64,000 bases of DNA from Modestobacter altitudinis (lineage in GTDB: Bacteria > Actinomycetota > Actinomycetes > Mycobacteriales > Geodermatophilaceae), in contig NZ_SJEW01000006.1 in the NCBI RefSeq assembly GCF_005930475.1, positions 1 to 64,000 on the forward strand, read 5' to 3'. Position numbers and translations under genes: made by a program. The notes below the pieces were generated by a model. It was not told where the DNA came from and searched no databases. It saw only the letters and a program-made list of their open reading frames with translations. Every line of letters starts with the position of its first letter. Within the stretch, counting starts at the first letter, position 1. Positions 1 to 64,000 of the stretch are shown piece by piece.

Positions 1-1
1 C

Positions 2-322
2 GCCTACAGCGCCTGGGCGCCGCACGTCCGCCCGGTGGTCGCCGACGTCGTCGCCAGGTTCGGCGTCTCGACCGTCCTGACCCGACCCGGCCACTCCCCG
101 ACCCAGCAGCTCGCCGCCGACTTCATGGTCTACAGCGACGGGGCCAAGGGCAACGCCGTCGCCCAGTACGTGATCGACAACGCCGCCCGGATGAAGGTCG
201 ACTACGTCATCTGGAAGCAGCGGATCTTCATGATCGGCGGCTCCGGTTGGACGGCCATGGAGGACCGCGGATCACCCACCGCCAACCACATGGACCACGT
301 CCACGTCAGCTTCAACCCCTGA
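2..322 (+). CDS. C-terminal part of a secreted hydrolase-like protein (5' end outside window)
   Basis: The frame is open from the window edge, so the true start lies upstream. About 106 residues are visible. They contain a GHSPTQQLAADFMV segment, a central VIWKQRIF motif and a final NHMDHVHVSF motif. This pattern (His/Asp near 'GHSP..Q..A.D', then 'H.DHVHVS') is typical of the C-terminal domain of actinobacterial cell-wall proteins annotated ARB_07466-like, often attached to signal peptides and NlpC/P60 or lytic modules. It is followed by a strong hairpin at 336-378. The family call rests on the motif only, and the catalytic role is not established. Confidence 0.6.
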   Translation, partial: AYSAWAPHVRPVVADVVARFGVSTVLTRPGHSPTQQLAADFMVYSDGAKGNAVAQYVIDNAARMKVDYVIWKQRIFMIGGSGWTAMEDRGSPTANHMDHVHVSFNP

Positions 323-335
323 TCCACGTCTGACC

Positions 336-378
336 GGCGCCGGGGCGACCTCGGGATCCCGGGGTCGCCTCCGGCGCC
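336..378. terminator. Terminator-like hairpin after the first gene
   Basis: The arms GGCGCCGG/GGCGACC and GGTCGCC/CCGGCGCC face each other with one bulged T and a loop of about 12 nt. The hairpin is strong and GC-only with no T-tract, as is usual for actinobacterial terminators. It lies 14 bp after the stop of the first gene. Confidence 0.6.
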
Positions 379-411
379 GCGCCAATGGCGTGCGGCAGCG
401 AGGATGGGGGC

Positions 412-888
412 GTGGCCATCGACTTCTCCGCGTCCTACCCCGCCCCGCCGGACGCCGTGCTCGCCCTGCTCACCGACGAGGCCTTCCTCCGGGACCGCGC
501 CGCGGCCCTCGGCGGGCAGGCCGAGGAGGTGACGGTGGCCGGACCGGTCAGCACCGTCCGGCTCGCCGCCCCGACCGCGGGCATCCCCACGGTCTTCGCC
601 CGGTTCGTCGGCTCGTCGGTCTCCGTCGTCGAGCGCACCACCTGGACGCCGGACGGCGCCGGGCACCGCGGCGCGCTCGACGTGCAGGCCGAGGTGTTCG
701 GCCGGACGGTCCAGGTCACCGGCGAGCGGCTGCTCACCCCGGCCGAGGGCGGCACCCGGTCGACCGTCACCGGGACGGCGAAGGTGGACGCACCGCTGAT
801 CGGGCGGCAGGCCGAGGGGGCGGTCAGCGAGCTCGTCGCGGTGGTGCTGCGCCGGGAGGACGAGCTGCTCCGGCGCCGGCTGGGCTGA
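412..888 (+). CDS. DUF2505 family protein
   Basis: 158 residues. The pattern matches DUF2505: an N-terminal IDFSASYPAPPDAVLALL, a middle 'FVGSSVSVVERTTW' strand, and a C-terminal 'APLIGRQAEGAVSELV' resembling the polyketide-cyclase/SRPBCC-like 'vPliGgkiE' helix. The GTG at 412 is preferred over the ATG at 385 because an AGGATGGGGG ribosome-binding stretch ends just before it and because the family starts at this point. No ligand or role is known for the family. The stop is 29 bp before the next start. Confidence 0.7.
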   Translation: MAIDFSASYPAPPDAVLALLTDEAFLRDRAAALGGQAEEVTVAGPVSTVRLAAPTAGIPTVFARFVGSSVSVVERTTWTPDGAGHRGALDVQAEVFGRTVQVTGERLLTPAEGGTRSTVTGTAKVDAPLIGRQAEGAVSELVAVVLRREDELLRRRLG

Positions 889-917
889 CTGTCGGTACCG
901 GCTGCGACGATCCCGGC

Positions 918-1298
918 ATGGTCGCCTTCTTCGTCCCCCGGGCCAGCGACGACGAGCAGGCGGAACGGCTCTACGACGCCCTCGCCGAGTTCGCCGGCTG
1001 CGAGCCCGCCGCACCCGCCGACCGGGTGCAGGCCATCGACTTCACCCACGACGGCGCGCAGTGGCGGGCGGAGGTCGGTGAGGAGCTGCGCGGGAGGCGG
1101 ACGACCCAGCAGCTCCGCCGTGGCGAGCTGCTCGAGCACACGGTGGAGCTGGCCTCCAGCTCCCGCGTGCTGGCCGTCTACCCGGGCAGCCCCTTCACGG
1201 TGGTCACCGACGCCCAGCCGATCACCGGCGCCACGTCCGAGTGGGCCAACCCCTTCACCGCCGAGCCGGACCGGGTGACCCGGTTCGACCGGCGATGA
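918..1298 (+). CDS. Conserved hypothetical protein, 126 aa
   Basis: A small soluble protein starting MVAFFVPRASDDEQAERLYD. It has no transmembrane segment, signal peptide or cysteine cluster beyond one Cys. The central part (RAEVGEELRGRRTTQQLRRGELL) is charged and the C-terminal half is mixed beta-like. It follows the DUF2505 gene by 29 bp on the same strand and may be cotranscribed. I do not recognise the family. Confidence 0.6.
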   Translation: MVAFFVPRASDDEQAERLYDALAEFAGCEPAAPADRVQAIDFTHDGAQWRAEVGEELRGRRTTQQLRRGELLEHTVELASSSRVLAVYPGSPFTVVTDAQPITGATSEWANPFTAEPDRVTRFDRR

Positions 1299-1453
1299 GC
1301 TCCCGCCCGGCCCGGTCCCACCGGCCCCACCCGTCTCACCCTCCGAACACGTGCGGTGGCGGACCGACCACGGAGGGGCTGGATCGCGGCAGTACCGGAT
1401 CTACAGCGGGCGCAGTGATTGACGAGCAGAACGACACCGGCGTAACTGTCCGC

Positions 1454-1975
1454 ATGAGCACCACCATCCTCGTGGACGACGTCGTCCCCTTCGAGGACTG
1501 GACGTCCGCCGCTCGTGCCTCGCTCGCCTTCCTCCACCGCACCGTCGGGCTCGACGTCTGGCTGGTGACCGAGGTCCTGGAGCCGTTGCAGGTGGTGCTG
1601 CACTCCCATCCCGCGGAGATCCTGCCGCCGGGCATCTCGATCTCCTGGGACCGCAGCTTCTGCCACTCCATGGTCAGCGGGCAGGGTCCGCGGGTCGCCA
1701 CGGTCACCGCCGCGACCCCGGCCTACCGCGACCTGGAGACCGGCCTGCCGCACCGGGTCGCCGCCTACATCGGCGTCCCGCTGGTCACCCGCGAGGGCAC
1801 CCTCTTCGGCACGCTCTGCGGCCTGTCCGTCCGCGCCCAGCCGCGCACCCTGGTCCGCTTCCTCCCGGTGGTGGAGATGACCGCCCGGATGCTGAGCACC
1901 ATGCTCCCGGCGGACGCGTCGGCTCACCGGGCCGCGAGCAGCCCCCCGTCGGCGATGCGCGAGCGGGCGACGTAG
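1454..1975 (+). CDS. GAF domain protein
   Basis: About 173 residues, almost all one GAF-like fold: 'WLVTEVLE.LQVVLHSHP' strand, 'ISWDRSFCHSMVSGQGPRVAT' (the typical GAF 'sfC..mv.G..p.va' segment), then 'VAAYIGVPLVTREGTLFGTLCGLS'. No output domain is attached. The ATG at 1454 is the likely start, though no clear ribosome-binding site precedes it. The 3' end overlaps the convergent channel gene by 52 bp, and the last 15 or so residues are low complexity. Probably a stand-alone small-molecule or redox sensor; the ligand is unknown. Confidence 0.7.
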   Translation: MSTTILVDDVVPFEDWTSAARASLAFLHRTVGLDVWLVTEVLEPLQVVLHSHPAEILPPGISISWDRSFCHSMVSGQGPRVATVTAATPAYRDLETGLPHRVAAYIGVPLVTREGTLFGTLCGLSVRAQPRTLVRFLPVVEMTARMLSTMLPADASAHRAASSPPSAMRERAT

Positions 1976-2955
1976 TACAGCGTCGTCCCCTCCGGGAGCG
2001 GGGTGTCCCAGCCGGGGCTCAGCAGGAGGCCCTCGGCCGTGCGGACGGCGAGCACGGTCGCCCCGAACGTGCGCCCCAGGTGCTGCTGGCAGTCCCCGAA
2101 CGCGCTGAACCCGTGCCCGGCAGGCAGCCGCACCGAGTAGGTGTTGCCGCCGCCGCCACTGCTCATCAGGTCGCTGTAGACCTCGGTGATCCCCGGGTCC
2201 AGCGCCTCCTCGGTGATCAGGGAGGGCATGTGCCACTGCACGCAGGCGATCCCCGGGTTGACGTAGCGCAGGTTGTCCCGCCGGCCCAGGTCGCGCAGCG
2301 CCGCGACGGTGTGCACCCCCGGGTTGGCGTGCTCCACGGCGACCGCGATCGCCAGGGTCTCGTTGTCGTCGCGGCCGTCGACGATGACCGTCCGGGCCCG
2401 GCCGACGCACGCCCGGTCCATGACGTCGGCGTGGGCGAGGTCGCCGCGGACGAAGGAGACGACCGGGTCCTCGGGCACCGGGTTCTCCGGGACGTCGTCC
2501 CAGGCGCACAGCGCGATCGGCGTCGCGTTCTCCGCGTGCAGCTCGGTGAGCATCCGCTCGGTCCGCCCCGGCACGTACCCCAGGACGACGACGTGGTCGG
2601 TCAACTGCAGTGCACTCACACCCCTCCGGCGCCGCCCTCGAGCCGACTGCAGGTAGTCGGCCAGCCGGGTGAACAGCAGTGTCAGCGTGACGATCCCGCC
2701 GACGATGACGTAGGTGCCGACGACGTGACCTGCGGCCGACACCGGGAAGAAGTCGCCGTAGCCGACCGTCGCGGCGGTGACGACGAAGTACCACCAGTAG
2801 TTCGCCGGCTCGGCGATCGTGCTGTCGGCCGGCTCCACCAGGGCCATCGCCAGCCAGCTGGTCAGGAAGACGAGCACGATGACCAGCAGCGGCAACCGCC
2901 AGCCGTGCAACCGGCTGCCCACCAGCCGGGCGAGCCGGGAGAGGAAGAAGAACAC
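1924..2955 (-). CDS. Two-TM potassium channel with cytosolic TrkA-N (RCK) domain
   Basis: 343 residues from a GTG with AGGAGG five bases upstream. TM1 is near residues 21-40, the pore helix and filter TVGYGD are at 63-68, and TM2 is near 76-98. A Rossmann-type TrkA-N domain begins 'DHVVVLGYVPGRTERML' at about 118 and continues with 'VRGDLAHADVMDRACV' and 'VDGRDDNETLAIAVAVEHANP'. A C-terminal regulatory half follows. This is a tetrameric K+ channel of the MthK/Kch type, gated by a nucleotide or ion at the RCK domain. The glycine-rich GYVPGR loop departs from the strict GxGxxG motif, so nucleotide binding may be altered. Confidence 0.85.
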   Translation of the reverse strand: MFFFLSRLARLVGSRLHGWRLPLLVIVLVFLTSWLAMALVEPADSTIAEPANYWWYFVVTAATVGYGDFFPVSAAGHVVGTYVIVGGIVTLTLLFTRLADYLQSARGRRRRGVSALQLTDHVVVLGYVPGRTERMLTELHAENATPIALCAWDDVPENPVPEDPVVSFVRGDLAHADVMDRACVGRARTVIVDGRDDNETLAIAVAVEHANPGVHTVAALRDLGRRDNLRYVNPGIACVQWHMPSLITEEALDPGITEVYSDLMSSGGGGNTYSVRLPAGHGFSAFGDCQQHLGRTFGATVLAVRTAEGLLLSPGWDTPLPEGTTLYYVARSRIADGGLLAAR

Positions 2956-3074
2956 GGGCCTCCTGCCGGGACGGACGCTCGGGGAACCTACCGCCCGGCG
3001 CCGCACTCGGGGCATGCTGAGGCTGCCGCAGGCCCTGTGCTTGCGCGTCTCCGGGCCAGGGAAGGACCACTGCC

Positions 3075-4247
3075 GTGATCGATCCACAGGCAGGCGCACG
3101 GGTGGTCGGCGGCCGGTACGAGATCGCCGGCGAGCTCGGCCGCGGCGGCATGGGCGTCGTCTGGCTGGCCAACGACCGCGTGCTGCAGCGCGAGGTCGCG
3201 CTGAAGGAGATCAGCTACCCGCTGTACCTCGACGACGCCGAGCGTGCCGTCCTCCGGGAGCGCACGCTCCGCGAGGCGCGCGCCGCGGCCCGGCTGGAGA
3301 ACCCGCACGTCGTCGCCATCCACGACGTCGTGGAGGAGGACGGCCGCCCGTGGCTGGTGATGGAGCACGTCCGGTCGCGCAGTCTGCAGCGCATCCTGGA
3401 GGAGGACGGGCCGCTCTCCCCCGCCGAGGTGGCCCGGATCGGCCTGGACGTGCTGTCGGCCATCGAGGTGGCCCACGCCGCCGGCGTCCTGCACCGCGAC
3501 GTGAAGCCGGGCAACGTGCTGGTGGACGAGGACGGCCACGCCTGCCTCACCGACTTCGGCATCGCCACCACCACCGAGGACTCCTCCCTCACCACCGACG
3601 GCGCGGTGCTCGGCTCCCCCGCCTACATGGCGCCGGAGCGCGCCAACGGCCGGCCACCGACCCCCGCCGTCGACCTGTGGTCGCTGGGCGCGACGCTGTA
3701 CGCGGCCGTCGAGGGGCACAGCCCCTTCGACCGGGACACCCCGATGGCCACCCTGCTGGCCGTGGTGGGCGAGCAACCCGCACCGATGGTCGCTGCCGGC
3801 CCGCTGGAGCCGGTGCTGCGCGGGCTGCTGACCAAGGACCCGGCCGCCCGGACGTCGGCGGCCCGGACCCGCGAGCAGCTCGCCGCGGTGGCCGCCGGTC
3901 CCCGGTCCCGGACGTCGGGTCGGGCCCGCCCGCGGCGGGGCATCCGCAGCCCCGCCGGTGGGGACGTCGTGCGCTTCGACCTCGCCGACCTGCTCTCCCT
4001 GGCGTCGTCGTCCAAGGCCGCGCTGGGCACCGCCGTCCGGGACGCCCGCGACCAGGTGAAGGAGGCGAACGAGCGCCGGCACGAGCCACCGCTGCCCCGG
4101 CGGGAGCGGCGGGCGGCGGCCAAGCAACGCCGGTTCCGGTTCAAGCGCCGCTGGGTGGTCGTCCCGATGGTGCTGCTGGCGCTGGTCGTCGTCCTGCTGG
4201 TCGCGGCCACGGCGCTGCTGGTGACCGGCGTGATCACCCTGTCCTGA
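3075..4247 (+). CDS. Membrane Ser/Thr protein kinase (PknB-like)
   Basis: 390 residues. The kinase motifs are complete: glycine loop GRGGMG (22-27), the ATP lysine K44 in VALKE, HRDVKPGN with catalytic D142, DFG at 160-162, and 'SPAYMAPE' at the P+1 loop. A basic, flexible juxtamembrane segment follows. The protein ends in one transmembrane helix at about 365-388 with almost nothing outside, so it lacks the PASTA or other sensor domains of PknB. The activating signal is therefore unknown. It starts with GTG and is divergent from the potassium channel. Confidence 0.9.
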   Translation: MIDPQAGARVVGGRYEIAGELGRGGMGVVWLANDRVLQREVALKEISYPLYLDDAERAVLRERTLREARAAARLENPHVVAIHDVVEEDGRPWLVMEHVRSRSLQRILEEDGPLSPAEVARIGLDVLSAIEVAHAAGVLHRDVKPGNVLVDEDGHACLTDFGIATTTEDSSLTTDGAVLGSPAYMAPERANGRPPTPAVDLWSLGATLYAAVEGHSPFDRDTPMATLLAVVGEQPAPMVAAGPLEPVLRGLLTKDPAARTSAARTREQLAAVAAGPRSRTSGRARPRRGIRSPAGGDVVRFDLADLLSLASSSKAALGTAVRDARDQVKEANERRHEPPLPRRERRAAAKQRRFRFKRRWVVVPMVLLALVVVLLVAATALLVTGVITLS

Positions 4248-4273
4248 GCCGGCCGGTGGGGCAGGGTGGGGTC

Positions 4274-4387
4274 ATGACGACACCGCCGGACGGCGAGCCG
4301 CAGCCCCGCGACATCGCACTCGAGCAGGCCACCCCCGAGCAGGTCGAGGAGCTCGAGGCGGCCAGCGACGACGAGGGCACCGACTGA
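4274..4387 (+). CDS. Small acidic protein, 37 aa
   Basis: The ATG at 4274 is preceded by GGGTGGGG, 26 bp after the kinase stop. The translated peptide is MTTPPDGEPQ followed by a helix-prone acidic run ending ATPEQVEELEAASDDEGTD. The position directly after a kinase gene and the coherent acidic composition suggest a real small gene, but it is too short for family assignment. Confidence 0.45.
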   Translation: MTTPPDGEPQPRDIALEQATPEQVEELEAASDDEGTD

Positions 4388-4454
4388 CCCCACCCGGGCA
4401 CCCGAGCCGACGGCGCGGGGTTGACGCGGTGCGGCCGACGGGTAGCGGCCCGGC

Positions 4455-4964
4455 ATGGAGATCCGGGACCTGCTGCTGACCGCCTTCGACAACGTCGAGG
4501 AGTCCGTCCGCGGAGCCCTCGACGGGATCGACCCCGCGCTGCTCACCGTGCGACTGGACCCCGACGCGAACACCATCGCCTGGCTCGTCTGGCACCTGAC
4601 CCGGGTGCAGGACGACCACGTCGCCGAGGTCGCCGGGGTCGAGCAGGCCTACACCGAGGCCGGCTGGGCGGACCGGTTCGCGCTGCCCTTCCCGCCCAGC
4701 GCGCACGGCTACGGCTTCACCAGCTCCGACGTCGGCCGGACCGAGATCACTGACCCCCAGCTGCTCCTGGACTACCACGCGGACGTGCACCGCCGGACCG
4801 CCGAGTTCGTCCGGACGCTGACCGCGGCCGACCTCGACCGCGTCGTCGACCGGCGGTGGGACCCGCCGGTGACCCTCGGCGTCCGGCTGCTCAGCGTCAT
4901 CGGCGACGACCTGCAGCACGCTGGGCAGGCAGCCCTCCTGAGGGGCTCCCTCGAGCGGCGCTGA
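4455..4964 (+). CDS. DinB-like / DUF664 family protein
   Basis: 169 residues. It shows the four-helix DinB superfamily pattern: 'LLLTAFDNVEESVRGALDGI', 'NTIAWLVWHLTRVQDDHVAEVAG' with a metal-type His (WH), and a C-terminal 'SVIGDDLQHAGQAALLRG' with another His. Actinobacterial members are often mycothiol-dependent transferases or are uncharacterised. The substrate cannot be predicted. It lies 41 bp upstream of the acyl-CoA dehydrogenase gene. Confidence 0.75.
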   Translation: MEIRDLLLTAFDNVEESVRGALDGIDPALLTVRLDPDANTIAWLVWHLTRVQDDHVAEVAGVEQAYTEAGWADRFALPFPPSAHGYGFTSSDVGRTEITDPQLLLDYHADVHRRTAEFVRTLTAADLDRVVDRRWDPPVTLGVRLLSVIGDDLQHAGQAALLRGSLERR

Positions 4965-5005
4965 GCACACGGCACCGGGGGTGACCCGCAGGTAGCTTCG
5001 GATCC

Positions 5006-6229
5006 GTGAGCAACGCTGCTACCGCGGACTTCTACGCCCTCGAGGACCTGCTGGAGCCCGCGGAGATCGAGGTGCGTGACCGCGTTCGCGACTTCTGCGA
5101 GCGCGAGGTCACCCCGATCATCAACGACTTCTGGGAGCGGGCCGAGTTCCCCGCTCAGCTGATCCCGAAGATGGCCGAGCTGGGCATCGCCGGCGGCACC
5201 GTGGAGGGCTACGGCTCCCCCGGCATGAGCGCCGTCGCCGCGGGCCTGGTCGCCGCCGAGTGGGCCCGGGCCGACGGCAGCCTGGGCACCTTCTACGGGG
5301 TGCACAGCTTCCTGGCCATGCAGTCCATCGCGCTGCTCGGGAACGAGGAGCAGCGCCAGCGGTGGCTGCCGGAGATGGCCCGGATGGAGAAGATCGGCGC
5401 CTTCGGCCTGACCGAGCCCGAGCACGGGTCGGACGCCGTGGCGTTGTCCACCTCCGCCCGGCGGGACGGCGACTCCTACGTGCTCAACGGCGCGAAGAAG
5501 TGGATCGGCAACGGCACCATCGCCGACCTGGTGCTCATCTGGGCCCGCGGTGAGGACGGCAACGTCGGTGGCTACGTCGTCCCGAAGGGGTCGATCGGCT
5601 GGACCGCGACCCGGATGACCGGCAAGACGGCGCTGCGTGCGGTGTGGCAGGCCGAGATCACGCTGACCGACGTCCGGGTGCCGGCGGAGAACAAGCTGGC
5701 CAACTGCTCCTCGTTCAAGGACGTCTCGGTGGTGCTGGACCGCACCCGGTACACCGTCGCGTGGCGCGCGCTGGGCATCGCCGAGGCCGCCTACGACCTG
5801 GCGCTGCAGCACACCCTGCAGCGGGAGCAGTTCGGCCAGCCGATCGCCGGCTACCAGCTGGTGCAGGAGAAGCTGGCCCGGATGCTCGCCGAGATCACCA
5901 GCATGCGGCTGCTGTCCTGGCGGCTGTCCAAGCTGGCCGACGAGGGCCGGATGACCGCGGCCATGGCGTCGATGGCGAAGATGAACAACTGCAAGAAGGC
6001 CCGGGCGATCGTGGCCGACGCCCGCGACCTCTTCGGTGGCGACGGCATCCTGCTCGAGCACCACATCGCCCGGCACCACGCCGACATCGAGGCGATCTAC
6101 ACCTTCGAGGGCACCGACCACGTGCAGGCGCTCATCGTCGGCCGTGAGATCACCGGCATCTCGGCGATCACCGGCCGCCGGTCCTCCCGGGCGGAGCAGC
6201 GGCCGGCGGAGCCGCAGCAGTCGATCTAG
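5006..6229 (+). CDS. Acyl-CoA dehydrogenase, glutaryl-CoA dehydrogenase-like
   Basis: 407 residues, GTG start. Family signatures are present: 'GAFGLTEPEHGSDAVAL' (FAD/substrate loop), 'NGAKKWIGNGTIADL', 'RTRYTVAWRALGIAEAAYD', 'REQFGQPIAGYQLVQEKLA' and 'DLFGGDGI'. The segment TFEGTDHVQALIVGREITG matches the glutaryl-CoA dehydrogenase form (usually YEGTHDIHALI), placing the catalytic base at E368. The expected reaction is oxidative decarboxylation of glutaryl-CoA to crotonyl-CoA in lysine/tryptophan catabolism, with FAD and ETF. No pathway partner is adjacent, so the substrate is inferred from family. The end overlaps the convergent LuxR gene by 62 bp. Confidence 0.85.
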   Translation: MSNAATADFYALEDLLEPAEIEVRDRVRDFCEREVTPIINDFWERAEFPAQLIPKMAELGIAGGTVEGYGSPGMSAVAAGLVAAEWARADGSLGTFYGVHSFLAMQSIALLGNEEQRQRWLPEMARMEKIGAFGLTEPEHGSDAVALSTSARRDGDSYVLNGAKKWIGNGTIADLVLIWARGEDGNVGGYVVPKGSIGWTATRMTGKTALRAVWQAEITLTDVRVPAENKLANCSSFKDVSVVLDRTRYTVAWRALGIAEAAYDLALQHTLQREQFGQPIAGYQLVQEKLARMLAEITSMRLLSWRLSKLADEGRMTAAMASMAKMNNCKKARAIVADARDLFGGDGILLEHHIARHHADIEAIYTFEGTDHVQALIVGREITGISAITGRRSSRAEQRPAEPQQSI

Positions 6230-6998
6230 CGCGCAGGTGGGCCGGCGCGTGCGGCAGCGCCATGGCCGCCGCGGACAGGACGCTGTGCACGCCCAGCCGC
6301 TCCCGCACGTGCTCCATGTGCTTGCGCACCGTGCCCACGGAGATGAACAACCGGTCGGCGATGACGGCGTAGGGCATCCCGGTGGCGGCCAGGGCCAGGA
6401 CCTCCCACTCCCGCGTGGTCAGCCGGGGGACGCCGGCTCGGCGCTGCTCGGCGTCCAGCCAGATCTCCTGCAGGTGCGGCCGCAGCAGCATCGCGATCTG
6501 ACGCTCCCGCTCGGTGAAGTCCGCGTCGTCGTGCCGCATGAAGCAGATGCGCCGGGCCTCACCGGGTGGTGCCGGCAGCGACACGATCAGCGCCGCGCGC
6601 ACCTCCGGCAAGAGGTCGCCGAGCGGACTGGCCAGCCGGGCCTGCTCGGTCGGGAAGAAGTCCCGGGTCTGGATGACGGTGTGCAGGTCGCCGGTGCGCT
6701 GGGGCCAGGAACACAGCCCGTGCCACCAGTACTGCCAGAACGGGTGGTCCGGCCCGCCTCCTTCGTGGGCAGCCGGCCCTTCGTGCAGGCCGCCGTCCCC
6801 GACCCTCTGGATGCAGAGGTTGCGCAGGCCCCGGTGGTCGTGGTGCTGGTAGGAGACGTCCAGGTCGCAGGGGACCAGCCGGAGCAGCCCCTCCAGCAGG
6901 GCCCAGGGCATCGCCTCCCCGGCGGCGTCCTCGCGCGCATCGTCGAGCACGCGGACCAGCGCCTCGACGTCCGCGGCGTGCAGCTCGCTGGTCGTCAT
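6168..6998 (-). CDS. LuxR-family transcriptional regulator
   Basis: 276 residues from the ATG at 6998, with GGAGGAGG nine bases upstream. The N-terminal 180 residues look like a degenerate GAF/PAS-type sensor (aromatic-rich 'HPFWQYWWHGLCSWPQ'). The C-terminal 65 residues are a clear GerE/LuxR helix-turn-helix: 'LTTREWEVLALAATGMPYAVIADRLFISVGTVRKHMEHVRERLGV'. The tail is proline/alanine rich. It is a DNA-binding regulator with an unknown signal. No target is evident, and the neighbouring genes face away or converge. Confidence 0.85.
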   Translation of the reverse strand: MTTSELHAADVEALVRVLDDAREDAAGEAMPWALLEGLLRLVPCDLDVSYQHHDHRGLRNLCIQRVGDGGLHEGPAAHEGGGPDHPFWQYWWHGLCSWPQRTGDLHTVIQTRDFFPTEQARLASPLGDLLPEVRAALIVSLPAPPGEARRICFMRHDDADFTERERQIAMLLRPHLQEIWLDAEQRRAGVPRLTTREWEVLALAATGMPYAVIADRLFISVGTVRKHMEHVRERLGVHSVLSAAAMALPHAPAHLRARSTAAAPPAAAPPGRTGGR

Positions 6999-7175
6999 GG
7001 CCCCTCCTCCGGCCGGCGGGGACGACGGTAGGCCGGTGCGGCGACCGGCGGAATACGCCCGAGTGCGTATGGCCCGCGGGCAGCCGGGTGCGGAGCCTGG
7101 TGCTGCGCCGGTCGTCCCCGACCGGGACACGCACCCCGCTCAGCGAGCCGCACCTGCGGCCGGGAGGGACCCTCG

Positions 7176-7385
7176 ATGTCCGCGATCACCCACGTCCTGG
7201 GCGCCGGCTGGGCCGGCACCCACCGCGCGCTGGCCCTGCTCGTGGCGATGGTGCTGGTGGCGGTCGCCGTCACCGTGGCCGTCGTCCTGCTGACCCGGAG
7301 CACGACGGCGGCCGTACCGGGACCCGCGCACCTGCCCGCCTACGACGACACCTGCGCGAACGCCACGGTCGGTGCCGCCTGCTGA
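7176..7385 (+). CDS. Small single-TM protein, 69 aa
   Basis: GGGAGGG lies eight bases before the ATG. One transmembrane helix spans about residues 18-40 (ALALLVAMVLVAVAVTVAVVLL). The short C-terminal tail is rich in Ala/Pro with two Cys (DTCANATVGAAC). It could be a small membrane protein or a secreted peptide with an uncleaved anchor. Function unknown. Confidence 0.55.
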   Translation: MSAITHVLGAGWAGTHRALALLVAMVLVAVAVTVAVVLLTRSTTAAVPGPAHLPAYDDTCANATVGAAC

Positions 7386-7395
7386 CGCCGGGAGG

Positions 7396-7674
7396 TCAGC
7401 CGGCGTGCCGGAGGGCCGCGGCGGTGCGCTGCCGGCACTCCGCGCAGGCGGAGCGCCCCGTGCCCACCCGGTCCCAGCTCTGGGTGCCCCAGATCTGCAC
7501 GATCGCGCCGCAGACGGCCAGCTCCACCTCGCCGTCGAGCTCGTCAGCCGGGCGGTGCGCCTCGACCGCGTGCCACGACATGGCCTGGTCGGCCGGCTGG
7601 GCCCAGGGTCGACGGTCGGGGCGGGAGAAACCGACGGCGAACTCACTCACGGTGAGTTGTGTGCCCCACAACAC
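7396..7674 (-). CDS. Hypothetical protein with CxxC, up to 92 aa
   Basis: An alternative start is the GTG at 7650, which gives 84 residues. Two possible zinc or redox Cys lie in SACAEC near the end, with another in 'LAVCGAIVQIWG'. The core 'MSWHAVEAHRPADEL' followed by 'VCGAIVQIWGTQSWDR' reads like a compact beta-rich protein seen in other actinobacteria, but I cannot name the family. It is convergent with the small membrane-protein gene. Confidence 0.5.
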   Translation of the reverse strand: MLWGTQLTVSEFAVGFSRPDRRPWAQPADQAMSWHAVEAHRPADELDGEVELAVCGAIVQIWGTQSWDRVGTGRSACAECRQRTAAALRHAG

Positions 7675-7714
7675 ACCGGCCCAACCCTCTCCTGGCCGCC
7701 ACGGACCGGGCCGG

Positions 7715-8161
7715 TCAGTCCTGCGCGTCGACCAGCTCGCGGAGGGCCGTGACCAGCGAGGTCACCCGGTGCTCGCCCAGCGACCGGGCCAGCGCCGCCT
7801 GCTGGGCCGCGACCAGCCCCTCCCACCGCGCCAGCCGGGTGCGCCCGAGCGCCGAGGCGTGAACGACCACCCGGCGCCGGTCGGCGGGGTCGGGCAGCCG
7901 GTAGGCGAGGGCGGCGTCCACGAGGCCGTCGACCACCCGGGTGGCGGTGGGTCCCGGCAGGTGCAGCGTGGCGACCAGCTGGCCCATCGTGCGCCCCGGC
8001 CCGGCCGCCAGCAGCCGGAGCACGCGGTAACCGTCCAGCGTGCCGCCGTCCTCGGCGAGCGCCTGGCCCACCAGGCGGGAGACCCGCCGGGAGGTGGCGG
8101 TGAGCAGCTCGACGAGGTCCGCGCGGGGAGCGACGACGGTGTCGACCTCTCGCCCCGGCAT
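7715..8161 (-). CDS. MarR-family transcriptional regulator
   Basis: 148 residues. It has the winged-helix MarR pattern: 'DGYRVLRLLAAGPGRTMGQLVATLHLPGPTATRVVDGLVDAAL' (recognition region), the wing 'RLPDPADRRRVVVHASALGR', and a C-terminal dimer helix 'LARSLGEHRVTSLVTALRELV'. The ATG at 8161 is the only reasonable start. It overlaps by 2 bp the start of the divergent AmiC-like gene, so both transcripts must begin inside each other's coding region or be leaderless. The likely target is the amide-use cluster to its right; a GTTTCCA-N2-TGGAAAC palindrome precedes the permease gene. Confidence 0.85.
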   Translation of the reverse strand: MPGREVDTVVAPRADLVELLTATSRRVSRLVGQALAEDGGTLDGYRVLRLLAAGPGRTMGQLVATLHLPGPTATRVVDGLVDAALAYRLPDPADRRRVVVHASALGRTRLARWEGLVAAQQAALARSLGEHRVTSLVTALRELVDAQD

Positions 8162-9224
8162 GCGGCTGACGATACTGAACCGCGTGCGCGGCGACCCGGC
8201 TCCGCTGCGGGACCCCTGGGACGTCCTCGTCTCCGGTCCCGCACCCGACGCCGTCCGGATCGGCCTGGCCGTGCCGCTGTCCGGGCCGCTCGCGCTGACC
8301 GCGCCCTCGGCGCTGGACCTCGCCGCGCTGGCCGCCGAGGAGTGCACCGAGGCCGGTGAGGTGTCCGGACGGCGGGTCGAGCTGGTGCCGGTGGACTCCG
8401 GTCGCGCGCCGGACGTCGTCGCCGCCGAGGCGCTCGCGCTGCGCGAGGCCGGGATCTTCGACAGCCTCGTCGGCTTCCACACCAGCGACGTGCACCGCTC
8501 GCTCGCCCGGGCCTGGGCCGGCCGGGGCACCTACGTGTTCACCCCGCCGCACGAGGGCGGGCGCAGTCTGCCCGGCGTGCGGCGGACCGGCTTGGGCCCG
8601 CACGCCCAGCACGCCGCCGCGCTGGCCTGGCTGGTCACCCGCCGCCGGGCCACCCGCTGGGTGCTGCTGGGCACCGACTACGTCTGGCCGCGCGCGGTGC
8701 ACCGGGCCGCCCGCACGACGCTGACCGGACTGGGCGCCCAGGTCGTCGGCGAGGCGCTGGTGCCCTTCGGTCCCGGGGACCCCGGCCCGCTGCTGGACCT
8801 CGTCGTCCGCAGCCGCGCGGACGCCGTCCTGCTCAGCCTGGTGGGCCGGGACCTCGTGCTGTTCCACCGGGAGTTCGCCCGCGCCGGCCTGGACCGCCGG
8901 GTGGTGCGGCTGTCCGGTGCGCTGGAGGAGAACGGGCTCTACGCGCTGGGCGGGGACGCCACCGGGGAGCTGTACGCCACGATGCCGTCCTTCGTCGCCT
9001 CCCCGACGTCCGCCGACGAGGGGCAGCTGGCGCTGCAGGAACGGCACGCCCGCCGGGTCGGAGCCGACGCCCCGGTCGTCTGCGCCTACGCCCGAGGGCT
9101 CTACGACGGCGTCCGGCTGGCCTGCGCGCTGCTGTCGGCCGGCGGTGCGCCGCCGCCCGCTCCCCCACCGCCGCGGCTCGCGCGCGCGGACGGGCTGTCC
9201 TTCACCGAGGTGGCCGCCGGCTGA
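8160..9224 (+). CDS. AmiC/FmdD-like cytoplasmic amide-binding protein (type I periplasmic-binding fold)
   Basis: About 354 residues (346 if the GTG at 8184 is used). The fold signatures are of the leucine/amide-binding family: 'VRIGLAVPLSGPLAL' near residue 38, 'SGRRVELVPVDSG', 'VGFHTSDVHRSLARAW', 'LLGTDYVWPRAVHRAARTTL', 'DAVLLSLVGRDLVLFHREFARAGL'. No signal peptide or lipobox is present, unlike transport binding proteins. This resembles Pseudomonas AmiC, a cytosolic amide sensor. Adjacent permease and formamidase genes fit that role. The AmiC partner AmiR (ANTAR antiterminator) is not encoded here, so the MarR protein may be the output instead; that is inference. Confidence 0.75.
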   Translation: MRLTILNRVRGDPAPLRDPWDVLVSGPAPDAVRIGLAVPLSGPLALTAPSALDLAALAAEECTEAGEVSGRRVELVPVDSGRAPDVVAAEALALREAGIFDSLVGFHTSDVHRSLARAWAGRGTYVFTPPHEGGRSLPGVRRTGLGPHAQHAAALAWLVTRRRATRWVLLGTDYVWPRAVHRAARTTLTGLGAQVVGEALVPFGPGDPGPLLDLVVRSRADAVLLSLVGRDLVLFHREFARAGLDRRVVRLSGALEENGLYALGGDATGELYATMPSFVASPTSADEGQLALQERHARRVGADAPVVCAYARGLYDGVRLACALLSAGGAPPPAPPPPRLARADGLSFTEVAAG

Positions 9225-9239
9225 CCGCCGGACGAACGA

Positions 9240-9255
9240 GTTTCCACCTGGAAAC
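9240..9255. promoter_or_regulatory. Palindrome GTTTCCACCTGGAAAC, candidate MarR operator
   Basis: Perfect 7-bp arms (GTTTCCA / TGGAAAC) with a 2-bp spacer, 58 bp upstream of the APC permease start. It lies in the only AT-containing stretch between the AmiC-like gene and the permease. Length and symmetry fit a winged-helix dimer. The assignment to the MarR protein at 7715-8161 is inferred from proximity. Confidence 0.55.
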
Positions 9256-9313
9256 AAATCCGTCCTACTCTCCACCCCGTCCGGCCGAGGGCCGGCAGGA
9301 GAGAGGAGTCCTC

Positions 9314-10735
9314 GTGACCGACCCCCGCACCACCCGGCCACCGGCCGTCAGCCCCGGCGGGGACACCCCGAGCGTCGAGGCGTTCGGGTACCACCAGGAG
9401 CTGAAGCGCTCGCTGAGCTTCACCGACCTGCTGGTCTACGGCCTGGTGTTCATGGTCCCGATCGCGCCGTTCGGCATCTTCGGCAGCGTCTTCCAGGCCT
9501 CCGGCGGCATGATCGCGCTGGCTTACGCCGTCGGCGGTCTGGCCATGGCGTTCACCGCCGCCTCGTACTCGCAGATGTCCCGGGCCTTTCCGATGGCCGG
9601 TTCGGTGTACACCTACGCCGGCCGCGGCATCGCGCAGCCGGTCGGGTTCATCGCCGGCTGGATGATCCTGCTGGACTACGTGCTGGTGCCCGGTCTGCTG
9701 TACCTGATCGCCGGCGTCGCCATGAACGCCATCGTCAGCAGCATCCCGGTGTGGGTGTGGCTGGTCGGCTTCGTCGTGCTCAACACCGTCGTCAACTACC
9801 TGGGCATCGAGTTCACCGCGCGGATCAACAAGCTGATGCTGATCGGCGAGCTGATCGTGCTGGCGGTGTTCCTCGTCATCGGCGTCGTCGCACTCGCCCG
9901 CGGCGAGGGCAACGGCCTGGACGCGCTGACCCCGGTCTACAACAGCGACACGTTCTCCTTCAGCCTGGTCTTCGGCGCCGTCTCCATCGCGGTGCTGAGC
10001 TTCCTCGGCTTCGACGGCATCTCGACGCTGGCCGAGGAGAACCGCGACTCCGCCCGGTCGATCGGCAAGTCGATGATCGCCGCGCTGGCGCTGGCCGGGA
10101 CCTTGTTCATCGTGCAGACCTGGATCGCGGCGCTGCTGGTGCCCGCACCGGACGCCCTGATCGCCGAGGGCGACGCCGGGGGCACCGCGTTCTACGACGC
10201 CGCCGAGGCCGCCAGCGGGCACTGGCTGTACGTGGTCACCGCGGTGGCCACCGCGATCGCGTGGGGCTTCGCCAACTCGCTGGTCGCCCAGGCCGCCACC
10301 TCCCGGCTGCTGTTCGCCATGGCCCGTGACCGGCAGCTGCCGTCGTTCCTGGCCAAGGTGCACCCCACCCGCCGGGTGCCGATCAACGCCACGCTGCTGG
10401 TGGCCGCCGTCAGCCTGGTGCTCGGCCTGTACATGAACAGCCGGGACGACGGCATCTCGCTGCTGTCCACGCTGGTCAACTTCGGCGCCCTGTCGGCGTT
10501 CCTGCTGCTGCACGTCGCGGTCGTCGTGCACTACGTGGTCCGGCAGAAGAGCCGGGACTGGTGGCGGCACCTGATCGTGCCCGTCATCGGCTTCGCGATC
10601 CTGGCCTACGTCATCTACAACGCGAAGGTCGCCGCCCAGGAGCTCGGGTTCGTGTGGTTCGGCATCGGCGCGGTGCTGCTCGTCTTCCTGCTGGTCACCG
10701 GCCGCAAGCCCGTGCTGGCCGAGGAGGCCAAGTGA
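9314..10735 (+). CDS. APC-superfamily amino acid/amide permease
   Basis: 473 residues, GTG start with GAGAGGAG upstream. About 12 hydrophobic helices are visible, beginning 'FTDLLVYGLVFMVPIAPFGIFG'. The APC helix-1 unwound region and the helix-3 'FPMAGSVYTYAGRGIAQPVGFIAGW' motif are present, as is 'FLGFDGISTLAEENRDSARSIGKSM' typical of APC loops. It is translationally coupled to the formamidase gene (4-bp GTGA overlap), which points to uptake of a formamidase substrate or a related amide or amine. Amino-acid specificity cannot be excluded. Confidence 0.85.
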   Translation: MTDPRTTRPPAVSPGGDTPSVEAFGYHQELKRSLSFTDLLVYGLVFMVPIAPFGIFGSVFQASGGMIALAYAVGGLAMAFTAASYSQMSRAFPMAGSVYTYAGRGIAQPVGFIAGWMILLDYVLVPGLLYLIAGVAMNAIVSSIPVWVWLVGFVVLNTVVNYLGIEFTARINKLMLIGELIVLAVFLVIGVVALARGEGNGLDALTPVYNSDTFSFSLVFGAVSIAVLSFLGFDGISTLAEENRDSARSIGKSMIAALALAGTLFIVQTWIAALLVPAPDALIAEGDAGGTAFYDAAEAASGHWLYVVTAVATAIAWGFANSLVAQAATSRLLFAMARDRQLPSFLAKVHPTRRVPINATLLVAAVSLVLGLYMNSRDDGISLLSTLVNFGALSAFLLLHVAVVVHYVVRQKSRDWWRHLIVPVIGFAILAYVIYNAKVAAQELGFVWFGIGAVLLVFLLVTGRKPVLAEEAK

Positions 10736-11754
10736 CGGCCCAGCTGGAGGTGGTCTCACTCGACCCGACACCGGACCAGCTCCGCTACGTCTTCGGCGGC
10801 GGCGAACCGCTGCTGCGCGTGCAGCCCGGCACGGTCGTCGAGCTGACCACCGAGGACTGCTTCGGCGGCCGGGTGCGCTCGGTCGAGGACCTGCCCAGCC
10901 AGGTCTGCGAGTTCCCCTACCTCAACCCGGTGACCGGGCCGGTGCACGTCGAGGGCGCCGAGCCCGGCGACACCCTGGCGGTCCACGTCGTCGACATCGC
11001 ACCGGCCCGGGACTGGGCGGTGTCCACCACCTTCCCGCACTTCGGTGCGCTGACCGCCACGCACGAGACGGCGATGCTGCACGACCCGCTCGAGGAGGTC
11101 GTCTGGGTCTACGAGGTCGACCGGGCGCGGGGCACCTGCCTGTTCCGGCCGCGCCGCGGCGGGCCCGAGGTCGAGCTGCCGCTGGACCCGATGCACGGCA
11201 CGCTCGGGGTGGCCCCGGCGGCCGGCCAGGTGTTCATGTCGATCACCCCGGCGGCGCACGGCGGCAACATGGACACCCCCGAGCTCCGCGCCGGGACGAC
11301 GGTCTACCTCGGGGTCAACGTGCCCGGCGCGCAGCTGTCGCTCGGTGACGGGCACTGCCGACAGGGCGAGGGCGAGGTCTGCGGGACGGCGGTCGAGGCC
11401 GCCATGCGCACGGTCGTCGTCGTCGACCTGGTCAAGGGCGGCGCCCCGGCGTGGCCCCGGCTGGAGAGCGACGAGTTCCTCATGTCCACCGGCTCGGTGC
11501 GCCCGCTGGAGGACGCCTACCGGGTCAGCCAGCGCGACCTGGTCGGCTGGGCCGCGGAGCTGACCGGCTGGGACACCCTGGACGCCTACCAGCTGGTCAG
11601 CCAGGCCGGGCTGGCCCCGGCCGGGAACGTCGTGGACACCAACTACACGATGGTGGCCAAGCTGGCGAAGCGGTACCTGCCCGGCGCGGCCGCGTTCGAC
11701 GGCGTCCACGCCCGGCTCCGCGACACGGCCGCCGCCTACCTCGCCCAGCGCTGA
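10732..11754 (+). CDS. Acetamidase/formamidase (FmdA_AmdA family)
   Basis: 340 residues starting at a GTG that overlaps the permease stop. Family features: 'FGGGEPLLRVQPGTVVELTTEDCFGG', 'NPVTGPVHVEGAEPGDTLAVHVVDI', 'GTLGVAPAAG', 'GGNMDTPELRAGTTVYLGVNVPGAQLSLGDGH..QGEGEVCGTAVE' and the late 'MSTGSVRPLEDAYR'. The enzyme hydrolyses short amides such as formamide or acetamide to the acid plus ammonia in the cytosol. A long hairpin terminator follows. The gene's place between the permease and an ABC importer supports a nitrogen-scavenging or formylated-compound pathway. Confidence 0.88.
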   Translation: MTAQLEVVSLDPTPDQLRYVFGGGEPLLRVQPGTVVELTTEDCFGGRVRSVEDLPSQVCEFPYLNPVTGPVHVEGAEPGDTLAVHVVDIAPARDWAVSTTFPHFGALTATHETAMLHDPLEEVVWVYEVDRARGTCLFRPRRGGPEVELPLDPMHGTLGVAPAAGQVFMSITPAAHGGNMDTPELRAGTTVYLGVNVPGAQLSLGDGHCRQGEGEVCGTAVEAAMRTVVVVDLVKGGAPAWPRLESDEFLMSTGSVRPLEDAYRVSQRDLVGWAAELTGWDTLDAYQLVSQAGLAPAGNVVDTNYTMVAKLAKRYLPGAAAFDGVHARLRDTAAAYLAQR

Positions 11755-11758
11755 CCCG

Positions 11759-11790
11759 GGTCCCGGGCCCGCCACGGCGGGCCCGGGACC
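11759..11790. terminator. Strong hairpin terminator after formamidase
   Basis: GGTCCCGGGCCCGCC and its exact complement GGCGGGCCCGGGACC are 15 nt each and separated by only 2 nt, so the top pairs open as the loop. The hairpin begins 5 bp after the formamidase stop. It separates the permease-amidase unit from the ABC importer. Confidence 0.75.
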
Positions 11791-11849
11791 TCGTCGGGAC
11801 TGTGACCTTCTCCCGCCGCCCTTCACGACGCCGAAACACAATCCCCGCT

Positions 11850-11871
11850 CAACCGAAATCTGCGTCGGTTG
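11850..11871. promoter_or_regulatory. Inverted repeat CAACCGA-N8-TCGGTTG upstream of ABC importer
   Basis: Perfect 7-bp arms with 8-bp spacing, 76 bp before the binding-protein start and in a locally AT-richer leader. It is a candidate operator for the importer operon. The regulator is unknown. Confidence 0.45.
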
Positions 11872-11947
11872 GAGTTCTCCCCGCACCCCGCCGGCGACCT
11901 GCGGCGGGTCCTGGTGCCACCCGAGACGACGTCGAGCGAGGACCCCC

Positions 11948-13024
11948 ATGAGCCGCACCTCCCCTGGCCGGAACCACCTGCGGCGCACCGCCGCCGCGGC
12001 CACCGCCGCCGGCCTCGCCCTCGCGCTCGCGGCCTGCGGGAGCGACGACGCCGACGCGAGCTCCTCCGGCGGCGGCGGGGACGGCCACGGCGAGCTGAGC
12101 GTGCAGCTGTCCTGGATCAAGAACGCGGAGTTCGCCGGCGAGTACATGGCCGACAGCAACGGCTACTACACCGACGCGGGGTTCTCCTCGGTCAACCTGG
12201 TCGCCGGCCCCTCCACCGGTGTGGCGGAACTCGTGCAGGGCTCCGCCCAGGTCGCGCTCAGCGACGCGGTCTCGATCGGCACCGCGGTCGCCAACGAGGA
12301 CGCGCCGGTGAAGATCTTCGGCACGACCTACCAGAAGAACCCGTTCACCATCCTGTCGCTGGCCGACGGGGGCAACATCGCGACGCCGCAGGACATGGTG
12401 GGCAAGAAGATCGGCGTCCAGGACTCGAACACCAGCCTGTTCAAGGCGCTGCTGGCCGCCAACGGGATCGACGAGAGCCAGCTGACCATCGTCCCGGTCC
12501 AGTACGACCCCTCGGTGCTGGTCAACGGCGAGGTCGACGGCTTCGTCGCCTACCTGACCAACGAGTCGATCACCGTCGCGGCGAAGGGCAAGCCGGTCAC
12601 CAACCTGCCCTTCGCCGACAACGGCCTCCCGTTCGTGGCCGAGACGTTCACCGCCACCGACCAGACGATCGCTGAGGACCGGGAGATGCTCAAGGACTTC
12701 CTGGTCGCCGAGATCAAGGGCTGGACCGACGCGATCAAGGACCCGGCCGCTGCCGTCGACGTCGACCTGGCCGACTACGGCTCGGACCTCGGGTTGGTGC
12801 GGGAGAACGAGCTGAAGTCCGCGCAGATCGCCAACGACGAGCTCATCACCTCCAGCGACACCGAGGCGAACGGCCTGTTCACCATCTCCGACGAGCTGCA
12901 GAGCGAGACGCTCGAGTCCCTCTCCGGAGCCGGCATCGACGTCTCCGCCGAGGACCTGTTCGACCTCTCCCTGCTCGACGAGGTCTACGAGGAGAACCCC
13001 GACCTCCTCGACTACGCCGGCTGA
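11948..13024 (+). CDS. NMT1/THI5-like ABC substrate-binding lipoprotein
   Basis: 358 residues. A lipoprotein signal ends in LALAAC with Cys30 as the lipid site, followed by a Gly/Ser linker. The mature start '[27 protein letters not shown]' is the hallmark of the NMT1/THI5-type family (ThiY, RibY, SsuA). Further signs are '[29 protein letters not shown]' and '[17 protein letters not shown]'. Ligands of relatives include pyrimidine thiamin precursors, riboflavin, sulfonates and nitrate. It heads an operon with an ATPase and two permeases. No TPP or FMN riboswitch was recognised in the leader. The ligand is unresolved; the upstream amidase makes an amide or formyl-pyrimidine plausible. Confidence 0.82.
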
Positions 13025-13035
13025 GGTCGCTCTCC

Positions 13036-13857
13036 TTGACCGAGCTCACCAGCACCGCCGGTGCCCAGGGCAGCGCCCTGGGCACCGGCGTGCAGATCTC
13101 CGGACTGACCAAGGTCTTCAGCATGCGCAGCCGGTCGGTGACCGCCCTGCAGGACGCCGACCTGCACACCACCCAGGGGACGTTCCTGTCCCTGCTCGGC
13201 CCCTCCGGCTGCGGCAAGTCGACGATCCTGCGCATCCTCGCCGGCCTCGACGAGCCCACCAGCGGCTCGATGAAGGTCGACGGCAAGAGCCCGCAGGAGC
13301 TGCGGCGGGGAGGAGAGCTGGGCATCGCGTTCCAGGACTCCGCGTTGCTGCCCTGGCGCAGCGTCCTGTCCAACATCCGGCTGCCCTTCGAGGTGGCCGG
13401 GCGACGAGTCGACGAGGGCTACGTGCGCGAGATGATCGCGCTGGTCGGCCTCGAGGGCTTCGAGGACGCCAAGCCCGCCCAGCTGTCCGGCGGCATGCGG
13501 CAGCGGGTCTCGATCGCCCGCTCGCTCATCCTCAAGCCCTCGGTGCTGCTGCTCGACGAGCCCTTCGGCGCCCTGGACGACATGACCCGGCAGAAGCTGA
13601 ACCTCGAGCTGCTGCGGATCTGGACGGAGAAGCCGGCGACCACGCTGATGGTCACCCACGGGATCACCGAGGCGATCTTCCTGTCCGACCAGGTCGCGGT
13701 GATGAGCCCGCGGCCCGGCCGGATCAAGGAGGTCATCGACATCGACCTGCCCCGCCCCCGCACCCCGGAGATGCAGCGGACGCCGGAGTTCCACGCCTAC
13801 GTGGACCAGGCCTCCGAGCTGCTCTTCGGCGCCGACGGCGCCGCAGCAGACGACTGA
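13036..13857 (+). CDS. ABC transporter ATP-binding protein (SsuB/TauB/ThiZ type)
   Basis: 273 residues with a TTG start at 13036; a GTG at 13090 would give 255 residues. Walker A '[20 protein letters not shown]', the Q-loop in '[17 protein letters not shown]', signature '[15 protein letters not shown]' and Walker B '[15 protein letters not shown]' are complete, with the H-loop His in MVTHGI. This is the subgroup partnered with NMT1/THI5-type binding proteins. It couples ATP hydrolysis to the two permeases encoded just downstream. Confidence 0.9.
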
Positions 13858-13862
13858 CCGCG

Positions 13863-14663
13863 ATGACCCGTCTGCGACTGCCCTCCTGGGCGATCGGCGT
13901 CCTGGGCACCCTGCTGCTCGTCGTCCTGTGGTGGGTCCTGGCCGTCACCGTCTTCTCCGGGGTGGGCGCCGGGAACGCCGATGCGATCCCTGCGCCGCCG
14001 GACGTGGTGCGCCAGTGGGCGACCGACGGGTGGTCGTTCTACCGGCGGAACTTCGGCATCACCCTCGACGAGGCGGCCCGCGGCTTCCTGTGGGGCAACG
14101 CGCTGGCCCTGCTGCTGGCCGCCGTCGTGCTGCTCGTCCCGCGCAGCGAGGGCCTGGTCATGCAGGTCGCCACCATCAGCTACTGCATCCCGATCGTGGC
14201 GATCGGGCCGCTCGTGCTCATCATCGCCGGGGCCCCGGACTCCGGTGACCCGTCCGGGACGGCGGTCTTCCTGGCCGCGCTCAGCTGCTTCTTCACCACC
14301 GTCGTCGGTGCACTGCTCGGGCTCAAGGCGGCCGACCAGGCCGCGCTGGACGTCGTGTCGGTCTACGGCGGCAGCAAGCTCACCCAGCTGCGCAAGGTGC
14401 GTCTCGTCGCGGCTCTGCCCGGCATCCTCAACGCGCTGCAGATCGCCGTCCCGGCCGCCTTCCTCGGGGCCATCCTCGGCGAGTACTTCGGCAAGGTCGA
14501 CCTGGGCATCGGCCCGGCGATGACCGCGGCCCAGCAGGGCCTCAACGCCCCGCGGGTGTGGGGCATCGCGCTCGCCTCCGGTGCGGTGGCGATCATCGGC
14601 TTCGCGTTCTTCGGACTGATCGCCCGGCTGGTCACGCCGTGGTCGAGGGGAGGTCGGAACTGA
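13863..14663 (+). CDS. ABC transporter permease (BPD type)
   Basis: 266 residues with about six hydrophobic helices. The cytosolic coupling segment 'DVVSVYGGSKLTQLRKVRLVAALPGILNALQIAVPAAFLGAI' matches the EAA loop of SsuC/ThiX-type permeases. It starts 5 bp after the ATPase stop and shares a TGATG stop/start junction with the second permease. It probably forms a heterodimeric channel with that protein, since the binding protein and ATPase are single. Confidence 0.88.
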   Translation: MTRLRLPSWAIGVLGTLLLVVLWWVLAVTVFSGVGAGNADAIPAPPDVVRQWATDGWSFYRRNFGITLDEAARGFLWGNALALLLAAVVLLVPRSEGLVMQVATISYCIPIVAIGPLVLIIAGAPDSGDPSGTAVFLAALSCFFTTVVGALLGLKAADQAALDVVSVYGGSKLTQLRKVRLVAALPGILNALQIAVPAAFLGAILGEYFGKVDLGIGPAMTAAQQGLNAPRVWGIALASGAVAIIGFAFFGLIARLVTPWSRGGRN

Positions 14664-15538
14664 TGATCGACACCCTGGCGAGCACCCGGACCGCGGCCGA
14701 TGCAGTCGCCCGCCGCCGGGAGATCAGGCGCGAGTCCAGCCGTCAGATCCTGCGCGCGCTCGGCCGGTCGCTGGTCACCTTCGCGCTGACCCTCGTGGTC
14801 GTGCTGGTCCTGTGGGTCGGTGCCATCGAGCTGTTCGGCATCTCCTCGTACGTGGCCAAGGGCCCTGCCGACGTGTGGGCGTACCTGGTCACCGACGACG
14901 ACGCCGGCGAGCACGTCGCGCTGCTGCGCGACCAGCTCGGCATCAGCCTCGTCGACGCCTTCATCGGGTTCGTCGCGGGGCTGGTGGTCGCCCTGCTCGG
15001 CGCCACGGCGTTCCGGCTCTCCAAGGGCGTGGAGCACGCGCTGATGCCGGTGGCCATGCTGCTGCGCTCCGTGCCGCTGATCGCCCTGGCGCCGCTGATC
15101 ATCCTGGTGTTCGGCCGGGACGTCACGACGGTCGCGGTGGTCGCCGGGATCGTGGTGCTCTTCCCGGCACTGGTGAACATCGTCTTCGGCCTGCACTCGG
15201 CGTCCCCGCAGATGCTCGACGTCGTCACCGTCTACGGCGGCAGCTCCTGGACGACGCTGCGCAAGGTCGCCCTGCCGGCCTCGGCGCCGTCGTTCTTCGC
15301 CGCCGTGCGGATCTCGGTACCCGGCGCGCTGACCGGTGCGCTGCTCGTCGAGTGGCTGGCCACCGGCGACGGCATCGGCTCGACCATCCAGACCGCCTAC
15401 TCCCAGGTGCAGTTCTCGCTGGTCTGGTCGGCGGTGGTCGTGGTGACCACGGTGTCGCTGGTGCTCTACAACGTCGTCCAGGTGATCGAGAGCATCGTGC
15501 TCAGTCGGATGGGGATGACGCCGCGGCAGGGCAGCTGA
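14663..15538 (+). CDS. ABC transporter permease, second subunit
   Basis: 291 residues, with ATG overlapping the previous stop by one base and GAGGGGAGG upstream. It has six transmembrane helices. The EAA-type loop 'MLDVVTVYGGSSWTTLRKVALPASAPSFFAAVRISVPGALTGALL' parallels that of the first permease. The N-terminus has a basic amphipathic stretch (RRREIRRESSRQILRALGRSL) before TM1. It completes the four-gene importer 11948-15538. Confidence 0.88.
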   Translation: MIDTLASTRTAADAVARRREIRRESSRQILRALGRSLVTFALTLVVVLVLWVGAIELFGISSYVAKGPADVWAYLVTDDDAGEHVALLRDQLGISLVDAFIGFVAGLVVALLGATAFRLSKGVEHALMPVAMLLRSVPLIALAPLIILVFGRDVTTVAVVAGIVVLFPALVNIVFGLHSASPQMLDVVTVYGGSSWTTLRKVALPASAPSFFAAVRISVPGALTGALLVEWLATGDGIGSTIQTAYSQVQFSLVWSAVVVVTTVSLVLYNVVQVIESIVLSRMGMTPRQGS

Positions 15539-15542
15539 CCCG

Positions 15543-15581
15543 CCGGCATCGCTGAAGGCACGCCTCTGGCGACGATGCCGG
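15543..15581. terminator. Hairpin between convergent importer and DUF4396 genes
   Basis: CCGGCATCG (15543-15551) pairs perfectly with CGATGCCGG (15573-15581) around a 21-nt loop. It sits between two convergent stops and could serve both directions. Confidence 0.55.
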
Positions 15582-15584
15582 TCG

Positions 15585-16061
15585 TCAGTGGTACTGGTGG
15601 ACGACGGCGTGCCCCCGGCCACGGCTCATCAGCCAGCGGTTGACCGGGAGGGTGAGCACGAAGGCCACCGCCAGCGACCCGGCCAACGCCAGCCAGAACA
15701 GCGCGCTGCCGAGCCCGGCGTCCATCGCGCCGGGCACGGAGAGGATCACGGTGTTGTCGACGACCTCCATGACGGTGATGGAGATGGTGTCGGCGGCGAG
15801 GGCAACGCCGAGCGCCTGCCGGACCGGCAGCCCCGCGCGCAGCACCCCGCGCATGGTCAGCGCGTAGCCGAAGACGAAGGCCAACGCGATGGCGAGGACC
15901 ACCGTGCCGGCGTCGGGCAGCCCGAGCGACGTCCCGATGACCATCCCGAGGACCTCACCGATGGCGCAGCCGGTGAGGCAGTGCAGCGTCGCCTGCCGGG
16001 CCATGGCCCAGCTGACCGACGTCTGCTGCTCCCTGTGCTCCACGTGCTCCGTGTGCTCCAT
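15585..16061 (-). CDS. DUF4396 membrane protein, possibly metal-responsive
   Basis: 158 residues from the ATG at 16061. The N-terminal tail MEHTEHVEHREQQ is His-rich (four His in 13 residues), which suits metal binding. Four hydrophobic helices follow, with the DUF4396 core 'ATLHCLTGCAIGEVLGMVIGTSLGL', 'GYALTMRGVLRAGLPVRQALGVALAADTISITVMEVVDN' and a final 'FVLTLPVNRWLMSRGRGHAVVHQYH'. The two Cys in HCLTGC lie in a helix. A CsoR-like operator lies 10 bp upstream. DUF4396 is uncharacterised; a role in copper handling is inferred from the operator and the His tail. Confidence 0.8.
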   Translation of the reverse strand: MEHTEHVEHREQQTSVSWAMARQATLHCLTGCAIGEVLGMVIGTSLGLPDAGTVVLAIALAFVFGYALTMRGVLRAGLPVRQALGVALAADTISITVMEVVDNTVILSVPGAMDAGLGSALFWLALAGSLAVAFVLTLPVNRWLMSRGRGHAVVHQYH

Positions 16062-16071
16062 GTCGGTAGTG

Positions 16072-16088
16072 ATACCCCCCCGGGGTAT
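16072..16088. promoter_or_regulatory. CsoR-like operator ATACCCCCCCGGGGTAT
   Basis: The near-perfect palindrome ATACCCC/GGGGTAT is the core of operators bound by the copper-sensing repressor CsoR and its relatives in actinobacteria. It starts 10 bp upstream of the DUF4396 ATG, where it would block the promoter or early transcript. No csoR gene is in this window. Confidence 0.65.
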
Positions 16089-16220
16089 GTGACGCGAGGG
16101 GCTGCTGCGCCGGATCGACACGGTGCAGGGGCGTGCTTGGCGAGATCCGCCAGGCTCCCGGCGATCTTCTGGTGACCTGCTTCACAGTCGACGCACCGAT
16201 CGGCTGCCGATGCTCTGTCC

Positions 16221-17852
16221 ATGGCATCCCGGCTCGCAACGGTGCGGACCACGACCGAGCACTCCGTCGCGTCGGGGCAGGCCCCGGCCGACTGGTGGCG
16301 GACCGCCGTGGTCTACCAGGTCTACCTGCGCTCCTTCGCCGACAGCAACGGCGACGGGATCGGTGACCTCGCCGGTCTCCGCTCCCGGCTGCCCTACCTG
16401 TCCTGGCTCGGGGTCGACGCACTGTGGATCAACCCGCACTACCCCTCGGGCGGCGCGGACGGCGGCTACGACATCGTCGACTACCGCGCGGTGGACCCGG
16501 ACTACGGCGACGTGGCCGACCTCGTGGCCCTCGTCGAGGACGCCCGCCGGCTCGGCCTGCGGGTCATCCTCGACGTCGTCCCCAACCACACCTCCGACCG
16601 GCACCCCTGGTTCCAGGCCGCGCTCGCCGACCCGGACTCCGCCGAGGCCGCCCGCTACCACTTCGCGCCGCCCTCGGCGGAGCCGCCGAACAACTGGCAG
16701 TCGCTCTTCGGCGGCCCGGCCTGGTCGCGCACGCCGGACGGCCGCTGGTACCTGCACCTGTTCGCCCCCGAGCAGCCCGACCTGAACTGGCGGGACCCGG
16801 CCGTGGCCGCCGACTTCGACCGCACCCTGCGGTTCTGGCTGGACCGAGGCGTGAGCGGGTTCCGGGTCGACGTCGCCTACGGGCTGTTCAAGGACGCCGA
16901 GCTGCGGGACAACCCCGGCAGCTACTCCCCCACCCTGTTCGGGCACGGGCCGGAGCAGGCGATGACCTGGAACCAGCCCGAGGTGCACGACGTGTGGCGC
17001 CGCTGGCGGTCGGTCTGCGACGAGTACCCCGACACGATGCTGGTCGGCGAGGTCTGCCTGGCCGACCTGGAGCAGGTCGCGCTGTACTCGCGGCCCGACG
17101 AGATGCACCAGTCCTTCTCCTTCCGGCTGCTCAAGTCGACGTGGGACACCGCCGCCTTCGCCGACGGGGTGCAGTCCGCGCTCGACGCCTTCGCCCGGGT
17201 CGGCGCCCCGGTCTCCTGGGTGCTGGGCAACCACGACAAGGACCGGCAGGTGAGCCGGTTCGGCGGCGGGGCGCTCGGCACCTCCCGGGCCCGCGCCGCC
17301 GCGCTGATGGTGCTGGCGCTGCCCGGCTCGCCGTACCTGTACGCCGGGGACGAGCTCGGGCTGCCGCAGGCCGTCGTCCCCGACGAGGCGAAGCTCGACC
17401 CGATCTTCTGGCGCAGCGGCGGTGCGCGGGCGGGCCGGGACGGCTGCCGGGTGCCGATGCCGTGGAACGAGACGGCCGGCGTCGGCTTCTCCCCCGACGG
17501 CGCGGCGGAGCCGTGGCTGCCGATCCCGGCGGAGTGGGAGGGGTTCGCGGTGTCCCGGCAGACCCGCGACGGCGGCTCGATGCTGACCCTCTACCGCCGC
17601 GCGCTCGCCCTGCGCGCGGCCCACTCGGCGCTGGGCTCCGGGGACGCGACGGTGGAGACCCAGGGCGACGTGCTGACCGTGCGCAGCGTCGGCGACGACG
17701 AGACCGTGCGGTGCGTGGTCAACATGGGCACCGGGACGGCCCTGGTGCCCAACCCGGGCTCGGTGCTGCTGGCCTCCTCCACGCACGTGAAGACCTCGGC
17801 GGCCACCGTGGCGCTCCCGCCGGACACCGCCGTCTGGCTTCTCGAGGACTGA
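16221..17852 (+). CDS. GH13 alpha-glucosidase (oligo-1,6-glucosidase/trehalose-synthase-like)
   Basis: 543 residues. GH13 signatures are in order: 'WWRTAVVYQVYLRSFADSNGDGIGDL' (27-50), 'DVVPNHTSDRHPWF' (118-131), 'GFRVDVAY' with nucleophile D217, 'LVGEV' with acid/base E277, and 'LGNHDKDR' with D339. The catalytic triad is intact. The 'PDLNWRDPAV' segment is typical of alpha-1,4 or alpha-1,6-glucosidases. No signal peptide is clear, so it is probably cytosolic. The start is uncertain because no strong ribosome-binding site precedes the ATG. It lies tail to tail with the polyol operon. Confidence 0.88.
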   Translation: MASRLATVRTTTEHSVASGQAPADWWRTAVVYQVYLRSFADSNGDGIGDLAGLRSRLPYLSWLGVDALWINPHYPSGGADGGYDIVDYRAVDPDYGDVADLVALVEDARRLGLRVILDVVPNHTSDRHPWFQAALADPDSAEAARYHFAPPSAEPPNNWQSLFGGPAWSRTPDGRWYLHLFAPEQPDLNWRDPAVAADFDRTLRFWLDRGVSGFRVDVAYGLFKDAELRDNPGSYSPTLFGHGPEQAMTWNQPEVHDVWRRWRSVCDEYPDTMLVGEVCLADLEQVALYSRPDEMHQSFSFRLLKSTWDTAAFADGVQSALDAFARVGAPVSWVLGNHDKDRQVSRFGGGALGTSRARAAALMVLALPGSPYLYAGDELGLPQAVVPDEAKLDPIFWRSGGARAGRDGCRVPMPWNETAGVGFSPDGAAEPWLPIPAEWEGFAVSRQTRDGGSMLTLYRRALALRAAHSALGSGDATVETQGDVLTVRSVGDDETVRCVVNMGTGTALVPNPGSVLLASSTHVKTSAATVALPPDTAVWLLED

Positions 17853-17858
17853 CCGGGG

Positions 17859-19391
17859 TCAGCCGGGCGGGTTCCCCGTCCCGGCAGCGGTCGTGGACGG
17901 GAGGCCGCCGGGCTCGAGCTCGGCGACCAGCGCCTCGAGCGTGGCCCGGGTGCCGCGGTCGTACAGCGAGCGCAGCGTCGCGGCGTAGGGCACGGTGAAC
18001 CGCTCGTCGTCGACCAGGTCCCCGAACAGCTCGCGGTCGGCGATGAACGCCAGCGGTTCCTCCCGCTGCCGCTCGGCCAGCGCCTGCAGCGCGTCCCGCC
18101 GGCGGTCGACGACCGTGATCGGCTGTCCCTGCTCGTCCACCCCCTCGGAGTAGCGCGCCCAGCCGGCCACGACCGCGGCCGACCGGCGCACCTCGCCGCC
18201 GGCGGCCAGGTTGTCCCACACGACCGGCAGCAGCCACTTCGGCAGCCGCTCCGAGCCGTCGAAGGCCAGCCGCGCCAGGGTGTCCCGGACGGCGGGGTTG
18301 GAGAAGCGGGCGATCAGGTCCCGCCGGTAGGAGTCGAGGTCGATCCCGGGCAACTCCCGCAGGGTGGGCGTCGCCTCCTCCACCATGTAGCCGAGCAGCA
18401 GCCGCTGGAAGAGCGGGTCCTGCGCCGCGTCGTGCACCAGCCGGTACCCGACGAGGTGCCCCAGGTAGGCCAGCGCCTGGTGACCGGAGTTGAGCAGCCG
18501 CAGCTTCATCATCTCGTAGGGCTCGACGTCGTCGACGACCTGGACGCCGACGTCCTCCAGCGGCGGGCGGCCGAGCGGGAACCGGTCCTCCAGCACCCAC
18601 TGCGCGAACGGCTCGCACACCACCGGCCAGCCGTCCTCGATGCCGAAGCGGGAGGCCACCTCGGCCCGGTCGTCGTCCGTGGTCGCCGGGGTGATCCGGT
18701 CGACCATGCAGTTCGGGAAGAACACCTCCCGCTCCACCCAGGCCCCGAGCTCGGGATCGCGCAGCGCGGCGAAGGAGGCGAAGCTCCGCCGGGCGACGTC
18801 GCCGTTGTGCTGGATGTTGTCGCAGGACACCACGGTGAACGGCGGCAGGCCGCGCGCACGCCGACGGACCAGCGCCTCGGTGACGAACCCGAAGGACGTG
18901 GTCGGCGACGCCCCCGGCGCCAGGTCGTGGACGACGCCGGCGTCCCCCGCGTCGAACTCCCCGGTCACCGGGTCGATGGCGTAGCCGCCCTCGGTGACGG
19001 TCAGCGTGACGATCCGGGTCGACTCCGCCGCCATCTTCTCCACCACCGCCTCCGGGTCGTCCGGGGCGAACAGGTACTCGACGATCGACCCGATGACCCG
19101 GGCGTCCCAGGTCCCGTCGGCGTGCTTCACCACCAGCGTGTACAGGCAGTCCTGGGCGGCCATGACCTCGGCCATCCGGCGGTCGGACGGGAGCACCCCG
19201 ACGCCGCAGATGCCCCAGTCCCCCGCCGCGCCCTGCTCGAGCAGGCCGTCGAGGTACATCGCCTGGTGCGCCCGGTGGAAGCCGCCCACCCCCAGGTGGA
19301 CGATCCCGGTCCGGACCTGCGACCGGTCGTACGTCGGCCGGGCCACCTCTGGGGGCAGGGACGACAACGACTGCGCGGTGAGCAGTGCCAC
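17859..19391 (-). CDS. Mannitol dehydrogenase family oxidoreductase
   Basis: 510 residues from a GTG with GAGGAG upstream. The N-terminal Rossmann part contains 'GIVHLGVGGFHRAHQAMYLD'. The catalytic signature of polyol-specific long-chain dehydrogenases is present as 'EMMKLRLLNSGHQALAYLG' (K, N and H). 'PNCMVDRITPAT' and 'VVSCDNIQHNG' are also family hallmarks. It oxidises a polyol such as mannitol or arabinitol to the ketose with NAD. It is the last gene of the polyol operon, after the ATPase gene. The exact sugar alcohol is not determined. Confidence 0.88.
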   Translation of the reverse strand: MALLTAQSLSSLPPEVARPTYDRSQVRTGIVHLGVGGFHRAHQAMYLDGLLEQGAAGDWGICGVGVLPSDRRMAEVMAAQDCLYTLVVKHADGTWDARVIGSIVEYLFAPDDPEAVVEKMAAESTRIVTLTVTEGGYAIDPVTGEFDAGDAGVVHDLAPGASPTTSFGFVTEALVRRRARGLPPFTVVSCDNIQHNGDVARRSFASFAALRDPELGAWVEREVFFPNCMVDRITPATTDDDRAEVASRFGIEDGWPVVCEPFAQWVLEDRFPLGRPPLEDVGVQVVDDVEPYEMMKLRLLNSGHQALAYLGHLVGYRLVHDAAQDPLFQRLLLGYMVEEATPTLRELPGIDLDSYRRDLIARFSNPAVRDTLARLAFDGSERLPKWLLPVVWDNLAAGGEVRRSAAVVAGWARYSEGVDEQGQPITVVDRRRDALQALAERQREEPLAFIADRELFGDLVDDERFTVPYAATLRSLYDRGTRATLEALVAELEPGGLPSTTAAGTGNPPG

Positions 19392-19422
19392 GGGGTCCTC
19401 CTCAGGACGGCTGCGGGCGGGG

Positions 19423-20535
19423 TCAGGTCGGCAGGCGCCGACCGGTCGAGGCTGAGAAGAGGTGCTCCTTGCCGGGCTGGATGCGCAGGTGCAGCCGCTC
19501 GCCCTTGAGCGGCGGGTGCGCCGGGTCGACCCGGGCGATGACCCGCCGGGCGTCCGCATCGGCCCCCTCGGGGAGCTCCGGCAGCGTCCCGTGCAGGTAG
19601 GCGTCGGACCCCAGCTCCTCCACCACGACCACGTCGACCGGGAAGGCGTTCGGGTCGTTCTCGGAGACGACGTCCAGCGCCTCCGGCCGGAAGCCGACCG
19701 TGACCCGGTCCGCCCCCTCGGCGGACAGCGCGCTCAACGACTCGGTGCGCAGCGGCAGCCGGGCGCTGCCGAGGACGGCGTGCCCGTCGGCGATGGAGAA
19801 CTCGGCGAGGTTCATCCCCGGGGAGCCGATGAAGCCGGCGACGAAGACGTTGGCCGGCTGCTGGTAGAGCCGCAGTGGGGTGTCGCACTGCTCCAGCAGA
19901 CCGCTGCGCAGCACGGCGACCCGGTCGCCCATGGTCATCGCCTCGACCTGGTCGTGGGTGACGTAGACCGTCGTCGTCCCCAGCCGCCGCTGCAGGTCGG
20001 CGATCTGGGTGCGGGTCTGCACGCGCAGCTTGGCGTCGAGGTTGGACAGCGGCTCGTCCATCAGGAAGACCTGCGGCGAGCGGACGATGGCGCGGCCCAT
20101 CGCCACGCGTTGCCGCTGGCCACCGGAGAGCGCCTTCGGCTTGCGGTCGAGGAACTCCTCGAGGTCGAGGATCTTGGCCGCCTCGGCCACCCGGGTGGCG
20201 ATCTCGTCCTTGCCCTTGCCGGCGATCTTCAGCGCGAAGCCCATGTTCTCCCCCACGGTCATGTGCGGGTAGAGGGCGTAGCTCTGGAACACCATGGCGA
20301 TGTCCCGGTCCTTGGACTTGAGGTGGGTGACCTTGCGGTCGCCGATGAGGATGTCGCCCCGGTCGACGTCCTCCAGGCCGGCGAGCATCCGCAGGCTGGT
20401 GGACTTGCCGCAGCCGGACGGGCCGACCAGGACGAGGAACTCGCCATCGGCGATCTGGAGGTCGAGCGAGTCGACCGCGGGCTTCTCCGACCCGGGGTAG
20501 ATGCGGCTCGCCCGGTCGTAGGTGACAGAGGCCAT
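19423..20535 (-). CDS. ABC transporter ATP-binding protein, MalK/UgpC/SmoK type
   Basis: 370 residues. The start 'MASVTYDRASRIYPG' is typical of the group. Walker A '[20 protein letters not shown]', signature 'LSGGQRQRVAMGRAI', Walker B 'FLMDEPLSNLDAKLR' and a C-terminal TOBE/MOI-type regulatory domain ('TVGFRPEAL') are visible. This ATPase serves CUT1 sugar importers. It is encoded within the polyol operon, so it most likely powers the two permeases at 21602-23478. Confidence 0.92.
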   Translation of the reverse strand: MASVTYDRASRIYPGSEKPAVDSLDLQIADGEFLVLVGPSGCGKSTSLRMLAGLEDVDRGDILIGDRKVTHLKSKDRDIAMVFQSYALYPHMTVGENMGFALKIAGKGKDEIATRVAEAAKILDLEEFLDRKPKALSGGQRQRVAMGRAIVRSPQVFLMDEPLSNLDAKLRVQTRTQIADLQRRLGTTTVYVTHDQVEAMTMGDRVAVLRSGLLEQCDTPLRLYQQPANVFVAGFIGSPGMNLAEFSIADGHAVLGSARLPLRTESLSALSAEGADRVTVGFRPEALDVVSENDPNAFPVDVVVVEELGSDAYLHGTLPELPEGADADARRVIARVDPAHPPLKGERLHLRIQPGKEHLFSASTGRRLPT

Positions 20536-20577
20536 CAGGTTCTCTCCTCGCTTCGTGCGTGGGTGGGGCGGGACGTC

Positions 20578-21591
20578 TCAGGTCTGCGGGTGGACGACGA
20601 CCTTCACCGACTGCGGGTCCCGCCGGCCCGCGGTCAGCGCGTCCTCCGCCTCGGCCAGCGCGTAGCTGCCGGTGACGAGGCGGTCCAGGTCGATCCGCCC
20701 CGCGGCGACCAGCGCGATCGCGGTCGGCCAGGTGCCGGCGTAGCGGAAGACGCCGGTGACCTCCAGCTCGCGGTCCTGCAGGACCGACAGCGGCAGCGGC
20801 AGCTCGTCGCCGCCCATCCCGACCAGGACGGCGCGGCCGGCCGGGGCGAGCGCCCGGAGGCCGGCCACGGTGGCCCCCGGGTGGCCCGAGCACTCCAGCA
20901 GCACCCCGGGCGCCCACGGCAGGTCCTCGAGACCCGTCGTCCGGGCGTCGACGACCTCGGTGGCGCCCAGCTCCCGGGCGAGCTCCAGCCGGGCCGGGTT
21001 GACGTCGGACACCACGATGTCGGTGGCACCGAAGGCCCGTGCCGCCTGGACGCTGACCAGCCCGATCGGTCCGGCCCCGGTGACCAGCACCCGCGAGCCG
21101 GCGGTCACCCGGCCCTTCCGGCAGGCCCAGATGCCCACCGACAGCGGTTCGAGCAGCGCGGCGGCGTCGTCGCTGATGGTGTCGGGCACCGGGTGGGCGA
21201 AGGCGGCGTGCACCACGACGTACTCGGCGAAGGCACCGTCGATCGGCGGGGTCGCGTAGAAGCGCATCGCCGGGCAGAGGTTGTACCGGCCGGCCAGGCA
21301 CTGCTCGCAGGTCAGGTCCGGCACGCCGGGCTCGATCGACACCCGCTGGCCGAGCGCCGGCGACGTCACCCCGGCGCCCAGTGCCGTCACCTCACCGGCC
21401 GCCTCGTGCCCGAGCACCAGCGGGGAGTCCACGACGTACTGCCCGATCCGGCCGTGCTCGTAGTAGTGCACGTCGGACCCGCACACCCCGACCGAGGCCA
21501 CCCGGACGACGACCTCCCCGGGGCCCGGTTCGGGCTCCGGGCGCTCGACGAGGGCGACGTCCCCGACGCCCTGCAGGACCGACACCCTCAC
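20578..21591 (-). CDS. Zn-dependent alcohol dehydrogenase, sorbitol/xylitol dehydrogenase-like
   Basis: 337 residues. The medium-chain dehydrogenase features are 'GVCGSDVHYYEHGRIG' (catalytic Cys and His region), 'LGHEAAGEV', and the Rossmann loop 'VTGAGPIGLVSVQAARAFG'. The structural-zinc lobe 'LTCEQCLAGRYNLC' shows three of the usual four Cys, as in sorbitol dehydrogenases that lack that zinc. 'NLCPAMRFYATPPIDGAFAEYV' is characteristic of the sorbitol/xylitol group. It begins 10 bp after the permease stop. Having two different polyol dehydrogenases in one operon suggests broad polyol use or two steps of one route. Confidence 0.87.
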   Translation of the reverse strand: MRVSVLQGVGDVALVERPEPEPGPGEVVVRVASVGVCGSDVHYYEHGRIGQYVVDSPLVLGHEAAGEVTALGAGVTSPALGQRVSIEPGVPDLTCEQCLAGRYNLCPAMRFYATPPIDGAFAEYVVVHAAFAHPVPDTISDDAAALLEPLSVGIWACRKGRVTAGSRVLVTGAGPIGLVSVQAARAFGATDIVVSDVNPARLELARELGATEVVDARTTGLEDLPWAPGVLLECSGHPGATVAGLRALAPAGRAVLVGMGGDELPLPLSVLQDRELEVTGVFRYAGTWPTAIALVAAGRIDLDRLVTGSYALAEAEDALTAGRRDPQSVKVVVHPQT

Positions 21592-21601
21592 GCGGCGGCC
21601 C

Positions 21602-22495
21602 TCACTTGACCGCGCCGAGGGAGAGGCCCTGCACCAGCTTGTCCTGGGCGGCGAAGCCGGCGATCAGCACCGGCAGCGACACCGCGAACGCCGCGGCGCA
21701 GACCTGGGCCAGGAACAGGCCCTGGCTGGTGACGAAGCCGGTGAGGTACACCGGGGCGGTCCCGGCCCGGGTCCCGGTCAGGGTCCGGGCGAGCAGGAGC
21801 TCGTTCCAGCTGAAGATGAAGCAGATCAGCGAGGTCGCGGCCATGCCCGGCAGCACGATGGGGGCCACCACCTGACGGAGGGTCCGGATGAGCCCGGCGC
21901 CGTCCATCGATGCGGCCTCGAGGATCTCCACCGGGACCTCGGCCAGGAACGAGCGCATCATCCAGACCGCGATCGGCAGGTTCATCGCCGTGTACAGCAC
22001 GATCAGCAGCCAGATGTTGTCCAGCAACCCGCTCCACTGGGCGAACAGGTAGATGGGCAGCAGCCCGGCCACGATCGGCAGCATCCGGGTGGACAGGAAG
22101 AAGAACATGACGTCGGTCCACTTGCGCACCGGCTTGATCGACAGCGCGTAGGCCGCCGGGATCGCCAGCAGCAGCACGATGACCGTGGAGACGACGCTGG
22201 CCGTCAGCGAGTTGGCCAGCGAGGGCCACGGGTTGGCCCCGGTGCCCACGCCGAAGAACTCCTTGTAGCCGCTCAGGGTCAGCGGCGCGGCGAGCGAGGG
22301 CGGGTTGGTGGCGGCGTCCTCCTCGCTGTGGAAGGACGTGAGGATCATCCACAGCACCGGCACCACGAAGAGGAAGCCGATCAGCCAGGCGGCCACCCCG
22401 AGCAGCGCACCGCTGCGCGGCTTGCGGGGGGCGCGCTCCTCGCCGGAGTCGGTGCGGGTCGCGGCCACCGGGCCCACGTCGGTGAGAGAGCTCAT
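21602..22495 (-). CDS. CUT1 sugar/polyol ABC permease (MalG-like)
   Basis: 297 residues, six transmembrane helices. The EAA loop 'VPVEILEAASMDGAGLIRTLRQVVAPIVLPGMAATS' is well conserved. The ATG overlaps the stop of the upstream permease (ATGA). It works as the second membrane subunit with the 22492-23478 product. Confidence 0.9.
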   Translation of the reverse strand: MSSLTDVGPVAATRTDSGEERAPRKPRSGALLGVAAWLIGFLFVVPVLWMILTSFHSEEDAATNPPSLAAPLTLSGYKEFFGVGTGANPWPSLANSLTASVVSTVIVLLLAIPAAYALSIKPVRKWTDVMFFFLSTRMLPIVAGLLPIYLFAQWSGLLDNIWLLIVLYTAMNLPIAVWMMRSFLAEVPVEILEAASMDGAGLIRTLRQVVAPIVLPGMAATSLICFIFSWNELLLARTLTGTRAGTAPVYLTGFVTSQGLFLAQVCAAAFAVSLPVLIAGFAAQDKLVQGLSLGAVK

Positions 22496-23478
22496 CGCGC
22501 GTTCTCCTCCTGGAACAGCGTGGACACCGTGCGCAGCGCCAGGGTGGCGATGGCGATGGTGGCGATGACGACGACGACGCCCGCCGCGGACGCCCGGCCG
22601 TAGTCGTGCGCCTGGTAGAAGGTCTGGTAGATCACGTAGGGCAGGTTCGCGGTGCCCAGCCCGCCCGAGGTGATCGTGAAGACGGCGTCGAAGTTCTGCA
22701 CGATGTAGATCGACCCGAGCAGGCCGCCGAGCTCCAGGTAGCGGCGCAGGTGCGGGAAGGTCATGTACCGGAAGATCTGCCAGCTGCTGGCGCCGTCGAT
22801 GCGCGCGGCCTCGATGACGTCCAGCGGCCGGCTCTGCAGTCCGGCCAGCAGGATCAGCATCATGAACGGCGTCCACTGCCAGATGAGCGCGATCTCCACC
22901 GAGATCAGCGGCGCCTGGGAGATCCAGTCCGGCTGCGGTGGGTTGTCCGAGCCGAACAGGCTCCACACCCACGTGAGGGTGCCGTTGAGCAGGCCGTACT
23001 CGGGGTTGAACAGGGCGTGCTTCCACAGCAGCGCCGCGGCCACCGGGACGATGAGGAACGGCGTGATCATCATGGTGCGCACCACGCCGCGGCCGGCGAA
23101 CTTGCGGTCCAGCAGCAGCGCGATGCCCATCCCCAGCAGCAGGCTGACGAGGACGACGACCACGGTGAGGACGACCGTCACCCAGATCGCGCGCCGCATG
23201 TTGACGTCGGTCAGCACGCTGGCGTAGTTGCTCAGCCCGGCGAACCCGCGCTCGTCGGGGTAGTAGGCGTTCCAGTCCATGAACGAGACGATCAGCGTCA
23301 CCACGAACGGCAGCTGGGTCACGATGATCGTGAAGACCAACGCGGGGAGCAGCGGCGCCCGGCGGGCCCAGTCGGCGGACCGGCGGAGTGCTCCGCTCGG
23401 CGGTTGCGAGGGCGGCGGGGGCGGCGGTGGTGCCGGCGGCTCACCGCGTCCGCGGCCGGTCTCCAGGATGGTGCTCAT
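22492..23478 (-). CDS. CUT1 sugar/polyol ABC permease (MalF-like)
   Basis: 328 residues. The N-terminal tail is unusually proline-rich, with a run of seven prolines, before TM1 'LLPALVFTIIVTQLPFVVTLIVSF'. The EAA loop is 'LDVIEAARIDGASSWQIFRYMTFPHLRRYLE'. Six or more helices are predicted. It pairs with the MalG-like protein encoded immediately downstream. Confidence 0.9.
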   Translation of the reverse strand: MSTILETGRGRGEPPAPPPPPPPSQPPSGALRRSADWARRAPLLPALVFTIIVTQLPFVVTLIVSFMDWNAYYPDERGFAGLSNYASVLTDVNMRRAIWVTVVLTVVVVLVSLLLGMGIALLLDRKFAGRGVVRTMMITPFLIVPVAAALLWKHALFNPEYGLLNGTLTWVWSLFGSDNPPQPDWISQAPLISVEIALIWQWTPFMMLILLAGLQSRPLDVIEAARIDGASSWQIFRYMTFPHLRRYLELGGLLGSIYIVQNFDAVFTITSGGLGTANLPYVIYQTFYQAHDYGRASAAGVVVVIATIAIATLALRTVSTLFQEENAR

Positions 23479-23515
23479 CGCGCCGCCTCCCCCTGCTGTC
23501 GTCCTGCCGGCTCGC

Positions 23516-24910
23516 TCACTTCGCCTCCCGGTCCTGGTAGCGCTCGGCCACGTCGTTGGCGAGGTCCTGACCGCGTTCCAGCGCCTCGTCGACGGTCAGC
23601 TGCCCGGCGATCGCCGAGCTGACGTCCTGGGACACCTGGGTCGCCAGGTCCGGGAACTCCGGGATGTCGATGAACTGGATGCCGGGCGCCGGCCGGGGCT
23701 GGACGCCGGCGTTGTTCGGGTCCGCGGCCTGGATCGCGGCCAGGGTGGGCTCCGCGAAGGCCGAGGCCTCGGCCAGGTAGTCGGGGTTCTCGTAGGTCGA
23801 CGCCCGCTTCCCCGCCGGCACCCGGGACCAGCCGAGCTCGGCGCCGACCAGCTCCTCGTACTCGCGGCTGGAGGCCCAGGAGATGAACTCCCACGCGGCG
23901 TCCTTCTTGCTGCTGGCCTGCTGGATGCTCCACGACCAGGCGTACAGCCAGCCCGCGGTGTCGGTCTCGACCACCGGTGCGGCGACGTAGCCCATCTTCC
24001 CCTTGACCGGTGAGTCCTCGGACTCGAGCGAGCCGGCCGCCGAGGTGGCGTCGTACCACATGGCGGCGTTGCCCTGGACCAGGTTGTTCAGGCACTCGGT
24101 GAACCCGGCCTGCGGCGCACCGACCTCACCGTGCTCGCGGACCAGGTCCACGTAGAACTGCACGGCCGCGCGGAACTCGGGGCTGTCGACCCCGGCCTGC
24201 CAGTCCTCGGTGAACCAGGTGCCGCCGAAGGTGTTGACGACCGTGGTCAGCGGCGCGAAGACCTGCCCCCAGCCGGGCTGGCCGCGCAGGCAGATCCCGG
24301 CCATCCCCGGCTGGATCCCGTCGACCTGCGCCGCGATGTCGGCGACCTCCTGCCAGGTCGGCTGGGCCGGCATCTCGATCCCGGCGCCGTCGAGCACGTC
24401 CTTGCGGTACATGAGGAAGGAGGACTCGCCGTAGAACGGCTCGCCGTAGAGCTTGCCGTCGTCCCCGGACAGCGACGCCGTCATCGGGGCGAGGATGTCG
24501 TCCTGGTCGAAGTCGGGATCGGCCGCGACGTAGTCGTCCAGCGGGGCGATCCACTCGCTGCGGGCGTAGATCGGGATCTCGAAGTTGCTCAGCGTGGCGA
24601 CGTCGTACTGGCCGGCCTGGCTGGAGAACTCCTGGCTGATCTTGTCCCGGACGTCGTTCTCCGGCAGCACGGTGAAGTTCACGTTGATGCCGGTCTCGGC
24701 GGTGAAGTTGGCGGCGGTCAACTGCTGCAGGTCCGCCATCTGCGGGTTGTTGACCATGAGCACGTTGATCGTGTTCGGCCCTCCGCCACTGGGGCCTCCG
24801 CCCCAGCCGGCGCACCCGCTCATCGTCAGCGTCGCGATGACGGCGAGGGCCGGGACGTTCCTCCTCCCCCCGGTGCGCGGGCGGGTGCGACGGAGTTCGG
24901 CTGCAGGCAT
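23516..24910 (-). CDS. Extracellular sugar/polyol-binding lipoprotein (family 1)
   Basis: 464 residues with GGGAGAGG upstream of the ATG. The Arg-rich signal ends in LTMSGC with Cys33 as the lipid site, followed by a Gly/Ser/Trp linker. The mature domain begins 'NTINVLMVNNPQMADLQQLTAANFTAETGINVNFTVLPENDVRDKI', as in polyol (sorbitol/mannitol) binding proteins. A typical 'GNAAMWYDATSAAGSLES' segment follows. It is the first gene of the polyol operon and is divergent from the SorC-type regulator. Confidence 0.9.
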   Translation of the reverse strand: MPAAELRRTRPRTGGRRNVPALAVIATLTMSGCAGWGGGPSGGGPNTINVLMVNNPQMADLQQLTAANFTAETGINVNFTVLPENDVRDKISQEFSSQAGQYDVATLSNFEIPIYARSEWIAPLDDYVAADPDFDQDDILAPMTASLSGDDGKLYGEPFYGESSFLMYRKDVLDGAGIEMPAQPTWQEVADIAAQVDGIQPGMAGICLRGQPGWGQVFAPLTTVVNTFGGTWFTEDWQAGVDSPEFRAAVQFYVDLVREHGEVGAPQAGFTECLNNLVQGNAAMWYDATSAAGSLESEDSPVKGKMGYVAAPVVETDTAGWLYAWSWSIQQASSKKDAAWEFISWASSREYEELVGAELGWSRVPAGKRASTYENPDYLAEASAFAEPTLAAIQAADPNNAGVQPRPAPGIQFIDIPEFPDLATQVSQDVSSAIAGQLTVDEALERGQDLANDVAERYQDREAK

Positions 24911-24977
24911 GGACCTCTCCCCGGACAGGCCAGCGGAGCGTCGCTCAAACGAGCGGCGTCTCCCTCATCTGTGTGAC

Positions 24978-24995
24978 GTGAGTCTCAGGGCTCAC
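24978..24995. promoter_or_regulatory. Inverted repeat GTGAG-N8-CTCAC in the polyol divergent region
   Basis: The arms are 5-bp perfect. A second partial palindrome, CGCTC-AAAC-GAGCG, lies at 24942-24955. Both fall in the 143-bp gap between the binding-protein gene and the SorC-type regulator, where an operator for both promoters would be expected. Assignment to the regulator is inference. Confidence 0.4.
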
Positions 24996-25053
24996 ACCGC
25001 GGGCGTCAAGGGACCTGCCAGGATGAGGGCCGGGTTGCTCGGATGAGCGGAGT

Positions 25054-26013
25054 GTGGACGTGATGGCCGACCAGGACAGAGGTCCGGCCCAGGTCGTCCT
25101 GACGGCCTCGGTGGCGCGCCGCTACTACCTCGACGGCCGGTCGAAGGTCGAGATCGCCGAGGAGTTCGGCATGAGCCGGTTCAAGGTGGCCCGCCTCCTC
25201 GACGACGCCCGGGAGACCGGCCTGGTGCGCATCGAGATCCGGCACCAGGGCGAGATCGACGTCGACCTGTCCGCCCGGCTGCGCGACCGGTGCGGGCTGC
25301 AGCACGCGGTCGTCGTCGACGTGCCGGACGACGACGCCGCGTCGCTGCGCGGGCACGTCGGCCGGGCCGCGGCGCGGCTGCTCGCCGAGATCGTCACGCC
25401 CCAGGACGTGCTGGGGCTGGCCTGGGCGCGGGCGGTGAGCGCGATGGCCCGGGCCCTCCCCGCGCTGCCGGGGACACCGGTCGTCCAGCTCTCCGGCGCC
25501 CTGTCGATGCCCGAGGGCCCCGACACCTCGGTCGACGTCGTCCGGGAGGTCGCCCGGCGGTCCGGCGGGGCCGCCCACCTGTTCTACGCACCGCTCACCC
25601 TGCCCGACGCCGGCACCGCGCGGGCGCTGCGGCAGCAGCCGGAGGTCGCGCGGGCCTTCGACCAGCTGCCGTCGGTCACCAAGGCCGTCGCCGGGGTCGG
25701 GCTCTGGGAGGCCGGCCAGTCGACGCTGTACGACACCGCCTCCGACGACGACCGCCGCGAGCTGCGGGAGCTCGGGGTGTGCGCCGACATCTCCGGGGTC
25801 TTCGTCGCCTCCGACGGCACCCCGGTGCCGACCGAGCTGGCCGAGCGGATGATCGCGCTCAGCGCCGACCAGATGCGGGCTGTCCCGGAGCTCGTCGTCG
25901 TCCCCTACGGGACCCGGAAGGCGCCTGCCGTGCGCGCCGCCCTCCGCAGCGGCCTGGTGTCGGGCATCGTGACGCACAGCACCCTGGCGAGGGCCGTCCT
26001 CGACGAGCTGTGA
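25054..26013 (+). CDS. SorC/DeoR-type sugar-binding transcriptional regulator
   Basis: 319 residues from the GTG at 25054; the ATG at 25063 is an alternative. The N-terminal HTH is 'ASVARRYYLDGRSKVEIAEEFGMSRFKVARLLDDARETGLVRIEI'. The large C-terminal half is the SorC sugar-binding domain ('DVLGLAWARAVSAMARAL', 'VVQLSGALSMPEG', 'GVGLWEAGQSTLYD', 'GVCADISGVFVASDGT'). It most likely controls the divergent polyol operon in response to a phosphorylated sugar. Confidence 0.88.
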   Translation: MDVMADQDRGPAQVVLTASVARRYYLDGRSKVEIAEEFGMSRFKVARLLDDARETGLVRIEIRHQGEIDVDLSARLRDRCGLQHAVVVDVPDDDAASLRGHVGRAAARLLAEIVTPQDVLGLAWARAVSAMARALPALPGTPVVQLSGALSMPEGPDTSVDVVREVARRSGGAAHLFYAPLTLPDAGTARALRQQPEVARAFDQLPSVTKAVAGVGLWEAGQSTLYDTASDDDRRELRELGVCADISGVFVASDGTPVPTELAERMIALSADQMRAVPELVVVPYGTRKAPAVRAALRSGLVSGIVTHSTLARAVLDEL

Positions 26014-26057
26014 CGGTCCTGGCGGGGAGGCGGCCGGACCACAGCCAGGAGGCGACG

Positions 26058-26852
26058 GTGCTCGAGCGGAGCGAACCCGAGGTCCTGCTCGTCGGCGGCA
26101 CGGCGAACCGGGGGCGGGTCGTCCGGATCGGCGACACCGTCCGCCGGCCGCTCCGGCCCACCAGCCCGGCCACCCACGCCCTGCTCGACCACCTGGCGGC
26201 GGTGGGCTTCTCCGGTGCGCCGCGGTACCTCGGGGTGGACGACGAGGGCCGCGAGGTCCTCTCCTACGTGCGGGGCGCCGCGATCACGCCGCCGTACCCG
26301 GCCTGGGCGCTGACCGACGACGCGCTGACCAGCGTGGCCCACCTGCTCCGCGACTACCACCGGGCGGTCAGCAGCTTCGACCCGACGCCGCACGACTGGC
26401 CGCCCTCGCCGCCGTCCCCGTTCGGAGGCGGGCTGGTCAGCCACAACGACGTCAACCTGGACAACGTCGTCTTCCGCCACCGGCGAGCGGTCGCGCTCAT
26501 CGACTTCGACCTGGCCAGCCCCGGCAGCCGGGTGTGGGACGTCGCGTGCGCGGTCCGGCTGTGGACCCCGCTGCGGCCCGACCGGCACATCCACGACCGG
26601 CGGCGGGGCCAGGTGCTGGCGCGGCTGCGGCTGTTCGTCGACAGCTACGGGCTCGGGGACGCCGACCGGGCCCGGCTGGTGGCGGCCGTCCGGGAGAACC
26701 ACGAGTGGTGCTACGACGTCATCGGGACGGCGGCCGCCGACGGTCACGCCGGGTTCTCCGAGTACCTCGCCGCCGGCGCCGGGGCGCGGGCCGAGCAGGT
26801 CCGCGCCTGGTACGACGAGGCCGCCGACGTCCTGGCGGCCGCGCTGCGCTGA
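26058..26852 (+). CDS. Aminoglycoside phosphotransferase (APH)-fold kinase
   Basis: 264 residues if the GTG at 26058 is used, which has AGGAGG five bases upstream; an earlier GTG at 26010 overlaps the regulator stop. The APH motifs are 'LVSHNDVNLDNVVFR' (HxDxxxxN catalytic loop) and 'ALIDFDLASPGSRVWDVA' (metal-binding DFD). The N-lobe 'VVRIGDTVRRPLRPTSPATHALLDHLAAVGF' is of the type seen in actinobacterial APH-like proteins of unknown substrate. Its position after a sugar regulator could hint at a sugar kinase, but this is speculative. Confidence 0.8.
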   Translation: MLERSEPEVLLVGGTANRGRVVRIGDTVRRPLRPTSPATHALLDHLAAVGFSGAPRYLGVDDEGREVLSYVRGAAITPPYPAWALTDDALTSVAHLLRDYHRAVSSFDPTPHDWPPSPPSPFGGGLVSHNDVNLDNVVFRHRRAVALIDFDLASPGSRVWDVACAVRLWTPLRPDRHIHDRRRGQVLARLRLFVDSYGLGDADRARLVAAVRENHEWCYDVIGTAAADGHAGFSEYLAAGAGARAEQVRAWYDEAADVLAAALR

Positions 26853-26866
26853 CCGCCCGGCGCGCC

Positions 26867-27466
26867 TCAGCGCACGACGGGGAACAGCAGGTGGGTGACG
26901 CGGTCGCCCTGGACGCAGACCGTCGGGTCGCCGAGCGGGACGTCGTCCCCGCCCAGCTCACCGAAGAACGGCCGCCCGGTGCCCATGACGACCGGCACGA
27001 GGTCGACGGCCACCTCGTCGAGCAGCCCCAGCTCCAGGCACTGCCGGGCGATGGTGCCCGCCGTGATCGCGACGATGCGCTCGCCGGCGATCATCTGCGC
27101 CCGGGCGACGGCGTCCTCCACGCCGGAGGTGACGAAGGAGAACGGCGCGTCCGGATGGGCGTCGACCCACTCGGTCGGGACGTCGTGGGTCACCACCACG
27201 ACCGGCACGTCGATGGTGTGCCGCCCACCCCAGCCGTCGGTGACGTCGAACAGCGTCCGGCCGCAGACGAGCGCGCCGATCCCGGTGGTCCACCGGCGCC
27301 AGTACTCGGCGCTCGGCGGGCTCAGGTGGAGGGTGATCCCGGGCGATGCGGTCGGGATCTCCACCTCCCCGTTCTGCAGCCAGTCGAACAACCGCCCGAT
27401 CGTGTTGTCGTGCTTGGCGATGTAGCCGTCCAGCGACATCGACGCCGACGCGATGACCGTGCCCAT
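26867..27466 (-). CDS. Dihydrofolate reductase family protein (RibD_C type)
   Basis: 199 residues. The start 'MGTVIASASMSLDGYIAKHDNTIGRLFDWL' is the hallmark of this DHFR-like/RibD C-terminal family in actinobacteria. 'GALVCGRTLFDVTDGWGG', 'VPVVVVTHDVP' and 'VAITAGTIARQCLELGLLDEVAVDLVPVVMGTGRPFF' complete it. GGGAGGAT precedes the start. It is an NADPH-dependent reductase by family; the substrate is unknown. Confidence 0.85.
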   Translation of the reverse strand: MGTVIASASMSLDGYIAKHDNTIGRLFDWLQNGEVEIPTASPGITLHLSPPSAEYWRRWTTGIGALVCGRTLFDVTDGWGGRHTIDVPVVVVTHDVPTEWVDAHPDAPFSFVTSGVEDAVARAQMIAGERIVAITAGTIARQCLELGLLDEVAVDLVPVVMGTGRPFFGELGGDDVPLGDPTVCVQGDRVTHLLFPVVR

Positions 27467-27714
27467 CGGATCCTCCCTCGGTCGCACCTCTTCTTTGGGA
27501 CCGGTCCGGTTCCCGGAAGTCGTCGGTGAATCGATCGCCCCGACGGGCCGGTGCCCGTCGGGACAGGGCATGGCCGACGTCCGGGGCTCCTCCCACGGGC
27601 TGCCGGGTCTCCGGGCCTGACCGTCCGCCTTCAGTCGTGCGGTCGTGGTGCCGATGTGGCCCATGACCGTCGGCGCCGCGGCGGTCTTGGTCCACCCAGG
27701 ACGAGGATGAGGTC

Positions 27715-27918
27715 ATGGACTACTTGCGTCGGTTGCAGTACGAGCGGCCGTGGCTCTTCTGGGCCGTGGTCGCGGTGGCCCTCTGGCTGGGCTTCCGGCT
27801 CGTGCTGTTCGTCGCGGCACTCCTGCTCGGACCGTTCGGGCTGCCGTCGTGGGTGCCCCTGGTCGTCGTCGTGGGCGTTCTCGTCGTGATCGCCCGCAAT
27901 CAGCAGCGAACGCGGTAG
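27715..27918 (+). CDS. Small two-TM membrane protein, 67 aa
   Basis: The sequence starts MDYLRRLQYERPWLF. Two hydrophobic helices lie at about residues 14-37 and 42-60, and the end RNQQRTR is basic. GAGGATGAGG precedes the ATG. It could be a holin-like or small accessory membrane protein. No family was recognised. Confidence 0.55.
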   Translation: MDYLRRLQYERPWLFWAVVAVALWLGFRLVLFVAALLLGPFGLPSWVPLVVVVGVLVVIARNQQRTR

Positions 27919-28075
27919 ACCGGCCACCAGGGCGGGCGCGACGAAGCGGTACGCCTCGCAACTGCCACCCATGCCGTGAGCGAGCACGACGAGCGGCCCG
28001 GTTCTCCCGGTCACCTCGAGGCGAGAGTGCCGCCGTCGACGGTCCAGCTGTCCAGGACCGCGGTGGCCCCCGTAC
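27919..28075 (-). pseudogene. Remnant of an alpha/beta-hydrolase N-terminus
   Basis: On the minus strand the peptide LEVTGRTGPLVVLAHGMGGS, continuing with 'CEAYRFVAPALVAGLP', is the classic start of an alpha/beta-hydrolase (HGMGG oxyanion loop). Upstream, a second frame reads 'DSWTVDGGTLAS' and hits a stop, as if a frameshift separates the first strand from the rest. Homology to the fold stops where the 27715-27918 gene begins, with no Ser or His of the triad. It is therefore a truncated, frame-broken fragment. Confidence 0.5.
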
Positions 28076-28132
28076 GCCGGACGCCATGCCGGGACCCAGC
28101 GAGCAGCCAGCTCTGTACAAGTTGACGCTTTA

Positions 28133-28148
28133 TCAAGCGAATGCTTGA
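28133..28148. promoter_or_regulatory. Palindrome TCAAGC-GAAT-GCTTGA, candidate ArsR operator
   Basis: Perfect 6-bp arms lie 14 bp before the ATG of the ArsR-type gene. A TTGACG at 28122-28127 could be a -35 box. ArsR-family proteins often autorepress from AT-containing palindromes of this kind. Confidence 0.5.
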
Positions 28149-28162
28149 GTAACAACGTGGCG

Positions 28163-28504
28163 ATGACCGTCGATGACAAACGGCTGGACGCGGTGTTCGC
28201 CGCGCTCGCCGATCGCACCCGGCGCGACATCGTGGCCCGGCTGAGCGAGGGCGAGGCGACGGTCAAGGAGCTCGCGGCCCCGCATGCCATGAGCCTGCAG
28301 GCTGTGTCGCAGCACATCAGCGTCCTGGAGCGGTGCGGCCTGGTGAGCCGGAGCCGGCACCGGCAGACCCGCCCGTGCCGGCTGGAGCCGCAGGCGCTGG
28401 AGACTGCGGTGTCGTGGATCGACGAGAGCCGTCGGGCCTGGTCTGAGCGGATGGACCGGCTGGAGACACACCTGGCCCGCATGCAGGACGGCGAGCAGGC
28501 ATGA
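28163..28504 (+). CDS. ArsR-family transcriptional regulator
   Basis: 113 residues from the ATG at 28163; TTG 28145 and GTG 28157 are in-frame alternatives, but TTG lies inside the palindrome. It has the winged HTH 'LDAVFAALADRTRRDIVARLSEGEATVKELAAPHAMSLQAVSQHISVLERCGLVSRSRHR'. No metal-binding Cys motif is present. This is the subgroup paired with AHSA1/SRPBCC genes, and the next gene overlaps it by four bases as expected. Confidence 0.9.
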   Translation: MTVDDKRLDAVFAALADRTRRDIVARLSEGEATVKELAAPHAMSLQAVSQHISVLERCGLVSRSRHRQTRPCRLEPQALETAVSWIDESRRAWSERMDRLETHLARMQDGEQA

Positions 28505-28941
28505 GCGTCGACGAGCTGGTCCACCGGCGGGTCTTCCGTGCGCCGCGCGAGCTGGTGTGGCGGTGCCTGACCGAGCCCGCTGAGCTCGCGCAGTTCTGGG
28601 GTCCGCGCGGCATGACCACCCCGCTGGACGGCATCGTGGTCGAACTGCACGCCGGGGGCCGGTTCGAGACGCTGATAGTCGGCGACTCCGGCAGTCACCG
28701 GATGGTCGCCGCGTTCACCGAGGTCGTCCCGCCCGAACGGCTCGCCTGGGTCGAGTCGGCCAGCGGGCTGCACACGACCAGCACGCTCATCGACCTCGGC
28801 GACGGCCGCACCGAGGTCGTCGTCCACCAGCGACACGTGCCCGAGCCGATGCGCTCGCCACAGGCTCGCGCCGGCTTCCTCACCTCCCTCGACAAGCTCG
28901 AGGAGCACCTCGCCCACCTGATCCGAGAGGAGCAACCGTGA
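28501..28941 (+). CDS. SRPBCC (AHSA1-like) domain protein
   Basis: 146 residues. The pattern is 'VHRRVFRAPRELVWRCLTEPAELAQFWGPRGMTTPLDGI', then 'LHAGGRFETLI', 'FTEVVPPERLAWVE' and the closing 'QARAGFLTSLDKLEEHLAH'. This is the Aha1 C-terminal-like hydrophobic-pocket fold. ATGA overlap with the ArsR gene and GTGA overlap with the next gene show a coupled operon. Ligand unknown. Confidence 0.88.
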   Translation: MSVDELVHRRVFRAPRELVWRCLTEPAELAQFWGPRGMTTPLDGIVVELHAGGRFETLIVGDSGSHRMVAAFTEVVPPERLAWVESASGLHTTSTLIDLGDGRTEVVVHQRHVPEPMRSPQARAGFLTSLDKLEEHLAHLIREEQP

Positions 28942-29534
28942 CCGACCTGCAGTCCTGGGTGGCACCGACGTTCGACGGACTCGCCGACCTGCTCGCCACC
29001 GCGCCCGCCGAGACCTGGGACGCCCCGTCGCTGTGCGCGGGGTGGCAGGTCCGGCACGTGGTCGCGCACGTGACGATGCCGGCGCGGATGACGCCCGAGC
29101 AGTTCGGCGCGGAGATGGCGGCGGCCGGCGGGGACTTCGGCGTCGTCTCCGACACCGTGGCCGCGCGCGATGCCTCCCTGCCGCTCGCCGATCACCTGGA
29201 CGCGCTGCGCTCCCCCGCGCTGCACGCGTGGCAGCCGCCGGGCGGCGGCGCGGCCGGCGCCCTCAGCCACGCCGTCATCCACTCCCTCGACGTCACCGTC
29301 GCGCTCGACCGGCCGGCCGTCGCACCCGGGGAGGCCGTGATCGCCGTCCTCGACCAGCTCACCGCCGCCAACGGCGCGTGGTTCGGCCTCGACCTGACCG
29401 GCGTCCGTCTGGAGGCGACCGACTCCGGGTGGAGCTGGGGCGAGGGTGACGTCGTCCGCGCCGACAGCGGTCGCCTCCTGGCGCTGGCGAGCGGCCGCAC
29501 CCTGCCCGAGGGCCCGGCCCTGCCCCCCGGCTGA
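28938..29534 (+). CDS. Maleylpyruvate isomerase-like mycothiol-dependent (DinB-fold) protein
   Basis: 198 residues. 'AETWDAPSLCAGWQVRHVVAHVTMPARMTPEQF' is the typical N-terminal metal-binding helix motif of the TIGR03083-type family, and 'GALSHAVIHSLDVTVALDRP' supplies the second His region. Such proteins use mycothiol or are uncharacterised transferases. It is the third member of the ArsR/SRPBCC operon. Confidence 0.82.
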   Translation: MTDLQSWVAPTFDGLADLLATAPAETWDAPSLCAGWQVRHVVAHVTMPARMTPEQFGAEMAAAGGDFGVVSDTVAARDASLPLADHLDALRSPALHAWQPPGGGAAGALSHAVIHSLDVTVALDRPAVAPGEAVIAVLDQLTAANGAWFGLDLTGVRLEATDSGWSWGEGDVVRADSGRLLALASGRTLPEGPALPPG

Positions 29535-29612
29535 GCCACTCGGCGGCTCAGCGTCGCCTCGAACGGAGGGAGCTCGAGGACGGACCGGGCCGGGGAAGGA
29601 CCCCGACGACGC

Positions 29613-29648
29613 CTGAGCGCCCCTCGATCGGATCGAGAGGGCGCTCAG
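29613..29648. terminator. Bidirectional hairpin terminator
   Basis: CTGAGCGCCC-CTCGATC pairs with GATCGAG-A-GGGCGCTCAG, a 17-bp stem with one bulged base, located between convergent stops at 29534 and 29668. Confidence 0.75.
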
Positions 29649-29667
29649 CACGTGGCGGTCCCGGCGG

Positions 29668-30423
29668 CTACTGCACCGCGCGGCGGCGGGTCATCGCAGC
29701 GCCGGCGACCAGGGCGACCGCCACCCAGACGGTCAGGACCGTGATCGACTGCGCCTGCTCGGAACCCTGCGCCAGGCTGAGCACCGCGTTGCCCGGGTCG
29801 ATGGCGTCGGCCAGCGCCGGCGTGAACAACTGCAGCAGCGGCAGCACACCGAGGTTGAGCAGGTAGACGCCGGTCAGCGCGCCGGGGGTGTTGCCGAGCG
29901 CAGCGCCGATCCCGGCGCCGACGAGCGCGAACGCCGCACCCGCGATGCCCACCACGAGCACCGCACGCCCGACGCCGTCGAAGGGCACGGACGGCCCGAA
30001 CAGCGCCAGCACCCCGGTCGCGAGCCCGGCGGCGACCGCCGCCACGCCCGCCCCGACGGCTGCCACGGCCACGGCCTTGGCGGCCAGGACGCGGGTGCGG
30101 CGCGGCTCCAGCAGGTAGGTGGTCTGCACGCTGCCGTGGGTCCACTCACCGGCGGTGGACAGCACACCGAGCGCGAGCAGCACCAGGACCGACAGCATGC
30201 CGGTCACGACGACCGGGCCGGTCGGCGAGCTGAGGGGCTCGGCGGAGGAGGCCACCGCCACGGACATGGCGGCGGGGGCGAGGAGCGCCGCGGCGCCGAC
30301 CAGGGCGACCCCTGACCGGGTGGACAGGGACTTGCGGACCTCGAGGCCGACCTGGGCGGACAGCGAGGCACCCGACCGGCGGGGAACGACGGGACGGGAG
30401 GAGGGGATAACAGCAGCGGTCAT
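29668..30423 (-). CDS. ABC-2 type transporter permease
   Basis: 251 residues, about six hydrophobic helices. The segment 'LGVLSTAGEWTHGSVQTTYLLEPRRTRVLAAKAVAVAAVG' is the ABC-2 'E.R.GT...l..P.rR..vl.aK' motif. It forms the membrane part of an exporter with the ATPase encoded 46 bp upstream. Confidence 0.85.
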   Translation of the reverse strand: MTAAVIPSSRPVVPRRSGASLSAQVGLEVRKSLSTRSGVALVGAAALLAPAAMSVAVASSAEPLSSPTGPVVVTGMLSVLVLLALGVLSTAGEWTHGSVQTTYLLEPRRTRVLAAKAVAVAAVGAGVAAVAAGLATGVLALFGPSVPFDGVGRAVLVVGIAGAAFALVGAGIGAALGNTPGALTGVYLLNLGVLPLLQLFTPALADAIDPGNAVLSLAQGSEQAQSITVLTVWVAVALVAGAAMTRRRAVQ

Positions 30424-30469
30424 GGGGATCGGACCTCCGAAGGCAGAAGGGGTGAGCGGGTGGAGCGGC

Positions 30470-31342
30470 TCAGGCCGCGGTGAGGGTGAAGAAGACGTCC
30501 TCCAGGCCGCGCTGCAGCGGCCGGAGGTCGGTGAGCGCGTGACCGCCGGCGGCCGCGACGGCCCCGACGTCGGCCGGTGAGGCGCCGGAGACGACCAGCT
30601 CCCCGTCGGTGCCCGGCGCGACGGCGAAACCGGCCCCGGTCAGCGCTCGGGCGAGGGCGGCGGGGTCCGCGGCGCGGACCGAGACGCCGTCCGTGCCCAG
30701 CAGCGACGCCACCGGCCCGTCGGCCACGATCCGGCCGCCGCCGATCACCAGCAGCCGGTCGACCGTGTGCTCGACCTCGCCGAGCAGGTGGCTGGACAGC
30801 AGCACCGTGCCGCCCCGGCCGGCGTGGTCGCGCAGCAGGGACCGCATCCAGCGGATGCCCTCCGGGTCCAGTCCGTTGGCCGGTTCGTCGAACATCAGCA
30901 CCGGCGGGTCGGCCAGCAGCGCGGCGGCGATGCCCAGCCGCTGCCGCATGCCGAGGGAGTAGCCGCCGATCCGGCGCCGCGCGGCCGACGTCAGGTCGAC
31001 CAGCTCGAGCACCGCGTCGACCCGGGCGGCGGGGACACCGAGGGCGTCCGCGATCAGCCGCAGGTGGGTCCGCCCGGTCCGGCCGGGGTGCACCGCACCG
31101 GCGTCCAGCAGCGTGCCCATCACGGCGCCCGGGTTGGGCAGGGCCGCGTAGGGCCGCCCGTCCACCAGCGCCGAGCCCGAGGTGGCCGGGACCAGGCCGG
31201 CGACCATGCGCATCGTCGTGGTCTTCCCGGCGCCGTTGGGCCCGAGGAACCCGGTGACGGTACCCGGCTCGAGGGTGAAGGAGACGTCGTCGACGACGGT
31301 CCGCCCGCCGTACTGCTTGGTCAATCCGGTGACCGTGATCAT
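30470..31342 (-). CDS. ABC exporter ATP-binding protein
   Basis: 290 residues from the ATG at 31342, with GGAGG upstream. Motifs are Walker A 'GPNGAGKTTTMRMVAGL', signature 'YSLGMRQRLGIAAALL' and Walker B 'PVLMFDEPANGLDPEGI'. The 'QYGG..VVDDVSFTLEPG' start is typical of drug/peptide exporters. A divergent histidine kinase and response regulator gene pair suggests induction by the exported compound or by envelope stress. Confidence 0.9.
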   Translation of the reverse strand: MITVTGLTKQYGGRTVVDDVSFTLEPGTVTGFLGPNGAGKTTTMRMVAGLVPATSGSALVDGRPYAALPNPGAVMGTLLDAGAVHPGRTGRTHLRLIADALGVPAARVDAVLELVDLTSAARRRIGGYSLGMRQRLGIAAALLADPPVLMFDEPANGLDPEGIRWMRSLLRDHAGRGGTVLLSSHLLGEVEHTVDRLLVIGGGRIVADGPVASLLGTDGVSVRAADPAALARALTGAGFAVAPGTDGELVVSGASPADVGAVAAAGGHALTDLRPLQRGLEDVFFTLTAA

Positions 31343-31534
31343 GTGGACCTCCGCGGTTCGACCGGCCTGTCCGGTCGCTGGGAAGACCTTGTCGCGGCGG
31401 GGCCGGGGGCCGCGTCGCCCGGAGGACCAGACATCCGGTCGCACATCGGTGTCGCGCTGTCATCCGAAAGTCGACGGCGGGCCGCGACCGACGGGCGACC
31501 CGGCACTGGCGGTCCGGGAAATACGCTCGCGGCC

Positions 31535-32680
31535 ATGGGGATCCGGGCGCGCATCTGGCCGGGCCTCAGCACGCGCGGAGTCGTCCTCGAGGTCGCCATC
31601 GCGCTGCTGAGCACGGTGGCGGTCAGCGCGGGCGGGGCCACGGGCGACCGGGGGCCGGTGTCGGTCGCCGTGTTCGCGGTGCTGACCGCCGTCGCCTTCG
31701 TCCTGCTGCTCACCGTGCGCCGGCGGGCTCCGTTCGTGCCCTTCCTGCTCGTTGCGGTGCTGTCGGTGCTCTCCCCGGCCATCAACGGCGCGCTGACGCC
31801 GCTGTCCTACGCGATGGGCCGCTACGTGGGTCGCTGGCCGGCGCGGTACGTCGCGGCGGCGGCCGGGACGGTCGTCGTCGCCCAGCCCTGGGCCGGCGGC
31901 GCCGCCGGCGAGCAGGTCAGCCGATGGCTCGGCGGCGCAGTGCTGGTGCTGCTGCCCGGCGCGGTCGGGGTCTACGTGCGCACCCGCGCGATGCTGCTGG
32001 CCGCGCTGCGCGACCGTGCCGAGAAGGCAGAGGCCGAGCGTGAGCTGCTCGCCCGGGACGCCGTCCTCACCGAGCGGACCCGGATCGCCCGCGAGATGCA
32101 CGACGCCGTCGGCCACCGGGTGAGCCTGATGGTGCTGCAGGCCGGCGCCATCGAGATGGCTGCAGCCGACCAGCAGCGCGTGCAGCAGCTGGCCGGGCAG
32201 GTGCAGACGGCGGGCCGCCAGGCCCTGGACGAGCTGCGCCAGATGGTCGGCGTGCTGCGCGCAGAGGACGTCGACGAGGCGGCGCCGCTGGGTCCGCAGC
32301 CGGGGCTGGCCGACCTGCCGACGCTGGTCGCCCAGTCCCGGGAGGCCGGGATGGCGGTGGAGCTGACCGGCCCGCCGAAGGCCGCCGTGCCGGTCGATCC
32401 GGTCGCCGGCCGGGCCGCCTACCGGATCGTCCAGGAGGCGCTGACCAACGCCGGCAAGCACGCGCCGGGCACGGGGGTGCGGGTGTGCGTCGAGCGGCGG
32501 CAGGGCGAGCTCGTCGTCCGCGTCACGAACGGCCCCTCGCCCGCCCCGGCGGACGGCGCGCCGAGCGGCGGCTACGGCCTGGTGGGGTTGGGTGAGCGGG
32601 TGCGCACCCTGGGCGGCCGGCTGACCACCGGACCACGGCTGGACGGTGGGTTCGAGGTCGAGGCGGTGCTGCCGACGTGA
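31535..32680 (+). CDS. Sensor histidine kinase (HisKA_3, NarL group)
   Basis: 381 residues. The N-terminal half has about four to five membrane helices. The dimerisation box 'ERTRIAREMHDAVGHRVSLMVLQAGAIEMAA' carries the phosphorylated His in REMHDAVGH. The HATPase domain shows 'YRIVQEALTNAGKHAPGTGVRV' (N-box) and 'GYGLVGLGERVRTLGGRL' (G-box). No extracellular sensor domain is present, so it probably senses within the membrane. It overlaps the response regulator gene by four bases. Confidence 0.9.
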   Translation: MGIRARIWPGLSTRGVVLEVAIALLSTVAVSAGGATGDRGPVSVAVFAVLTAVAFVLLLTVRRRAPFVPFLLVAVLSVLSPAINGALTPLSYAMGRYVGRWPARYVAAAAGTVVVAQPWAGGAAGEQVSRWLGGAVLVLLPGAVGVYVRTRAMLLAALRDRAEKAEAERELLARDAVLTERTRIAREMHDAVGHRVSLMVLQAGAIEMAAADQQRVQQLAGQVQTAGRQALDELRQMVGVLRAEDVDEAAPLGPQPGLADLPTLVAQSREAGMAVELTGPPKAAVPVDPVAGRAAYRIVQEALTNAGKHAPGTGVRVCVERRQGELVVRVTNGPSPAPADGAPSGGYGLVGLGERVRTLGGRLTTGPRLDGGFEVEAVLPT

Positions 32681-33339
32681 GCGCGATCCGGGTGCTGCTG
32701 GTCGACGACGAGGAGCTGGTGCGGTTCGGCCTGCGGACGGTGCTCGAGGCCGCCGGCGGGTTCGAGGTCGTCGGCGAGGCGGGCGACGGCGCGGCGGGGG
32801 TCCGGGCCGCCCGCGAGCTGCGCCCCGACGTCGTCCTCATCGACATCCGGATGCCGGTGATGGACGGGCTGACCGCGACCCGGGCGATCCTCGCGCTGCC
32901 CGAACCCCCGCAGGTCGCCGTCCTGACGACCTTCCACGTGGACGAGTACGTCTACGCGGCCCTGGCCGCGGGCGCCGCGGGGTTCCTGCTCAAGGACACC
33001 CCGCCGCGGGAGATCGCCGCCGCCGTGCGTGCGGTCGCCGACGGCACGGCCACGCTCTCCCCCGCCGTCACCGCCACGCTCATCGACTCCTACGTGGAAC
33101 GGAAGGCCGCCCCCCGGCGGGCCGCGGCCCTGGAGCGGGTGGTGACCCTCTCCGATCGCGAGCGGGAGGTGCTGACACTGCTCGGCAGCGGCGAGTCCAA
33201 CGCCGAGCTCGCCCGGCGGCTGTTCGTCAGCGAGGCGACGGTGAAGACCTACGTCTCCCGGCTGCTCACCAAGCTCGACCTGACCAACCGCACCCAGGCG
33301 GCGATCCTCGCCCATGAGGCCGGCCTGCTGGAGGGCTGA
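32677..33339 (+). CDS. NarL/LuxR-family response regulator
   Basis: 220 residues. The receiver has 'LLVDDEELVRFGLRTVLEAAG', with the phosphorylated Asp in 'PDVVLIDIRMPVMDGL' and Lys in 'AGFLLKDTPP'. The C-terminal HTH is 'LSDREREVLTLLGSGESNAELARRLFVSEATVKTYVSRLLTKLDL'. It is paired with the preceding kinase; the likely target is the divergent ABC exporter promoter. Confidence 0.92.
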   Translation: MSAIRVLLVDDEELVRFGLRTVLEAAGGFEVVGEAGDGAAGVRAARELRPDVVLIDIRMPVMDGLTATRAILALPEPPQVAVLTTFHVDEYVYAALAAGAAGFLLKDTPPREIAAAVRAVADGTATLSPAVTATLIDSYVERKAAPRRAAALERVVTLSDREREVLTLLGSGESNAELARRLFVSEATVKTYVSRLLTKLDLTNRTQAAILAHEAGLLEG

Positions 33340-33356
33340 GCCCCATCCGTCCGCCC

Positions 33357-35801
33357 TCAGGACGGTGGGAGCCGGGCCACCAGGAAGCGGGCCGTCTGGC
33401 TCCCGGCCACCGTCGCCACCTGCTCGGGGATGCCCGCGGCCACGATCCGGCCACCCTGGTCGCCCGCTCCCGGACCCAGGTCGATGACCCAGTCGGCGTC
33501 CGCGACGACGTCCATGTCGTGCTCGACCACCACGACCGTGTTGCCGGCGTCGACGAGCTGGTGGAGCTGCCGCATCAGCAGCTCCACGTCCGCGGGGTGC
33601 AGCCCGGTCGTCGGCTCGTCGAGCACGTACAGGGTGTGTCCACGCCGCGCCCGCTGAAGCTCGCTGGCGAGCTTCACCCGCTGCGCCTCACCGCCGGACA
33701 ACTCGGTGGCCGGTTGCCCGAGCCGCAGGTAGCCCAGGCCCACCTCCTGGAGCACCCGCAGGCTGGTGGCCACCGACGGCAGGTCGGCGAGGAACCCCGC
33801 AGCCTCCTCGACGGTCAGGTCGAGCACCTCGGCGACGTTCCGGCCGCGGTACGTGATCTCCAGGGTCTCGGGGTCGTAGCGGGCGCCGTGGCAGGTCGGG
33901 CAGGGCGAGTACGTGCCGGGCAGGAAGAGCAGCTCCACGGTGACGAAGCCCTCGCCCTGGCAGGTGGGGCAGCGGCCCTCGGCCACGTTGAAGGAGAACC
34001 GGCCGGCGGTGTAGCCGCGCGCCCGGGCCTCCTCGGTCTCCGCGAAGACCTTGCGGACGGCGTCGAACAGGCCGGTGTAGGTGGCCAGGTTCGACCGCGG
34101 GGTGCGGCCGATCGCCTTCTGGTCGACGCGGACCAGCCGGTCGACGGCCTCCAGCCCCTCGGCGCGCACGTCGGTGGCCGCGAGGTCCGGCACGTCGTCG
34201 TCTGCGTCGTCGTCCGCCTCGGCCTTCGGTGCGCCCAGCCGCTGGGTGACGACGTCGGTGAGCACCTGGCTGACCAGCGTGGACTTCCCCGACCCGGAGA
34301 CCCCGGTGACGGCGGTGAAGACGCCGAGCGGCACCCGGACGTCGACGTCCCGCAGGTTGTGCCGGTCGATGCCGTGCAGGTGCAGCTGCCCGGTGGGTTG
34401 CCGGCGGGGGCGGGCGGCCGGACGCTCCCGGGTGAAGAGGAAGCGCCGGGTCACCGACTCCTCGACCTCGGCCAGGCCGGCGACCGGACCGCTGTAGAGC
34501 ACCTGGCCGCCGCGTTCACCGGCCTGCGGGCCGACGTCGACGATCCAGTCCGCCCGGCCGGCCAGGGCCATGTCGTGCTCGATCACGAAGAGCGAGTTGC
34601 CGGCGGCGCGGAGCTGGTCGAGGACCACCAGCAGCGGTTCGGCGTCCGCCGGGTGCAGCCCTGCCGACGGCTCGTCCAGGACGTAGACGACCCCGAAGAG
34701 CCCGGACCGCAGCTGGGTCGCGATCCGCAGCCGCTGGAGCTCGCCCGGGGACAGGGTCGGGGTCGTCCGGTCCAGGCTGAGGTAGCCCAGGCCCAGCGTG
34801 GTGAGCACCTCGATCCGGGCGACCAGGTCGGCGCTGATCCGCACCGCCACGTCGGTCGTCGGTGCGGCGTCCCGCAATGTGTCGACCAGCGTCGTCAGCG
34901 GCAGCCCGGCCAGGTCGGCGATGTTCTTGCCCGCGAAGGTGACGGCCAGCGACTCGGGCCGCAGCCGGCTGCCCCCGCAGACCGGGCAGGTCGAGGTGCG
35001 GACGAAGCGCAGCGCCCGCTGGCGCATGGTCGGGCTCTTGGTGGTGGCGAGGGTGTGCAGCACGTAGGCCCGGGCACCGGTGTACCGGCCCTGGTAGTCG
35101 CGCTGCACCTGGTCCACCCCGCGGACGGGGTGCACGGTGACCTCGGGCTGCTCGTCGGTGAACAGGATCCAGTCGCGCTCGGCCTGCGGGATGTCGCGCC
35201 AGGGCCGGTCGACGTCGTGACCGAGCTCGACCAGGACGTCGCGCAGGCTCTTGCCGTACCAGGCACCGGGCCAGGCGGCGATCGCGCCGTCCCGGATGGT
35301 CAGCGACGGGTCGGGCACGAGGGTGTCCTCGGTGACCAGGTGGACCCGGCCGAGGCCCGAGCACTCCGGGCAGGCCCCCGCCGCGGTGTTGGGCGAGAAG
35401 GCGTCGGAGTCGAGCCTCGCGGCACCGTCCGGGTAGCTGCCGGCACGGGAGAACAGCATCCGCAGCGAGTTGGACAGCGTCGTCACGGTGCCGACGGTGG
35501 ACCGGCTGCTGGGCGCGCCCCGGCTCTGCTGGAGCGCCACCGCGGGCGGCAGCCCGGTGATCTCGTCGACGACCGGGGCGCCGACCTGCTGGATCAGCCG
35601 CCGGGCGTAGGGGGCCACCGACTCGAGGTAGCGGCGCTGCGCCTCCGCGTAGATGGTGCCGAAGGCCAGCGAGGACTTCCCGGAACCGGAGACGCCGGTG
35701 AAGACCACCAGGGCGTCCCGCGGCACGTCCACGTCGACGTTGCGCAGGTTGTGCTCGCGGGCGCCGCGGACTCGGACGTAGGGGTCCGCCTCGTCGATCA
35801 T
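33357..35801 (-). CDS. Short UvrA-like ABC ATPase (drug-resistance/DrrC type)
   Basis: 814 residues from the ATG at 35801. This is about 130 residues shorter than housekeeping UvrA, lacking most of the UvrB-binding/insertion region. Two ATPase halves are complete: Walker A '[27 protein letters not shown]' with signature '[18 protein letters not shown]', then '[15 protein letters not shown]' with '[16 protein letters not shown]'. Zinc modules 'CPECSG' and 'CPTCQG...CPTCHG' are present. Relatives (DrrC-like, class II UvrA) protect against DNA-binding drugs. It is not the main uvrA. Confidence 0.88.
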
Positions 35802-35935
35802 GCCCTCAGCCTGACCGGCGCTCCGCACACCGGCGTCGGCGGGTCAGCCCTGCGCCGGGTCGGCACCGATCAGTTCCGCCGGCCGGGCTGGTCCATGCCG
35901 GCGTACCCACTCACACCACCGACGGGAGACCGACC

Positions 35936-36388
35936 GTGACCACCCCCGCACACCCCGGCCGCGCGTTCTTCGTGACCATGCCCGTGGCCGACGTCCAGCG
36001 CAGCCGGGCGTTCTTCACCGCGCTCGGGTTCGAATTCGACGAGAGCTTCTCCGGCGAGGGAGCCGCCTGCATGCTGGTCGGCGAGCAGGTCAGCGTCATG
36101 CTGGGCAGCCGCGAGCAGTTCGCCGAGCTCTCGAAGCTGCCGACGGGTGACCCCCGGACGCACGCGCTGGCGCTCTACTGCTTCAGCGTGCCCACCCGGG
36201 AGGACGTCGACCGGGTCGCCGACGCCGCACTGGCCGCAGGCGCCGTCGAGGCCGACGGCCTGGAGGACCTAGGCTTCATGGTCACGCGCAGCTTCTTCGA
36301 CCTCGACGGCCACGGCTGGCAGGTCATGTGGATGGACCCGGCGATGACGAGCCCGGCGTCCGAGGAGTCCGCGGCCGCGCCGGTCTGA
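35936..36388 (+). CDS. VOC-fold (glyoxalase/bleomycin-resistance-like) protein
   Basis: 150 residues, GTG start. It has the pattern 'RAFFVTMPVADVQRSRAFFTALGFEFDESF' followed by 'ACMLVGEQVSVML' and the C-terminal 'RSFFDLDGHGWQVMWMDPA', typical of the PhnB-like VOC group. Residues in the metal positions are only partly conserved. It is divergent from the UvrA paralogue. Confidence 0.87.
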   Translation: MTTPAHPGRAFFVTMPVADVQRSRAFFTALGFEFDESFSGEGAACMLVGEQVSVMLGSREQFAELSKLPTGDPRTHALALYCFSVPTREDVDRVADAALAAGAVEADGLEDLGFMVTRSFFDLDGHGWQVMWMDPAMTSPASEESAAAPV

Positions 36389-36393
36389 GCACG

Positions 36394-37371
36394 CTACTCA
36401 CCCAGCGCGTGAGCGGCTTCGGCGATGTCGCTCGCGGCGAGCGTCGTGACCTCGGCACGGTCGAGCGCATCAACGCTCCGGCCCTTGTCGCGGGTCAGCC
36501 GCAACGCCTGGCGGTTGAGCGCCTGCTCGAACAGCGTGCGCACGAAGCGCGCGTTGCCGGACTCCTGATCCGAGGTCAAGCCGCCGAGGGTGCGGCGGAG
36601 CGTCACCTGGGCGCCGGGCGCCAGCACGTACTCGTGCTGGGCCACGATGCCGGCGAAGATCGCTTCGAGTTCATCCGTCGAGTAGTCGGGGAACTCGATC
36701 TCGCGGGCGAAGCGCGAGCGGAGGCCGGGGTTGGAGAGCAGGAACTGCTCCATCAGCCGGGGATAGCCGGCCACGATCACCACAAGGCGGTGGCGGTGGT
36801 CCTCCATGCGCTTGAGCAGGACCTCGACCGCCTCGGGCCCGAAGTCCGGCCGGCCGTCGCCCTCCGGGGACAGCGAGTACGCCTCGTCGATGAACAAGAC
36901 GCCGTCGAGTGCCCGGCGGATCACGCGGTCGGTCTTGATCGCGGTCGCACCGACGTACTGCCCAACCAGAGCGGCGCGGTCGACCTCCACCAGGTGACCC
37001 TTCGACAGCAGGCCGACCGCCCGGTACATCTCGGCCAGGAGCCGCGCCACCGTGGTCTTGCCCGTGCCTGGGTTGCCGAGGAACACGAGATGCTGGGACG
37101 TCGCCGCCTCAGGCAGACCGTGCGCCTTGCGTCGCGCCTGCACCTGGAGGAAGGCGACGAGCGCCTGCACCTGCTCCTTGACCGCCTCCAGCCCGATGAG
37201 CCCGTCGAGTTCGGCCTGGATCACCGCGAGCGGCCGGGCCGGGCCGGGGCGGCCGCCGAAGAGGTCGCTCACCAGGTCGTCCACGCCACGGAGACCGGAC
37301 CGCGGGAGTTGATCGCTCAAGCGGCCGACGGTCTCACGGAGGTCGTCCAGTGGCTTGCGGTTGGACGCCAT
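36394..37371 (-). CDS. CbxX/SpoVK-type AAA+ ATPase
   Basis: 325 residues. '[33 protein letters not shown]' is the conserved entry of this family. Walker A is '[20 protein letters not shown]', Walker B '[11 protein letters not shown]', and the Arg finger region is '[18 protein letters not shown]'. In CbxX relatives it remodels Rubisco; in actinobacteria it also occurs as a stand-alone or ESX EccA-like ATPase. No partner is adjacent. It is the last clear chromosomal gene before the island boundary. Confidence 0.88.
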
Positions 37372-37540
37372 GCCGGGAGCGTAGGCGCCCGCGGGACGGC
37401 GAGCCCGTCGTGAGCTGCTGCCCAGCGGCAGCGGTGGACGACCCTCAGAGCACCTCCGACCACCGGTGCCGAGCAGCTCGGACTGCCTGTGCGGAAGGCA
37501 AGAGAAAGCCCTGCCAGCGACATGTTGGTCTGGCTGACTT

Positions 37541-37578
37541 GCTCCCTCGATGGAACCTGAACCTAGAACCCTGCGATT
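37541..37578. repeat. Distal att repeat (degenerate tRNA-Asn 3' end)
   Basis: This 38-bp stretch matches 62897-62934 at 34 of 38 positions without gaps; exact runs are 11, 8 and 12 bp. It corresponds to the T-arm and acceptor 3' part of tRNA-Asn in reverse. The mismatches disrupt the T-stem, so it is not part of a second tRNA gene. It is the outer boundary of the island. Confidence 0.75.
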
Positions 37579-38781
37579 TGATCTTGGTTTAGTTGATCAA
37601 CGCTGGCGTTTGATGAAACGACGCCCTGAACAGCACGCATGTCGTTGATCGACGTTGACTGCATGAGGTCGTCTCAGTACGTTTTCGATGAGTAAGCGAT
37701 GCCTGTGCGACAGATTTAATTCCATCTTCCGGCGTCGCTCCACCCCCGGCCCGGCCCCCCTGCCCACTCGAATGCCAGGCAGACGGCCATCGCAATCCGT
37801 ACCAAGTCCGTTCAGCGTCCGCGACGGCTTCACGGCCACCAAGCCCGTCGAGGGGCGGGCACACGGCGCTCCTCCTCGGGAGCGCGACCACGTCGCTTGT
37901 CGTCGGTTCAGCGGACTCCACGGGCAAAGCAGCCCCGCGTGGAAGGCGACCAGTCGCGTGGTGACCACGTCCAGCTGCGCGGCAGTCAGCAGCGCGGCGA
38001 CCCGGTCGGCGCGCGCGGCGTGCCGGCCGCTTCCAGGTGGTGGCGGCCGTACTGGGCAGCAGTTCAGCACGCTGTTACGTCCCAGGGCAGCCATCGCCGG
38101 ACCTGGAGCGACAGCGGCACGCAGGTCAGCCTCTCCTCGATGCCATCCGCTGCGAGCCCGCCCGACGTACCAGGCTGCCCGGCGCGACCAGATCTGCTGC
38201 GCAGCCCAAGCCGCCCCCTCCGCCTCCAGGGTCAAGATCGGCTAAGCAAGCTCGCACTCTCCAACCTCTATGAGGTCATCAGGCGCGTGCAGTTCGGCCG
38301 TGAGGGCGGCGCGGTCATGAGGCTGCAGGTCCAGCCCATGAACAAGAAGGGGAAGTGGGAAGGAGTCTCTCGGACACGAGCCTGGGCGGGCCGGGCAAGT
38401 CCGACCTCTACATCACCCACCGCGGCGACGGCTGGATGGATTTCCCCGCTCAGACCCGCCACGACGTGACCGGACACCCCAACGCGATACCCAACCGGCA
38501 GGGCAGGATCCTTGGGGGCGACCAGTTCCCGCTGCTGGGTTGCCACGACACCGTCCGGGAGACGCTCGACACCTGGGCCTACGGCTGATGGACCAGAGAC
38601 GCGTAGACGACCCCGACGCTGCAGAACCACCGGACCGACCTCGACCAGCACCGGTCGGTCCCGAGTCCGCCAGACGTCTGGAAGTCGTTCAGGCACAAAG
38701 TCCTCCGCGGACGCTGCAGGTCAGGGGCAGCTGAAGTTAGCCCGAGGCACTGACAGGGTCGCGGAGGACCTCGTGGTGCGG
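37579..38781. other. No convincing gene (decayed island DNA)
   Basis: About 1.2 kb just inside the island border. Overlapping long frames on both strands (for example 37597-38235 minus and 37688-38245 plus) have low-complexity Arg/Pro/Ala composition and no family signature. The start is AT-richer with TTGATC repeats (37578-37600). A fragment at 38355-38588 plus reads SDLYITHRGDGWMDFPAQTR, which looks more protein-like, but I cannot assign it. Confidence 0.4.
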
Positions 38782-38952
38782 CTAGAAGGGGATGGGCGTC
38801 ACCCCCGGGTGAGCAACGCGGAAGTGCTCGTCCACGTCCTCATCGACGTGCTGCATGAAGCGGTCGGAACAGCCGGGCGTCTCGCACCGCGGCCAATCCG
38901 TGTCGTCGGCCTGGTAGCTGCGGATCATCAGGTAGTTCGAGGGCGTCGTCAT
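38782..38952 (-). CDS. Small zinc-finger-like protein, 56 aa
   Basis: The ATG is at 38952 and the TAG at 38784-38782. The peptide begins MTTPSNYLMIRSYQADD. It then has WPRCETPGCSDRFMQHV and DEHFRVAHPG, giving a C-x4-C...H...H arrangement like a C2H2 finger. Composition is balanced and unlike the surrounding noise frames. The ribosome-binding site is weak (GAGCGAG some distance upstream). It is likely a real small gene in otherwise empty island DNA. Function unknown; DNA binding or metal binding is possible. Confidence 0.45.
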   Translation of the reverse strand: MTTPSNYLMIRSYQADDTDWPRCETPGCSDRFMQHVDEDVDEHFRVAHPGVTPIPF

Positions 38953-39419
38953 GCGACACACGACAACAGTCGAGCTCGCTCAACGTCCACTCCTCAGCGT
39001 CCCGCTCTGAGCCAGCTCCCTCGATCGGGCGTAAGGGCGCAGGCGGGACCGCCCGGCGCCGTGGGTCGGAGCACTTCGTTTACGGGGCGGGAGGTCGTCG
39101 CCGTAGCGAGGCCGTGGCTGCCTGACTTGATCGCCATGGCTTGTCGGCACTGCAGGGCAAGCTCGTGGCGTCGACGCGGGGGGTGGACGCGGTCCTTGGT
39201 GCGCCCCACCCCGCATCGATCTACTGGCGCGCCCCCTCTGCCGGTCGAGCCCTGTCAATCTTCCCAGACTCGGAGACCGCTACGACTGTGGCGAGGACTA
39301 CCGCACCGTGGACGTCGCGGTGCACTCGATCTGGTACCCCTCGCTCAGTCGGTAGTTGCCGGAGGTGGCTCGCCAGGGGCAGGTTGCGTGTTGCGCCACT
39401 CCTCCAGGAGAGTCACGGG
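38953..39419. other. Intergenic island DNA, no gene seen
   Basis: 467 bp with only short frames of biased composition. One plus-strand stretch near 39261-39356 reads 'DRYDCGEDYRTVDVAVHSIWYPSLSR' before a stop and could be the end of a lost gene. The leader of the HNH-like gene, with AGGAGAG at 39408-39414, closes the region. Confidence 0.35.
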
Positions 39420-40298
39420 ATGGCACGCACCCGCAATCAGGAGATGCGCGCGAAGACCCCTTGCGCCCTGTGTGGCGAGCGGCTGTCTAGCCCCGACGGG
39501 GAGCATGTACTACCGCAAGGGTTGTTGCGCGCCCTGTTCCCGCAAGAATCTGGCCCATTTACCACCACTTGGGGGCCTAAAGAGGCGCCTCACCGGACGC
39601 TAATCGCCAGTACCTTTCAACGCGTGAAGCTGCCCTGTTGCGAACCGTGCAATAAGGAACTCAATCGCCGGTTCGAAAATCCTGGCAGTGGAACTGGCCG
39701 GCGCTTGCTCAGTGAGCTCGAGCCTTGCTTGTCAGGGGACGAATTGAAGACGGCCGCGATCTGGTTGCTCAAGACGTGGCTGCTCCTCGTACATCCAAAG
39801 ACTAGCGCAAACGATGGACTACCTCAGCCCAAAGCGTGGGACAGTGCCCCACCCAGTGTGTGGACCTGGCTGGTCGACGGGTCTGACCCGCCGGAGGGTC
39901 TAACCCTCTGGGTTCAGGACGGCGCGCATCCAGTGGTCGCTCCAGGGCAGGAGCACCACCTTTTCTTGCCGTTAATCCGGGCGGATGGCCGCGAATGGCA
40001 GTTCCTAGGTTTTGCTCTAGGGTTTGCGCGGCGGTACGTGAGCCTCGTCTACCACCCTGGTTGGGCTATTGAGCATCCTGGCGTGGCGGCCGGCACAGTC
40101 AAGCAGCTCTGGCCTCTAACAGGGGCTTCGTCGCTAATCGCCTTCCCAGATACACCTGCTCCAGTCGTCCGGTTTGTTGGCGGCTCGGTCGTCGAGTTTC
40201 AAGATGGGATACTGGGACGCCGGGAGCTTCCGCCTATGGTGCCGGACGAGTTACCGGACCATCGGGTTAGGCAATGGGTTCGATACATGAGCATTTGA
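39420..40298 (+). CDS. HNH-endonuclease-like protein of lower GC
   Basis: 292 residues from the ATG at 39420, with AGGAGAG upstream. The N-terminus has a zinc and HNH-like arrangement: CALC (C15, C18), 'GEHVLPQ' with H29, and 'LPCCEPCNKELNRRFE' with C73/C74, C77 and N78. This is the pattern of HNH-fold proteins in which a 'EH..P' takes the catalytic His position. The remaining two thirds are an uncharacterised aromatic-rich domain. Codon choice is visibly less GC-rich than in its neighbours, suggesting separate acquisition. A nuclease role in defence or mobility is plausible but unproved. Confidence 0.65.
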   Translation: MARTRNQEMRAKTPCALCGERLSSPDGEHVLPQGLLRALFPQESGPFTTTWGPKEAPHRTLIASTFQRVKLPCCEPCNKELNRRFENPGSGTGRRLLSELEPCLSGDELKTAAIWLLKTWLLLVHPKTSANDGLPQPKAWDSAPPSVWTWLVDGSDPPEGLTLWVQDGAHPVVAPGQEHHLFLPLIRADGREWQFLGFALGFARRYVSLVYHPGWAIEHPGVAAGTVKQLWPLTGASSLIAFPDTPAPVVRFVGGSVVEFQDGILGRRELPPMVPDELPDHRVRQWVRYMSI

Positions 40299-41157
40299 TG
40301 GGTCCAGGCTCTAGGGCCGACGTCTGCGCCGCGCTTGAACGACGACGAGAATCGATGCGCCGAGATCGCTACCCTGCGAGTTGATCTTGATCCGTTTGCT
40401 CGCGTTTGCTGTAGCGTATAAACGCAGCTCAAGGGCTACGTTATTAATGAGCCAAGCGAACCATTAATTGCGATTAACGACCATATTGAGTGCCTAAAAG
40501 AGTGCCTTGCGGTCAGGCTTGTCGATGCCGCGGGGAACGCTCGCCATCGATCGTTGTGCCTCAGTGCCGGCTCACGACCCAGGAGCTCCCACCGATCGAC
40601 GTCGGCCAGCCACTGTCGGCGGTAGAAGCTCCGTGTCGATTTGGCCGGACATGGGCGCCTACGCGCCTTCCCACCGAGGATGAGCCTCACCCCTCGGCTG
40701 GGCCGATTGCCTAGCCGACGCCCGTGCCCGGGACCCGGTTGGCAGGGGCACGGGCGGCGCTCGCGACGCCGAGCGCAGGGGCCGCCACTCCTCCGCCGAA
40801 GGGCGGAAGAGCTCCTCCGGAGGCGCGGGCGGACCCGACCCTTCGGTCTGCTTCCCGCGTGCCGGTGGCGAAGTGTCGGCCCCGACGGCGAGCATCGCCC
40901 ACGTGAGAGCTGTCGTGGACGGATCGAAAGTGACCTTCTCAAGCGGAGCGGGAGCAACCTCGTTGGCTGCGGACCATGTGGATACATCTCCCCCTGCAAG
41001 GCTGCTCCGCGGGGTCGGACAGTCTGGTGAAGTCCAAATGACACACCTCGCCACTGTCGTCTTGAGGTCACCACCATTCGCTACTCCCCCGGAAAGCGCT
41101 CCCCGTCTGCGACGGCTGGCCCCTACGTGCGGGCCACCCGTCTCCGGACGGGCGGGG
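40299..41157. other. 859-bp gap with att-like core and AT-rich palindromes
   Basis: No convincing coding frame. The first 200 bp are unusually AT-rich for this genome and hold the att-like core at 40371-40390 and the inverted repeats ATTAATG-N12-CATTAAT (40443-40468) and TTAAT-TGCG-ATTAA nearby. The rest, from 40.6 kb, returns to high GC with arginine/proline-rich noise frames. Confidence 0.4.
40371..40390. repeat. Third att-like core inside the island
   Basis: ACCCTGCGAGTTGATCTTGA matches 37568-37587 (ACCCTGCGATTTGATCTTGG) at 18 of 20 positions, and its first nine bases also match the tRNA-Asn site at 62924-62932. The similarity extends past the tRNA-derived part into element-specific sequence, as expected for an integrase-bound end. 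Confidence 0.45.
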
Positions 41158-43368
41158 TCAGGTCTGCGCGCTGTTGTCGACGTGCGTCAGCTCCCGACGT
41201 GCCGTGTCCAAGTCCCTCGCCAACCGCTCGGAATCGATGCTGTGCGTTGTACTGAGATTCATCAGCCGGGTGCTGCCTCCGTGCTGGCGATCCGGGTAGT
41301 ACAGCTCCGCATGCTGACATGAAGGACAGTGCAGTATTGCGACGAAGGGATCCAGGAGTAAGAGACGGCCCGAGGAGAGCCGCCCGTAGAGGAGACCGGG
41401 TTCGAGCGGCTCGGTCGATCCAAACTCGGCGCGTTCGAAGTCCGGATGGTCGCCCATCAGTGACAGCGCCTTGACGATGTGCCAGCGCTGTCGGCGCTCC
41501 CAGTCCGCGCGCTCGACTAAGAACCACTGCATCTGGCTAAGCAAGGCGCTGCCGGCCAACGCCGAATTGAGCAGGTCCTCCAACTCGGGCAGCTGCTCAG
41601 CGGCCGCCGCCGCCGTTCGAGGGCCGCGCCGATGAGCGACCCCATTGCGAATCTCCACCAACGCATCCAAGTCCCGCAGGAGGCCCTTGTTCCGCCTGGA
41701 CCGCGTCGCCTCACCGACGCCGAACGGGTCCAGGTCAGCACGACGACTAGCCTCCCCGACATCGCGCAGCAGCTTCAGCCAGTGACCTGGACTGAGGCCT
41801 CGTGAGTCGAGCGCCGAGAACCAGTCCGCGGCGCCCGTAACCTGCAGCTGGCTGGACACGGCACTGGCGGCCGCAACCGCCCCGAGTGTGGCGAGCAGAG
41901 CCTCAGCGGCACGTACGGACGCGTCGTATCGCTGCAGCGGGTCCTCGACAAGCTTCATCTGCCGAAGCGAACGGGCGATCGGGTGCGGGTAGACGTCTTG
42001 GTAGGACTGCGTAGGCTCCTCCTGGCGGAGCAGTGCCTGCTCCGTCACCGTGGCACGCTCAGCCACCTGGGCTACCCGGGCGGCTACCTCTGCACCGTCC
42101 GAGGTAGTGAAGGCGTCGTCCAAAGCCGAGTTCAGGTCCTCGACGATGTTGAGCACTTGCTCGCGGACCTTCAGCACACGGCTCGCGTGTGCGGCGGCCT
42201 TCGTCGCCATCTCGATGTCGGTGTAGGGCACCGGGAGTGCCTCCAGGTCCGCGCGGCGCAGCCGCGGCATCACGGTCCCCATTGGCGGCAGTAGCCGCGA
42301 CGCGACCGAGCTCCGAAGAAAGGCGACGAGGTAGTCGCCCATTGCTGGGTCCTCAGGGCGAACGACCAAGGTTCCGTTCCCCGCCACGACGCCATCGAGT
42401 TCGGCGGGAACGACCGCCCAGACGTAAGGCCGCATGTCACGTCCGACGATGTCGCCGCCCTGAAGCCGAGTCGCTCGACCGGCGACTGGCTCGATCGGTA
42501 ACGATGCAAGGTCGGGTAGGGCCGGCGCCACGGCCTTGGCGGCAAGCATGGGCTCCATCGCCTCGGCACGACCTGCCGGACGGCCGGACCGGACCGTGGC
42601 CAGTTCGCTCAATGGCACGTTGCGGGCGGAGCGGTGGGCGGCTTCGATGAGGCTCAGCCGCTCGGGGTGCAACGCCTCCTCTACCCACGGGGCGCCGGCG
42701 GGCAACCGGGCGCTGAAGCCCTCCGAGAACTGCGTGGCCGGCGCGGCTCCCCCCCTCGCTGTGCGCAGCACGTCGGCTAGTCGAGTGCCCTGTCGATTGT
42801 CACGTGTCAGGCTCGCGAAGCGGGTTGGCTCTGCATCGGACGGCATCCGTGGCTCCAGCCGGAGGAGAACCTGCTGCTGGCCGAGCAGACCAGAGGGCCA
42901 AGGAACCCGGATCACGTCGCTCACGTGCACCAGGTCCAGCAACCGCGTACGTAGCTGTTCCATCCGGGCGGACGAGATCACGTGATATGGAACGGCGACT
43001 ACCGCCCGCTGCAGTGGTCGGTCCGCGACAGCCACCGCCTCGGCCAGCACGAGCAGCGCGTCATCAGAGGGCGGAGGCCCCGACGCGAGCGGCATCGGCA
43101 GCACTCCGACGAATGCAGTGGCATCCGAGTGCAAGGTCAGCTGACGGCGAAGCCGCAATGGACTAGCCGACACGAACGCTGTAACGGGGTTGTCCGCATC
43201 CTCCGGCTCAAAGCCGCGGTCTAGCTCGCCGTCCGCCGGCTCCGGCAAATCGACGCCGAAGGCGACGATGATGCGGTCCTCGCGTTCAGGCTGCAGGAGC
43301 GCCTCAAGGACCGGGGCCGCCTGGGAACCGCCGAGCCCCTCTAAAACCTTGCGCCACCCAGAAACCAT
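41158..43368 (-). CDS. Type I S-subunit-like recognition domain fused to HEPN domain
   Basis: 736 residues from the ATG at 43368 (CAGGAG seven bases upstream; the frame extends to 43440). Residues 1-240 are an unrecognised alpha/beta part. Residues about 250-385 resemble a type I/IIG target-recognition domain: 'VPLSELATVRSGRP', 'GGDIVGRDMRPYVWAVV', 'GNGTLVVRPEDPAMGDYLVAFLRS' and 'MGTVMPRLRRADLEALPVP'. A helical stretch follows, then a HEPN-like helical domain (about 475-610) with EIRNGVAH, the RNxxxH ribonuclease motif (R574, N575, H579). A C-terminal module carries CPSC (681-684). It lacks a methylase or helicase partner of its own. A defence role is inferred. Confidence 0.7.
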   Translation of the reverse strand: MVSGWRKVLEGLGGSQAAPVLEALLQPEREDRIIVAFGVDLPEPADGELDRGFEPEDADNPVTAFVSASPLRLRRQLTLHSDATAFVGVLPMPLASGPPPSDDALLVLAEAVAVADRPLQRAVVAVPYHVISSARMEQLRTRLLDLVHVSDVIRVPWPSGLLGQQQVLLRLEPRMPSDAEPTRFASLTRDNRQGTRLADVLRTARGGAAPATQFSEGFSARLPAGAPWVEEALHPERLSLIEAAHRSARNVPLSELATVRSGRPAGRAEAMEPMLAAKAVAPALPDLASLPIEPVAGRATRLQGGDIVGRDMRPYVWAVVPAELDGVVAGNGTLVVRPEDPAMGDYLVAFLRSSVASRLLPPMGTVMPRLRRADLEALPVPYTDIEMATKAAAHASRVLKVREQVLNIVEDLNSALDDAFTTSDGAEVAARVAQVAERATVTEQALLRQEEPTQSYQDVYPHPIARSLRQMKLVEDPLQRYDASVRAAEALLATLGAVAAASAVSSQLQVTGAADWFSALDSRGLSPGHWLKLLRDVGEASRRADLDPFGVGEATRSRRNKGLLRDLDALVEIRNGVAHRRGPRTAAAAAEQLPELEDLLNSALAGSALLSQMQWFLVERADWERRQRWHIVKALSLMGDHPDFERAEFGSTEPLEPGLLYGRLSSGRLLLLDPFVAILHCPSCQHAELYYPDRQHGGSTRLMNLSTTHSIDSERLARDLDTARRELTHVDNSAQT

Positions 43369-43795
43369 CGTGGACTCCTGCCCCCTCCCGTGTTCCGGCA
43401 GCATGGCAGCCGCCTGAGGCGGCACTCCGCCGGGGGACAAGAGGGGGACTTCCCTTGGTCCACCAACGTACGTAGGACGCCGTCGACAGGGGAGCTCCGT
43501 CGCCGGCGCGGCGTCAAGCTTCCTCAGCGGGACGGCCGCCCGGCCGACCCAGCCGCGCCTCAGGAGCTTGTCGCGCCGGGCAACCCGCCACCCACTCGTC
43601 TCGTCCTTCTCGTCCGCCCTTGACTGCGTGTATGCGGCCGCTGGTACGCGCCGGCCTCGCCGTCACTCTGTATCTCTAGGCACCGCCAAGCCGCCAGTTG
43701 AATCGCCTCCGCGCCCCGTTAGGTGTCCCGAGTCGCGGCCTACCCCAGCAACGTCCCCAGGGCCCAACAGTCATGATCGTGATGTCCGCCCGGCA
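43369..43795. other. 427-bp gap between defence genes, no gene seen
   Basis: Separates the DUF262 gene stop from the TRD-HEPN start on the same strand. No frame with plausible composition was found. It probably holds the promoter of the TRD-HEPN gene. Confidence 0.4.
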
Positions 43796-46072
43796 TCAAA
43801 GTCCTGCGGCGACGAGATGCTGGAGGAAGTTGGCAGCTACCTGGACACGGTCTACCGAGTCGACGAACTCACCGCCTGGAAAAGCTTGTGGAATGGGCAG
43901 AAGCCATCCTCCATCGGAGGACATAGCTCCAGCAGCGGAGCAGACCTCGTTCAGTGACTCAGCGGATCCGGGCTTTGCCCCGGTACGGACCGCGATGCCC
44001 CTCGAGATGCTGCGTAGGGCCGTCCCCGACCCGCTCAGGGTCATCCAGCGCGGGGTGGTTGAGTAGCCGTCGAACCACGGATCGACCACTTCGCTCGGAC
44101 GTCCTGCTTCGCACCACACGGCGTACAAATAGGCGTCGCGGTACCGGCTCCGCTGCACGGTCTTGCGCAGCATGGTCAACTCGTAGCCCAGTCGTCCGTC
44201 GGCGCCGTAGTACATGCCGGAATTACCCTCCCGCATCGTCGAGTAGCGGACCAGGTAATAGCGCCAATCGTAATGTGAGCTGGCGATACGCGAGGCGACG
44301 AACTCATCAGCAATGGCGACGAGGGCGACCGGCGTGTCCGCTTCGGACGCCGCCACACGATCCAGAAGGGTCGCGAGCACTTGACGGACACGAGCGAGTG
44401 CGACGCGGTCACCACGATCGACTAGGAGCAGCCGCCACACGCTTTCGGTGGTGGGAGACCCGAACCGGTGGAGGTCAGAGTCGGCGTAGTCGCGCTGGTA
44501 CTCGCCAGTCGCAAGGAGAGCACCAGTTAGCGCGGGCCAGTGCTGGGGCTCGAAAACCGCCTCGAACGCTTCGGCGCGGGTTTCGATCGAGGCGTCGAGG
44601 TCGAAGGCCGCCAGAGTGCCGCGCAGGATCGCGTGGTCCTCGAGGCGCGCCAGGGCCGAGGCGAGCTCGGGGTGGCGACCGCGGAACGCACGCTTCGCGA
44701 CCTCGTCTGCCACCTGGTTCTGGTTGAAGGTGGCGAGGCTGGTGATATCCCCGCTCCGCATGAAGGCGTCCACTTCGCGGATGAACTTGGGCATGTTCTG
44801 CACGCGCATCTCGAACTGGGACGCTTCGTTGACGTTTCGCAGGCTCCGCAAGCGGGCCGCTGCGTCTTCGGTCTCGTGAATCCGGTGTACGAGGACGGCG
44901 AACAGGAGAAGCGTGTCGGTCAAGGAGAACAGGCGCGTCGCACCACGAGTCGCCCCGTATCTGTCACAGCAGGCGTGGAAGAGGTCAGAGGAAGGCGCGC
45001 CAAAGAGACGCGCACCGTCGCCGTGAACGGAAGTCTTGAAGACGTCGGCGAAGACCTCAGCGACTGGCGGACCTTCAACCCAGACGTCGAACGCTGCACA
45101 GATGAATTCGAGGTGCTCCCGTCGACGGGGGTTGGTGCTGGCGAGGAGAGTGCTGATCCGCTGCTCGGGCGTGAGGACCTCCGCGCCGCGGGCACGGTCT
45201 TCGCGCCACTCGCAGACCTCGATGAGAAAGTCAAAATAACGCATGAATTCGTCATCGACAACGTTGTTGTCGCCGCGATAGGGCCAGACGAGGTCTGTCC
45301 AGGCGCCATCGATGCGGTGCCCGAAGTCGTCGACGGCTCCCGCCTCCGCGACGAGTTGGCCTAGGTGGGACTTGAATGCCTCGAAGCCTGTGAGCGGCTT
45401 CCCGCGCGAGTTCATCTTGATGTAAAGGTCCTCGGCTGCGCCCATCTCGTCGATGGGCAGCAGCTGAAACCAAATGGCTGGCTTGACCCCATCCGTGAGT
45501 CGCCCCCACAGTTCCCCGGCGTCCTCGCCCGAGAAGCGCTCGGCGATGGCATCCAGGGTCACGAGCATCGCGCGGATCGTGGGATCAAAGCGCCAGAGGT
45601 GGAGGTACCAGCTTTGGTCGGTGATCCATCCGGATGGCGGCCCCGCGACGTCGCTCGGGGGCGGGTACTTCACGATGCGCTCGCAGAACAGACGAGCGCT
45701 GGGACGCGTGGTGTACGAGAAACGGTGCCACGGCTGCGCGTCATCGAGCGCACCGCATCGGGAAGCGATATACCAGTGCAGGAGGAAAAGCGTCGTTAGG
45801 CGCTGTTGGCCGTCGAGCGGTTCGAACGTGCCGTCGCGAACCTCGCCGTAGATGAAGTCCAGCCCGACCGGCGCGTCTTCAGTAAGTGCGGCGTGAAGGG
45901 CGTCGAGGAACCTGCCGCGGATCGCACTGGTCCTCGCGTCCTCACGCCCCTGGGCGTAGTCCCGCTGGATCAAGGGGATCTCGACCTGGTCGACGCGCGG
46001 AGCGCCGGCGTCCCGTGCGCCGAACATCGCGTGAAAGGTCGTGCGATAGCCGGCGAGGCTGTTGGTACTCAT
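43796..46072 (-). CDS. DUF262 (GmrS-type) protein, long form without HNH
   Basis: 758 residues, with GAGGAGGG upstream. The DUF262/ParB-like nucleotide-hydrolysing motifs are 'VEIPLIQRDYAQGRED' (31-45) and 'PLDGQQRLTTLFLLHW' (86-100). A long helical middle follows, and a C-terminal domain contains 'SSHYDWRYYLVRYSTMREGNSGMYY'. No DUF1524 HNH motif is visible. The ATG overlaps the stop of the preceding DUF262/DUF1524 gene by four bases, so the two are made together. DUF262 proteins include GmrSD (type IV restriction of modified phage DNA) and SspE. Confidence 0.82.
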   Translation of the reverse strand: MSTNSLAGYRTTFHAMFGARDAGAPRVDQVEIPLIQRDYAQGREDARTSAIRGRFLDALHAALTEDAPVGLDFIYGEVRDGTFEPLDGQQRLTTLFLLHWYIASRCGALDDAQPWHRFSYTTRPSARLFCERIVKYPPPSDVAGPPSGWITDQSWYLHLWRFDPTIRAMLVTLDAIAERFSGEDAGELWGRLTDGVKPAIWFQLLPIDEMGAAEDLYIKMNSRGKPLTGFEAFKSHLGQLVAEAGAVDDFGHRIDGAWTDLVWPYRGDNNVVDDEFMRYFDFLIEVCEWREDRARGAEVLTPEQRISTLLASTNPRRREHLEFICAAFDVWVEGPPVAEVFADVFKTSVHGDGARLFGAPSSDLFHACCDRYGATRGATRLFSLTDTLLLFAVLVHRIHETEDAAARLRSLRNVNEASQFEMRVQNMPKFIREVDAFMRSGDITSLATFNQNQVADEVAKRAFRGRHPELASALARLEDHAILRGTLAAFDLDASIETRAEAFEAVFEPQHWPALTGALLATGEYQRDYADSDLHRFGSPTTESVWRLLLVDRGDRVALARVRQVLATLLDRVAASEADTPVALVAIADEFVASRIASSHYDWRYYLVRYSTMREGNSGMYYGADGRLGYELTMLRKTVQRSRYRDAYLYAVWCEAGRPSEVVDPWFDGYSTTPRWMTLSGSGTALRSISRGIAVRTGAKPGSAESLNEVCSAAGAMSSDGGWLLPIPQAFPGGEFVDSVDRVQVAANFLQHLVAAGL

Positions 46073-47826
46073 GCTGCGCCCTCCTCGGAATCTTCGAGCT
46101 GGTCGTTCTCCGGGATGTCTTCAAGGAGGTAGTGGTCAAGAGTCGCGCGCATGGCATCTAGGTAGGCCTCGCGGTCGCGTGGTCCCCAGAAGTGGATTTG
46201 CTGGGCTCCCGCGCTCTTGTTGTAGTACTTCAGGAAGACGTTGCGGGTGCACACAGGGATGTACGAGCCGTTCTGGTCGAGGCTGATCATATGGCGTCGC
46301 TTGACCTCGAAGACGGAGTTGCTGAGGACGCTGTTGTCGTTGCGGGACAGCAGTGCCAGGTTCGCGATCGAGTCCACCTCGTCGCGGTCGGCCGCCTCGG
46401 GGCCGTTGCTCGCGTCGGGATCGGCGCTAACCGTGAAGAGCTCGACGATCTCCCGGTGGAGCGACTCGAAGGTGTCGCTGGTGATCGTGGGCAGGGCAGC
46501 GTCGATTCGTCCCTGCAGGGCGGCGTGCTGGTCGGATGAGATGTCCAGGGCGTCCAGGGCCTTTCGGTGTTCCTTTAGCCAGGACGTCCACTGCTCGACC
46601 GTGTTGAGACCCTGCGAGTTCTGGGCGTGGATGTGTTCCAGGGACCAAAGCCGGCGCGCATGCGCGCTGAAGGAATAGCGCTCGGACGAGTGCTCGTTGC
46701 GGCGCACGGTCTCGACGTTCATAAGCAGGAGCACCCGTCCTGCCTTGCTGCCGCCGCCATACGTCAGCGCGGCGACCCCGTGCCAGGGGAGGTTGAGACT
46801 CTTCGTGATGAGCACATTGAGGGCAGCCTCGAATTCAGATTTGGCGATGCCCCGGGCCAGCGTCACGATGTCGAAAAAGGATGCGCGCCTCGCCGCGACC
46901 AGGTACCCGATCTTGTGGAAGAGGTTGCGGTCGTCGTACCAGCCGAGGACAAGTGAGTGCAGGTCTACTACCTGGTCCCACAACTCCTGGGGGGCAGCCG
47001 CGATGAGTGGCCGGAGCGTCTCAAACGTCTGGAAGAGGGCGCGGTGCTCCGGCCGCCCTCCTGACATGAAGTCCGCGACTGTGTCGAGCAGCAGCTCAAT
47101 CCGCGTAGCCCCGCCAGTAGAAGAGCCGGTGGCAAAGGCCCACACCTCCGGTGACTGCAGATCGCGCTCGATGCTGTCCCACTGGGCCGCGGTCTCGTGC
47201 TCACGTTTGATACGGGAGAGCAGCGATGCCTTGACGAGCTCAGCGTCCGTGAGGGGGATCCTCCCAACGTTGAGCCGCGTGAATAGGGCCCGCGAGTCGA
47301 ACTCCGGCTGTTGCGGCGCCTCATACCAGATGACGTAGACGGTGCTCGTCAGCGCCTTGTAGAGGTCGATGGCAGCGGCCGTCGCGTCCTCCTGCTCCTC
47401 GAACCAAGCCTGCACGATGGTGAAAGCGCCGTACATGTGGAAGTAGTCGATGTTCCCCAGGCTCGCCGCCGCCTGCGGCTCGTCGAGGTACGCCGCACTC
47501 CCGGGCCGGGTCTCGTACGTGAGCGTGTAGCGGAGCTCCGTGCGCGGCAGGAACTCTTTGATCGTCCGCAGGACGAGGTAGAGCGTCGTGAGGCGCTGCT
47601 GTCCGTCCACGAGCTCCCAGCGGCCGTCTTCCATTGGCTTCACGACGACCGGCTGGAGGTAATACTCGGCGGTCCCGGCCTCCTTGATGTCGTCGAGGAG
47701 GCGACGGACCTCGTCCGCCCCCCACCGGTAGCCACGTTGATAGTCCGGAACGAAGAACGTCCCTTCGAGATCACCAACCTTGCGGGGCCTGAGGATCGCC
47801 GGGGTGCCGAGGTGCATGCTGGCCAT
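46069..47826 (-). CDS. DUF262-DUF1524 protein (GmrSD-type restriction nuclease)
   Basis: 585 residues. DUF262 motifs: 'FFVPDYQRGYRWGADEV' (24-40) and 'ELVDGQQRLTTLYLVLRTI' (71-89). The C-terminal DUF1524 HNH region has 'LEHIHAQ' (His398/His400) and 'DSIANLALLSRNDNSVLSNSVFEVKRR' with IANLALLS at 487-494. That is the full GmrS-GmrD architecture in one chain. The ParB-like half hydrolyses nucleotide and the HNH half cuts DNA, usually phage DNA with modified bases. Paired with a second DUF262 protein, a two-chain complex is likely. The start at 47826 or 47817 is uncertain. Confidence 0.85.
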   Translation of the reverse strand: MASMHLGTPAILRPRKVGDLEGTFFVPDYQRGYRWGADEVRRLLDDIKEAGTAEYYLQPVVVKPMEDGRWELVDGQQRLTTLYLVLRTIKEFLPRTELRYTLTYETRPGSAAYLDEPQAAASLGNIDYFHMYGAFTIVQAWFEEQEDATAAAIDLYKALTSTVYVIWYEAPQQPEFDSRALFTRLNVGRIPLTDAELVKASLLSRIKREHETAAQWDSIERDLQSPEVWAFATGSSTGGATRIELLLDTVADFMSGGRPEHRALFQTFETLRPLIAAAPQELWDQVVDLHSLVLGWYDDRNLFHKIGYLVAARRASFFDIVTLARGIAKSEFEAALNVLITKSLNLPWHGVAALTYGGGSKAGRVLLLMNVETVRRNEHSSERYSFSAHARRLWSLEHIHAQNSQGLNTVEQWTSWLKEHRKALDALDISSDQHAALQGRIDAALPTITSDTFESLHREIVELFTVSADPDASNGPEAADRDEVDSIANLALLSRNDNSVLSNSVFEVKRRHMISLDQNGSYIPVCTRNVFLKYYNKSAGAQQIHFWGPRDREAYLDAMRATLDHYLLEDIPENDQLEDSEEGAA

Positions 47827-47998
47827 CCTGACGGCAAGAACCGACAGCCGTCGGACGCCACGGCGGCGAGCTTGTCAGTCGGGGCCCGTGTTCCTCCTGG
47901 GGCTGGCACCGGCCCGTCTAGCTTGATGACCCGGTCCGGCGGCGGCGACAGAAACTTCCTTCATGCCACACCGACGCTGACGACTCGAGCACTCCTCC

Positions 47999-48568
47999 TC
48001 AATCCTCGTCATGCGCGCGCCATAAGAAGGCCGAGTGCAGACCGGGCAGTGTCCGCCAGCCGATGCATCCCCCGATGTCCGTGAAGGCATCGTCCATGCG
48101 GCTGATAACTGCCTCCGCCGTGTCCGCCGTGAGCAGGTCGACCTCAGTGCCCTGGGAAACGAAGGTCTCCATTCGCTGCCGCGCCATCGCATCGTTGTGG
48201 ACCAAGTAGTTCCGCCACGCGTTCAACCACCGCAGCGTTTCGATTGTCTTCTCGTCGAGTTCACGGCTTGCGGATCCGGCGATGGCTCGTGGCGCCTCCT
48301 GCCAACGAGGGATCCAGCCGCGGCGACTTGGTTCGACTTCAGCGAGGTGGTAGGCCCAGTGGATCCAGCCCTCGGCGGCAGCCTGGGCCAGCACGATGGT
48401 CTCGACGGTGGCGTCAATCTCGCGCAGGCGGCGTTCCCGGCCGCCCGTCCCGACCGACTGGATAGCCCGGCGACGAGCCTGGTGCGCTGTGGCGCAGCTG
48501 CGCCGGTACAGCATCACGGCCGGCACGAACTCTGCGGACACCGGCCCAAGACCAAACTCTCCGGCCAT
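47999..48568 (-). CDS. Stand-alone HEPN-domain protein with RNxxxH motif
   Basis: 189 residues, with GGGAGGCCCC before the ATG at 48568. Mostly helical: 'IDATVETIVLAQAAAEGWIHWAYHLAE' and 'LDEKTIETLRWLNAWRNYLVHNDAMARQRMETF'. RNYLVH (R119, N120, H124) is the RNxxxH catalytic motif of HEPN ribonucleases. No MNT-type nucleotidyltransferase antitoxin gene is adjacent. It lies 75 bp after the YgjP peptidase gene and 172 bp before the DUF262 pair, all on one strand. It may be a toxin, an effector of the DUF262 system, or an accessory of the type I operon. Confidence 0.72.
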   Translation of the reverse strand: MAGEFGLGPVSAEFVPAVMLYRRSCATAHQARRRAIQSVGTGGRERRLREIDATVETIVLAQAAAEGWIHWAYHLAEVEPSRRGWIPRWQEAPRAIAGSASRELDEKTIETLRWLNAWRNYLVHNDAMARQRMETFVSQGTEVDLLTADTAEAVISRMDDAFTDIGGCIGWRTLPGLHSAFLWRAHDED

Positions 48569-48643
48569 CCGGGGCCTCCCGAATCAAGGGACTTGTACCG
48601 CTGACTGGTCAGATCAGAGCGAATCTTTGAGGCACCGGAAACG

Positions 48644-49351
48644 TCACGTCACGTTTCCCATCCAAAGGCGCGACCCCTTACGGGCGAGCTGGCTCTTTAG
48701 CTCCTCGTACTCCGGCATGGCCCGAGCGAGCAGCTGCCAGAACGCCGGCCCGTGGTGCGATTCCCGGAGATGGGCCAGCTCGTGGACGAGCACGTAGTCC
48801 ACCAGCGCCGGCGGCAGTTGGAAGGTGGCCCAGTGCAGCCGCACACGCCCGTGCGCAGAGGCGCTCCCCCACTTGTGTCCGAGATTGGCCACCGAGATGG
48901 CCTGCGGCTCGACGCGGAGCCGTTCGGCCCACGACCGGGTGCGCGGCCTGAGCCAGGCCTCCCCTCGCCGGCGGTACCACTCGATGATCGCCTCGGGGCC
49001 CGCGTCGGCTTTCACGCGCGGAAGCAGGAGGCGCCCGCGCTCGAGCCGCACGTCGGTCGCGTCGTCAGAGAGCTGCAGGCGATAGCTGCGGCCGAGGTAG
49101 GAAAAGCCCTCGCCGTCCACCATCTCCTTGGTGACCGGCTGGTGCTGGAGGGCCTCCTTCTCGGAGAGCTTGCGGTAGACCCATGCCCGCTTGGAGATCA
49201 GGAACTGTTCGAGCTCGTCCGCGGCCACGTCGCTGTCAGCCCGCAGACGGAGCGAGCCGTCTGCCTCGATCGTGAGCCGGGCCTTGCGGCCGCTCCCGGC
49301 CCTCTCGACAGAGACCCGGATGCCATCGAGGTGGAGGACCAGCGCGTTCAC
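48644..49351 (-). CDS. YgjP-type M48-like metallopeptidase (DUF45)
   Basis: 235 residues with a GTG start overlapping the hsdR stop by four bases. The zinc motif is 'VLVHELAHLRESHHGP' (H190, E191, H194, with a downstream His at about 199-200). 'KWGSASAHGRVRLHW' is the typical preceding strand of the family. DUF45/YgjP genes are repeatedly found attached to type I restriction operons; their role there is not settled, but turnover of the HsdR subunit has been considered for other proteases. Confidence 0.85.
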   Translation of the reverse strand: MNALVLHLDGIRVSVERAGSGRKARLTIEADGSLRLRADSDVAADELEQFLISKRAWVYRKLSEKEALQHQPVTKEMVDGEGFSYLGRSYRLQLSDDATDVRLERGRLLLPRVKADAGPEAIIEWYRRRGEAWLRPRTRSWAERLRVEPQAISVANLGHKWGSASAHGRVRLHWATFQLPPALVDYVLVHELAHLRESHHGPAFWQLLARAMPEYEELKSQLARKGSRLWMGNVT

Positions 49352-52300
49352 GAGGCCCTCCCGCCACCGAGCCGCTCGGCGATCAGCGGCTGATTGGCCT
49401 TGGCCAGCTCCATGAGGCGGTCCGCGATGGCGGCCTGCTCCTCGAATGGGAACAGGTCGCGGTCATCGAGGGTGTGGACGAGCTCCTTACGCAGGTCGTC
49501 CTGCGCATGGGGGTTGTGCCAGAAGCGCACGATGCCGGCGTGGTCCACGACCTCCATCACGATCCGCTCGGACAGGTACACGAGGTCGATGCGGACTTTA
49601 CCGGGGAGGTCGGCGCCGGTCGCGAACTCGGCCTCCAGCAGGCCGTAGAAGCGAGCCACCAGCGGGTCGTGGTGTACGGCGTCCTTGTCGACCTCGTCGG
49701 TGGCGCCTTTGAGTAGCTCTTCTAGCGCGAGCGTGAGCTCATCCCACTTGCCCGTGAGCCCCTTGAGGATCTCGTCCAGCCGCTCGGAGAGCTTCGTGTA
49801 GCGAGCCGGATCCTCGTCGAAGTTCTTCCTGATGTGGAACCGCAGGGCGTGTTCCATCTCCGACGCCTTGGCCTTGGCCGACGGGAGGCCTTTGACCTTG
49901 GCGAGGAAGTCCGGATCGGTCACCGACACCGGAGGGATCTTGGTGGCGATGTCCAGCGCGGTGACGTGCTCATCGATGAGCGCGCGCACCTTCTCGCCGT
50001 AGAGGGACGGGTCAAAGTCGCCGAGCCCGTCGTCGCGGTAGCGGCGGCTAGCCACCTTCTGAATGACCCCGAACCGCTTGGCGTCGGGCACGAAGGGCAG
50101 CGCCTCCGGCCGCGGCAGGACGGTGTCGAGGGTGCTGAGGAACTGCTTGAGCAGCACGCCAAAGCGGGCGCGCAGCGCCTCATCGGCGAGCACCTCGACG
50201 CACGCTTCGATGTCCTCGTCCTCATCGAAAGTCTCGATGCCGGCCTGGGCGAAGACGGCGACGACTCGGTGGTGCCGGTCCCGCAGCTTCGGCACTTCGT
50301 CCTTGATGGACGCCAGCGCGCCGACCGCGTCCTCGGCATCCTCCGGCGCGTACGCCTGCAGGGCCCGCTGCAGGTGGGCACCAACTCCGAAGTAGTCGAC
50401 GAGCAACCCGGCCTGCTTACCGGGGGCGGTCCGGTTGACACGGGCGATGGCCTGCAGCAGTTCGGCGTCCTGGATGAAGCGGTCGAGATAGAGCGCCTGC
50501 TCGACCGGAGCGTCGAACCCGGTCAGCAGCATGGTGCGAACGATTAGGAAGGCGATCGGGCTGGTCTGGTCCCCCGCCGGCCCCAGCGGCTTCTTGAAGT
50601 CGGCGATGACGGCGTCCTGGCGTGCCTTGTCCGTCCACTGGGCCCACGTCGGGTCGTCGTTGTGGCTGCCGGAGATCACCGGGATGAAGTCGAGGTCGCG
50701 GATGAGCGGGAGATGCGGCAGCGCCCGCACCAGCACCCGCGTGCGGCGGTCGAGCGCGTCGATATCCAGGCTGCCGTCGGACACGCCGGTCACGAGATGG
50801 TCGGATAGCGCGCTGATCTGACCGACGAGGTCGTCACGGGCCGCGAGTAGCGCGGTGCGGTACCGGACTGTCGCCCGGCGGCTGGTCGCGGCGAGCTGGG
50901 CCTTGAATCCGCCGGGCATGACGGTGGAGACGTAGTGCCACAGCATGGACTTCGCCTTGGCCGCGATCAGCTTCGGCGCTTCCAGGACCGCGCCCGTCGT
51001 GGCATACCGCGCCTTGAGCTTCTCCAGCTCGTCAGCCGGGTGCTCAACGAACATGTCCTCGAACAGCTCATCGAGGTCGCTGCCGCCGGCCACGGCTCCC
51101 TTCGCCGTGCGGCCTTCGTAGAAGATTGGCACGACGGCGCCGTCGCTCTCGGCCTGACGGATCGTGTACTTGTCGATGAAGTCGCCAAAGATCGCCGTGG
51201 TGCGCTTCTTGCCCTCGCGCATGATCGGTGTGCCGGTGAAGCCGATCTTGGCGGCGTTGGGCAGCGCGGCCATCAGGTTGGCGTGCAGGGTCGAGGTCTG
51301 GGAGCGGTGCGCTTCGTCGACCAGGATCACGACGGTCTCGTCGGTATTCAGGACGCCCAGCGACTCCTGCGACTCATCGTCGGCGAGCTGGATGTCCTTG
51401 CCTTCGGCCTGCTGCGCGTCGGTGTCGCGGTACTTCTGGATCATGGCGAACACCAGGGCCGGCCCCTTCTCGGCCAGCACCTTGCGGAGCTTGCTCGCCT
51501 TCCGGGCGCGCTCCACCCCCTCGCCCGAGAGCTTGGCGGTCTCGGCGAGCTGCTTTTCCAGGTCGGTGCGGTCGGTGACAACCACGACCTTGAAGGCCCG
51601 CAGCACCGAATCCGAGCGCATCGCCCGCACGAGAAAGACCATGGTGAGCGACTTCCCGGAGCCCTGCGTGTGCCAGATAAGGCCACCGCGGCGGTCACTC
51701 TCGCCGTCCTGCTGCCGCGTCTTGCCCGTGCGCAGTCGCCGCAGCGCCCGGCCGACCGCGCGGTACTGCTGATACCGCGCCACGATCTTGACGCGCTTGC
51801 CACCAGCCTCCGTGAACAGCGTGAAGTGCCGAACGATGTCCAGGAGGTTCGCGGGGCTGAGCATGCCGGCGACGAGCAGCTCCTGACCCGACAGCTGCGA
51901 TACGGGCTTGCCGAGCGACTGGGCGAGATCGTCACGCGACATGGGGGCGCTGTCTCGCCACTCCAGGTAGTGCTCGGCCCCTGCCGTGAAAGTGCCGACG
52001 CGCGCCCTTTCCCCGTACGTGGAGACGACGAACTGGTTGGTCCAGAAGAGCTGCTCGTTGCCCTCAGGTGCTCCCAGATCGCGCTGGTTGGCGTAGCGGC
52101 GGAGCTGGTTGATTCCCTCGGCCATCGGGTCGGTGACGTAGGGGCTCTTGCACTCGATCACGACCAGCGGGATGCCATTGACGAAGAGCACGACGTCGGG
52201 GACGACGAACTTCTTCGCCTGGCCACCAGGCTCGTCCACCCGGAACTGGTTGATGGCCAGGAAGTCGTTGTTGGACGGCTTGTCGAAGTCGATGAACCTG

Positions 52301-52653
52301 ATCCGCTGCGTTCGCCCCTGATCCCAGTCCGGAAGCCCCGCGACAGACACGCCCTCAAGAAGGCGCTCAGTCATCCGCTCGTTGAGCTCGATGAGCTTGC
52401 CTACTTCAGACCGGGTCAGTGATGAGACCGCCTCGGAGAGCCGGGATTCGTCGAGCCATGGCGAGCCGTCAGGGCCCGGGTTGATCTTGAAGAGAGCTGC
52501 GCGGAGCCGCCCCTCCAAGAGCGAGCCACGGAAGGAGTCCCGCCCGGTCACCGACGGATCCGACTTTGAACCCTCGATGAGCTCCCAGCCAAGCCCCTCC
52601 AGCTGATCCAGCAGTGGCTTTTCGGCTTCTGTGTACTCGGGGCCCGAGGTCAT
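49348..52653 (-). CDS. hsdR: Type I restriction enzyme, R subunit
   Basis: 1101 residues. The N-terminal PD-(D/E)xK nuclease is 'FVVPDVVLFVNGIPLVVIECKSP' followed by 'EGINQLRRYANQR'. The translocase part has Walker A 'GGLIWHTQGSGKSLTMVFLVRAM' and DEAH box 'VVILVDEAHRSQTSTLHANLMAALPNAAKIGFTGTP'. A late 'LLTGFDAPVEQALYLDRFIQDAELLQAIARVNRT' is motif VI. The start overlaps the hsdS stop by four bases. It cuts unmodified DNA after translocation, with HsdM and HsdS. All catalytic motifs are intact. Confidence 0.95.
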   Translation of the reverse strand: MTSGPEYTEAEKPLLDQLEGLGWELIEGSKSDPSVTGRDSFRGSLLEGRLRAALFKINPGPDGSPWLDESRLSEAVSSLTRSEVGKLIELNERMTERLLEGVSVAGLPDWDQGRTQRIRFIDFDKPSNNDFLAINQFRVDEPGGQAKKFVVPDVVLFVNGIPLVVIECKSPYVTDPMAEGINQLRRYANQRDLGAPEGNEQLFWTNQFVVSTYGERARVGTFTAGAEHYLEWRDSAPMSRDDLAQSLGKPVSQLSGQELLVAGMLSPANLLDIVRHFTLFTEAGGKRVKIVARYQQYRAVGRALRRLRTGKTRQQDGESDRRGGLIWHTQGSGKSLTMVFLVRAMRSDSVLRAFKVVVVTDRTDLEKQLAETAKLSGEGVERARKASKLRKVLAEKGPALVFAMIQKYRDTDAQQAEGKDIQLADDESQESLGVLNTDETVVILVDEAHRSQTSTLHANLMAALPNAAKIGFTGTPIMREGKKRTTAIFGDFIDKYTIRQAESDGAVVPIFYEGRTAKGAVAGGSDLDELFEDMFVEHPADELEKLKARYATTGAVLEAPKLIAAKAKSMLWHYVSTVMPGGFKAQLAATSRRATVRYRTALLAARDDLVGQISALSDHLVTGVSDGSLDIDALDRRTRVLVRALPHLPLIRDLDFIPVISGSHNDDPTWAQWTDKARQDAVIADFKKPLGPAGDQTSPIAFLIVRTMLLTGFDAPVEQALYLDRFIQDAELLQAIARVNRTAPGKQAGLLVDYFGVGAHLQRALQAYAPEDAEDAVGALASIKDEVPKLRDRHHRVVAVFAQAGIETFDEDEDIEACVEVLADEALRARFGVLLKQFLSTLDTVLPRPEALPFVPDAKRFGVIQKVASRRYRDDGLGDFDPSLYGEKVRALIDEHVTALDIATKIPPVSVTDPDFLAKVKGLPSAKAKASEMEHALRFHIRKNFDEDPARYTKLSERLDEILKGLTGKWDELTLALEELLKGATDEVDKDAVHHDPLVARFYGLLEAEFATGADLPGKVRIDLVYLSERIVMEVVDHAGIVRFWHNPHAQDDLRKELVHTLDDRDLFPFEEQAAIADRLMELAKANQPLIAERLGGGRAS

Positions 52654-53924
52654 GACTGGCCCCCAGTCCCCACCCGAACGCGTCCGGATAGGAGGTCTGC
52701 AGCCAAGCCCTGCTTAAGCGATTTGAGCGCGGCCAGCTCATCACGCGTGCGATCTAGATCGACATCGACGAGGCGCAGGCGATGCGCGATCTCCTCCTGC
52801 TCCCCAAGGGGCGGGACGGTGACGCGAAGCTTGCGGAAATAGGGTAGGCCGATTGTCTGGATAGTACTTCCGAGAGCGATTCCTTCGAATGACCGCTTCA
52901 TAGACTGCAGCCAGTAGTACAGATAGACGTTGTTCAGTTCGCGCCCCACCTGCCAAGCCATGAAGTGCTGACTAACGGCCATGTCTTCGGCGAGAATCGC
53001 ACTCTTCCCCACCCCGGCGTCTCGGCTCAAGATAACGGTTCCGGCAGGGTGTAGGACCGCCGATGAGTTTGCGATACCCGCTTGGCTTATCTGCTTATCT
53101 GTGTCTTCTATAGAGAACCGGTCCAGCTTGGAAGAGTCGGCGAGCGAGACCCACTTTATGCCACCGTTCCAATACGACGGAACATTTCTGTTGGGCGTGT
53201 GACCGCTACCCCTCCTGGCAAAGGTATCAAGCAAGCCAACACGCCACGCCTTGGGCCGCAATCCGTAGACGCCGTCGGCATAAAGCGCCACGCTTTGCTT
53301 CGGTGACGGGCGCAGCCGTCCTGAAGGCGCAATTCCACGCGTCATCAGGTCGGACAGGAGGCCCGACCTGATGACAGACAGTTTCTCGGCGATGCTCTGC
53401 GTTACAGAGATCTGAGCGTCGACTGTGTCTAGAACGGCCGCGATTCGGCACTGTTCGCCGAGCGGCGGTACGGGCACTTCGATCTGCCCGAATTGATTGC
53501 CGGAAATCTCGAGGAAGGTTGTACCCGATGCGCGACGCACGATCTCACGATTCAGTGTCGCAAGAAGGTGGTAGTAGAAGTCGGGCTGGGCGCGACCAGA
53601 GAAGACAATGGCTTTGAAGCCTTGGTTTGTAGTCACCGGGCCCTTGGTGAGAGCGACCAGACCAAGGGTTGCACGGGTAGTCACAAGAAGGGAGTTCGAA
53701 GGAATTAGTCGAGCGCCTGAACTTGCGAGCCCTGCATTGGTAATCGTGTCTGCGGTCTCACTTAGGTACTTGTCCTGAAGTCCGGTCAGTTCGCCCGGCG
53801 TGACCCAAGGAATGCCTCCTCCCCAATACTGGGGAGCTTCCCGAGAGGGGGTGCCGCCTCCAACAATCATTTCTGCGATTCCGTTGATGGTTGTGCGGTC
53901 CCACTCCTTCGCCACGTCACTCAT
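52650..53924 (-). CDS. hsdS: Type I restriction enzyme, S (specificity) subunit
   Basis: 424 residues with two target-recognition domains. The first starts '[31 protein letters not shown]', the second '[37 protein letters not shown]'. Each ends in '[20 protein letters not shown]' or '[32 protein letters not shown]', the conserved spacer helices. It recognises a bipartite DNA sequence. The ATG overlaps the hsdM stop by eight bases. The second recognition domain region is less GC-rich than its neighbours, as expected for exchanged specificity modules. Confidence 0.95.
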
Positions 53925-56325
53925 ATCCGAGCTCCCTCAGGAAGCCGGCAAGCGCCGTGGCGGCAGCGTCACGCTCGGCTTCAAGCGCTGAGAGCGGCGT
54001 CTGGTACTTGCCCCACCAGGTTTCAAAGGCCGAGATCACCGCCCGACGGTGCCGGGTGATGCGTTCCTGGGCCTCGGCCAGCAAGTCATTTTCCATGCCG
54101 TCAAGCACAATCTGACGCGCAGTCGTGTCATCGACGGCCACACTGGCTACTGCGAGGCGATCAGCGAAGGCCGCCTTCCCCGTCCTGAGCTGCTTCTTGG
54201 TAGCTGTTAGTGTGCTCTTCAGCTTCTTAAGTCCCGCGGGCGACAGAGCGTCTTCGGCTGACTCTCCGACGCCATCATCCTCATCATCGAGGGCAGAGGC
54301 CGCCTTGATCGTGCTGTCCAGTTCGGCCACCTCCGCCTCCAGAGCGGCCAATCGGTCGAGGTACTCAGGAAGGAGTGCCTTAGCCACCTTGTGGTCAAGT
54401 GGGTCGACCTTGGCCTTTTCCTCTTCCAGAGCATCGAGCACCGTCGCGACCCATGCCTCGACGAGGCCCTTGTAGCCGAGGGTCGCGAGCGCCTTGAGGT
54501 CCGGCAGGCTCTTCCCCCACCAGGAGGCGAGAACGCCACTCACGGCAAAGCGATCGAGCAGGGGTGTCGCTTGCAGGGCCGACCGGAACGTTCCGATCAG
54601 GTCCTTACGGAGCTCAACAAGATCCGCAACGGTCTCCAGCTTGTCGAAGCGGGGCTCCTCGTCCTTCCACCACCGCTCGATGGCCGCCTGCACCGACGCC
54701 TCAGCGGCGACGACGCCGGGGTCGCCTTCGACGAGGCGACGCAAGTCTCTCCGCTCGGCCACCGAGTCGGCGTACTTCAGGTATCCCTCTGTCTTGGGGA
54801 CGAACAGGTGCTGCGGCTTCATGCCGTGCGCGGCGAACAGTTCGGCCTTGGCCTCGACCTCCCCGATCGGGATGCCGCCGTGCAAGTGGGCCCGGACGTC
54901 CTGCGGCTCAGGCTCGGGCGTGGTGTCGACGTAGCGGCGGATGTTGAGGTTGTCGTCGTTCTCAGCCAGCTCCTGGCGACTGACCACGCGAGCGAACCCG
55001 GAAACGTCCTCGAAGGCGCGGAAGGCGGAGAGGATCTTCTCGACGTGCTCCGGCTCCAGATAGTTCTGCGCTCTGCCTTCGCGGAAGTCGCGGTCGGCGT
55101 TAATGAAGAGCACCTTGTCCTTGCGCTCCGCCTGCTTGGACCCGAGGGGCCGCAGCACCAGGATGCAGGCCGGGATGCCCGTGCCGTAGAAGAGCTGCGG
55201 GCCAAGGCCGATCACCGCCTCGACCATGTCATCGTTGAGGAAGCCGGTGCGGATCCTGCCCTCGTCGCCGCCGCGAAAGAGCACCCCGTGCGGCATGATG
55301 GTCGTGACCATGCCGCCCGGCCGCGTGACCGCCAGCATGTGCTGGACGAACATCAGGTCGGCCTTCTTGCCCTTCTCGGGCGTGTAGCCGTAGCGGAACC
55401 GCTCCGGGAACGGGATCCCGTCGGCGGCGTAGTTCATGGAGAACGGCGGGTTGGTGATCACCCGGTCGAACCGCTGGAGCTCTCCCCCGCTGATGTGCGC
55501 CGGGTCCTCCAGGGTGCCGTCGTCGTTGTTGCGGAGGTCGGCGTCCGGGATGCCGTGCAGGAGCATGTTCATCTTGGAGATGGCCCACACGCTGCCGTCG
55601 CGCTCCTGGCCGGCGAGGGCCAGATTGCGCCCGTCACCGCCGCTCTCCTCGACGTACTCCTTGGAAAGGATCAGCATGCCGCCCGAGCCCGTGCACGGGT
55701 CGTAGACGCTCATGCCCTCATGGGGATCGGCGATCTGAACCATGAGCCGGACGACGTCGCGGGGCGTGTAGAACTCACCCCCCTTCTTGCCGGCCGAGTC
55801 AGCGAAGTCGCGGATCAGGTACTCGTAGGCGGCGCCGAGCAGGTCAGGAAACTCGAAGTCATTCTGGCGCAGCGGAACCTTGTTGAAGTGCATGATCAGT
55901 TCACGCAGCTTCTTGTCCGACATCGACGACTGCCCGACCTTGCGAGTGAAGTCGATGTGCTGCAGGACGCCGTCCAGCGACCGGTTCTCGTGCTCCAGCG
56001 CTTGCAGCGCCTTGTTGAGCTCGCTGCCGACCCCGTGGTGTGCGTGATCGCGGATCTGCGCCCACCGCGCGCGTGTAGGGACGTAGAAGGTCTTGTAGAA
56101 GGATGGCGATTCGGCGCGCTGCTCAGCCTCGGCCTGTGAGCGCCCGCGGGCCAGCTGCACGGCGACTACTTGCTGCCGCTCGTCCTCGAACTGATCCGAG
56201 GCGTACTTCAGGAACAGCATGCCGAAGATGTATTCCTTGTACGCGGAGGCCTCCATCGAGCCCCGCAGTACGTCGGCCGCGGCGAAGAGGTGCCGCTCCA
56301 GCTGGGGCAGCGTCAGCCGCGCCAT
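53917..56325 (-). CDS. hsdM: Type I restriction enzyme, M (methyltransferase) subunit
   Basis: 802 residues. Helical HsdM N-terminus (1-150), SAM-binding motif '[13 protein letters not shown]' (DPCTGSGG 209-216) and catalytic NPPF at 292-295, so an N6-adenine methylase. '[16 protein letters not shown]' precedes motif I as usual. The C-terminal 250 residues form a long coiled-coil extension, making it larger than the about 500-residue EcoKI type but usual for the actinobacterial long form. It is the first gene of the operon. Confidence 0.95.
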
Positions 56326-56879
56326 CAGCGATCGCTCCCGTCAGTGAGTTGCTCAGCCTCGATCGCCCAGCACCAGGCGTCTACGCCCCTCGTCATCAGA
56401 ACGGACCGCACCGACATCAGACTGCTCGCCCTCCCAGGTAGCCGACGGAGGCGCGGCGGGATCCACGGACGGTCCCGGCGGGGCTACACGCAGCGACCCT
56501 AGGCGCCCAGACCGACAGATGCGGAACGCCACACGCCTGCATCCCGCCACTCGCGGTGGCCATCGCTCACTCTTGCCGCTTCCAGACTGCCAGCCGGCTC
56601 CACTGACTGGCGCGTAGGTGCCCGGGTTGCGGCACCGCCTATGGGCGTGGCTGAAGGGCAGTTGGAACAGCACCTCCGTGACGTTGGAAACCGCGGTGCA
56701 TCGTCCTTCGGCGCACCGGACCTGTCCTCGGCGCAGCAGCCAGGGATGCCAGCAACGACTCCGCCACCTCCACCAGGCCGCCTAGGCTCGCGAACCGCAC
56801 GATCCAGGAACAGGCCAAGATCGAACCATCCGACACACCTCCTGCACCCAGGCCTGTCGTTGCGTCGTGACGGTTCGGG
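56326..56879. other. Divergent intergenic region, 554 bp, no gene seen
   Basis: Lies upstream of both hsdM (leftward) and the zinc-motif gene (rightward). Frames here are short and compositionally biased. It should hold the restriction operon promoter; I did not find an obvious controller-protein site. Confidence 0.4.
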
Positions 56880-57419
56880 GTGACGTTGGCTAGGACGTTC
56901 GTCCGGACCGTCGACGACGTGAGCAGACGCCGGAATGCATCCATGCGAATCGAGGCGCAGCGCCGAGCGACGAGGCTGCAGGCGCGGCGGCCCAACGCTT
57001 CACAGGCCGGTGCTCCGGGAGCAGACCCAACGAACGCGGTCGAGTCTGCTGCCCATGCCCGGAGGCGCGCTGCATCGACGTGCGGTTGGTGCGGGGGCCC
57101 GATCACCGTCAAGGCGACGGGGCGGCTCCCGAAGTGGTGCTCTGCGTCGTGCCGACAGCGCGCCTGGGAGCAGGCTCGCGCTGCTGCATCGGGACGCTCG
57201 GCAGTCCAGGTCGTCGAACGACGCGTGGACACCCCAGTGCCCATCTCACCGACCCGCCACGACTGGGCCCGCCTGCTCGCTGAGCTCATCACCCAGCTCG
57301 ACACCGGCCGCATCTACAACCGGGACCTGGACGAGCTGTCCGTCGCACTGACCGCGGTCGGCGTCTCGATGACCCGCCGGCTCTACATCCGCAGCCTTAC
57401 ATCTCTCCGCCCGCGCTGA
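56880..57419 (+). CDS. Four-Cys zinc-motif protein of mobile-element type
   Basis: Up to 179 residues from the GTG at 56880; an ATG at 56943 is also possible. The core 'STCGWCGGPITVKATGRLPKWCSASCRQRAWEQARAAASGRSAVQVVE' holds C68, C71, C87 and C91, a zinc knuckle followed by a basic helix. This short module occurs in many actinobacterial accessory regions. The C-terminal 'DWARLLAELITQLDTGRIYNRDLDELSVALTAVG' is helical. Nucleic-acid binding is likely; the precise role is unknown. Confidence 0.65.
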   Translation: MTLARTFVRTVDDVSRRRNASMRIEAQRRATRLQARRPNASQAGAPGADPTNAVESAAHARRRAASTCGWCGGPITVKATGRLPKWCSASCRQRAWEQARAAASGRSAVQVVERRVDTPVPISPTRHDWARLLAELITQLDTGRIYNRDLDELSVALTAVGVSMTRRLYIRSLTSLRPR

Positions 57420-57562
57420 CCCGACGCCGGGGTGACGTGCCAGTCAGCCCGGGGTGACGTCGACCAGCTGGATGTCACCCCAACGCTGTTGGCAGCAACC
57501 GCACAACGCCAGCGCCTCCTCGGAGTGACCAGCTCTAGCCGTCGTCCTCCTGAGGAGATGTC

Positions 57563-57757
57563 ATGGCCATCCGCCTGCTGACCACCGAGGAGGTGGCCGC
57601 GCGGTTCCGCACCAGCCCGGCGACCGTGCGCTACTGGCGCCACGTTGGCATCGGCCCGACCGGGGTCAAAGCCGGCCGCCGGGTGCTCTACGACGAGGCA
57701 GAGTGCGACCGGTGGTGGGAGGCCAAGGTTGCCGCGGCGTTGGACGGCAACCGCTGA
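57563..57757 (+). CDS. Excisionase-like / MerR-type HTH protein
   Basis: 64 residues with GAGGAG before the ATG. The whole protein is one HTH_17-type domain: 'LLTTEEVAARFRTSPATVRYWRHVGIGPTGVKAGRRVLYDEAECDRWW'. Such proteins act as recombination directionality factors for tyrosine recombinases or as small regulators. It lies 3.8 kb from the integrase gene, so it is a candidate excisionase for this island. Confidence 0.8.
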   Translation: MAIRLLTTEEVAARFRTSPATVRYWRHVGIGPTGVKAGRRVLYDEAECDRWWEAKVAAALDGNR

Positions 57758-57917
57758 GCCAACCGAGTCGTCACCGGCCCATCACCGCCTGCAGCGGCCA
57801 CTGTCAGCTGGGCTGCCATAGGTCACCCAGCTGCCCTCCGGATGGGTGACCCGTGGACCGCTACCCGCCAGGTCCTGCGTCCCTCGGCCGCCTTCGCGTC
57901 GCGCACGATGCCCGTCC

Positions 57918-58200
57918 TTGAAGGCCGAGGCGTTGATAGCCGTCGCGCAGAAGTTGGTCGACACCGGCCAGGTCGACCGGGCCGGACAGCTTGCCGCCGC
58001 GGCTGAGCACGTGGCCCGGGCCGTTCAAAACACCTCAGGGCAAGCCCCGGAGCTGACGGCCGTCGCTCAGGCGCTGGCTGACGCCGGCCAGGCCAATGCC
58101 GCCGAACAAGTCGCCTGCACCATCACCGAGCCCTACCACCGAGCCCAGGCGCTGGCCACAGTGTTGGCCGGTGCAGCTCCGGCCGAAGCTCTCACGCCTC
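57918..58200 (+). pseudogene. Fragment of an Ala-rich TPR-like repeat protein
   Basis: Repeats of about 35 residues are visible: 'AEALIAVAQKLVDTGQVDRAGQLA', 'APELTAVAQALADAGQANAAEQVA', 'RAQALATVLAG'. These are typical of the 'alta.va.ala.aG....A' repeats in large actinobacterial STAND or TPR proteins. The open frame (57846-58277) lacks a plausible start and loses the repeat pattern before running into the XRE gene. It is therefore a leftover of a bigger gene. Confidence 0.5.
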
Positions 58201-58215
58201 GACCCGCTGCGGCAT

Positions 58216-59022
58216 CTAGGCAGGGGGCGGAGAGACCTCTGAGAAAATGCTGGCTCCCTCCCTCAGTCCACGGATGAATCCGGCGACCGCTGCTCGTTCG
58301 CGGGCAGACATCGCCTCGACCGACAAAAGGATCCATGCGACGTCGGGAGACATGATGTCGGTGTTGGGCCTCTCCGTCGGCTCGGGAGGGACAGGTCGGG
58401 CCACGGGTTCCGGGCAGGCGAACCTGGCCATCACCTCGTGGTACGCGTTCGCGCCGTCCTCCCCCGGAGCTCCTGCCCGCAGTTCGATGATGACCTCCGC
58501 AGGGCGCCCGTCGACCGGGTCCCGGAGGCCAATCTCGCGTTCGCGCCCCACCTTCCAAGAGGCGCCCAGCAGGCGCACCAAGATCGCACAGATCGCCTCG
58601 GCGAACGCGAACAACTCCAGCGGAGGCGCGTACCAGTCGGCGTTTGGAGTCCACTCCGTCGCGGCTGCGGCAACGGCTCGCTGATACTCGATTTCCGCCT
58701 GCGGACTTGCGGCTGACTCGCGCCACCATTGCGGGACCGGGAGCTTCTCGCCCCACCAGTCGATCGCGATCATCCCCTGCATCGCCCACCAGAACTCGAG
58801 CAGCGCATCCTCGTCGACTTCCAGGGCGACCGCGTAGCCGCGGACCATCACCTCGCTCTTGGGCGGACGGTTGCCGCTCTCGGCCATCGAGACAGCGGCC
58901 ACGGAGAGCTTCGGGTCGAAGGAGTTGGCGACATCGGCTTGGTTCTTCGCCGAGCGCTTGCGGACTGCCTGCAGCACTCGGCCGAAGGCCACCGCCGAGC
59001 CGGATCCAGATTTCACTTGCAC
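58216..59022 (-). CDS. XRE-type transcriptional regulator
   Basis: 268 residues from a GTG with AAGGGG upstream. The N-terminal HTH is 'FGRVLQAVRKRSAKNQADVANSFDPKLSVAAVSMAESGNRPPKSEVMVRGYAVALEVDEDALLEFWWAMQG'. The long C-terminal part has Trp-rich and acidic segments and ends 'SVEAMSARERAAVAGFIRGLREG'. It is divergent from the 115-residue gene; a likely operator lies between them. It could be the element's immunity or activation switch. Confidence 0.78.
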   Translation of the reverse strand: MQVKSGSGSAVAFGRVLQAVRKRSAKNQADVANSFDPKLSVAAVSMAESGNRPPKSEVMVRGYAVALEVDEDALLEFWWAMQGMIAIDWWGEKLPVPQWWRESAASPQAEIEYQRAVAAAATEWTPNADWYAPPLELFAFAEAICAILVRLLGASWKVGREREIGLRDPVDGRPAEVIIELRAGAPGEDGANAYHEVMARFACPEPVARPVPPEPTERPNTDIMSPDVAWILLSVEAMSARERAAVAGFIRGLREGASIFSEVSPPPA

Positions 59023-59049
59023 AGGCCCCTTGTGATGTGTGTAGTCTTC

Positions 59050-59077
59050 GTTTCACAACACGGAGACCATGTTAAAC
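59050..59077. promoter_or_regulatory. Inverted repeat GTTTCACA-N12-TGTTAAAC
   Basis: The 8-bp arms are complementary at seven of eight positions. It lies in the 120-bp AT-rich divergent promoter region between the XRE regulator and the 115-residue gene. It is a candidate XRE operator. Confidence 0.5.
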
Positions 59078-59142
59078 ATACCACGACGCGTCTTCGCGAC
59101 AGCACGAGTTCGTCGCGCTCACGCTCTAAGAGGGAGCCTCAC

Positions 59143-59490
59143 ATGAAGCGCCAGTTCATGACCGACCGCCTCGAGAACGTCCGTGTCTTCGCCGACACCG
59201 CCGAGCAGATGGCGCCCGAGTTCGGTCGGACGGTGGCAGCGGTTCAGGAGTTCAGCGATCACGCCAAGGTCTTGATCGAGGTCGTGTCTCCATTCGCCCA
59301 CTGGATCAAGGTGAGACTGTCCCGCCCTACCAACGGCCAAGTTCTGGTCAGGACGAACACGGCGGACCCCATCGTTGTGGAGTCGGCGCGGCGCCCGGGC
59401 CACATTGACGGCATCCCGCCGCACCCCCTCGGCACGACAGGGACACTCCCCGTCAGCTCTCCTCGACGGAGCAGTCGGGGTTCCTTGTGA
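59143..59490 (+). CDS. Hypothetical protein, 115 aa, divergent from XRE regulator
   Basis: AGAGGGAG lies eight bases before the ATG. The sequence starts MKRQFMTDRLENVRVFADT and continues 'AEQMAPEFGRTVAAVQEFSDHAKVLIEVVSPFAHWIKVRLSRP'. The C-terminal 30 residues are low complexity (Pro/Ser/Arg). No family recognised. Divergence from an XRE gene over a shared operator is typical of an element's regulated early gene. Confidence 0.6.
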   Translation: MKRQFMTDRLENVRVFADTAEQMAPEFGRTVAAVQEFSDHAKVLIEVVSPFAHWIKVRLSRPTNGQVLVRTNTADPIVVESARRPGHIDGIPPHPLGTTGTLPVSSPRRSSRGSL

Positions 59491-59738
59491 CCCCGAAGGC
59501 CTCGAAGGGGGCATCGACTACGGCGTCCTCGGCGGTAGCCGCCTCCACCGCGCAGACAGCGGGCAGTGGGAGGCGGCGGACGTCGCAGCGGCAACGGCTC
59601 CTGCGCTGCGCCCGGCCGCTCTTGACCGGCCAATCGCTGACGTCGACGAGCAATGGAATCCCATCTCAGCCGAGGAGATCGACGCGGCCACAGCGGCTCC
59701 GAGCGGCTGCTTCCATGGCGATCTCGGCCACCGCCACC

Positions 59739-60692
59739 CTAGGGGGCGAGTCGGCGGGTCAGCTGCGGCAGCCAGCCGTTGTCGGGCCAGCGGTCGTACC
59801 CGAAGGCGCGGGGGTCCACCCGCGTCTTGACGAGGTGCGTCAGCGCTGCGTCAGGCACGGGGGTGAAGCGCCAGAACCGCGGCTCGACCTCCTCCCAGTC
59901 AATGGCCCGCACTGCGGCCCGAACGATGTTCCCCGCCACCGCCAGGATCTTGAGGTTCGGATTGGCCCGAGCCGTCGCCCCAGCCATCCAAATGCCCGAC
60001 AAGGCGTCCATGAGCTCGGCGTCGCTCATGCGCGGGTCGAACTTCTTGTTGATGACGACCACAGCGAAGTCGTCATCGAGCTGGCCGATAGCCGGTGCCG
60101 CCAGGGCCAGGACGAGGTCGTCGAGGTCCACCATCTGACTGTGTGCCCCTCGGACGAGGTTCGTCAGGCCCGCGTCGGCGAGGGAGGCATACGGGTCAGC
60201 GGTCGCAGCGAGGATCCGGACGTTGATCGCGATGCTTTCGGTGTGTGCGCTGACGGACTCAATGTCGAGTTGTTCCTCGACGTCGGCGCCGAGCCAGCCC
60301 AGCAGGACATGCCGCACCCGGAAGCCTGCGTCGTGGATGGCGCGGATGCGTTCGAGCTTGTCTAGTTCGACATCGCCTTCGGCTGCCTCGACCTCCTCCC
60401 GCACGACTTCGGCGTCCATCACCCCGGGGAACGCGTAGGCCGCCGTCAGGTCGTCTTGGAGCATCTGTGCGGTCCAGACGTGCGCGAGCACGCGCTGACG
60501 GCGCCCCCGGCCGATGTAGAACAGCGGGTCTCGGACGCCGGGGCGCGGATCGACCAGGCCGTAGTTGTACGGGCCGAGGGCCTCGTAGACCTCCGCCGGT
60601 AGCGGGCGGTACGTCGGGCGCGACCCAGGTGCGGTCGAATCCTTACTGGCGGCCGGTTGCGGACCATGCTCACCGGTGTCGTGCGTCTGCAT
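59739..60692 (-). CDS. GIY-YIG (LEM-3/COG3680-like) domain protein
   Basis: 317 residues with GGAGG before the ATG. The N-terminal domain 'YNYGLVDPRPGVRDPLFYIGRGRRQRVLAH' (42-71) has the variant GIY (YGL at 44-46) and YIG (59-61) motifs, followed by Arg/His and then 'KLERIRAIHDAGFRVRHVLLGWL' with the downstream Glu region. This is the form in COG3680 and LEM-3-type GIY-YIG nucleases. The C-terminal 150 residues resemble a companion domain with 'FWRFTPVPDAAL' and are uncharacterised. A nuclease or former nuclease; activity not shown. Confidence 0.7.
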   Translation of the reverse strand: MQTHDTGEHGPQPAASKDSTAPGSRPTYRPLPAEVYEALGPYNYGLVDPRPGVRDPLFYIGRGRRQRVLAHVWTAQMLQDDLTAAYAFPGVMDAEVVREEVEAAEGDVELDKLERIRAIHDAGFRVRHVLLGWLGADVEEQLDIESVSAHTESIAINVRILAATADPYASLADAGLTNLVRGAHSQMVDLDDLVLALAAPAIGQLDDDFAVVVINKKFDPRMSDAELMDALSGIWMAGATARANPNLKILAVAGNIVRAAVRAIDWEEVEPRFWRFTPVPDAALTHLVKTRVDPRAFGYDRWPDNGWLPQLTRRLAP

Positions 60693-60774
60693 GCGGCCTC
60701 CTTCGATCGTGTCGGATGCTGGCTGGAACCGATCTCGGCTCGCTGTGGTGGTGCCTGGCGCTGGGCAGGGGCAA

Positions 60775-61335
60775 CTAGGTGCTTGCGCCGGGCCGCCCGT
60801 AGGTGCTGTCGAACCACTCGATGAACGCCAACGCGCCTCCCCATCGGGAGGCGATCCGGGAGTGGACAGCCCGTTGGTCGTGGCCTGCGAGGAACTGGCT
60901 GCGCCCGCTCACCGAGGCGCCGCAGCCGCACGCGCACGTCAGGGAGGCGCCCGGGTCCGGCGGATAGGTCACCGGGTTCCGGAAGTTGTCGGGCGCCTGC
61001 TTGCCGATGAGCGCGTCGTGGACGGGGTGACCGGGAGCCAGGACGTCACCCACGATGGCCCGCTTCGCGCCGGCGTTCTCGATGTCGGTGATCTCGACGA
61101 CGCAGCGAATGAGCCCCTTTGTCGTGTCGCTGAAGATCGCGTACCGCTCGCGGTCCGCCCGCGCCCCGAGCACCCAGATCCCCCGGTTCTGCTCGTACAC
61201 CGCCTGCGGGTCCATGCCAGGCTCCCAGCCCACCCACGCGCGGTTCAGAGGGTCCCCAGCGCTGGGCGGCACGGCCCGCTTGGGCCCGAGCTTCAGATGA
61301 AGCATGTCTCGGCCATCTGTATACCCATTCTCCAT
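60775..61335 (-). CDS. Hypothetical protein with CxCxC and GHDxRA motifs
   Basis: 186 residues with GGAAGG before the ATG. The C-terminal segment 'LTCACGCGASVSGRSQFLAGHDQRAVHSRIA' (C134, C136, C138; GHDQRA 151-156) is a small module I have seen in actinobacterial accessory proteins. The middle 'GIWVLGARADRERYAIFS..TKGLIRCVVEITDIENAG' looks like a beta-rich ligand or nucleic-acid domain. It is encoded 82 bp upstream of the GIY-YIG gene in the same direction and is probably its partner. Confidence 0.65.
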   Translation of the reverse strand: MENGYTDGRDMLHLKLGPKRAVPPSAGDPLNRAWVGWEPGMDPQAVYEQNRGIWVLGARADRERYAIFSDTTKGLIRCVVEITDIENAGAKRAIVGDVLAPGHPVHDALIGKQAPDNFRNPVTYPPDPGASLTCACGCGASVSGRSQFLAGHDQRAVHSRIASRWGGALAFIEWFDSTYGRPGAST

Positions 61336-61582
61336 GCCTTCCGGTCATCGACCATAGTTGGCCGTGGGGATACCCGCAATCCCTGGATCTCGGTCCTGGG
61401 CAGGCAGAGGGATGGAGCGGGCGGCGCCCCGTGACATCACTGCCGGACGGCGCTTGGCACCGCTAATGGGCTGCTCTGGGACACCCGAGGCCCTGCCGGA
61501 TCCTGCAGCTGCGGAGCAAACGTTGCGGTCGCGCACCAGTTGGGTCGACCGGGTCCCCTGCCCGCCTAGGGAGGCGACTCAG

Positions 61583-62818
61583 TCACCGCCCAAGTACCCG
61601 GGCGGCTTCGGCGCTGACCACCTGGCGGCCGAAGTAGACGTCCAGGGTCATCGAGGGATTGGCATGGCCGAGCTGGTCGGCGACCTGCCGCGGGGTGAAG
61701 CCGGCTTCGTCCAGCCGGGTGGCGACGGTCTTGCGGAAGGTGTGCGAGGTGACCCAGGACCACGGTCCCTCGCCGCAGCGAACCGGCCGGCCGGTCGCCG
61801 ACGTGGGCGTCGCCGGTTGGAAGCCCGTTCCGCCGCAGACCTCGCACTCGAAGCCGTCCAGCAGCTGGCGCAGGTCGCCGGAGACGCTGTTGGGGTCGCG
61901 CAGCGTGCCGGCTACCGGCGCCGGGAACACCAGTTCGGTGTCCGGCCGGTGGGGTGACGCAAGCCGGCGGCGCACCATCTCGACCGCGAACTCCGGCAGC
62001 GCGATGATCCGCCAGCCCGCGGCGGTCTTGGTCCGCGGCTGCACGACCATCCCCCGCTTGGGCACCCGCACCGCGGTCGCGTTGACCTCCCAGGTGCCGG
62101 CGTCCAGATCCAGCAGCGGCCGGCCGGCGGTCTCCCCCGTCCGCAGCGCCACCGCTTCACCGATCCGGGCGCCGGTGGCGAGCATCCAGTCGACGATGTC
62201 GACGAGATCCAGCTCGGCCGCGCGCGGGCTGGCGTGCAACAGCTCGACTAGCCGGGTGGTCTGCTCGGCGGTCAGCGCCCGTGGTGCCTTCTTGGCGGTG
62301 GTGTCGATCCGGACGGTCGCGTCGCGAACGGGGTTGGCGGTGATGGCGCCGTCGTCGATCGCCTGGGAGAACATCCCGGACAGGCAGGCGCGGGCGGTCT
62401 TGGCCGCACCGGGCCCGCTGGCCTTCGCGATTGCGGTGAGCGCTCGGCCGACCCGGCCGGGGGTGACCTCTTGCAGGGTCAGTTGGCCGAAGGCGGGCAG
62501 CACCGAGGTTCGGATGACCGAGCGGTAGGTGCGTTCGGTGCCGGTGGACCAGCCGTGGTCGGTGCCCAGCCATGCCTCGATGAGCGCGGACACCCGGGAG
62601 CTGGCGGTGATGATCCCGGCGCCACCAGGGCCGCGGCGTGCGGCCAGCTCGGTCTTCAGCGCCCGCTCGGCGGCGGCGCGACTGACGCCGGTCTTGGAGA
62701 CCAGCCGGGTGCGGCCGTCGAAGTCCCGGAAGCGGGCGCGGGCCTGGATCTCACCGCTGGGCAGCAGCAGGAAGCCGATCTTGCCGAACGTGCCCACCGG
62801 CAGCGGTGGTCGTCCCAT
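61583..62818 (-). CDS. int: Tyrosine recombinase (integrase) with Cys insertion
   Basis: 411 residues. The catalytic residues are R218 (ATGARIGEAVAL), H359-x-x-R362 (SHTFRKTVATRL), H385 (LGHANPSM) and Y395 (LDVYFGR); the Lys region is around 'RTKTAAGWR'. The N-terminal SAM-like core-binding domain is 'VSALIEAWLGTDHGWSTGTERTYRSVIRT'. An insertion before the HxxR box carries C325, C328 and C348, which is unusual. The gene lies 79 bp from the tRNA-Asn gene and is the integrase of the 25-kb island. Confidence 0.93.
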   Translation of the reverse strand: MGRPPLPVGTFGKIGFLLLPSGEIQARARFRDFDGRTRLVSKTGVSRAAAERALKTELAARRGPGGAGIITASSRVSALIEAWLGTDHGWSTGTERTYRSVIRTSVLPAFGQLTLQEVTPGRVGRALTAIAKASGPGAAKTARACLSGMFSQAIDDGAITANPVRDATVRIDTTAKKAPRALTAEQTTRLVELLHASPRAAELDLVDIVDWMLATGARIGEAVALRTGETAGRPLLDLDAGTWEVNATAVRVPKRGMVVQPRTKTAAGWRIIALPEFAVEMVRRRLASPHRPDTELVFPAPVAGTLRDPNSVSGDLRQLLDGFECEVCGGTGFQPATPTSATGRPVRCGEGPWSWVTSHTFRKTVATRLDEAGFTPRQVADQLGHANPSMTLDVYFGRQVVSAEAARVLGR

Positions 62819-62896
62819 GCGGCACCTGCCCTCATCGGTTTCCGATGAGTAGATGATGCCTGGATTTTTGCTCCAGAGCTATAAGCCCTGGTCAGA

Positions 62897-62934
62897 GCTC
62901 CCTCGATAGGACTTGAACCTATAACCCTGCGATT
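62897..62934. repeat. Proximal att site within tRNA-Asn
   Basis: This is the 3' half of the tRNA gene (T-arm plus acceptor strand) and one flanking base. It matches 37541-37578 at 34 of 38 positions. Integration here keeps the tRNA gene whole, as is usual for tRNA-targeting elements. Confidence 0.75.
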
Positions 62935-62970
62935 AACAGTCGCATGCTCTGCCAATTGAGCTACGAGGGA
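62898..62970 (-). tRNA. tRNA-Asn (GTT)
   Basis: A 73-nt cloverleaf with seven-base acceptor pair TCCCTCG/CGAGGGA, D-arm around AGCTCAATTGGCAGAGC, anticodon loop CTGTTAA with GTT, and T-arm AGGTTCAAGTCCT. The discriminator base is G and no CCA is encoded. It is the insertion target of the island. Confidence 0.95.
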
Positions 62971-63103
62971 ACGACGGGTGGTGGCCCGTGCGCTCGTCCA
63001 GATTACCTCACCTGGCGCGGGCGGTGGCGGGTGGGGCGCTCGGCGGGTCGGATGCGGGACCGGCCGGTACCGTGATCATTCCCCCGAACCCAGGAGGTCC
63101 CTC

Positions 63104-63316
63104 GTGGCCAAGCTGTCCTTCATCGCCGGCTTCGGCGCCGGCTACGTCCTCGGCGCCCGGGCGGGCCGCGAGCGGTACGAGCAGATCCGCCGCGCCTACC
63201 AGCACGCCAAGGACGACCCGCGCCTGCAGAGCGCCGCGGGCATGGCCCAGGCTCGGGCCGACGCCGCCGTCAGCTCCGTGAAGAACCGCATCGGGAACGA
63301 GACCGCCGGCCGCTGA
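63104..63316 (+). CDS. YtxH-like small protein, 70 aa
   Basis: GTG start with AGGAGG seven bases upstream. 'KLSFIAGFGAGYVLGARAGRERYEQIRRAYQ' is the YtxH-type N-terminus: a glycine-zipper membrane segment followed by RAGRERYEQI. The rest is a charged amphipathic helix. Such proteins are common in actinobacteria, of unknown function and probably membrane-associated stress proteins. Confidence 0.8.
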   Translation: MAKLSFIAGFGAGYVLGARAGRERYEQIRRAYQHAKDDPRLQSAAGMAQARADAAVSSVKNRIGNETAGR

Positions 63317-63321
63317 CCCTC

Positions 63322-63348
63322 GACCCCACCCGCTCAGCGGGTGGGGTC
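63322..63348. terminator. Bidirectional hairpin between convergent genes
   Basis: GACCCCACCCGCT and AGCGGGTGGGGTC are exact complements of 13 nt separated by one base, so the apex opens as loop. It begins 5 bp after the YtxH-like stop and overlaps the final codons of the minus-strand gene. Confidence 0.75.
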
Positions 63349-63906
63349 GTCGGCGGCCACCGCCGCGGCCAGCCGTTCCCGGGCGATCTCGCGGGCGACC
63401 GGGTCGTCCCGGTCCGCGTCATCGTCGAACACGACGGTCCACTCCCGAGCCGCCTGACCAGGCACCCGGCGCGCCACCAGCAGCACCGCACCCCCGGTGG
63501 GCAGCGGGTGCCGCTGACTGGTGACCACCGTCAGGTCCACCCGCTTCTTCAGCACCCCCGGGAGCTCCCCGGCCTCGCGCAGCACGTGCCGCTGCGGCGC
63601 CAGCCGCGCCTGGACGCCCGGCTCGACCTCCGTCAGCGGTGTCACGAGGAACGTGCCTCCACCGCCGGCCGCCGTCCACCGCGCCGTGCCGATCTCGTGC
63701 CACGGCAGCACCGGCACCTCGGCGACCGCGGTGAGGTCCAGTTCGGCCGGGACGACGCGCAGCCCGCGCGACGTCGCCACCGTCCAGCCGCCGTCGACCC
63801 GCTCACCCCAGGCGAGCACCCGCTCGTCGGCGTCGGCCGCCACCACCGCCCGGACCGCCTCGGGCGGTCGGGTGAACCGGGCGCGGACCCGCTCGACGAG
63901 GCTCAC
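63334..63906 (-). CDS. Conserved hypothetical protein, 190 aa
   Basis: GTG start overlapping the stop of the preceding partial gene by four bases. The sequence 'VVAADADERVLAWGERVDGGWTVATSRGLRVVP' followed by 'VPVLPWHEIGTARWTAAGG' is a beta-rich PH-like pattern found in conserved actinobacterial proteins of this size. The C-terminal 'AREWTVVFDDDADRDDPVAREIARERLAAAVA' is a charged helix. No enzymatic motif. Unknown function; not island-derived by composition. Confidence 0.7.
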   Translation of the reverse strand: MSLVERVRARFTRPPEAVRAVVAADADERVLAWGERVDGGWTVATSRGLRVVPAELDLTAVAEVPVLPWHEIGTARWTAAGGGGTFLVTPLTEVEPGVQARLAPQRHVLREAGELPGVLKKRVDLTVVTSQRHPLPTGGAVLLVARRVPGQAAREWTVVFDDDADRDDPVAREIARERLAAAVAADDPTR

Positions 63907-64000
63907 AGCCCGCCGGCCGCCCGCGCCCGCAGCGACCTGGCCAGCTGCTCCAGGTCGATGAGCTTTTTGAAGGCCTTCATGTACTCGTCCTGGGCCTCGA
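63903..64000 (-). CDS. 3' end of a gene continuing past the window
   Basis: The last 31 residues are visible on the minus strand: 'EAQDEYMKAFKKLIDLEQL', then ARSLRARAAGGL and TGA. The 4-bp overlap with the next gene and the coherent helical sequence show a real gene end. Too short to name. Confidence 0.55.
   Translation of the reverse strand, partial: EAQDEYMKAFKKLIDLEQLARSLRARAAGGL

Follow-up and report, generated by a model that had tools for sequence, protein, structure and literature searches.

We describe here a protein of the actinobacterium Modestobacter altitudinis, P0001, that joins a degenerate DNA methyltransferase, a DNA target recognition domain (TRD) and a HEPN-type domain in one chain, that is, a (pseudo)methylase-TRD-HEPN fusion. 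The gene lies on the reverse strand of the 64,000-nucleotide stretch of contig NZ_SJEW01000006.1 that was analyzed (hereafter, the window), within a genomic island that also carries a type I restriction-modification (R-M) system (Table 1). Its ATG codon has GGCAGGAG just upstream, and the forward-strand reading frame over the same interval is interrupted by stops. In the open-licence PMC literature, we found no description of a methylase-TRD-HEPN protein.

Table 1. Coordinates of P0001, its domains and its neighbors in the window.
Feature	Position	Strand	Evidence or remark
P0001, (pseudo)methylase-TRD-HEPN, 736 aa	41158..43368	-	ATG at 43368, stop at 41158-41160
Degenerate N6-adenine methyltransferase fold, aa ~11-240	42649..43338	-	structure match; motifs I and IV lost
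TRD and coiled-coil arm, half-HsdS-like, aa 235-425	42094..42666	-	profiles and structure matches
HEPN-type helical domain, aa 463-612	41533..41982	-	1wwp, Z 8.1; HepT 6m6u, Z 7.0; HMM-HMM comparison
RNxxxH motif (RNGVAH), aa 574-579	41632..41649	-	N and H in 51/51 rows
C-terminal beta barrel with CPSC (681-684), aa 613-736	41161..41532	-	model and alignment
GmrSD_N (DUF262) gene, 758 aa	43796..46072	-	427 nt upstream of P0001
GmrSD_N and GmrSD_C gene, 585 aa	46069..47826	-	4-nt overlap with the 758-aa GmrSD_N gene
189-aa protein with RNYLVH, possible second HEPN	47999..48568	-	
YgjP-like metallopeptidase	48644..49351	-	E 2.1e-56
HsdR, type I R-M system	49348..52653	-	domain and profile searches
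HsdS, separate, ordinary	52650..53924	-	E 3.9e-101
HsdM	53917..56325	-	E 3.5e-302
Phage-integrase-family gene beside tRNA-Asn (62897-62970)	61583..62818	-	PF00589, E 8.9e-15; island edge

Methylase-like and target recognition parts of P0001

The whole chain was modeled with AlphaFold2 on an alignment of 50 rows (A6), and models were compared with the PDB using VIA, from which the Z scores below are taken, and Foldseek. The mean pLDDT of the whole model is 84; by block, it is 49 to 84 over residues 1-240 and 67 to 96 over residues 241-430, and mostly above 85 from the TRD onward. A Pfam search of P0001 returned no significant domain and no NTPase, and against the NCBIfam equivalog MADS MAD5 the protein scored 21.4 bits, below the cut-off of 400.

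An S-subunit-like TRD fused to a HEPN-type domain had been proposed in a sequence-only reading of this DNA. Both parts are present, and the fold of the TRD is clear, with S-subunit chains at Z 12.5 to 15.1 in the comparison of the model with the PDB; that reading overlooked residues 1-240, a pseudo-methyltransferase. PADLOC Specificity_I profiles match P0001 within residues 247-414 (best E 1.1e-5). In the model, residues ~242-425 match the S-subunit chain of PacII (7vru; Z 15.1, rmsd 4.5, 174 residues aligned), and the TRD region matches the type I S subunit 1yf2 (Z 13.3, rmsd 3.8, 167 aligned) and further S-subunit chains (5ybb, Z 12.9; 3okg, 12.6; 2y7c, 12.5); 8vsq, titled 'Esub1', matches the same part at Z 15.1. 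The TRD and the conserved coil of the HsdS fold are both found in residues ~235-425, whereas the two TRDs and two conserved arms per chain that are typical of HsdS are not, as P0001 has a single TRD. At E ≤0.01, TRD profiles matched P0001 and 5 of the 10 relatives searched (L065, L140, L152, L149 and L057). The other five (L018, L150, L059, L060 and L146) gave no match at E 0.01, so that the label 'TRD' there derives from alignment to P0001.

Methylase and TRD together (residues 15-410) match M.BseCI (7qw8; Z 12.4, rmsd 6.8, 315 aligned), and other structure matches to this part include CamA, M.TaqI, PglX/BrxX and MmeI; residues 15-410 have the fold of an N6-adenine DNA methyltransferase, including its TRD. 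P0001 lacks methylase motif I (DPxxGxGG, SAM) and motif IV ([NDS]PP[FYW]). As far as the model indicates, the first part of the protein is still shaped to grip DNA.

Among 22 aligned proteins having a methylase region, motif IV is intact in eight (L018, L118, L119, L120, L056, L058, L117 and L121) and changed or missing in 14, P0001 among them; the RNxxxH-type motif is kept in all 22. Pfam N6_Mtase matches were obtained in L018, L150, L065 and L146 (E 1.8e-55 to 4.7e-23), and L060 and L152 consist of the recognition part and HEPN, without the methylase part, so the relatives span a range from intact methylase-TRD-HEPN down to TRD-HEPN. The motif IV tally and the two methylase-free proteins indicate that the methylase decays in many branches, with the HEPN and recognition parts persisting. 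Three plasmid members in all, one of them a Streptomyces plasmid relative, are annotated just 'N-6 DNA methylase', and the annotation 'restriction endonuclease' is found on some of the plasmid relatives.

These counts bear on one explanation of the architecture, under which the TRD would bind its own motif in invading DNA and turn on the HEPN RNase, and relatives with an intact methylase would protect the host by methylating that motif. The TRD fold matches do include DNA-bound homologues, and the methylases that keep motif IV would mark self. However, in the 14 proteins without an intact motif IV, self-protection through their own methylation is unlikely. This and the divergence patterns described below lead us to regard recognition of a specific site as rather unlikely.

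The HEPN-type module and its partners

The C-terminal module was aligned in 51 rows (A5), comprising P0001 and 50 ORFs that are 14-37% identical to it. Across the fetched loci, the module profile matched 63 ORFs in 60 loci, and 13 of these ORFs were excluded from A5, either as near-copies or same-type repeats (L118, L119, L141 and L144) or as fragments or interrupted ORFs (two each in L021, L061 and L062, and one each in L023, L025 and L124). Eight of the 13 contain the HEPN motif (L118, L119, L124, L141, L144, L023, one from L061 and one from L021); the interrupted L025 lacks it though its match spans the region, and the remaining four pieces do not reach it.

The only invariant columns of A5 are W530, N575 and H579 (51/51). 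Position 574 is R in 44 rows, K in five (f19 rows), W in one and C in one, and position 489 is E in 49 of the 51; each of the 23 methylase/TRD rows carries RN...H in full, and both cysteines of CPSC are retained in 36 of the 51 rows. P0001 displays the conserved R(N)x3-6H feature of the HEPN superfamily as RNGVAH, and, judged from the alignment, this motif is far beyond chance. The residues named in the sequence-only reading (R574, N575, H579 and C681-P-S-C684) fit the chain, its helical linker and CPSC module were borne out, and the relatives do retain RNxxxH, with R or K at position 574 in 49 of the 51 rows.

Modeled alone (residues 440-736), the module reached a pLDDT of 94.9, and its top VIA rows are HepT chains (Z 6.2, 6.0 and 5.3), the next, unrelated one having Z 4.3. 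Residues 463-612 of P0001 match 1wwp (rmsd 3.0, 111 aligned) and the HepT of MntA-HepT (Table 1). These Z values, 5.3 to 8.1, are below the tool's safe level for helical bundles, and a Foldseek search of the module alone against the PDB gave no match at E 0.001. In HMM-HMM comparisons with two HEPN families, the module scored 19.8 against the HepT-like family (E 0.015; best of 20 column shuffles, 13.65) and 28.6 against RiboL-PSP HEPN (E 8e-4; best of 20 column shuffles, 14.55), with RNxxxH in register in both alignments. A HEPN-type domain, as originally proposed, is supported by the fold at modest Z and by conservation of the motif across relatives, and we consider the assignment highly probable. 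The module is nearly unseen by Pfam, with a HEPN model touching one of the 51 members (E 0.0082). The invariant N and H and the separate fold matches for the three parts rule out that P0001 is an ordinary HsdS or that the motif arose by chance.

The C-terminal barrel weakly resembles small ribosomal-protein barrels.

The catalytic motifs of the HEPN family belong to RNases that need no metal, and motif, fold and family knowledge together suggest that the HEPN domain of P0001 cleaves RNA. Against catalysis in some members speak the seven A5 rows with K, W or C at position 574, a replacement that could weaken activity in those rows. Some HEPN domains are non-catalytic, and the same seven rows would fit a domain that, as part of an accessory restriction subunit, acts as a scaffold for dimerization or RNA binding and has no RNase activity. 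However, N and H are invariant despite very divergent partners, and RN...H stays complete in the methylase/TRD rows while the methylase motifs of those chains erode, which makes a purely scaffolding role improbable. Still harder to credit is DNA cleavage by the HEPN-like domain, with P0001 acting as a single-chain restriction enzyme: the methylase-TRD-nuclease order resembles that of type IIG enzymes and the 'restriction endonuclease' annotations point the same way, but the catalytic motifs belong to an RNase family and P0001 is without protective methylation of its own.

The module also occurs behind other partners, namely, receiver domains (9 loci, Pfam-supported in all 9), membrane segments identified by hydropathy (15 loci), a type III-like restriction helicase (4 A5 rows, with Pfam support in the two tested; L020 is without a start) and tandem protein kinases (L156). 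When partner labels are placed on a tree built from the 51 modules, that of methylase/TRD requires six changes, at least three of them forced by supported branches, and the receiver and helicase forms one change each. The module is a portable putative effector, the same one behind different partner domains.

Distribution was assessed in overlapping draws of genomes. With P0001 as the query, matches were found in 13 of 396 genomes of the phylum, own genome counted (L011 and L013 match the TRD only), and with profile A1 in 14 of the 396, again including the own genome. Matches were present in 11 of 394 genomes of the class and 13 of 112 of the own family (own genome counted in both), as well as in 9 of 120 of another family, and the module was found in 27 of 246 genomes of one genus. 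The first scan of genome contigs with P0001 gave no match. A phage-borne module was rejected, as the P0001 module had no match in phage records; none of the 51 module members matched PHROGs, and viral contigs scanned with the L018 protein yielded 8 loci that match its methylase part (query residues up to 647-768 of 1120).

Genomic context and the hsdMSR-X cassette

From about 36 to 62 kb, the GC content of the window lies at 0.60-0.69, against a level of mostly 0.70-0.76, and this segment, which ends at the integrase gene and tRNA-Asn, represents a genomic island. A search leftward of 62801-62960 on the same strand for an attachment repeat gave no exact copy of 14 or more of its bases. Within the island, the gene order on one strand is hsdM-hsdS-hsdR-YgjP-189aa-GmrSD-GmrSD-P0001, which places P0001 four genes and 6 kb from hsdR, after a 427-nt gap. 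The 189-aa neighbor obtained a probability of 0.5% against the module in hhalign, though its RNYLVH aligns to RNGVAH.

A related locus in genome G999, with HsdM 90% and HsdR 95% (over 1019 aa) identical to those of the window, has the order hsdR-YgjP-ATPase gene-GmrSD, and GmrSD overlaps by 1 nt a methylase-like-TRD-HEPN gene whose product is only distantly related to P0001. Hsd relatives besides the fused gene were detected at 4 of 25 methylase/TRD-HEPN loci (the window, L065, L146 and L149), a count made with the Hsd proteins of the window as queries, which other Hsd families can escape; at L137, type III Mod/Res genes are close by. The R-M linkage of methylase/TRD-HEPN genes is not general. 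GmrSD adjoins such a gene in 2 of 24 genomes and was rejected as a fixed partner.

The relative encoded at L065 is here denoted X. X was examined at 8 loci in named genomes (L189-L196), its query genome included, and in 6 of these it is the fourth gene, directly after hsdM-hsdS-hsdR (Mycolicibacterium, Arthrobacter, Microbacterium, Cellulomonas, Dermabacter and Georgenia); in five of these six cassettes a start codon of X lies at -4 to +5 nt relative to the hsdR stop. At L190, which has a contig edge upstream, X is followed by a McrB-like gene and McrC, and at L196 no Hsd gene was found upstream of X. The hsdMSR-X cassette is the clearest R-M link of the methylase/TRD-HEPN genes.

With the Mycolicibacterium set as the reference, X is 64-67% identical across the other five cassettes. 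In L192-L195, HsdM is 51-56%, HsdR 48-53% and HsdS 26-31% identical to the reference, HsdS windows being at 13-38% with the exception of the C-terminal one. In L191, the Hsd proteins belong to a different family (HsdM 33%, HsdR 25%; the S gene was identified by Pfam only), and X is still 67% identical. The Specificity_I match in X covers residues 409-499 (E 0.0062); the windows at 421-540, which hold most of it, are conserved like the whole chain (61-71%), and residues 301-420 are lower, at 45-65%, yet above HsdS in the same cassettes. The contrast between X and HsdS suggests that the trigger of X is constant and independent of the restriction site. When lone methylase-TRD-HEPN proteins are compared in pairs, the recognition part is likewise about as conserved as the remainder, whereas HsdS of the window, compared with that of G999 as a control, is at 18-38% over residues 1-150 despite the closeness of HsdM and HsdR. 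This lack of strong diversification of the recognition part favors a constant trigger, for which an unvarying motif, some general state of the DNA and an anti-restriction protein are candidates. Binding to a self-marked site would predict HsdS-like diversification and a need for methylation, neither of which was observed for P0001 or X.

The same identities, including X at 67% beside divergent HsdM and HsdR, are compatible with a decoy, in which the pseudo-methylase-TRD mimics an R-M or BREX enzyme and binding of a phage DNA mimic or another anti-restriction protein in place of that enzyme fires HEPN. The lost motifs and the matching fold indicate that shape is kept and catalysis dispensable, and the structural matches include targets of Ocr (the PglX/BrxX-Ocr and EcoR124I-Ocr chains). 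PARIS, whose proteins are altogether different from P0001, offers a likeness in possible logic. According to PMC9122126, PARIS mounts an abortive response to anti-restriction proteins and is triggered by Ocr, which shows that anti-restriction triggers exist. We consider the decoy doubtful.

Proposed function and relation to known systems

We lean toward the view that P0001 works in the manner of PrrC, as a second-line RNase effector under the control of a sensor derived from a methylase. Under this model, P0001 would be a single-chain defense protein made from a retired DNA methyltransferase, with the pseudo-methylase, TRD and coil (residues ~11-450) as the putative sensor, and HEPN with its RNxxxH motif together with the C-terminal barrel (residues ~455-730) as the predicted effector, a metal-independent RNase. 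The RNase would be silent until the sensor is engaged, and P0001 would back up the type I R-M system and other island genes as a second line of defense. When restriction is swamped or blocked, the sensor would free the HEPN domain, cellular RNA would be cut and growth would stop, as with PrrC for EcoprrI. RNase activity, its repression and release, and a role in phage defense are what we infer for P0001, which is probably a backup self-shutdown defense beside the restriction system; it is possible that sensing of a DNA sequence triggers RNA cleavage.

According to PMC3506569, the HEPN RNase PrrC stays silent together with an Hsd complex until unmodified DNA, dTTP or an anti-restriction peptide activates it. 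P0001 resembles the PrrC/EcoprrI (type Ic R-M) system, as described in PMC3506569 and PMC3710099, in being a putative backup HEPN RNase beside a type I R-M operon, its gene lying on the same strand as hsdMSR, four genes apart. PrrC has an N-terminal ABC-type NTPase as its sensor, whereas P0001 has a methylase-TRD instead, and Pfam detected no ATPase domain in it. The order and fold of methylase and TRD are those of PglX/BrxX of BREX and of the type IIL enzyme MmeI. Unlike these, P0001 has HEPN and a barrel in its C-terminal part and has lost the methylase motifs, and no BREX genes are among its annotated neighbors. Among named proteins of solved structure, HepT has the fold nearest to that of the effector domain; unlike P0001, it is a small protein on its own, paired with an MNT antitoxin, and no MNT was found among the annotated neighbors.

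HEPN toxins with links to restriction systems have been described before. In its treatment of R-M systems, the 2013 survey (Anantharaman, PMC3710099) names DNases, helicases and ATPases as the fusion partners of HEPN domains, sets methylases apart ('not to the methylases') and draws mechanism from the absence of methylase fusions; its Table 1 lists HEPN-M (DUF86) as 'occasionally fused to ... nucleic acid methylase domains'. P0001 resembles the HEPN-helicase, HEPN-REase and HEPN-ATPase fusions described there in that HEPN is joined directly to an R-M component, and differs from them in that the partner is a methylase. The family breaks the rule, as worded in that part of the survey, that R-M HEPN domains do not fuse to methylases.

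As a more speculative and less likely extension, the family may represent widespread, hitherto undescribed actinobacterial single-chain 'methylase-HEPN' guards that use retired methylases as constant decoys. Such a decoy would detect an anti-restriction attack or another general signal of infection and fire the RNA-cutting HEPN and, whatever the specificity of the type I R-M system ahead of it, could travel along as that system's fourth gene.

The HEPN motif persists in the P0001 family even where, as is often the case, the methylase has decayed, and one branch of the family moves with changing R-M systems. With this family, it becomes testable how DNA-modification status or anti-restriction would be passed on to RNA cleavage within one chain.

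HEPN-type partners and a type IV pair in restriction loci

The 189-aa protein encoded in the window has a weak PADLOC match to CARF-HEPN (E 0.0028) and is possibly a second HEPN protein; L146, a related locus, holds a relative of it. In L146, the HsdR fusion is encoded upstream of the methylase-HEPN gene, so that one restriction-modification locus carries two HEPN-type fusions. In L190, where the contig edge lies upstream, the McrB-like/McrC pair is a type IV partner for X, which is the fourth gene of hsdM-hsdS-hsdR-X cassettes in 6 of its 8 loci.

Coordinates of features in the window and in related loci (L-numbers)
Feature	Location	Strand	Match
Protein of 189 aa with RNYLVH, between the YgjP and GmrSD genes	window 47999-48568	-	
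Region holding a relative of the 189-aa protein	L146:15977-16495		
HsdR with N-terminal DUF4145 domain (HEPN class)	L146:1414-4833	+	
McrB-like gene (carrying AAA and EVE domains) and McrC, both after X	L190:2740-6690	+	
Integrase gene adjoining tRNA-Asn	window 61583-62970		
Tandem protein kinase domains, then HEPN module	L156:8714-11365	-	Pfam E 4.6e-54 (kinase)

Island edge and gene decay

A low-GC island spanning approximately 26 kb is bounded on its right by the integrase gene and tRNA-Asn; its left attachment site was not found in a leftward, same-strand search for exact copies of at least 14 bases of 62801-62960. As called here, the TRD-HEPN ORFs of L061, L062, L123, and L124 are fragmented or 5'-truncated, a hint that genes of this type often decay.

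Other fusions of the HEPN module

In family f19 (L017, L019, L020, L022, L023, and L015), the C-terminal HEPN module is joined to a type III-like restriction helicase, replaced in L015 with a membrane N-terminus, and K substitutes for R in the motif (KNDYKH/KNDFKH). In the kinase fusion of L156, the motif reads RNNWIGH; this protein is a bacterial chain in an order similar to that of Ire1, which combines a kinase with KEN/HEPN (PMC3710099). Finally, nine proteins (L063, L064, L128, L132, L133, L136, L147, L148, and L154) join the module to a response-regulator receiver domain, with a Pfam match to that domain in all nine, and form one supported clade in the module tree. This architecture suggests two-component control of a HEPN effector.
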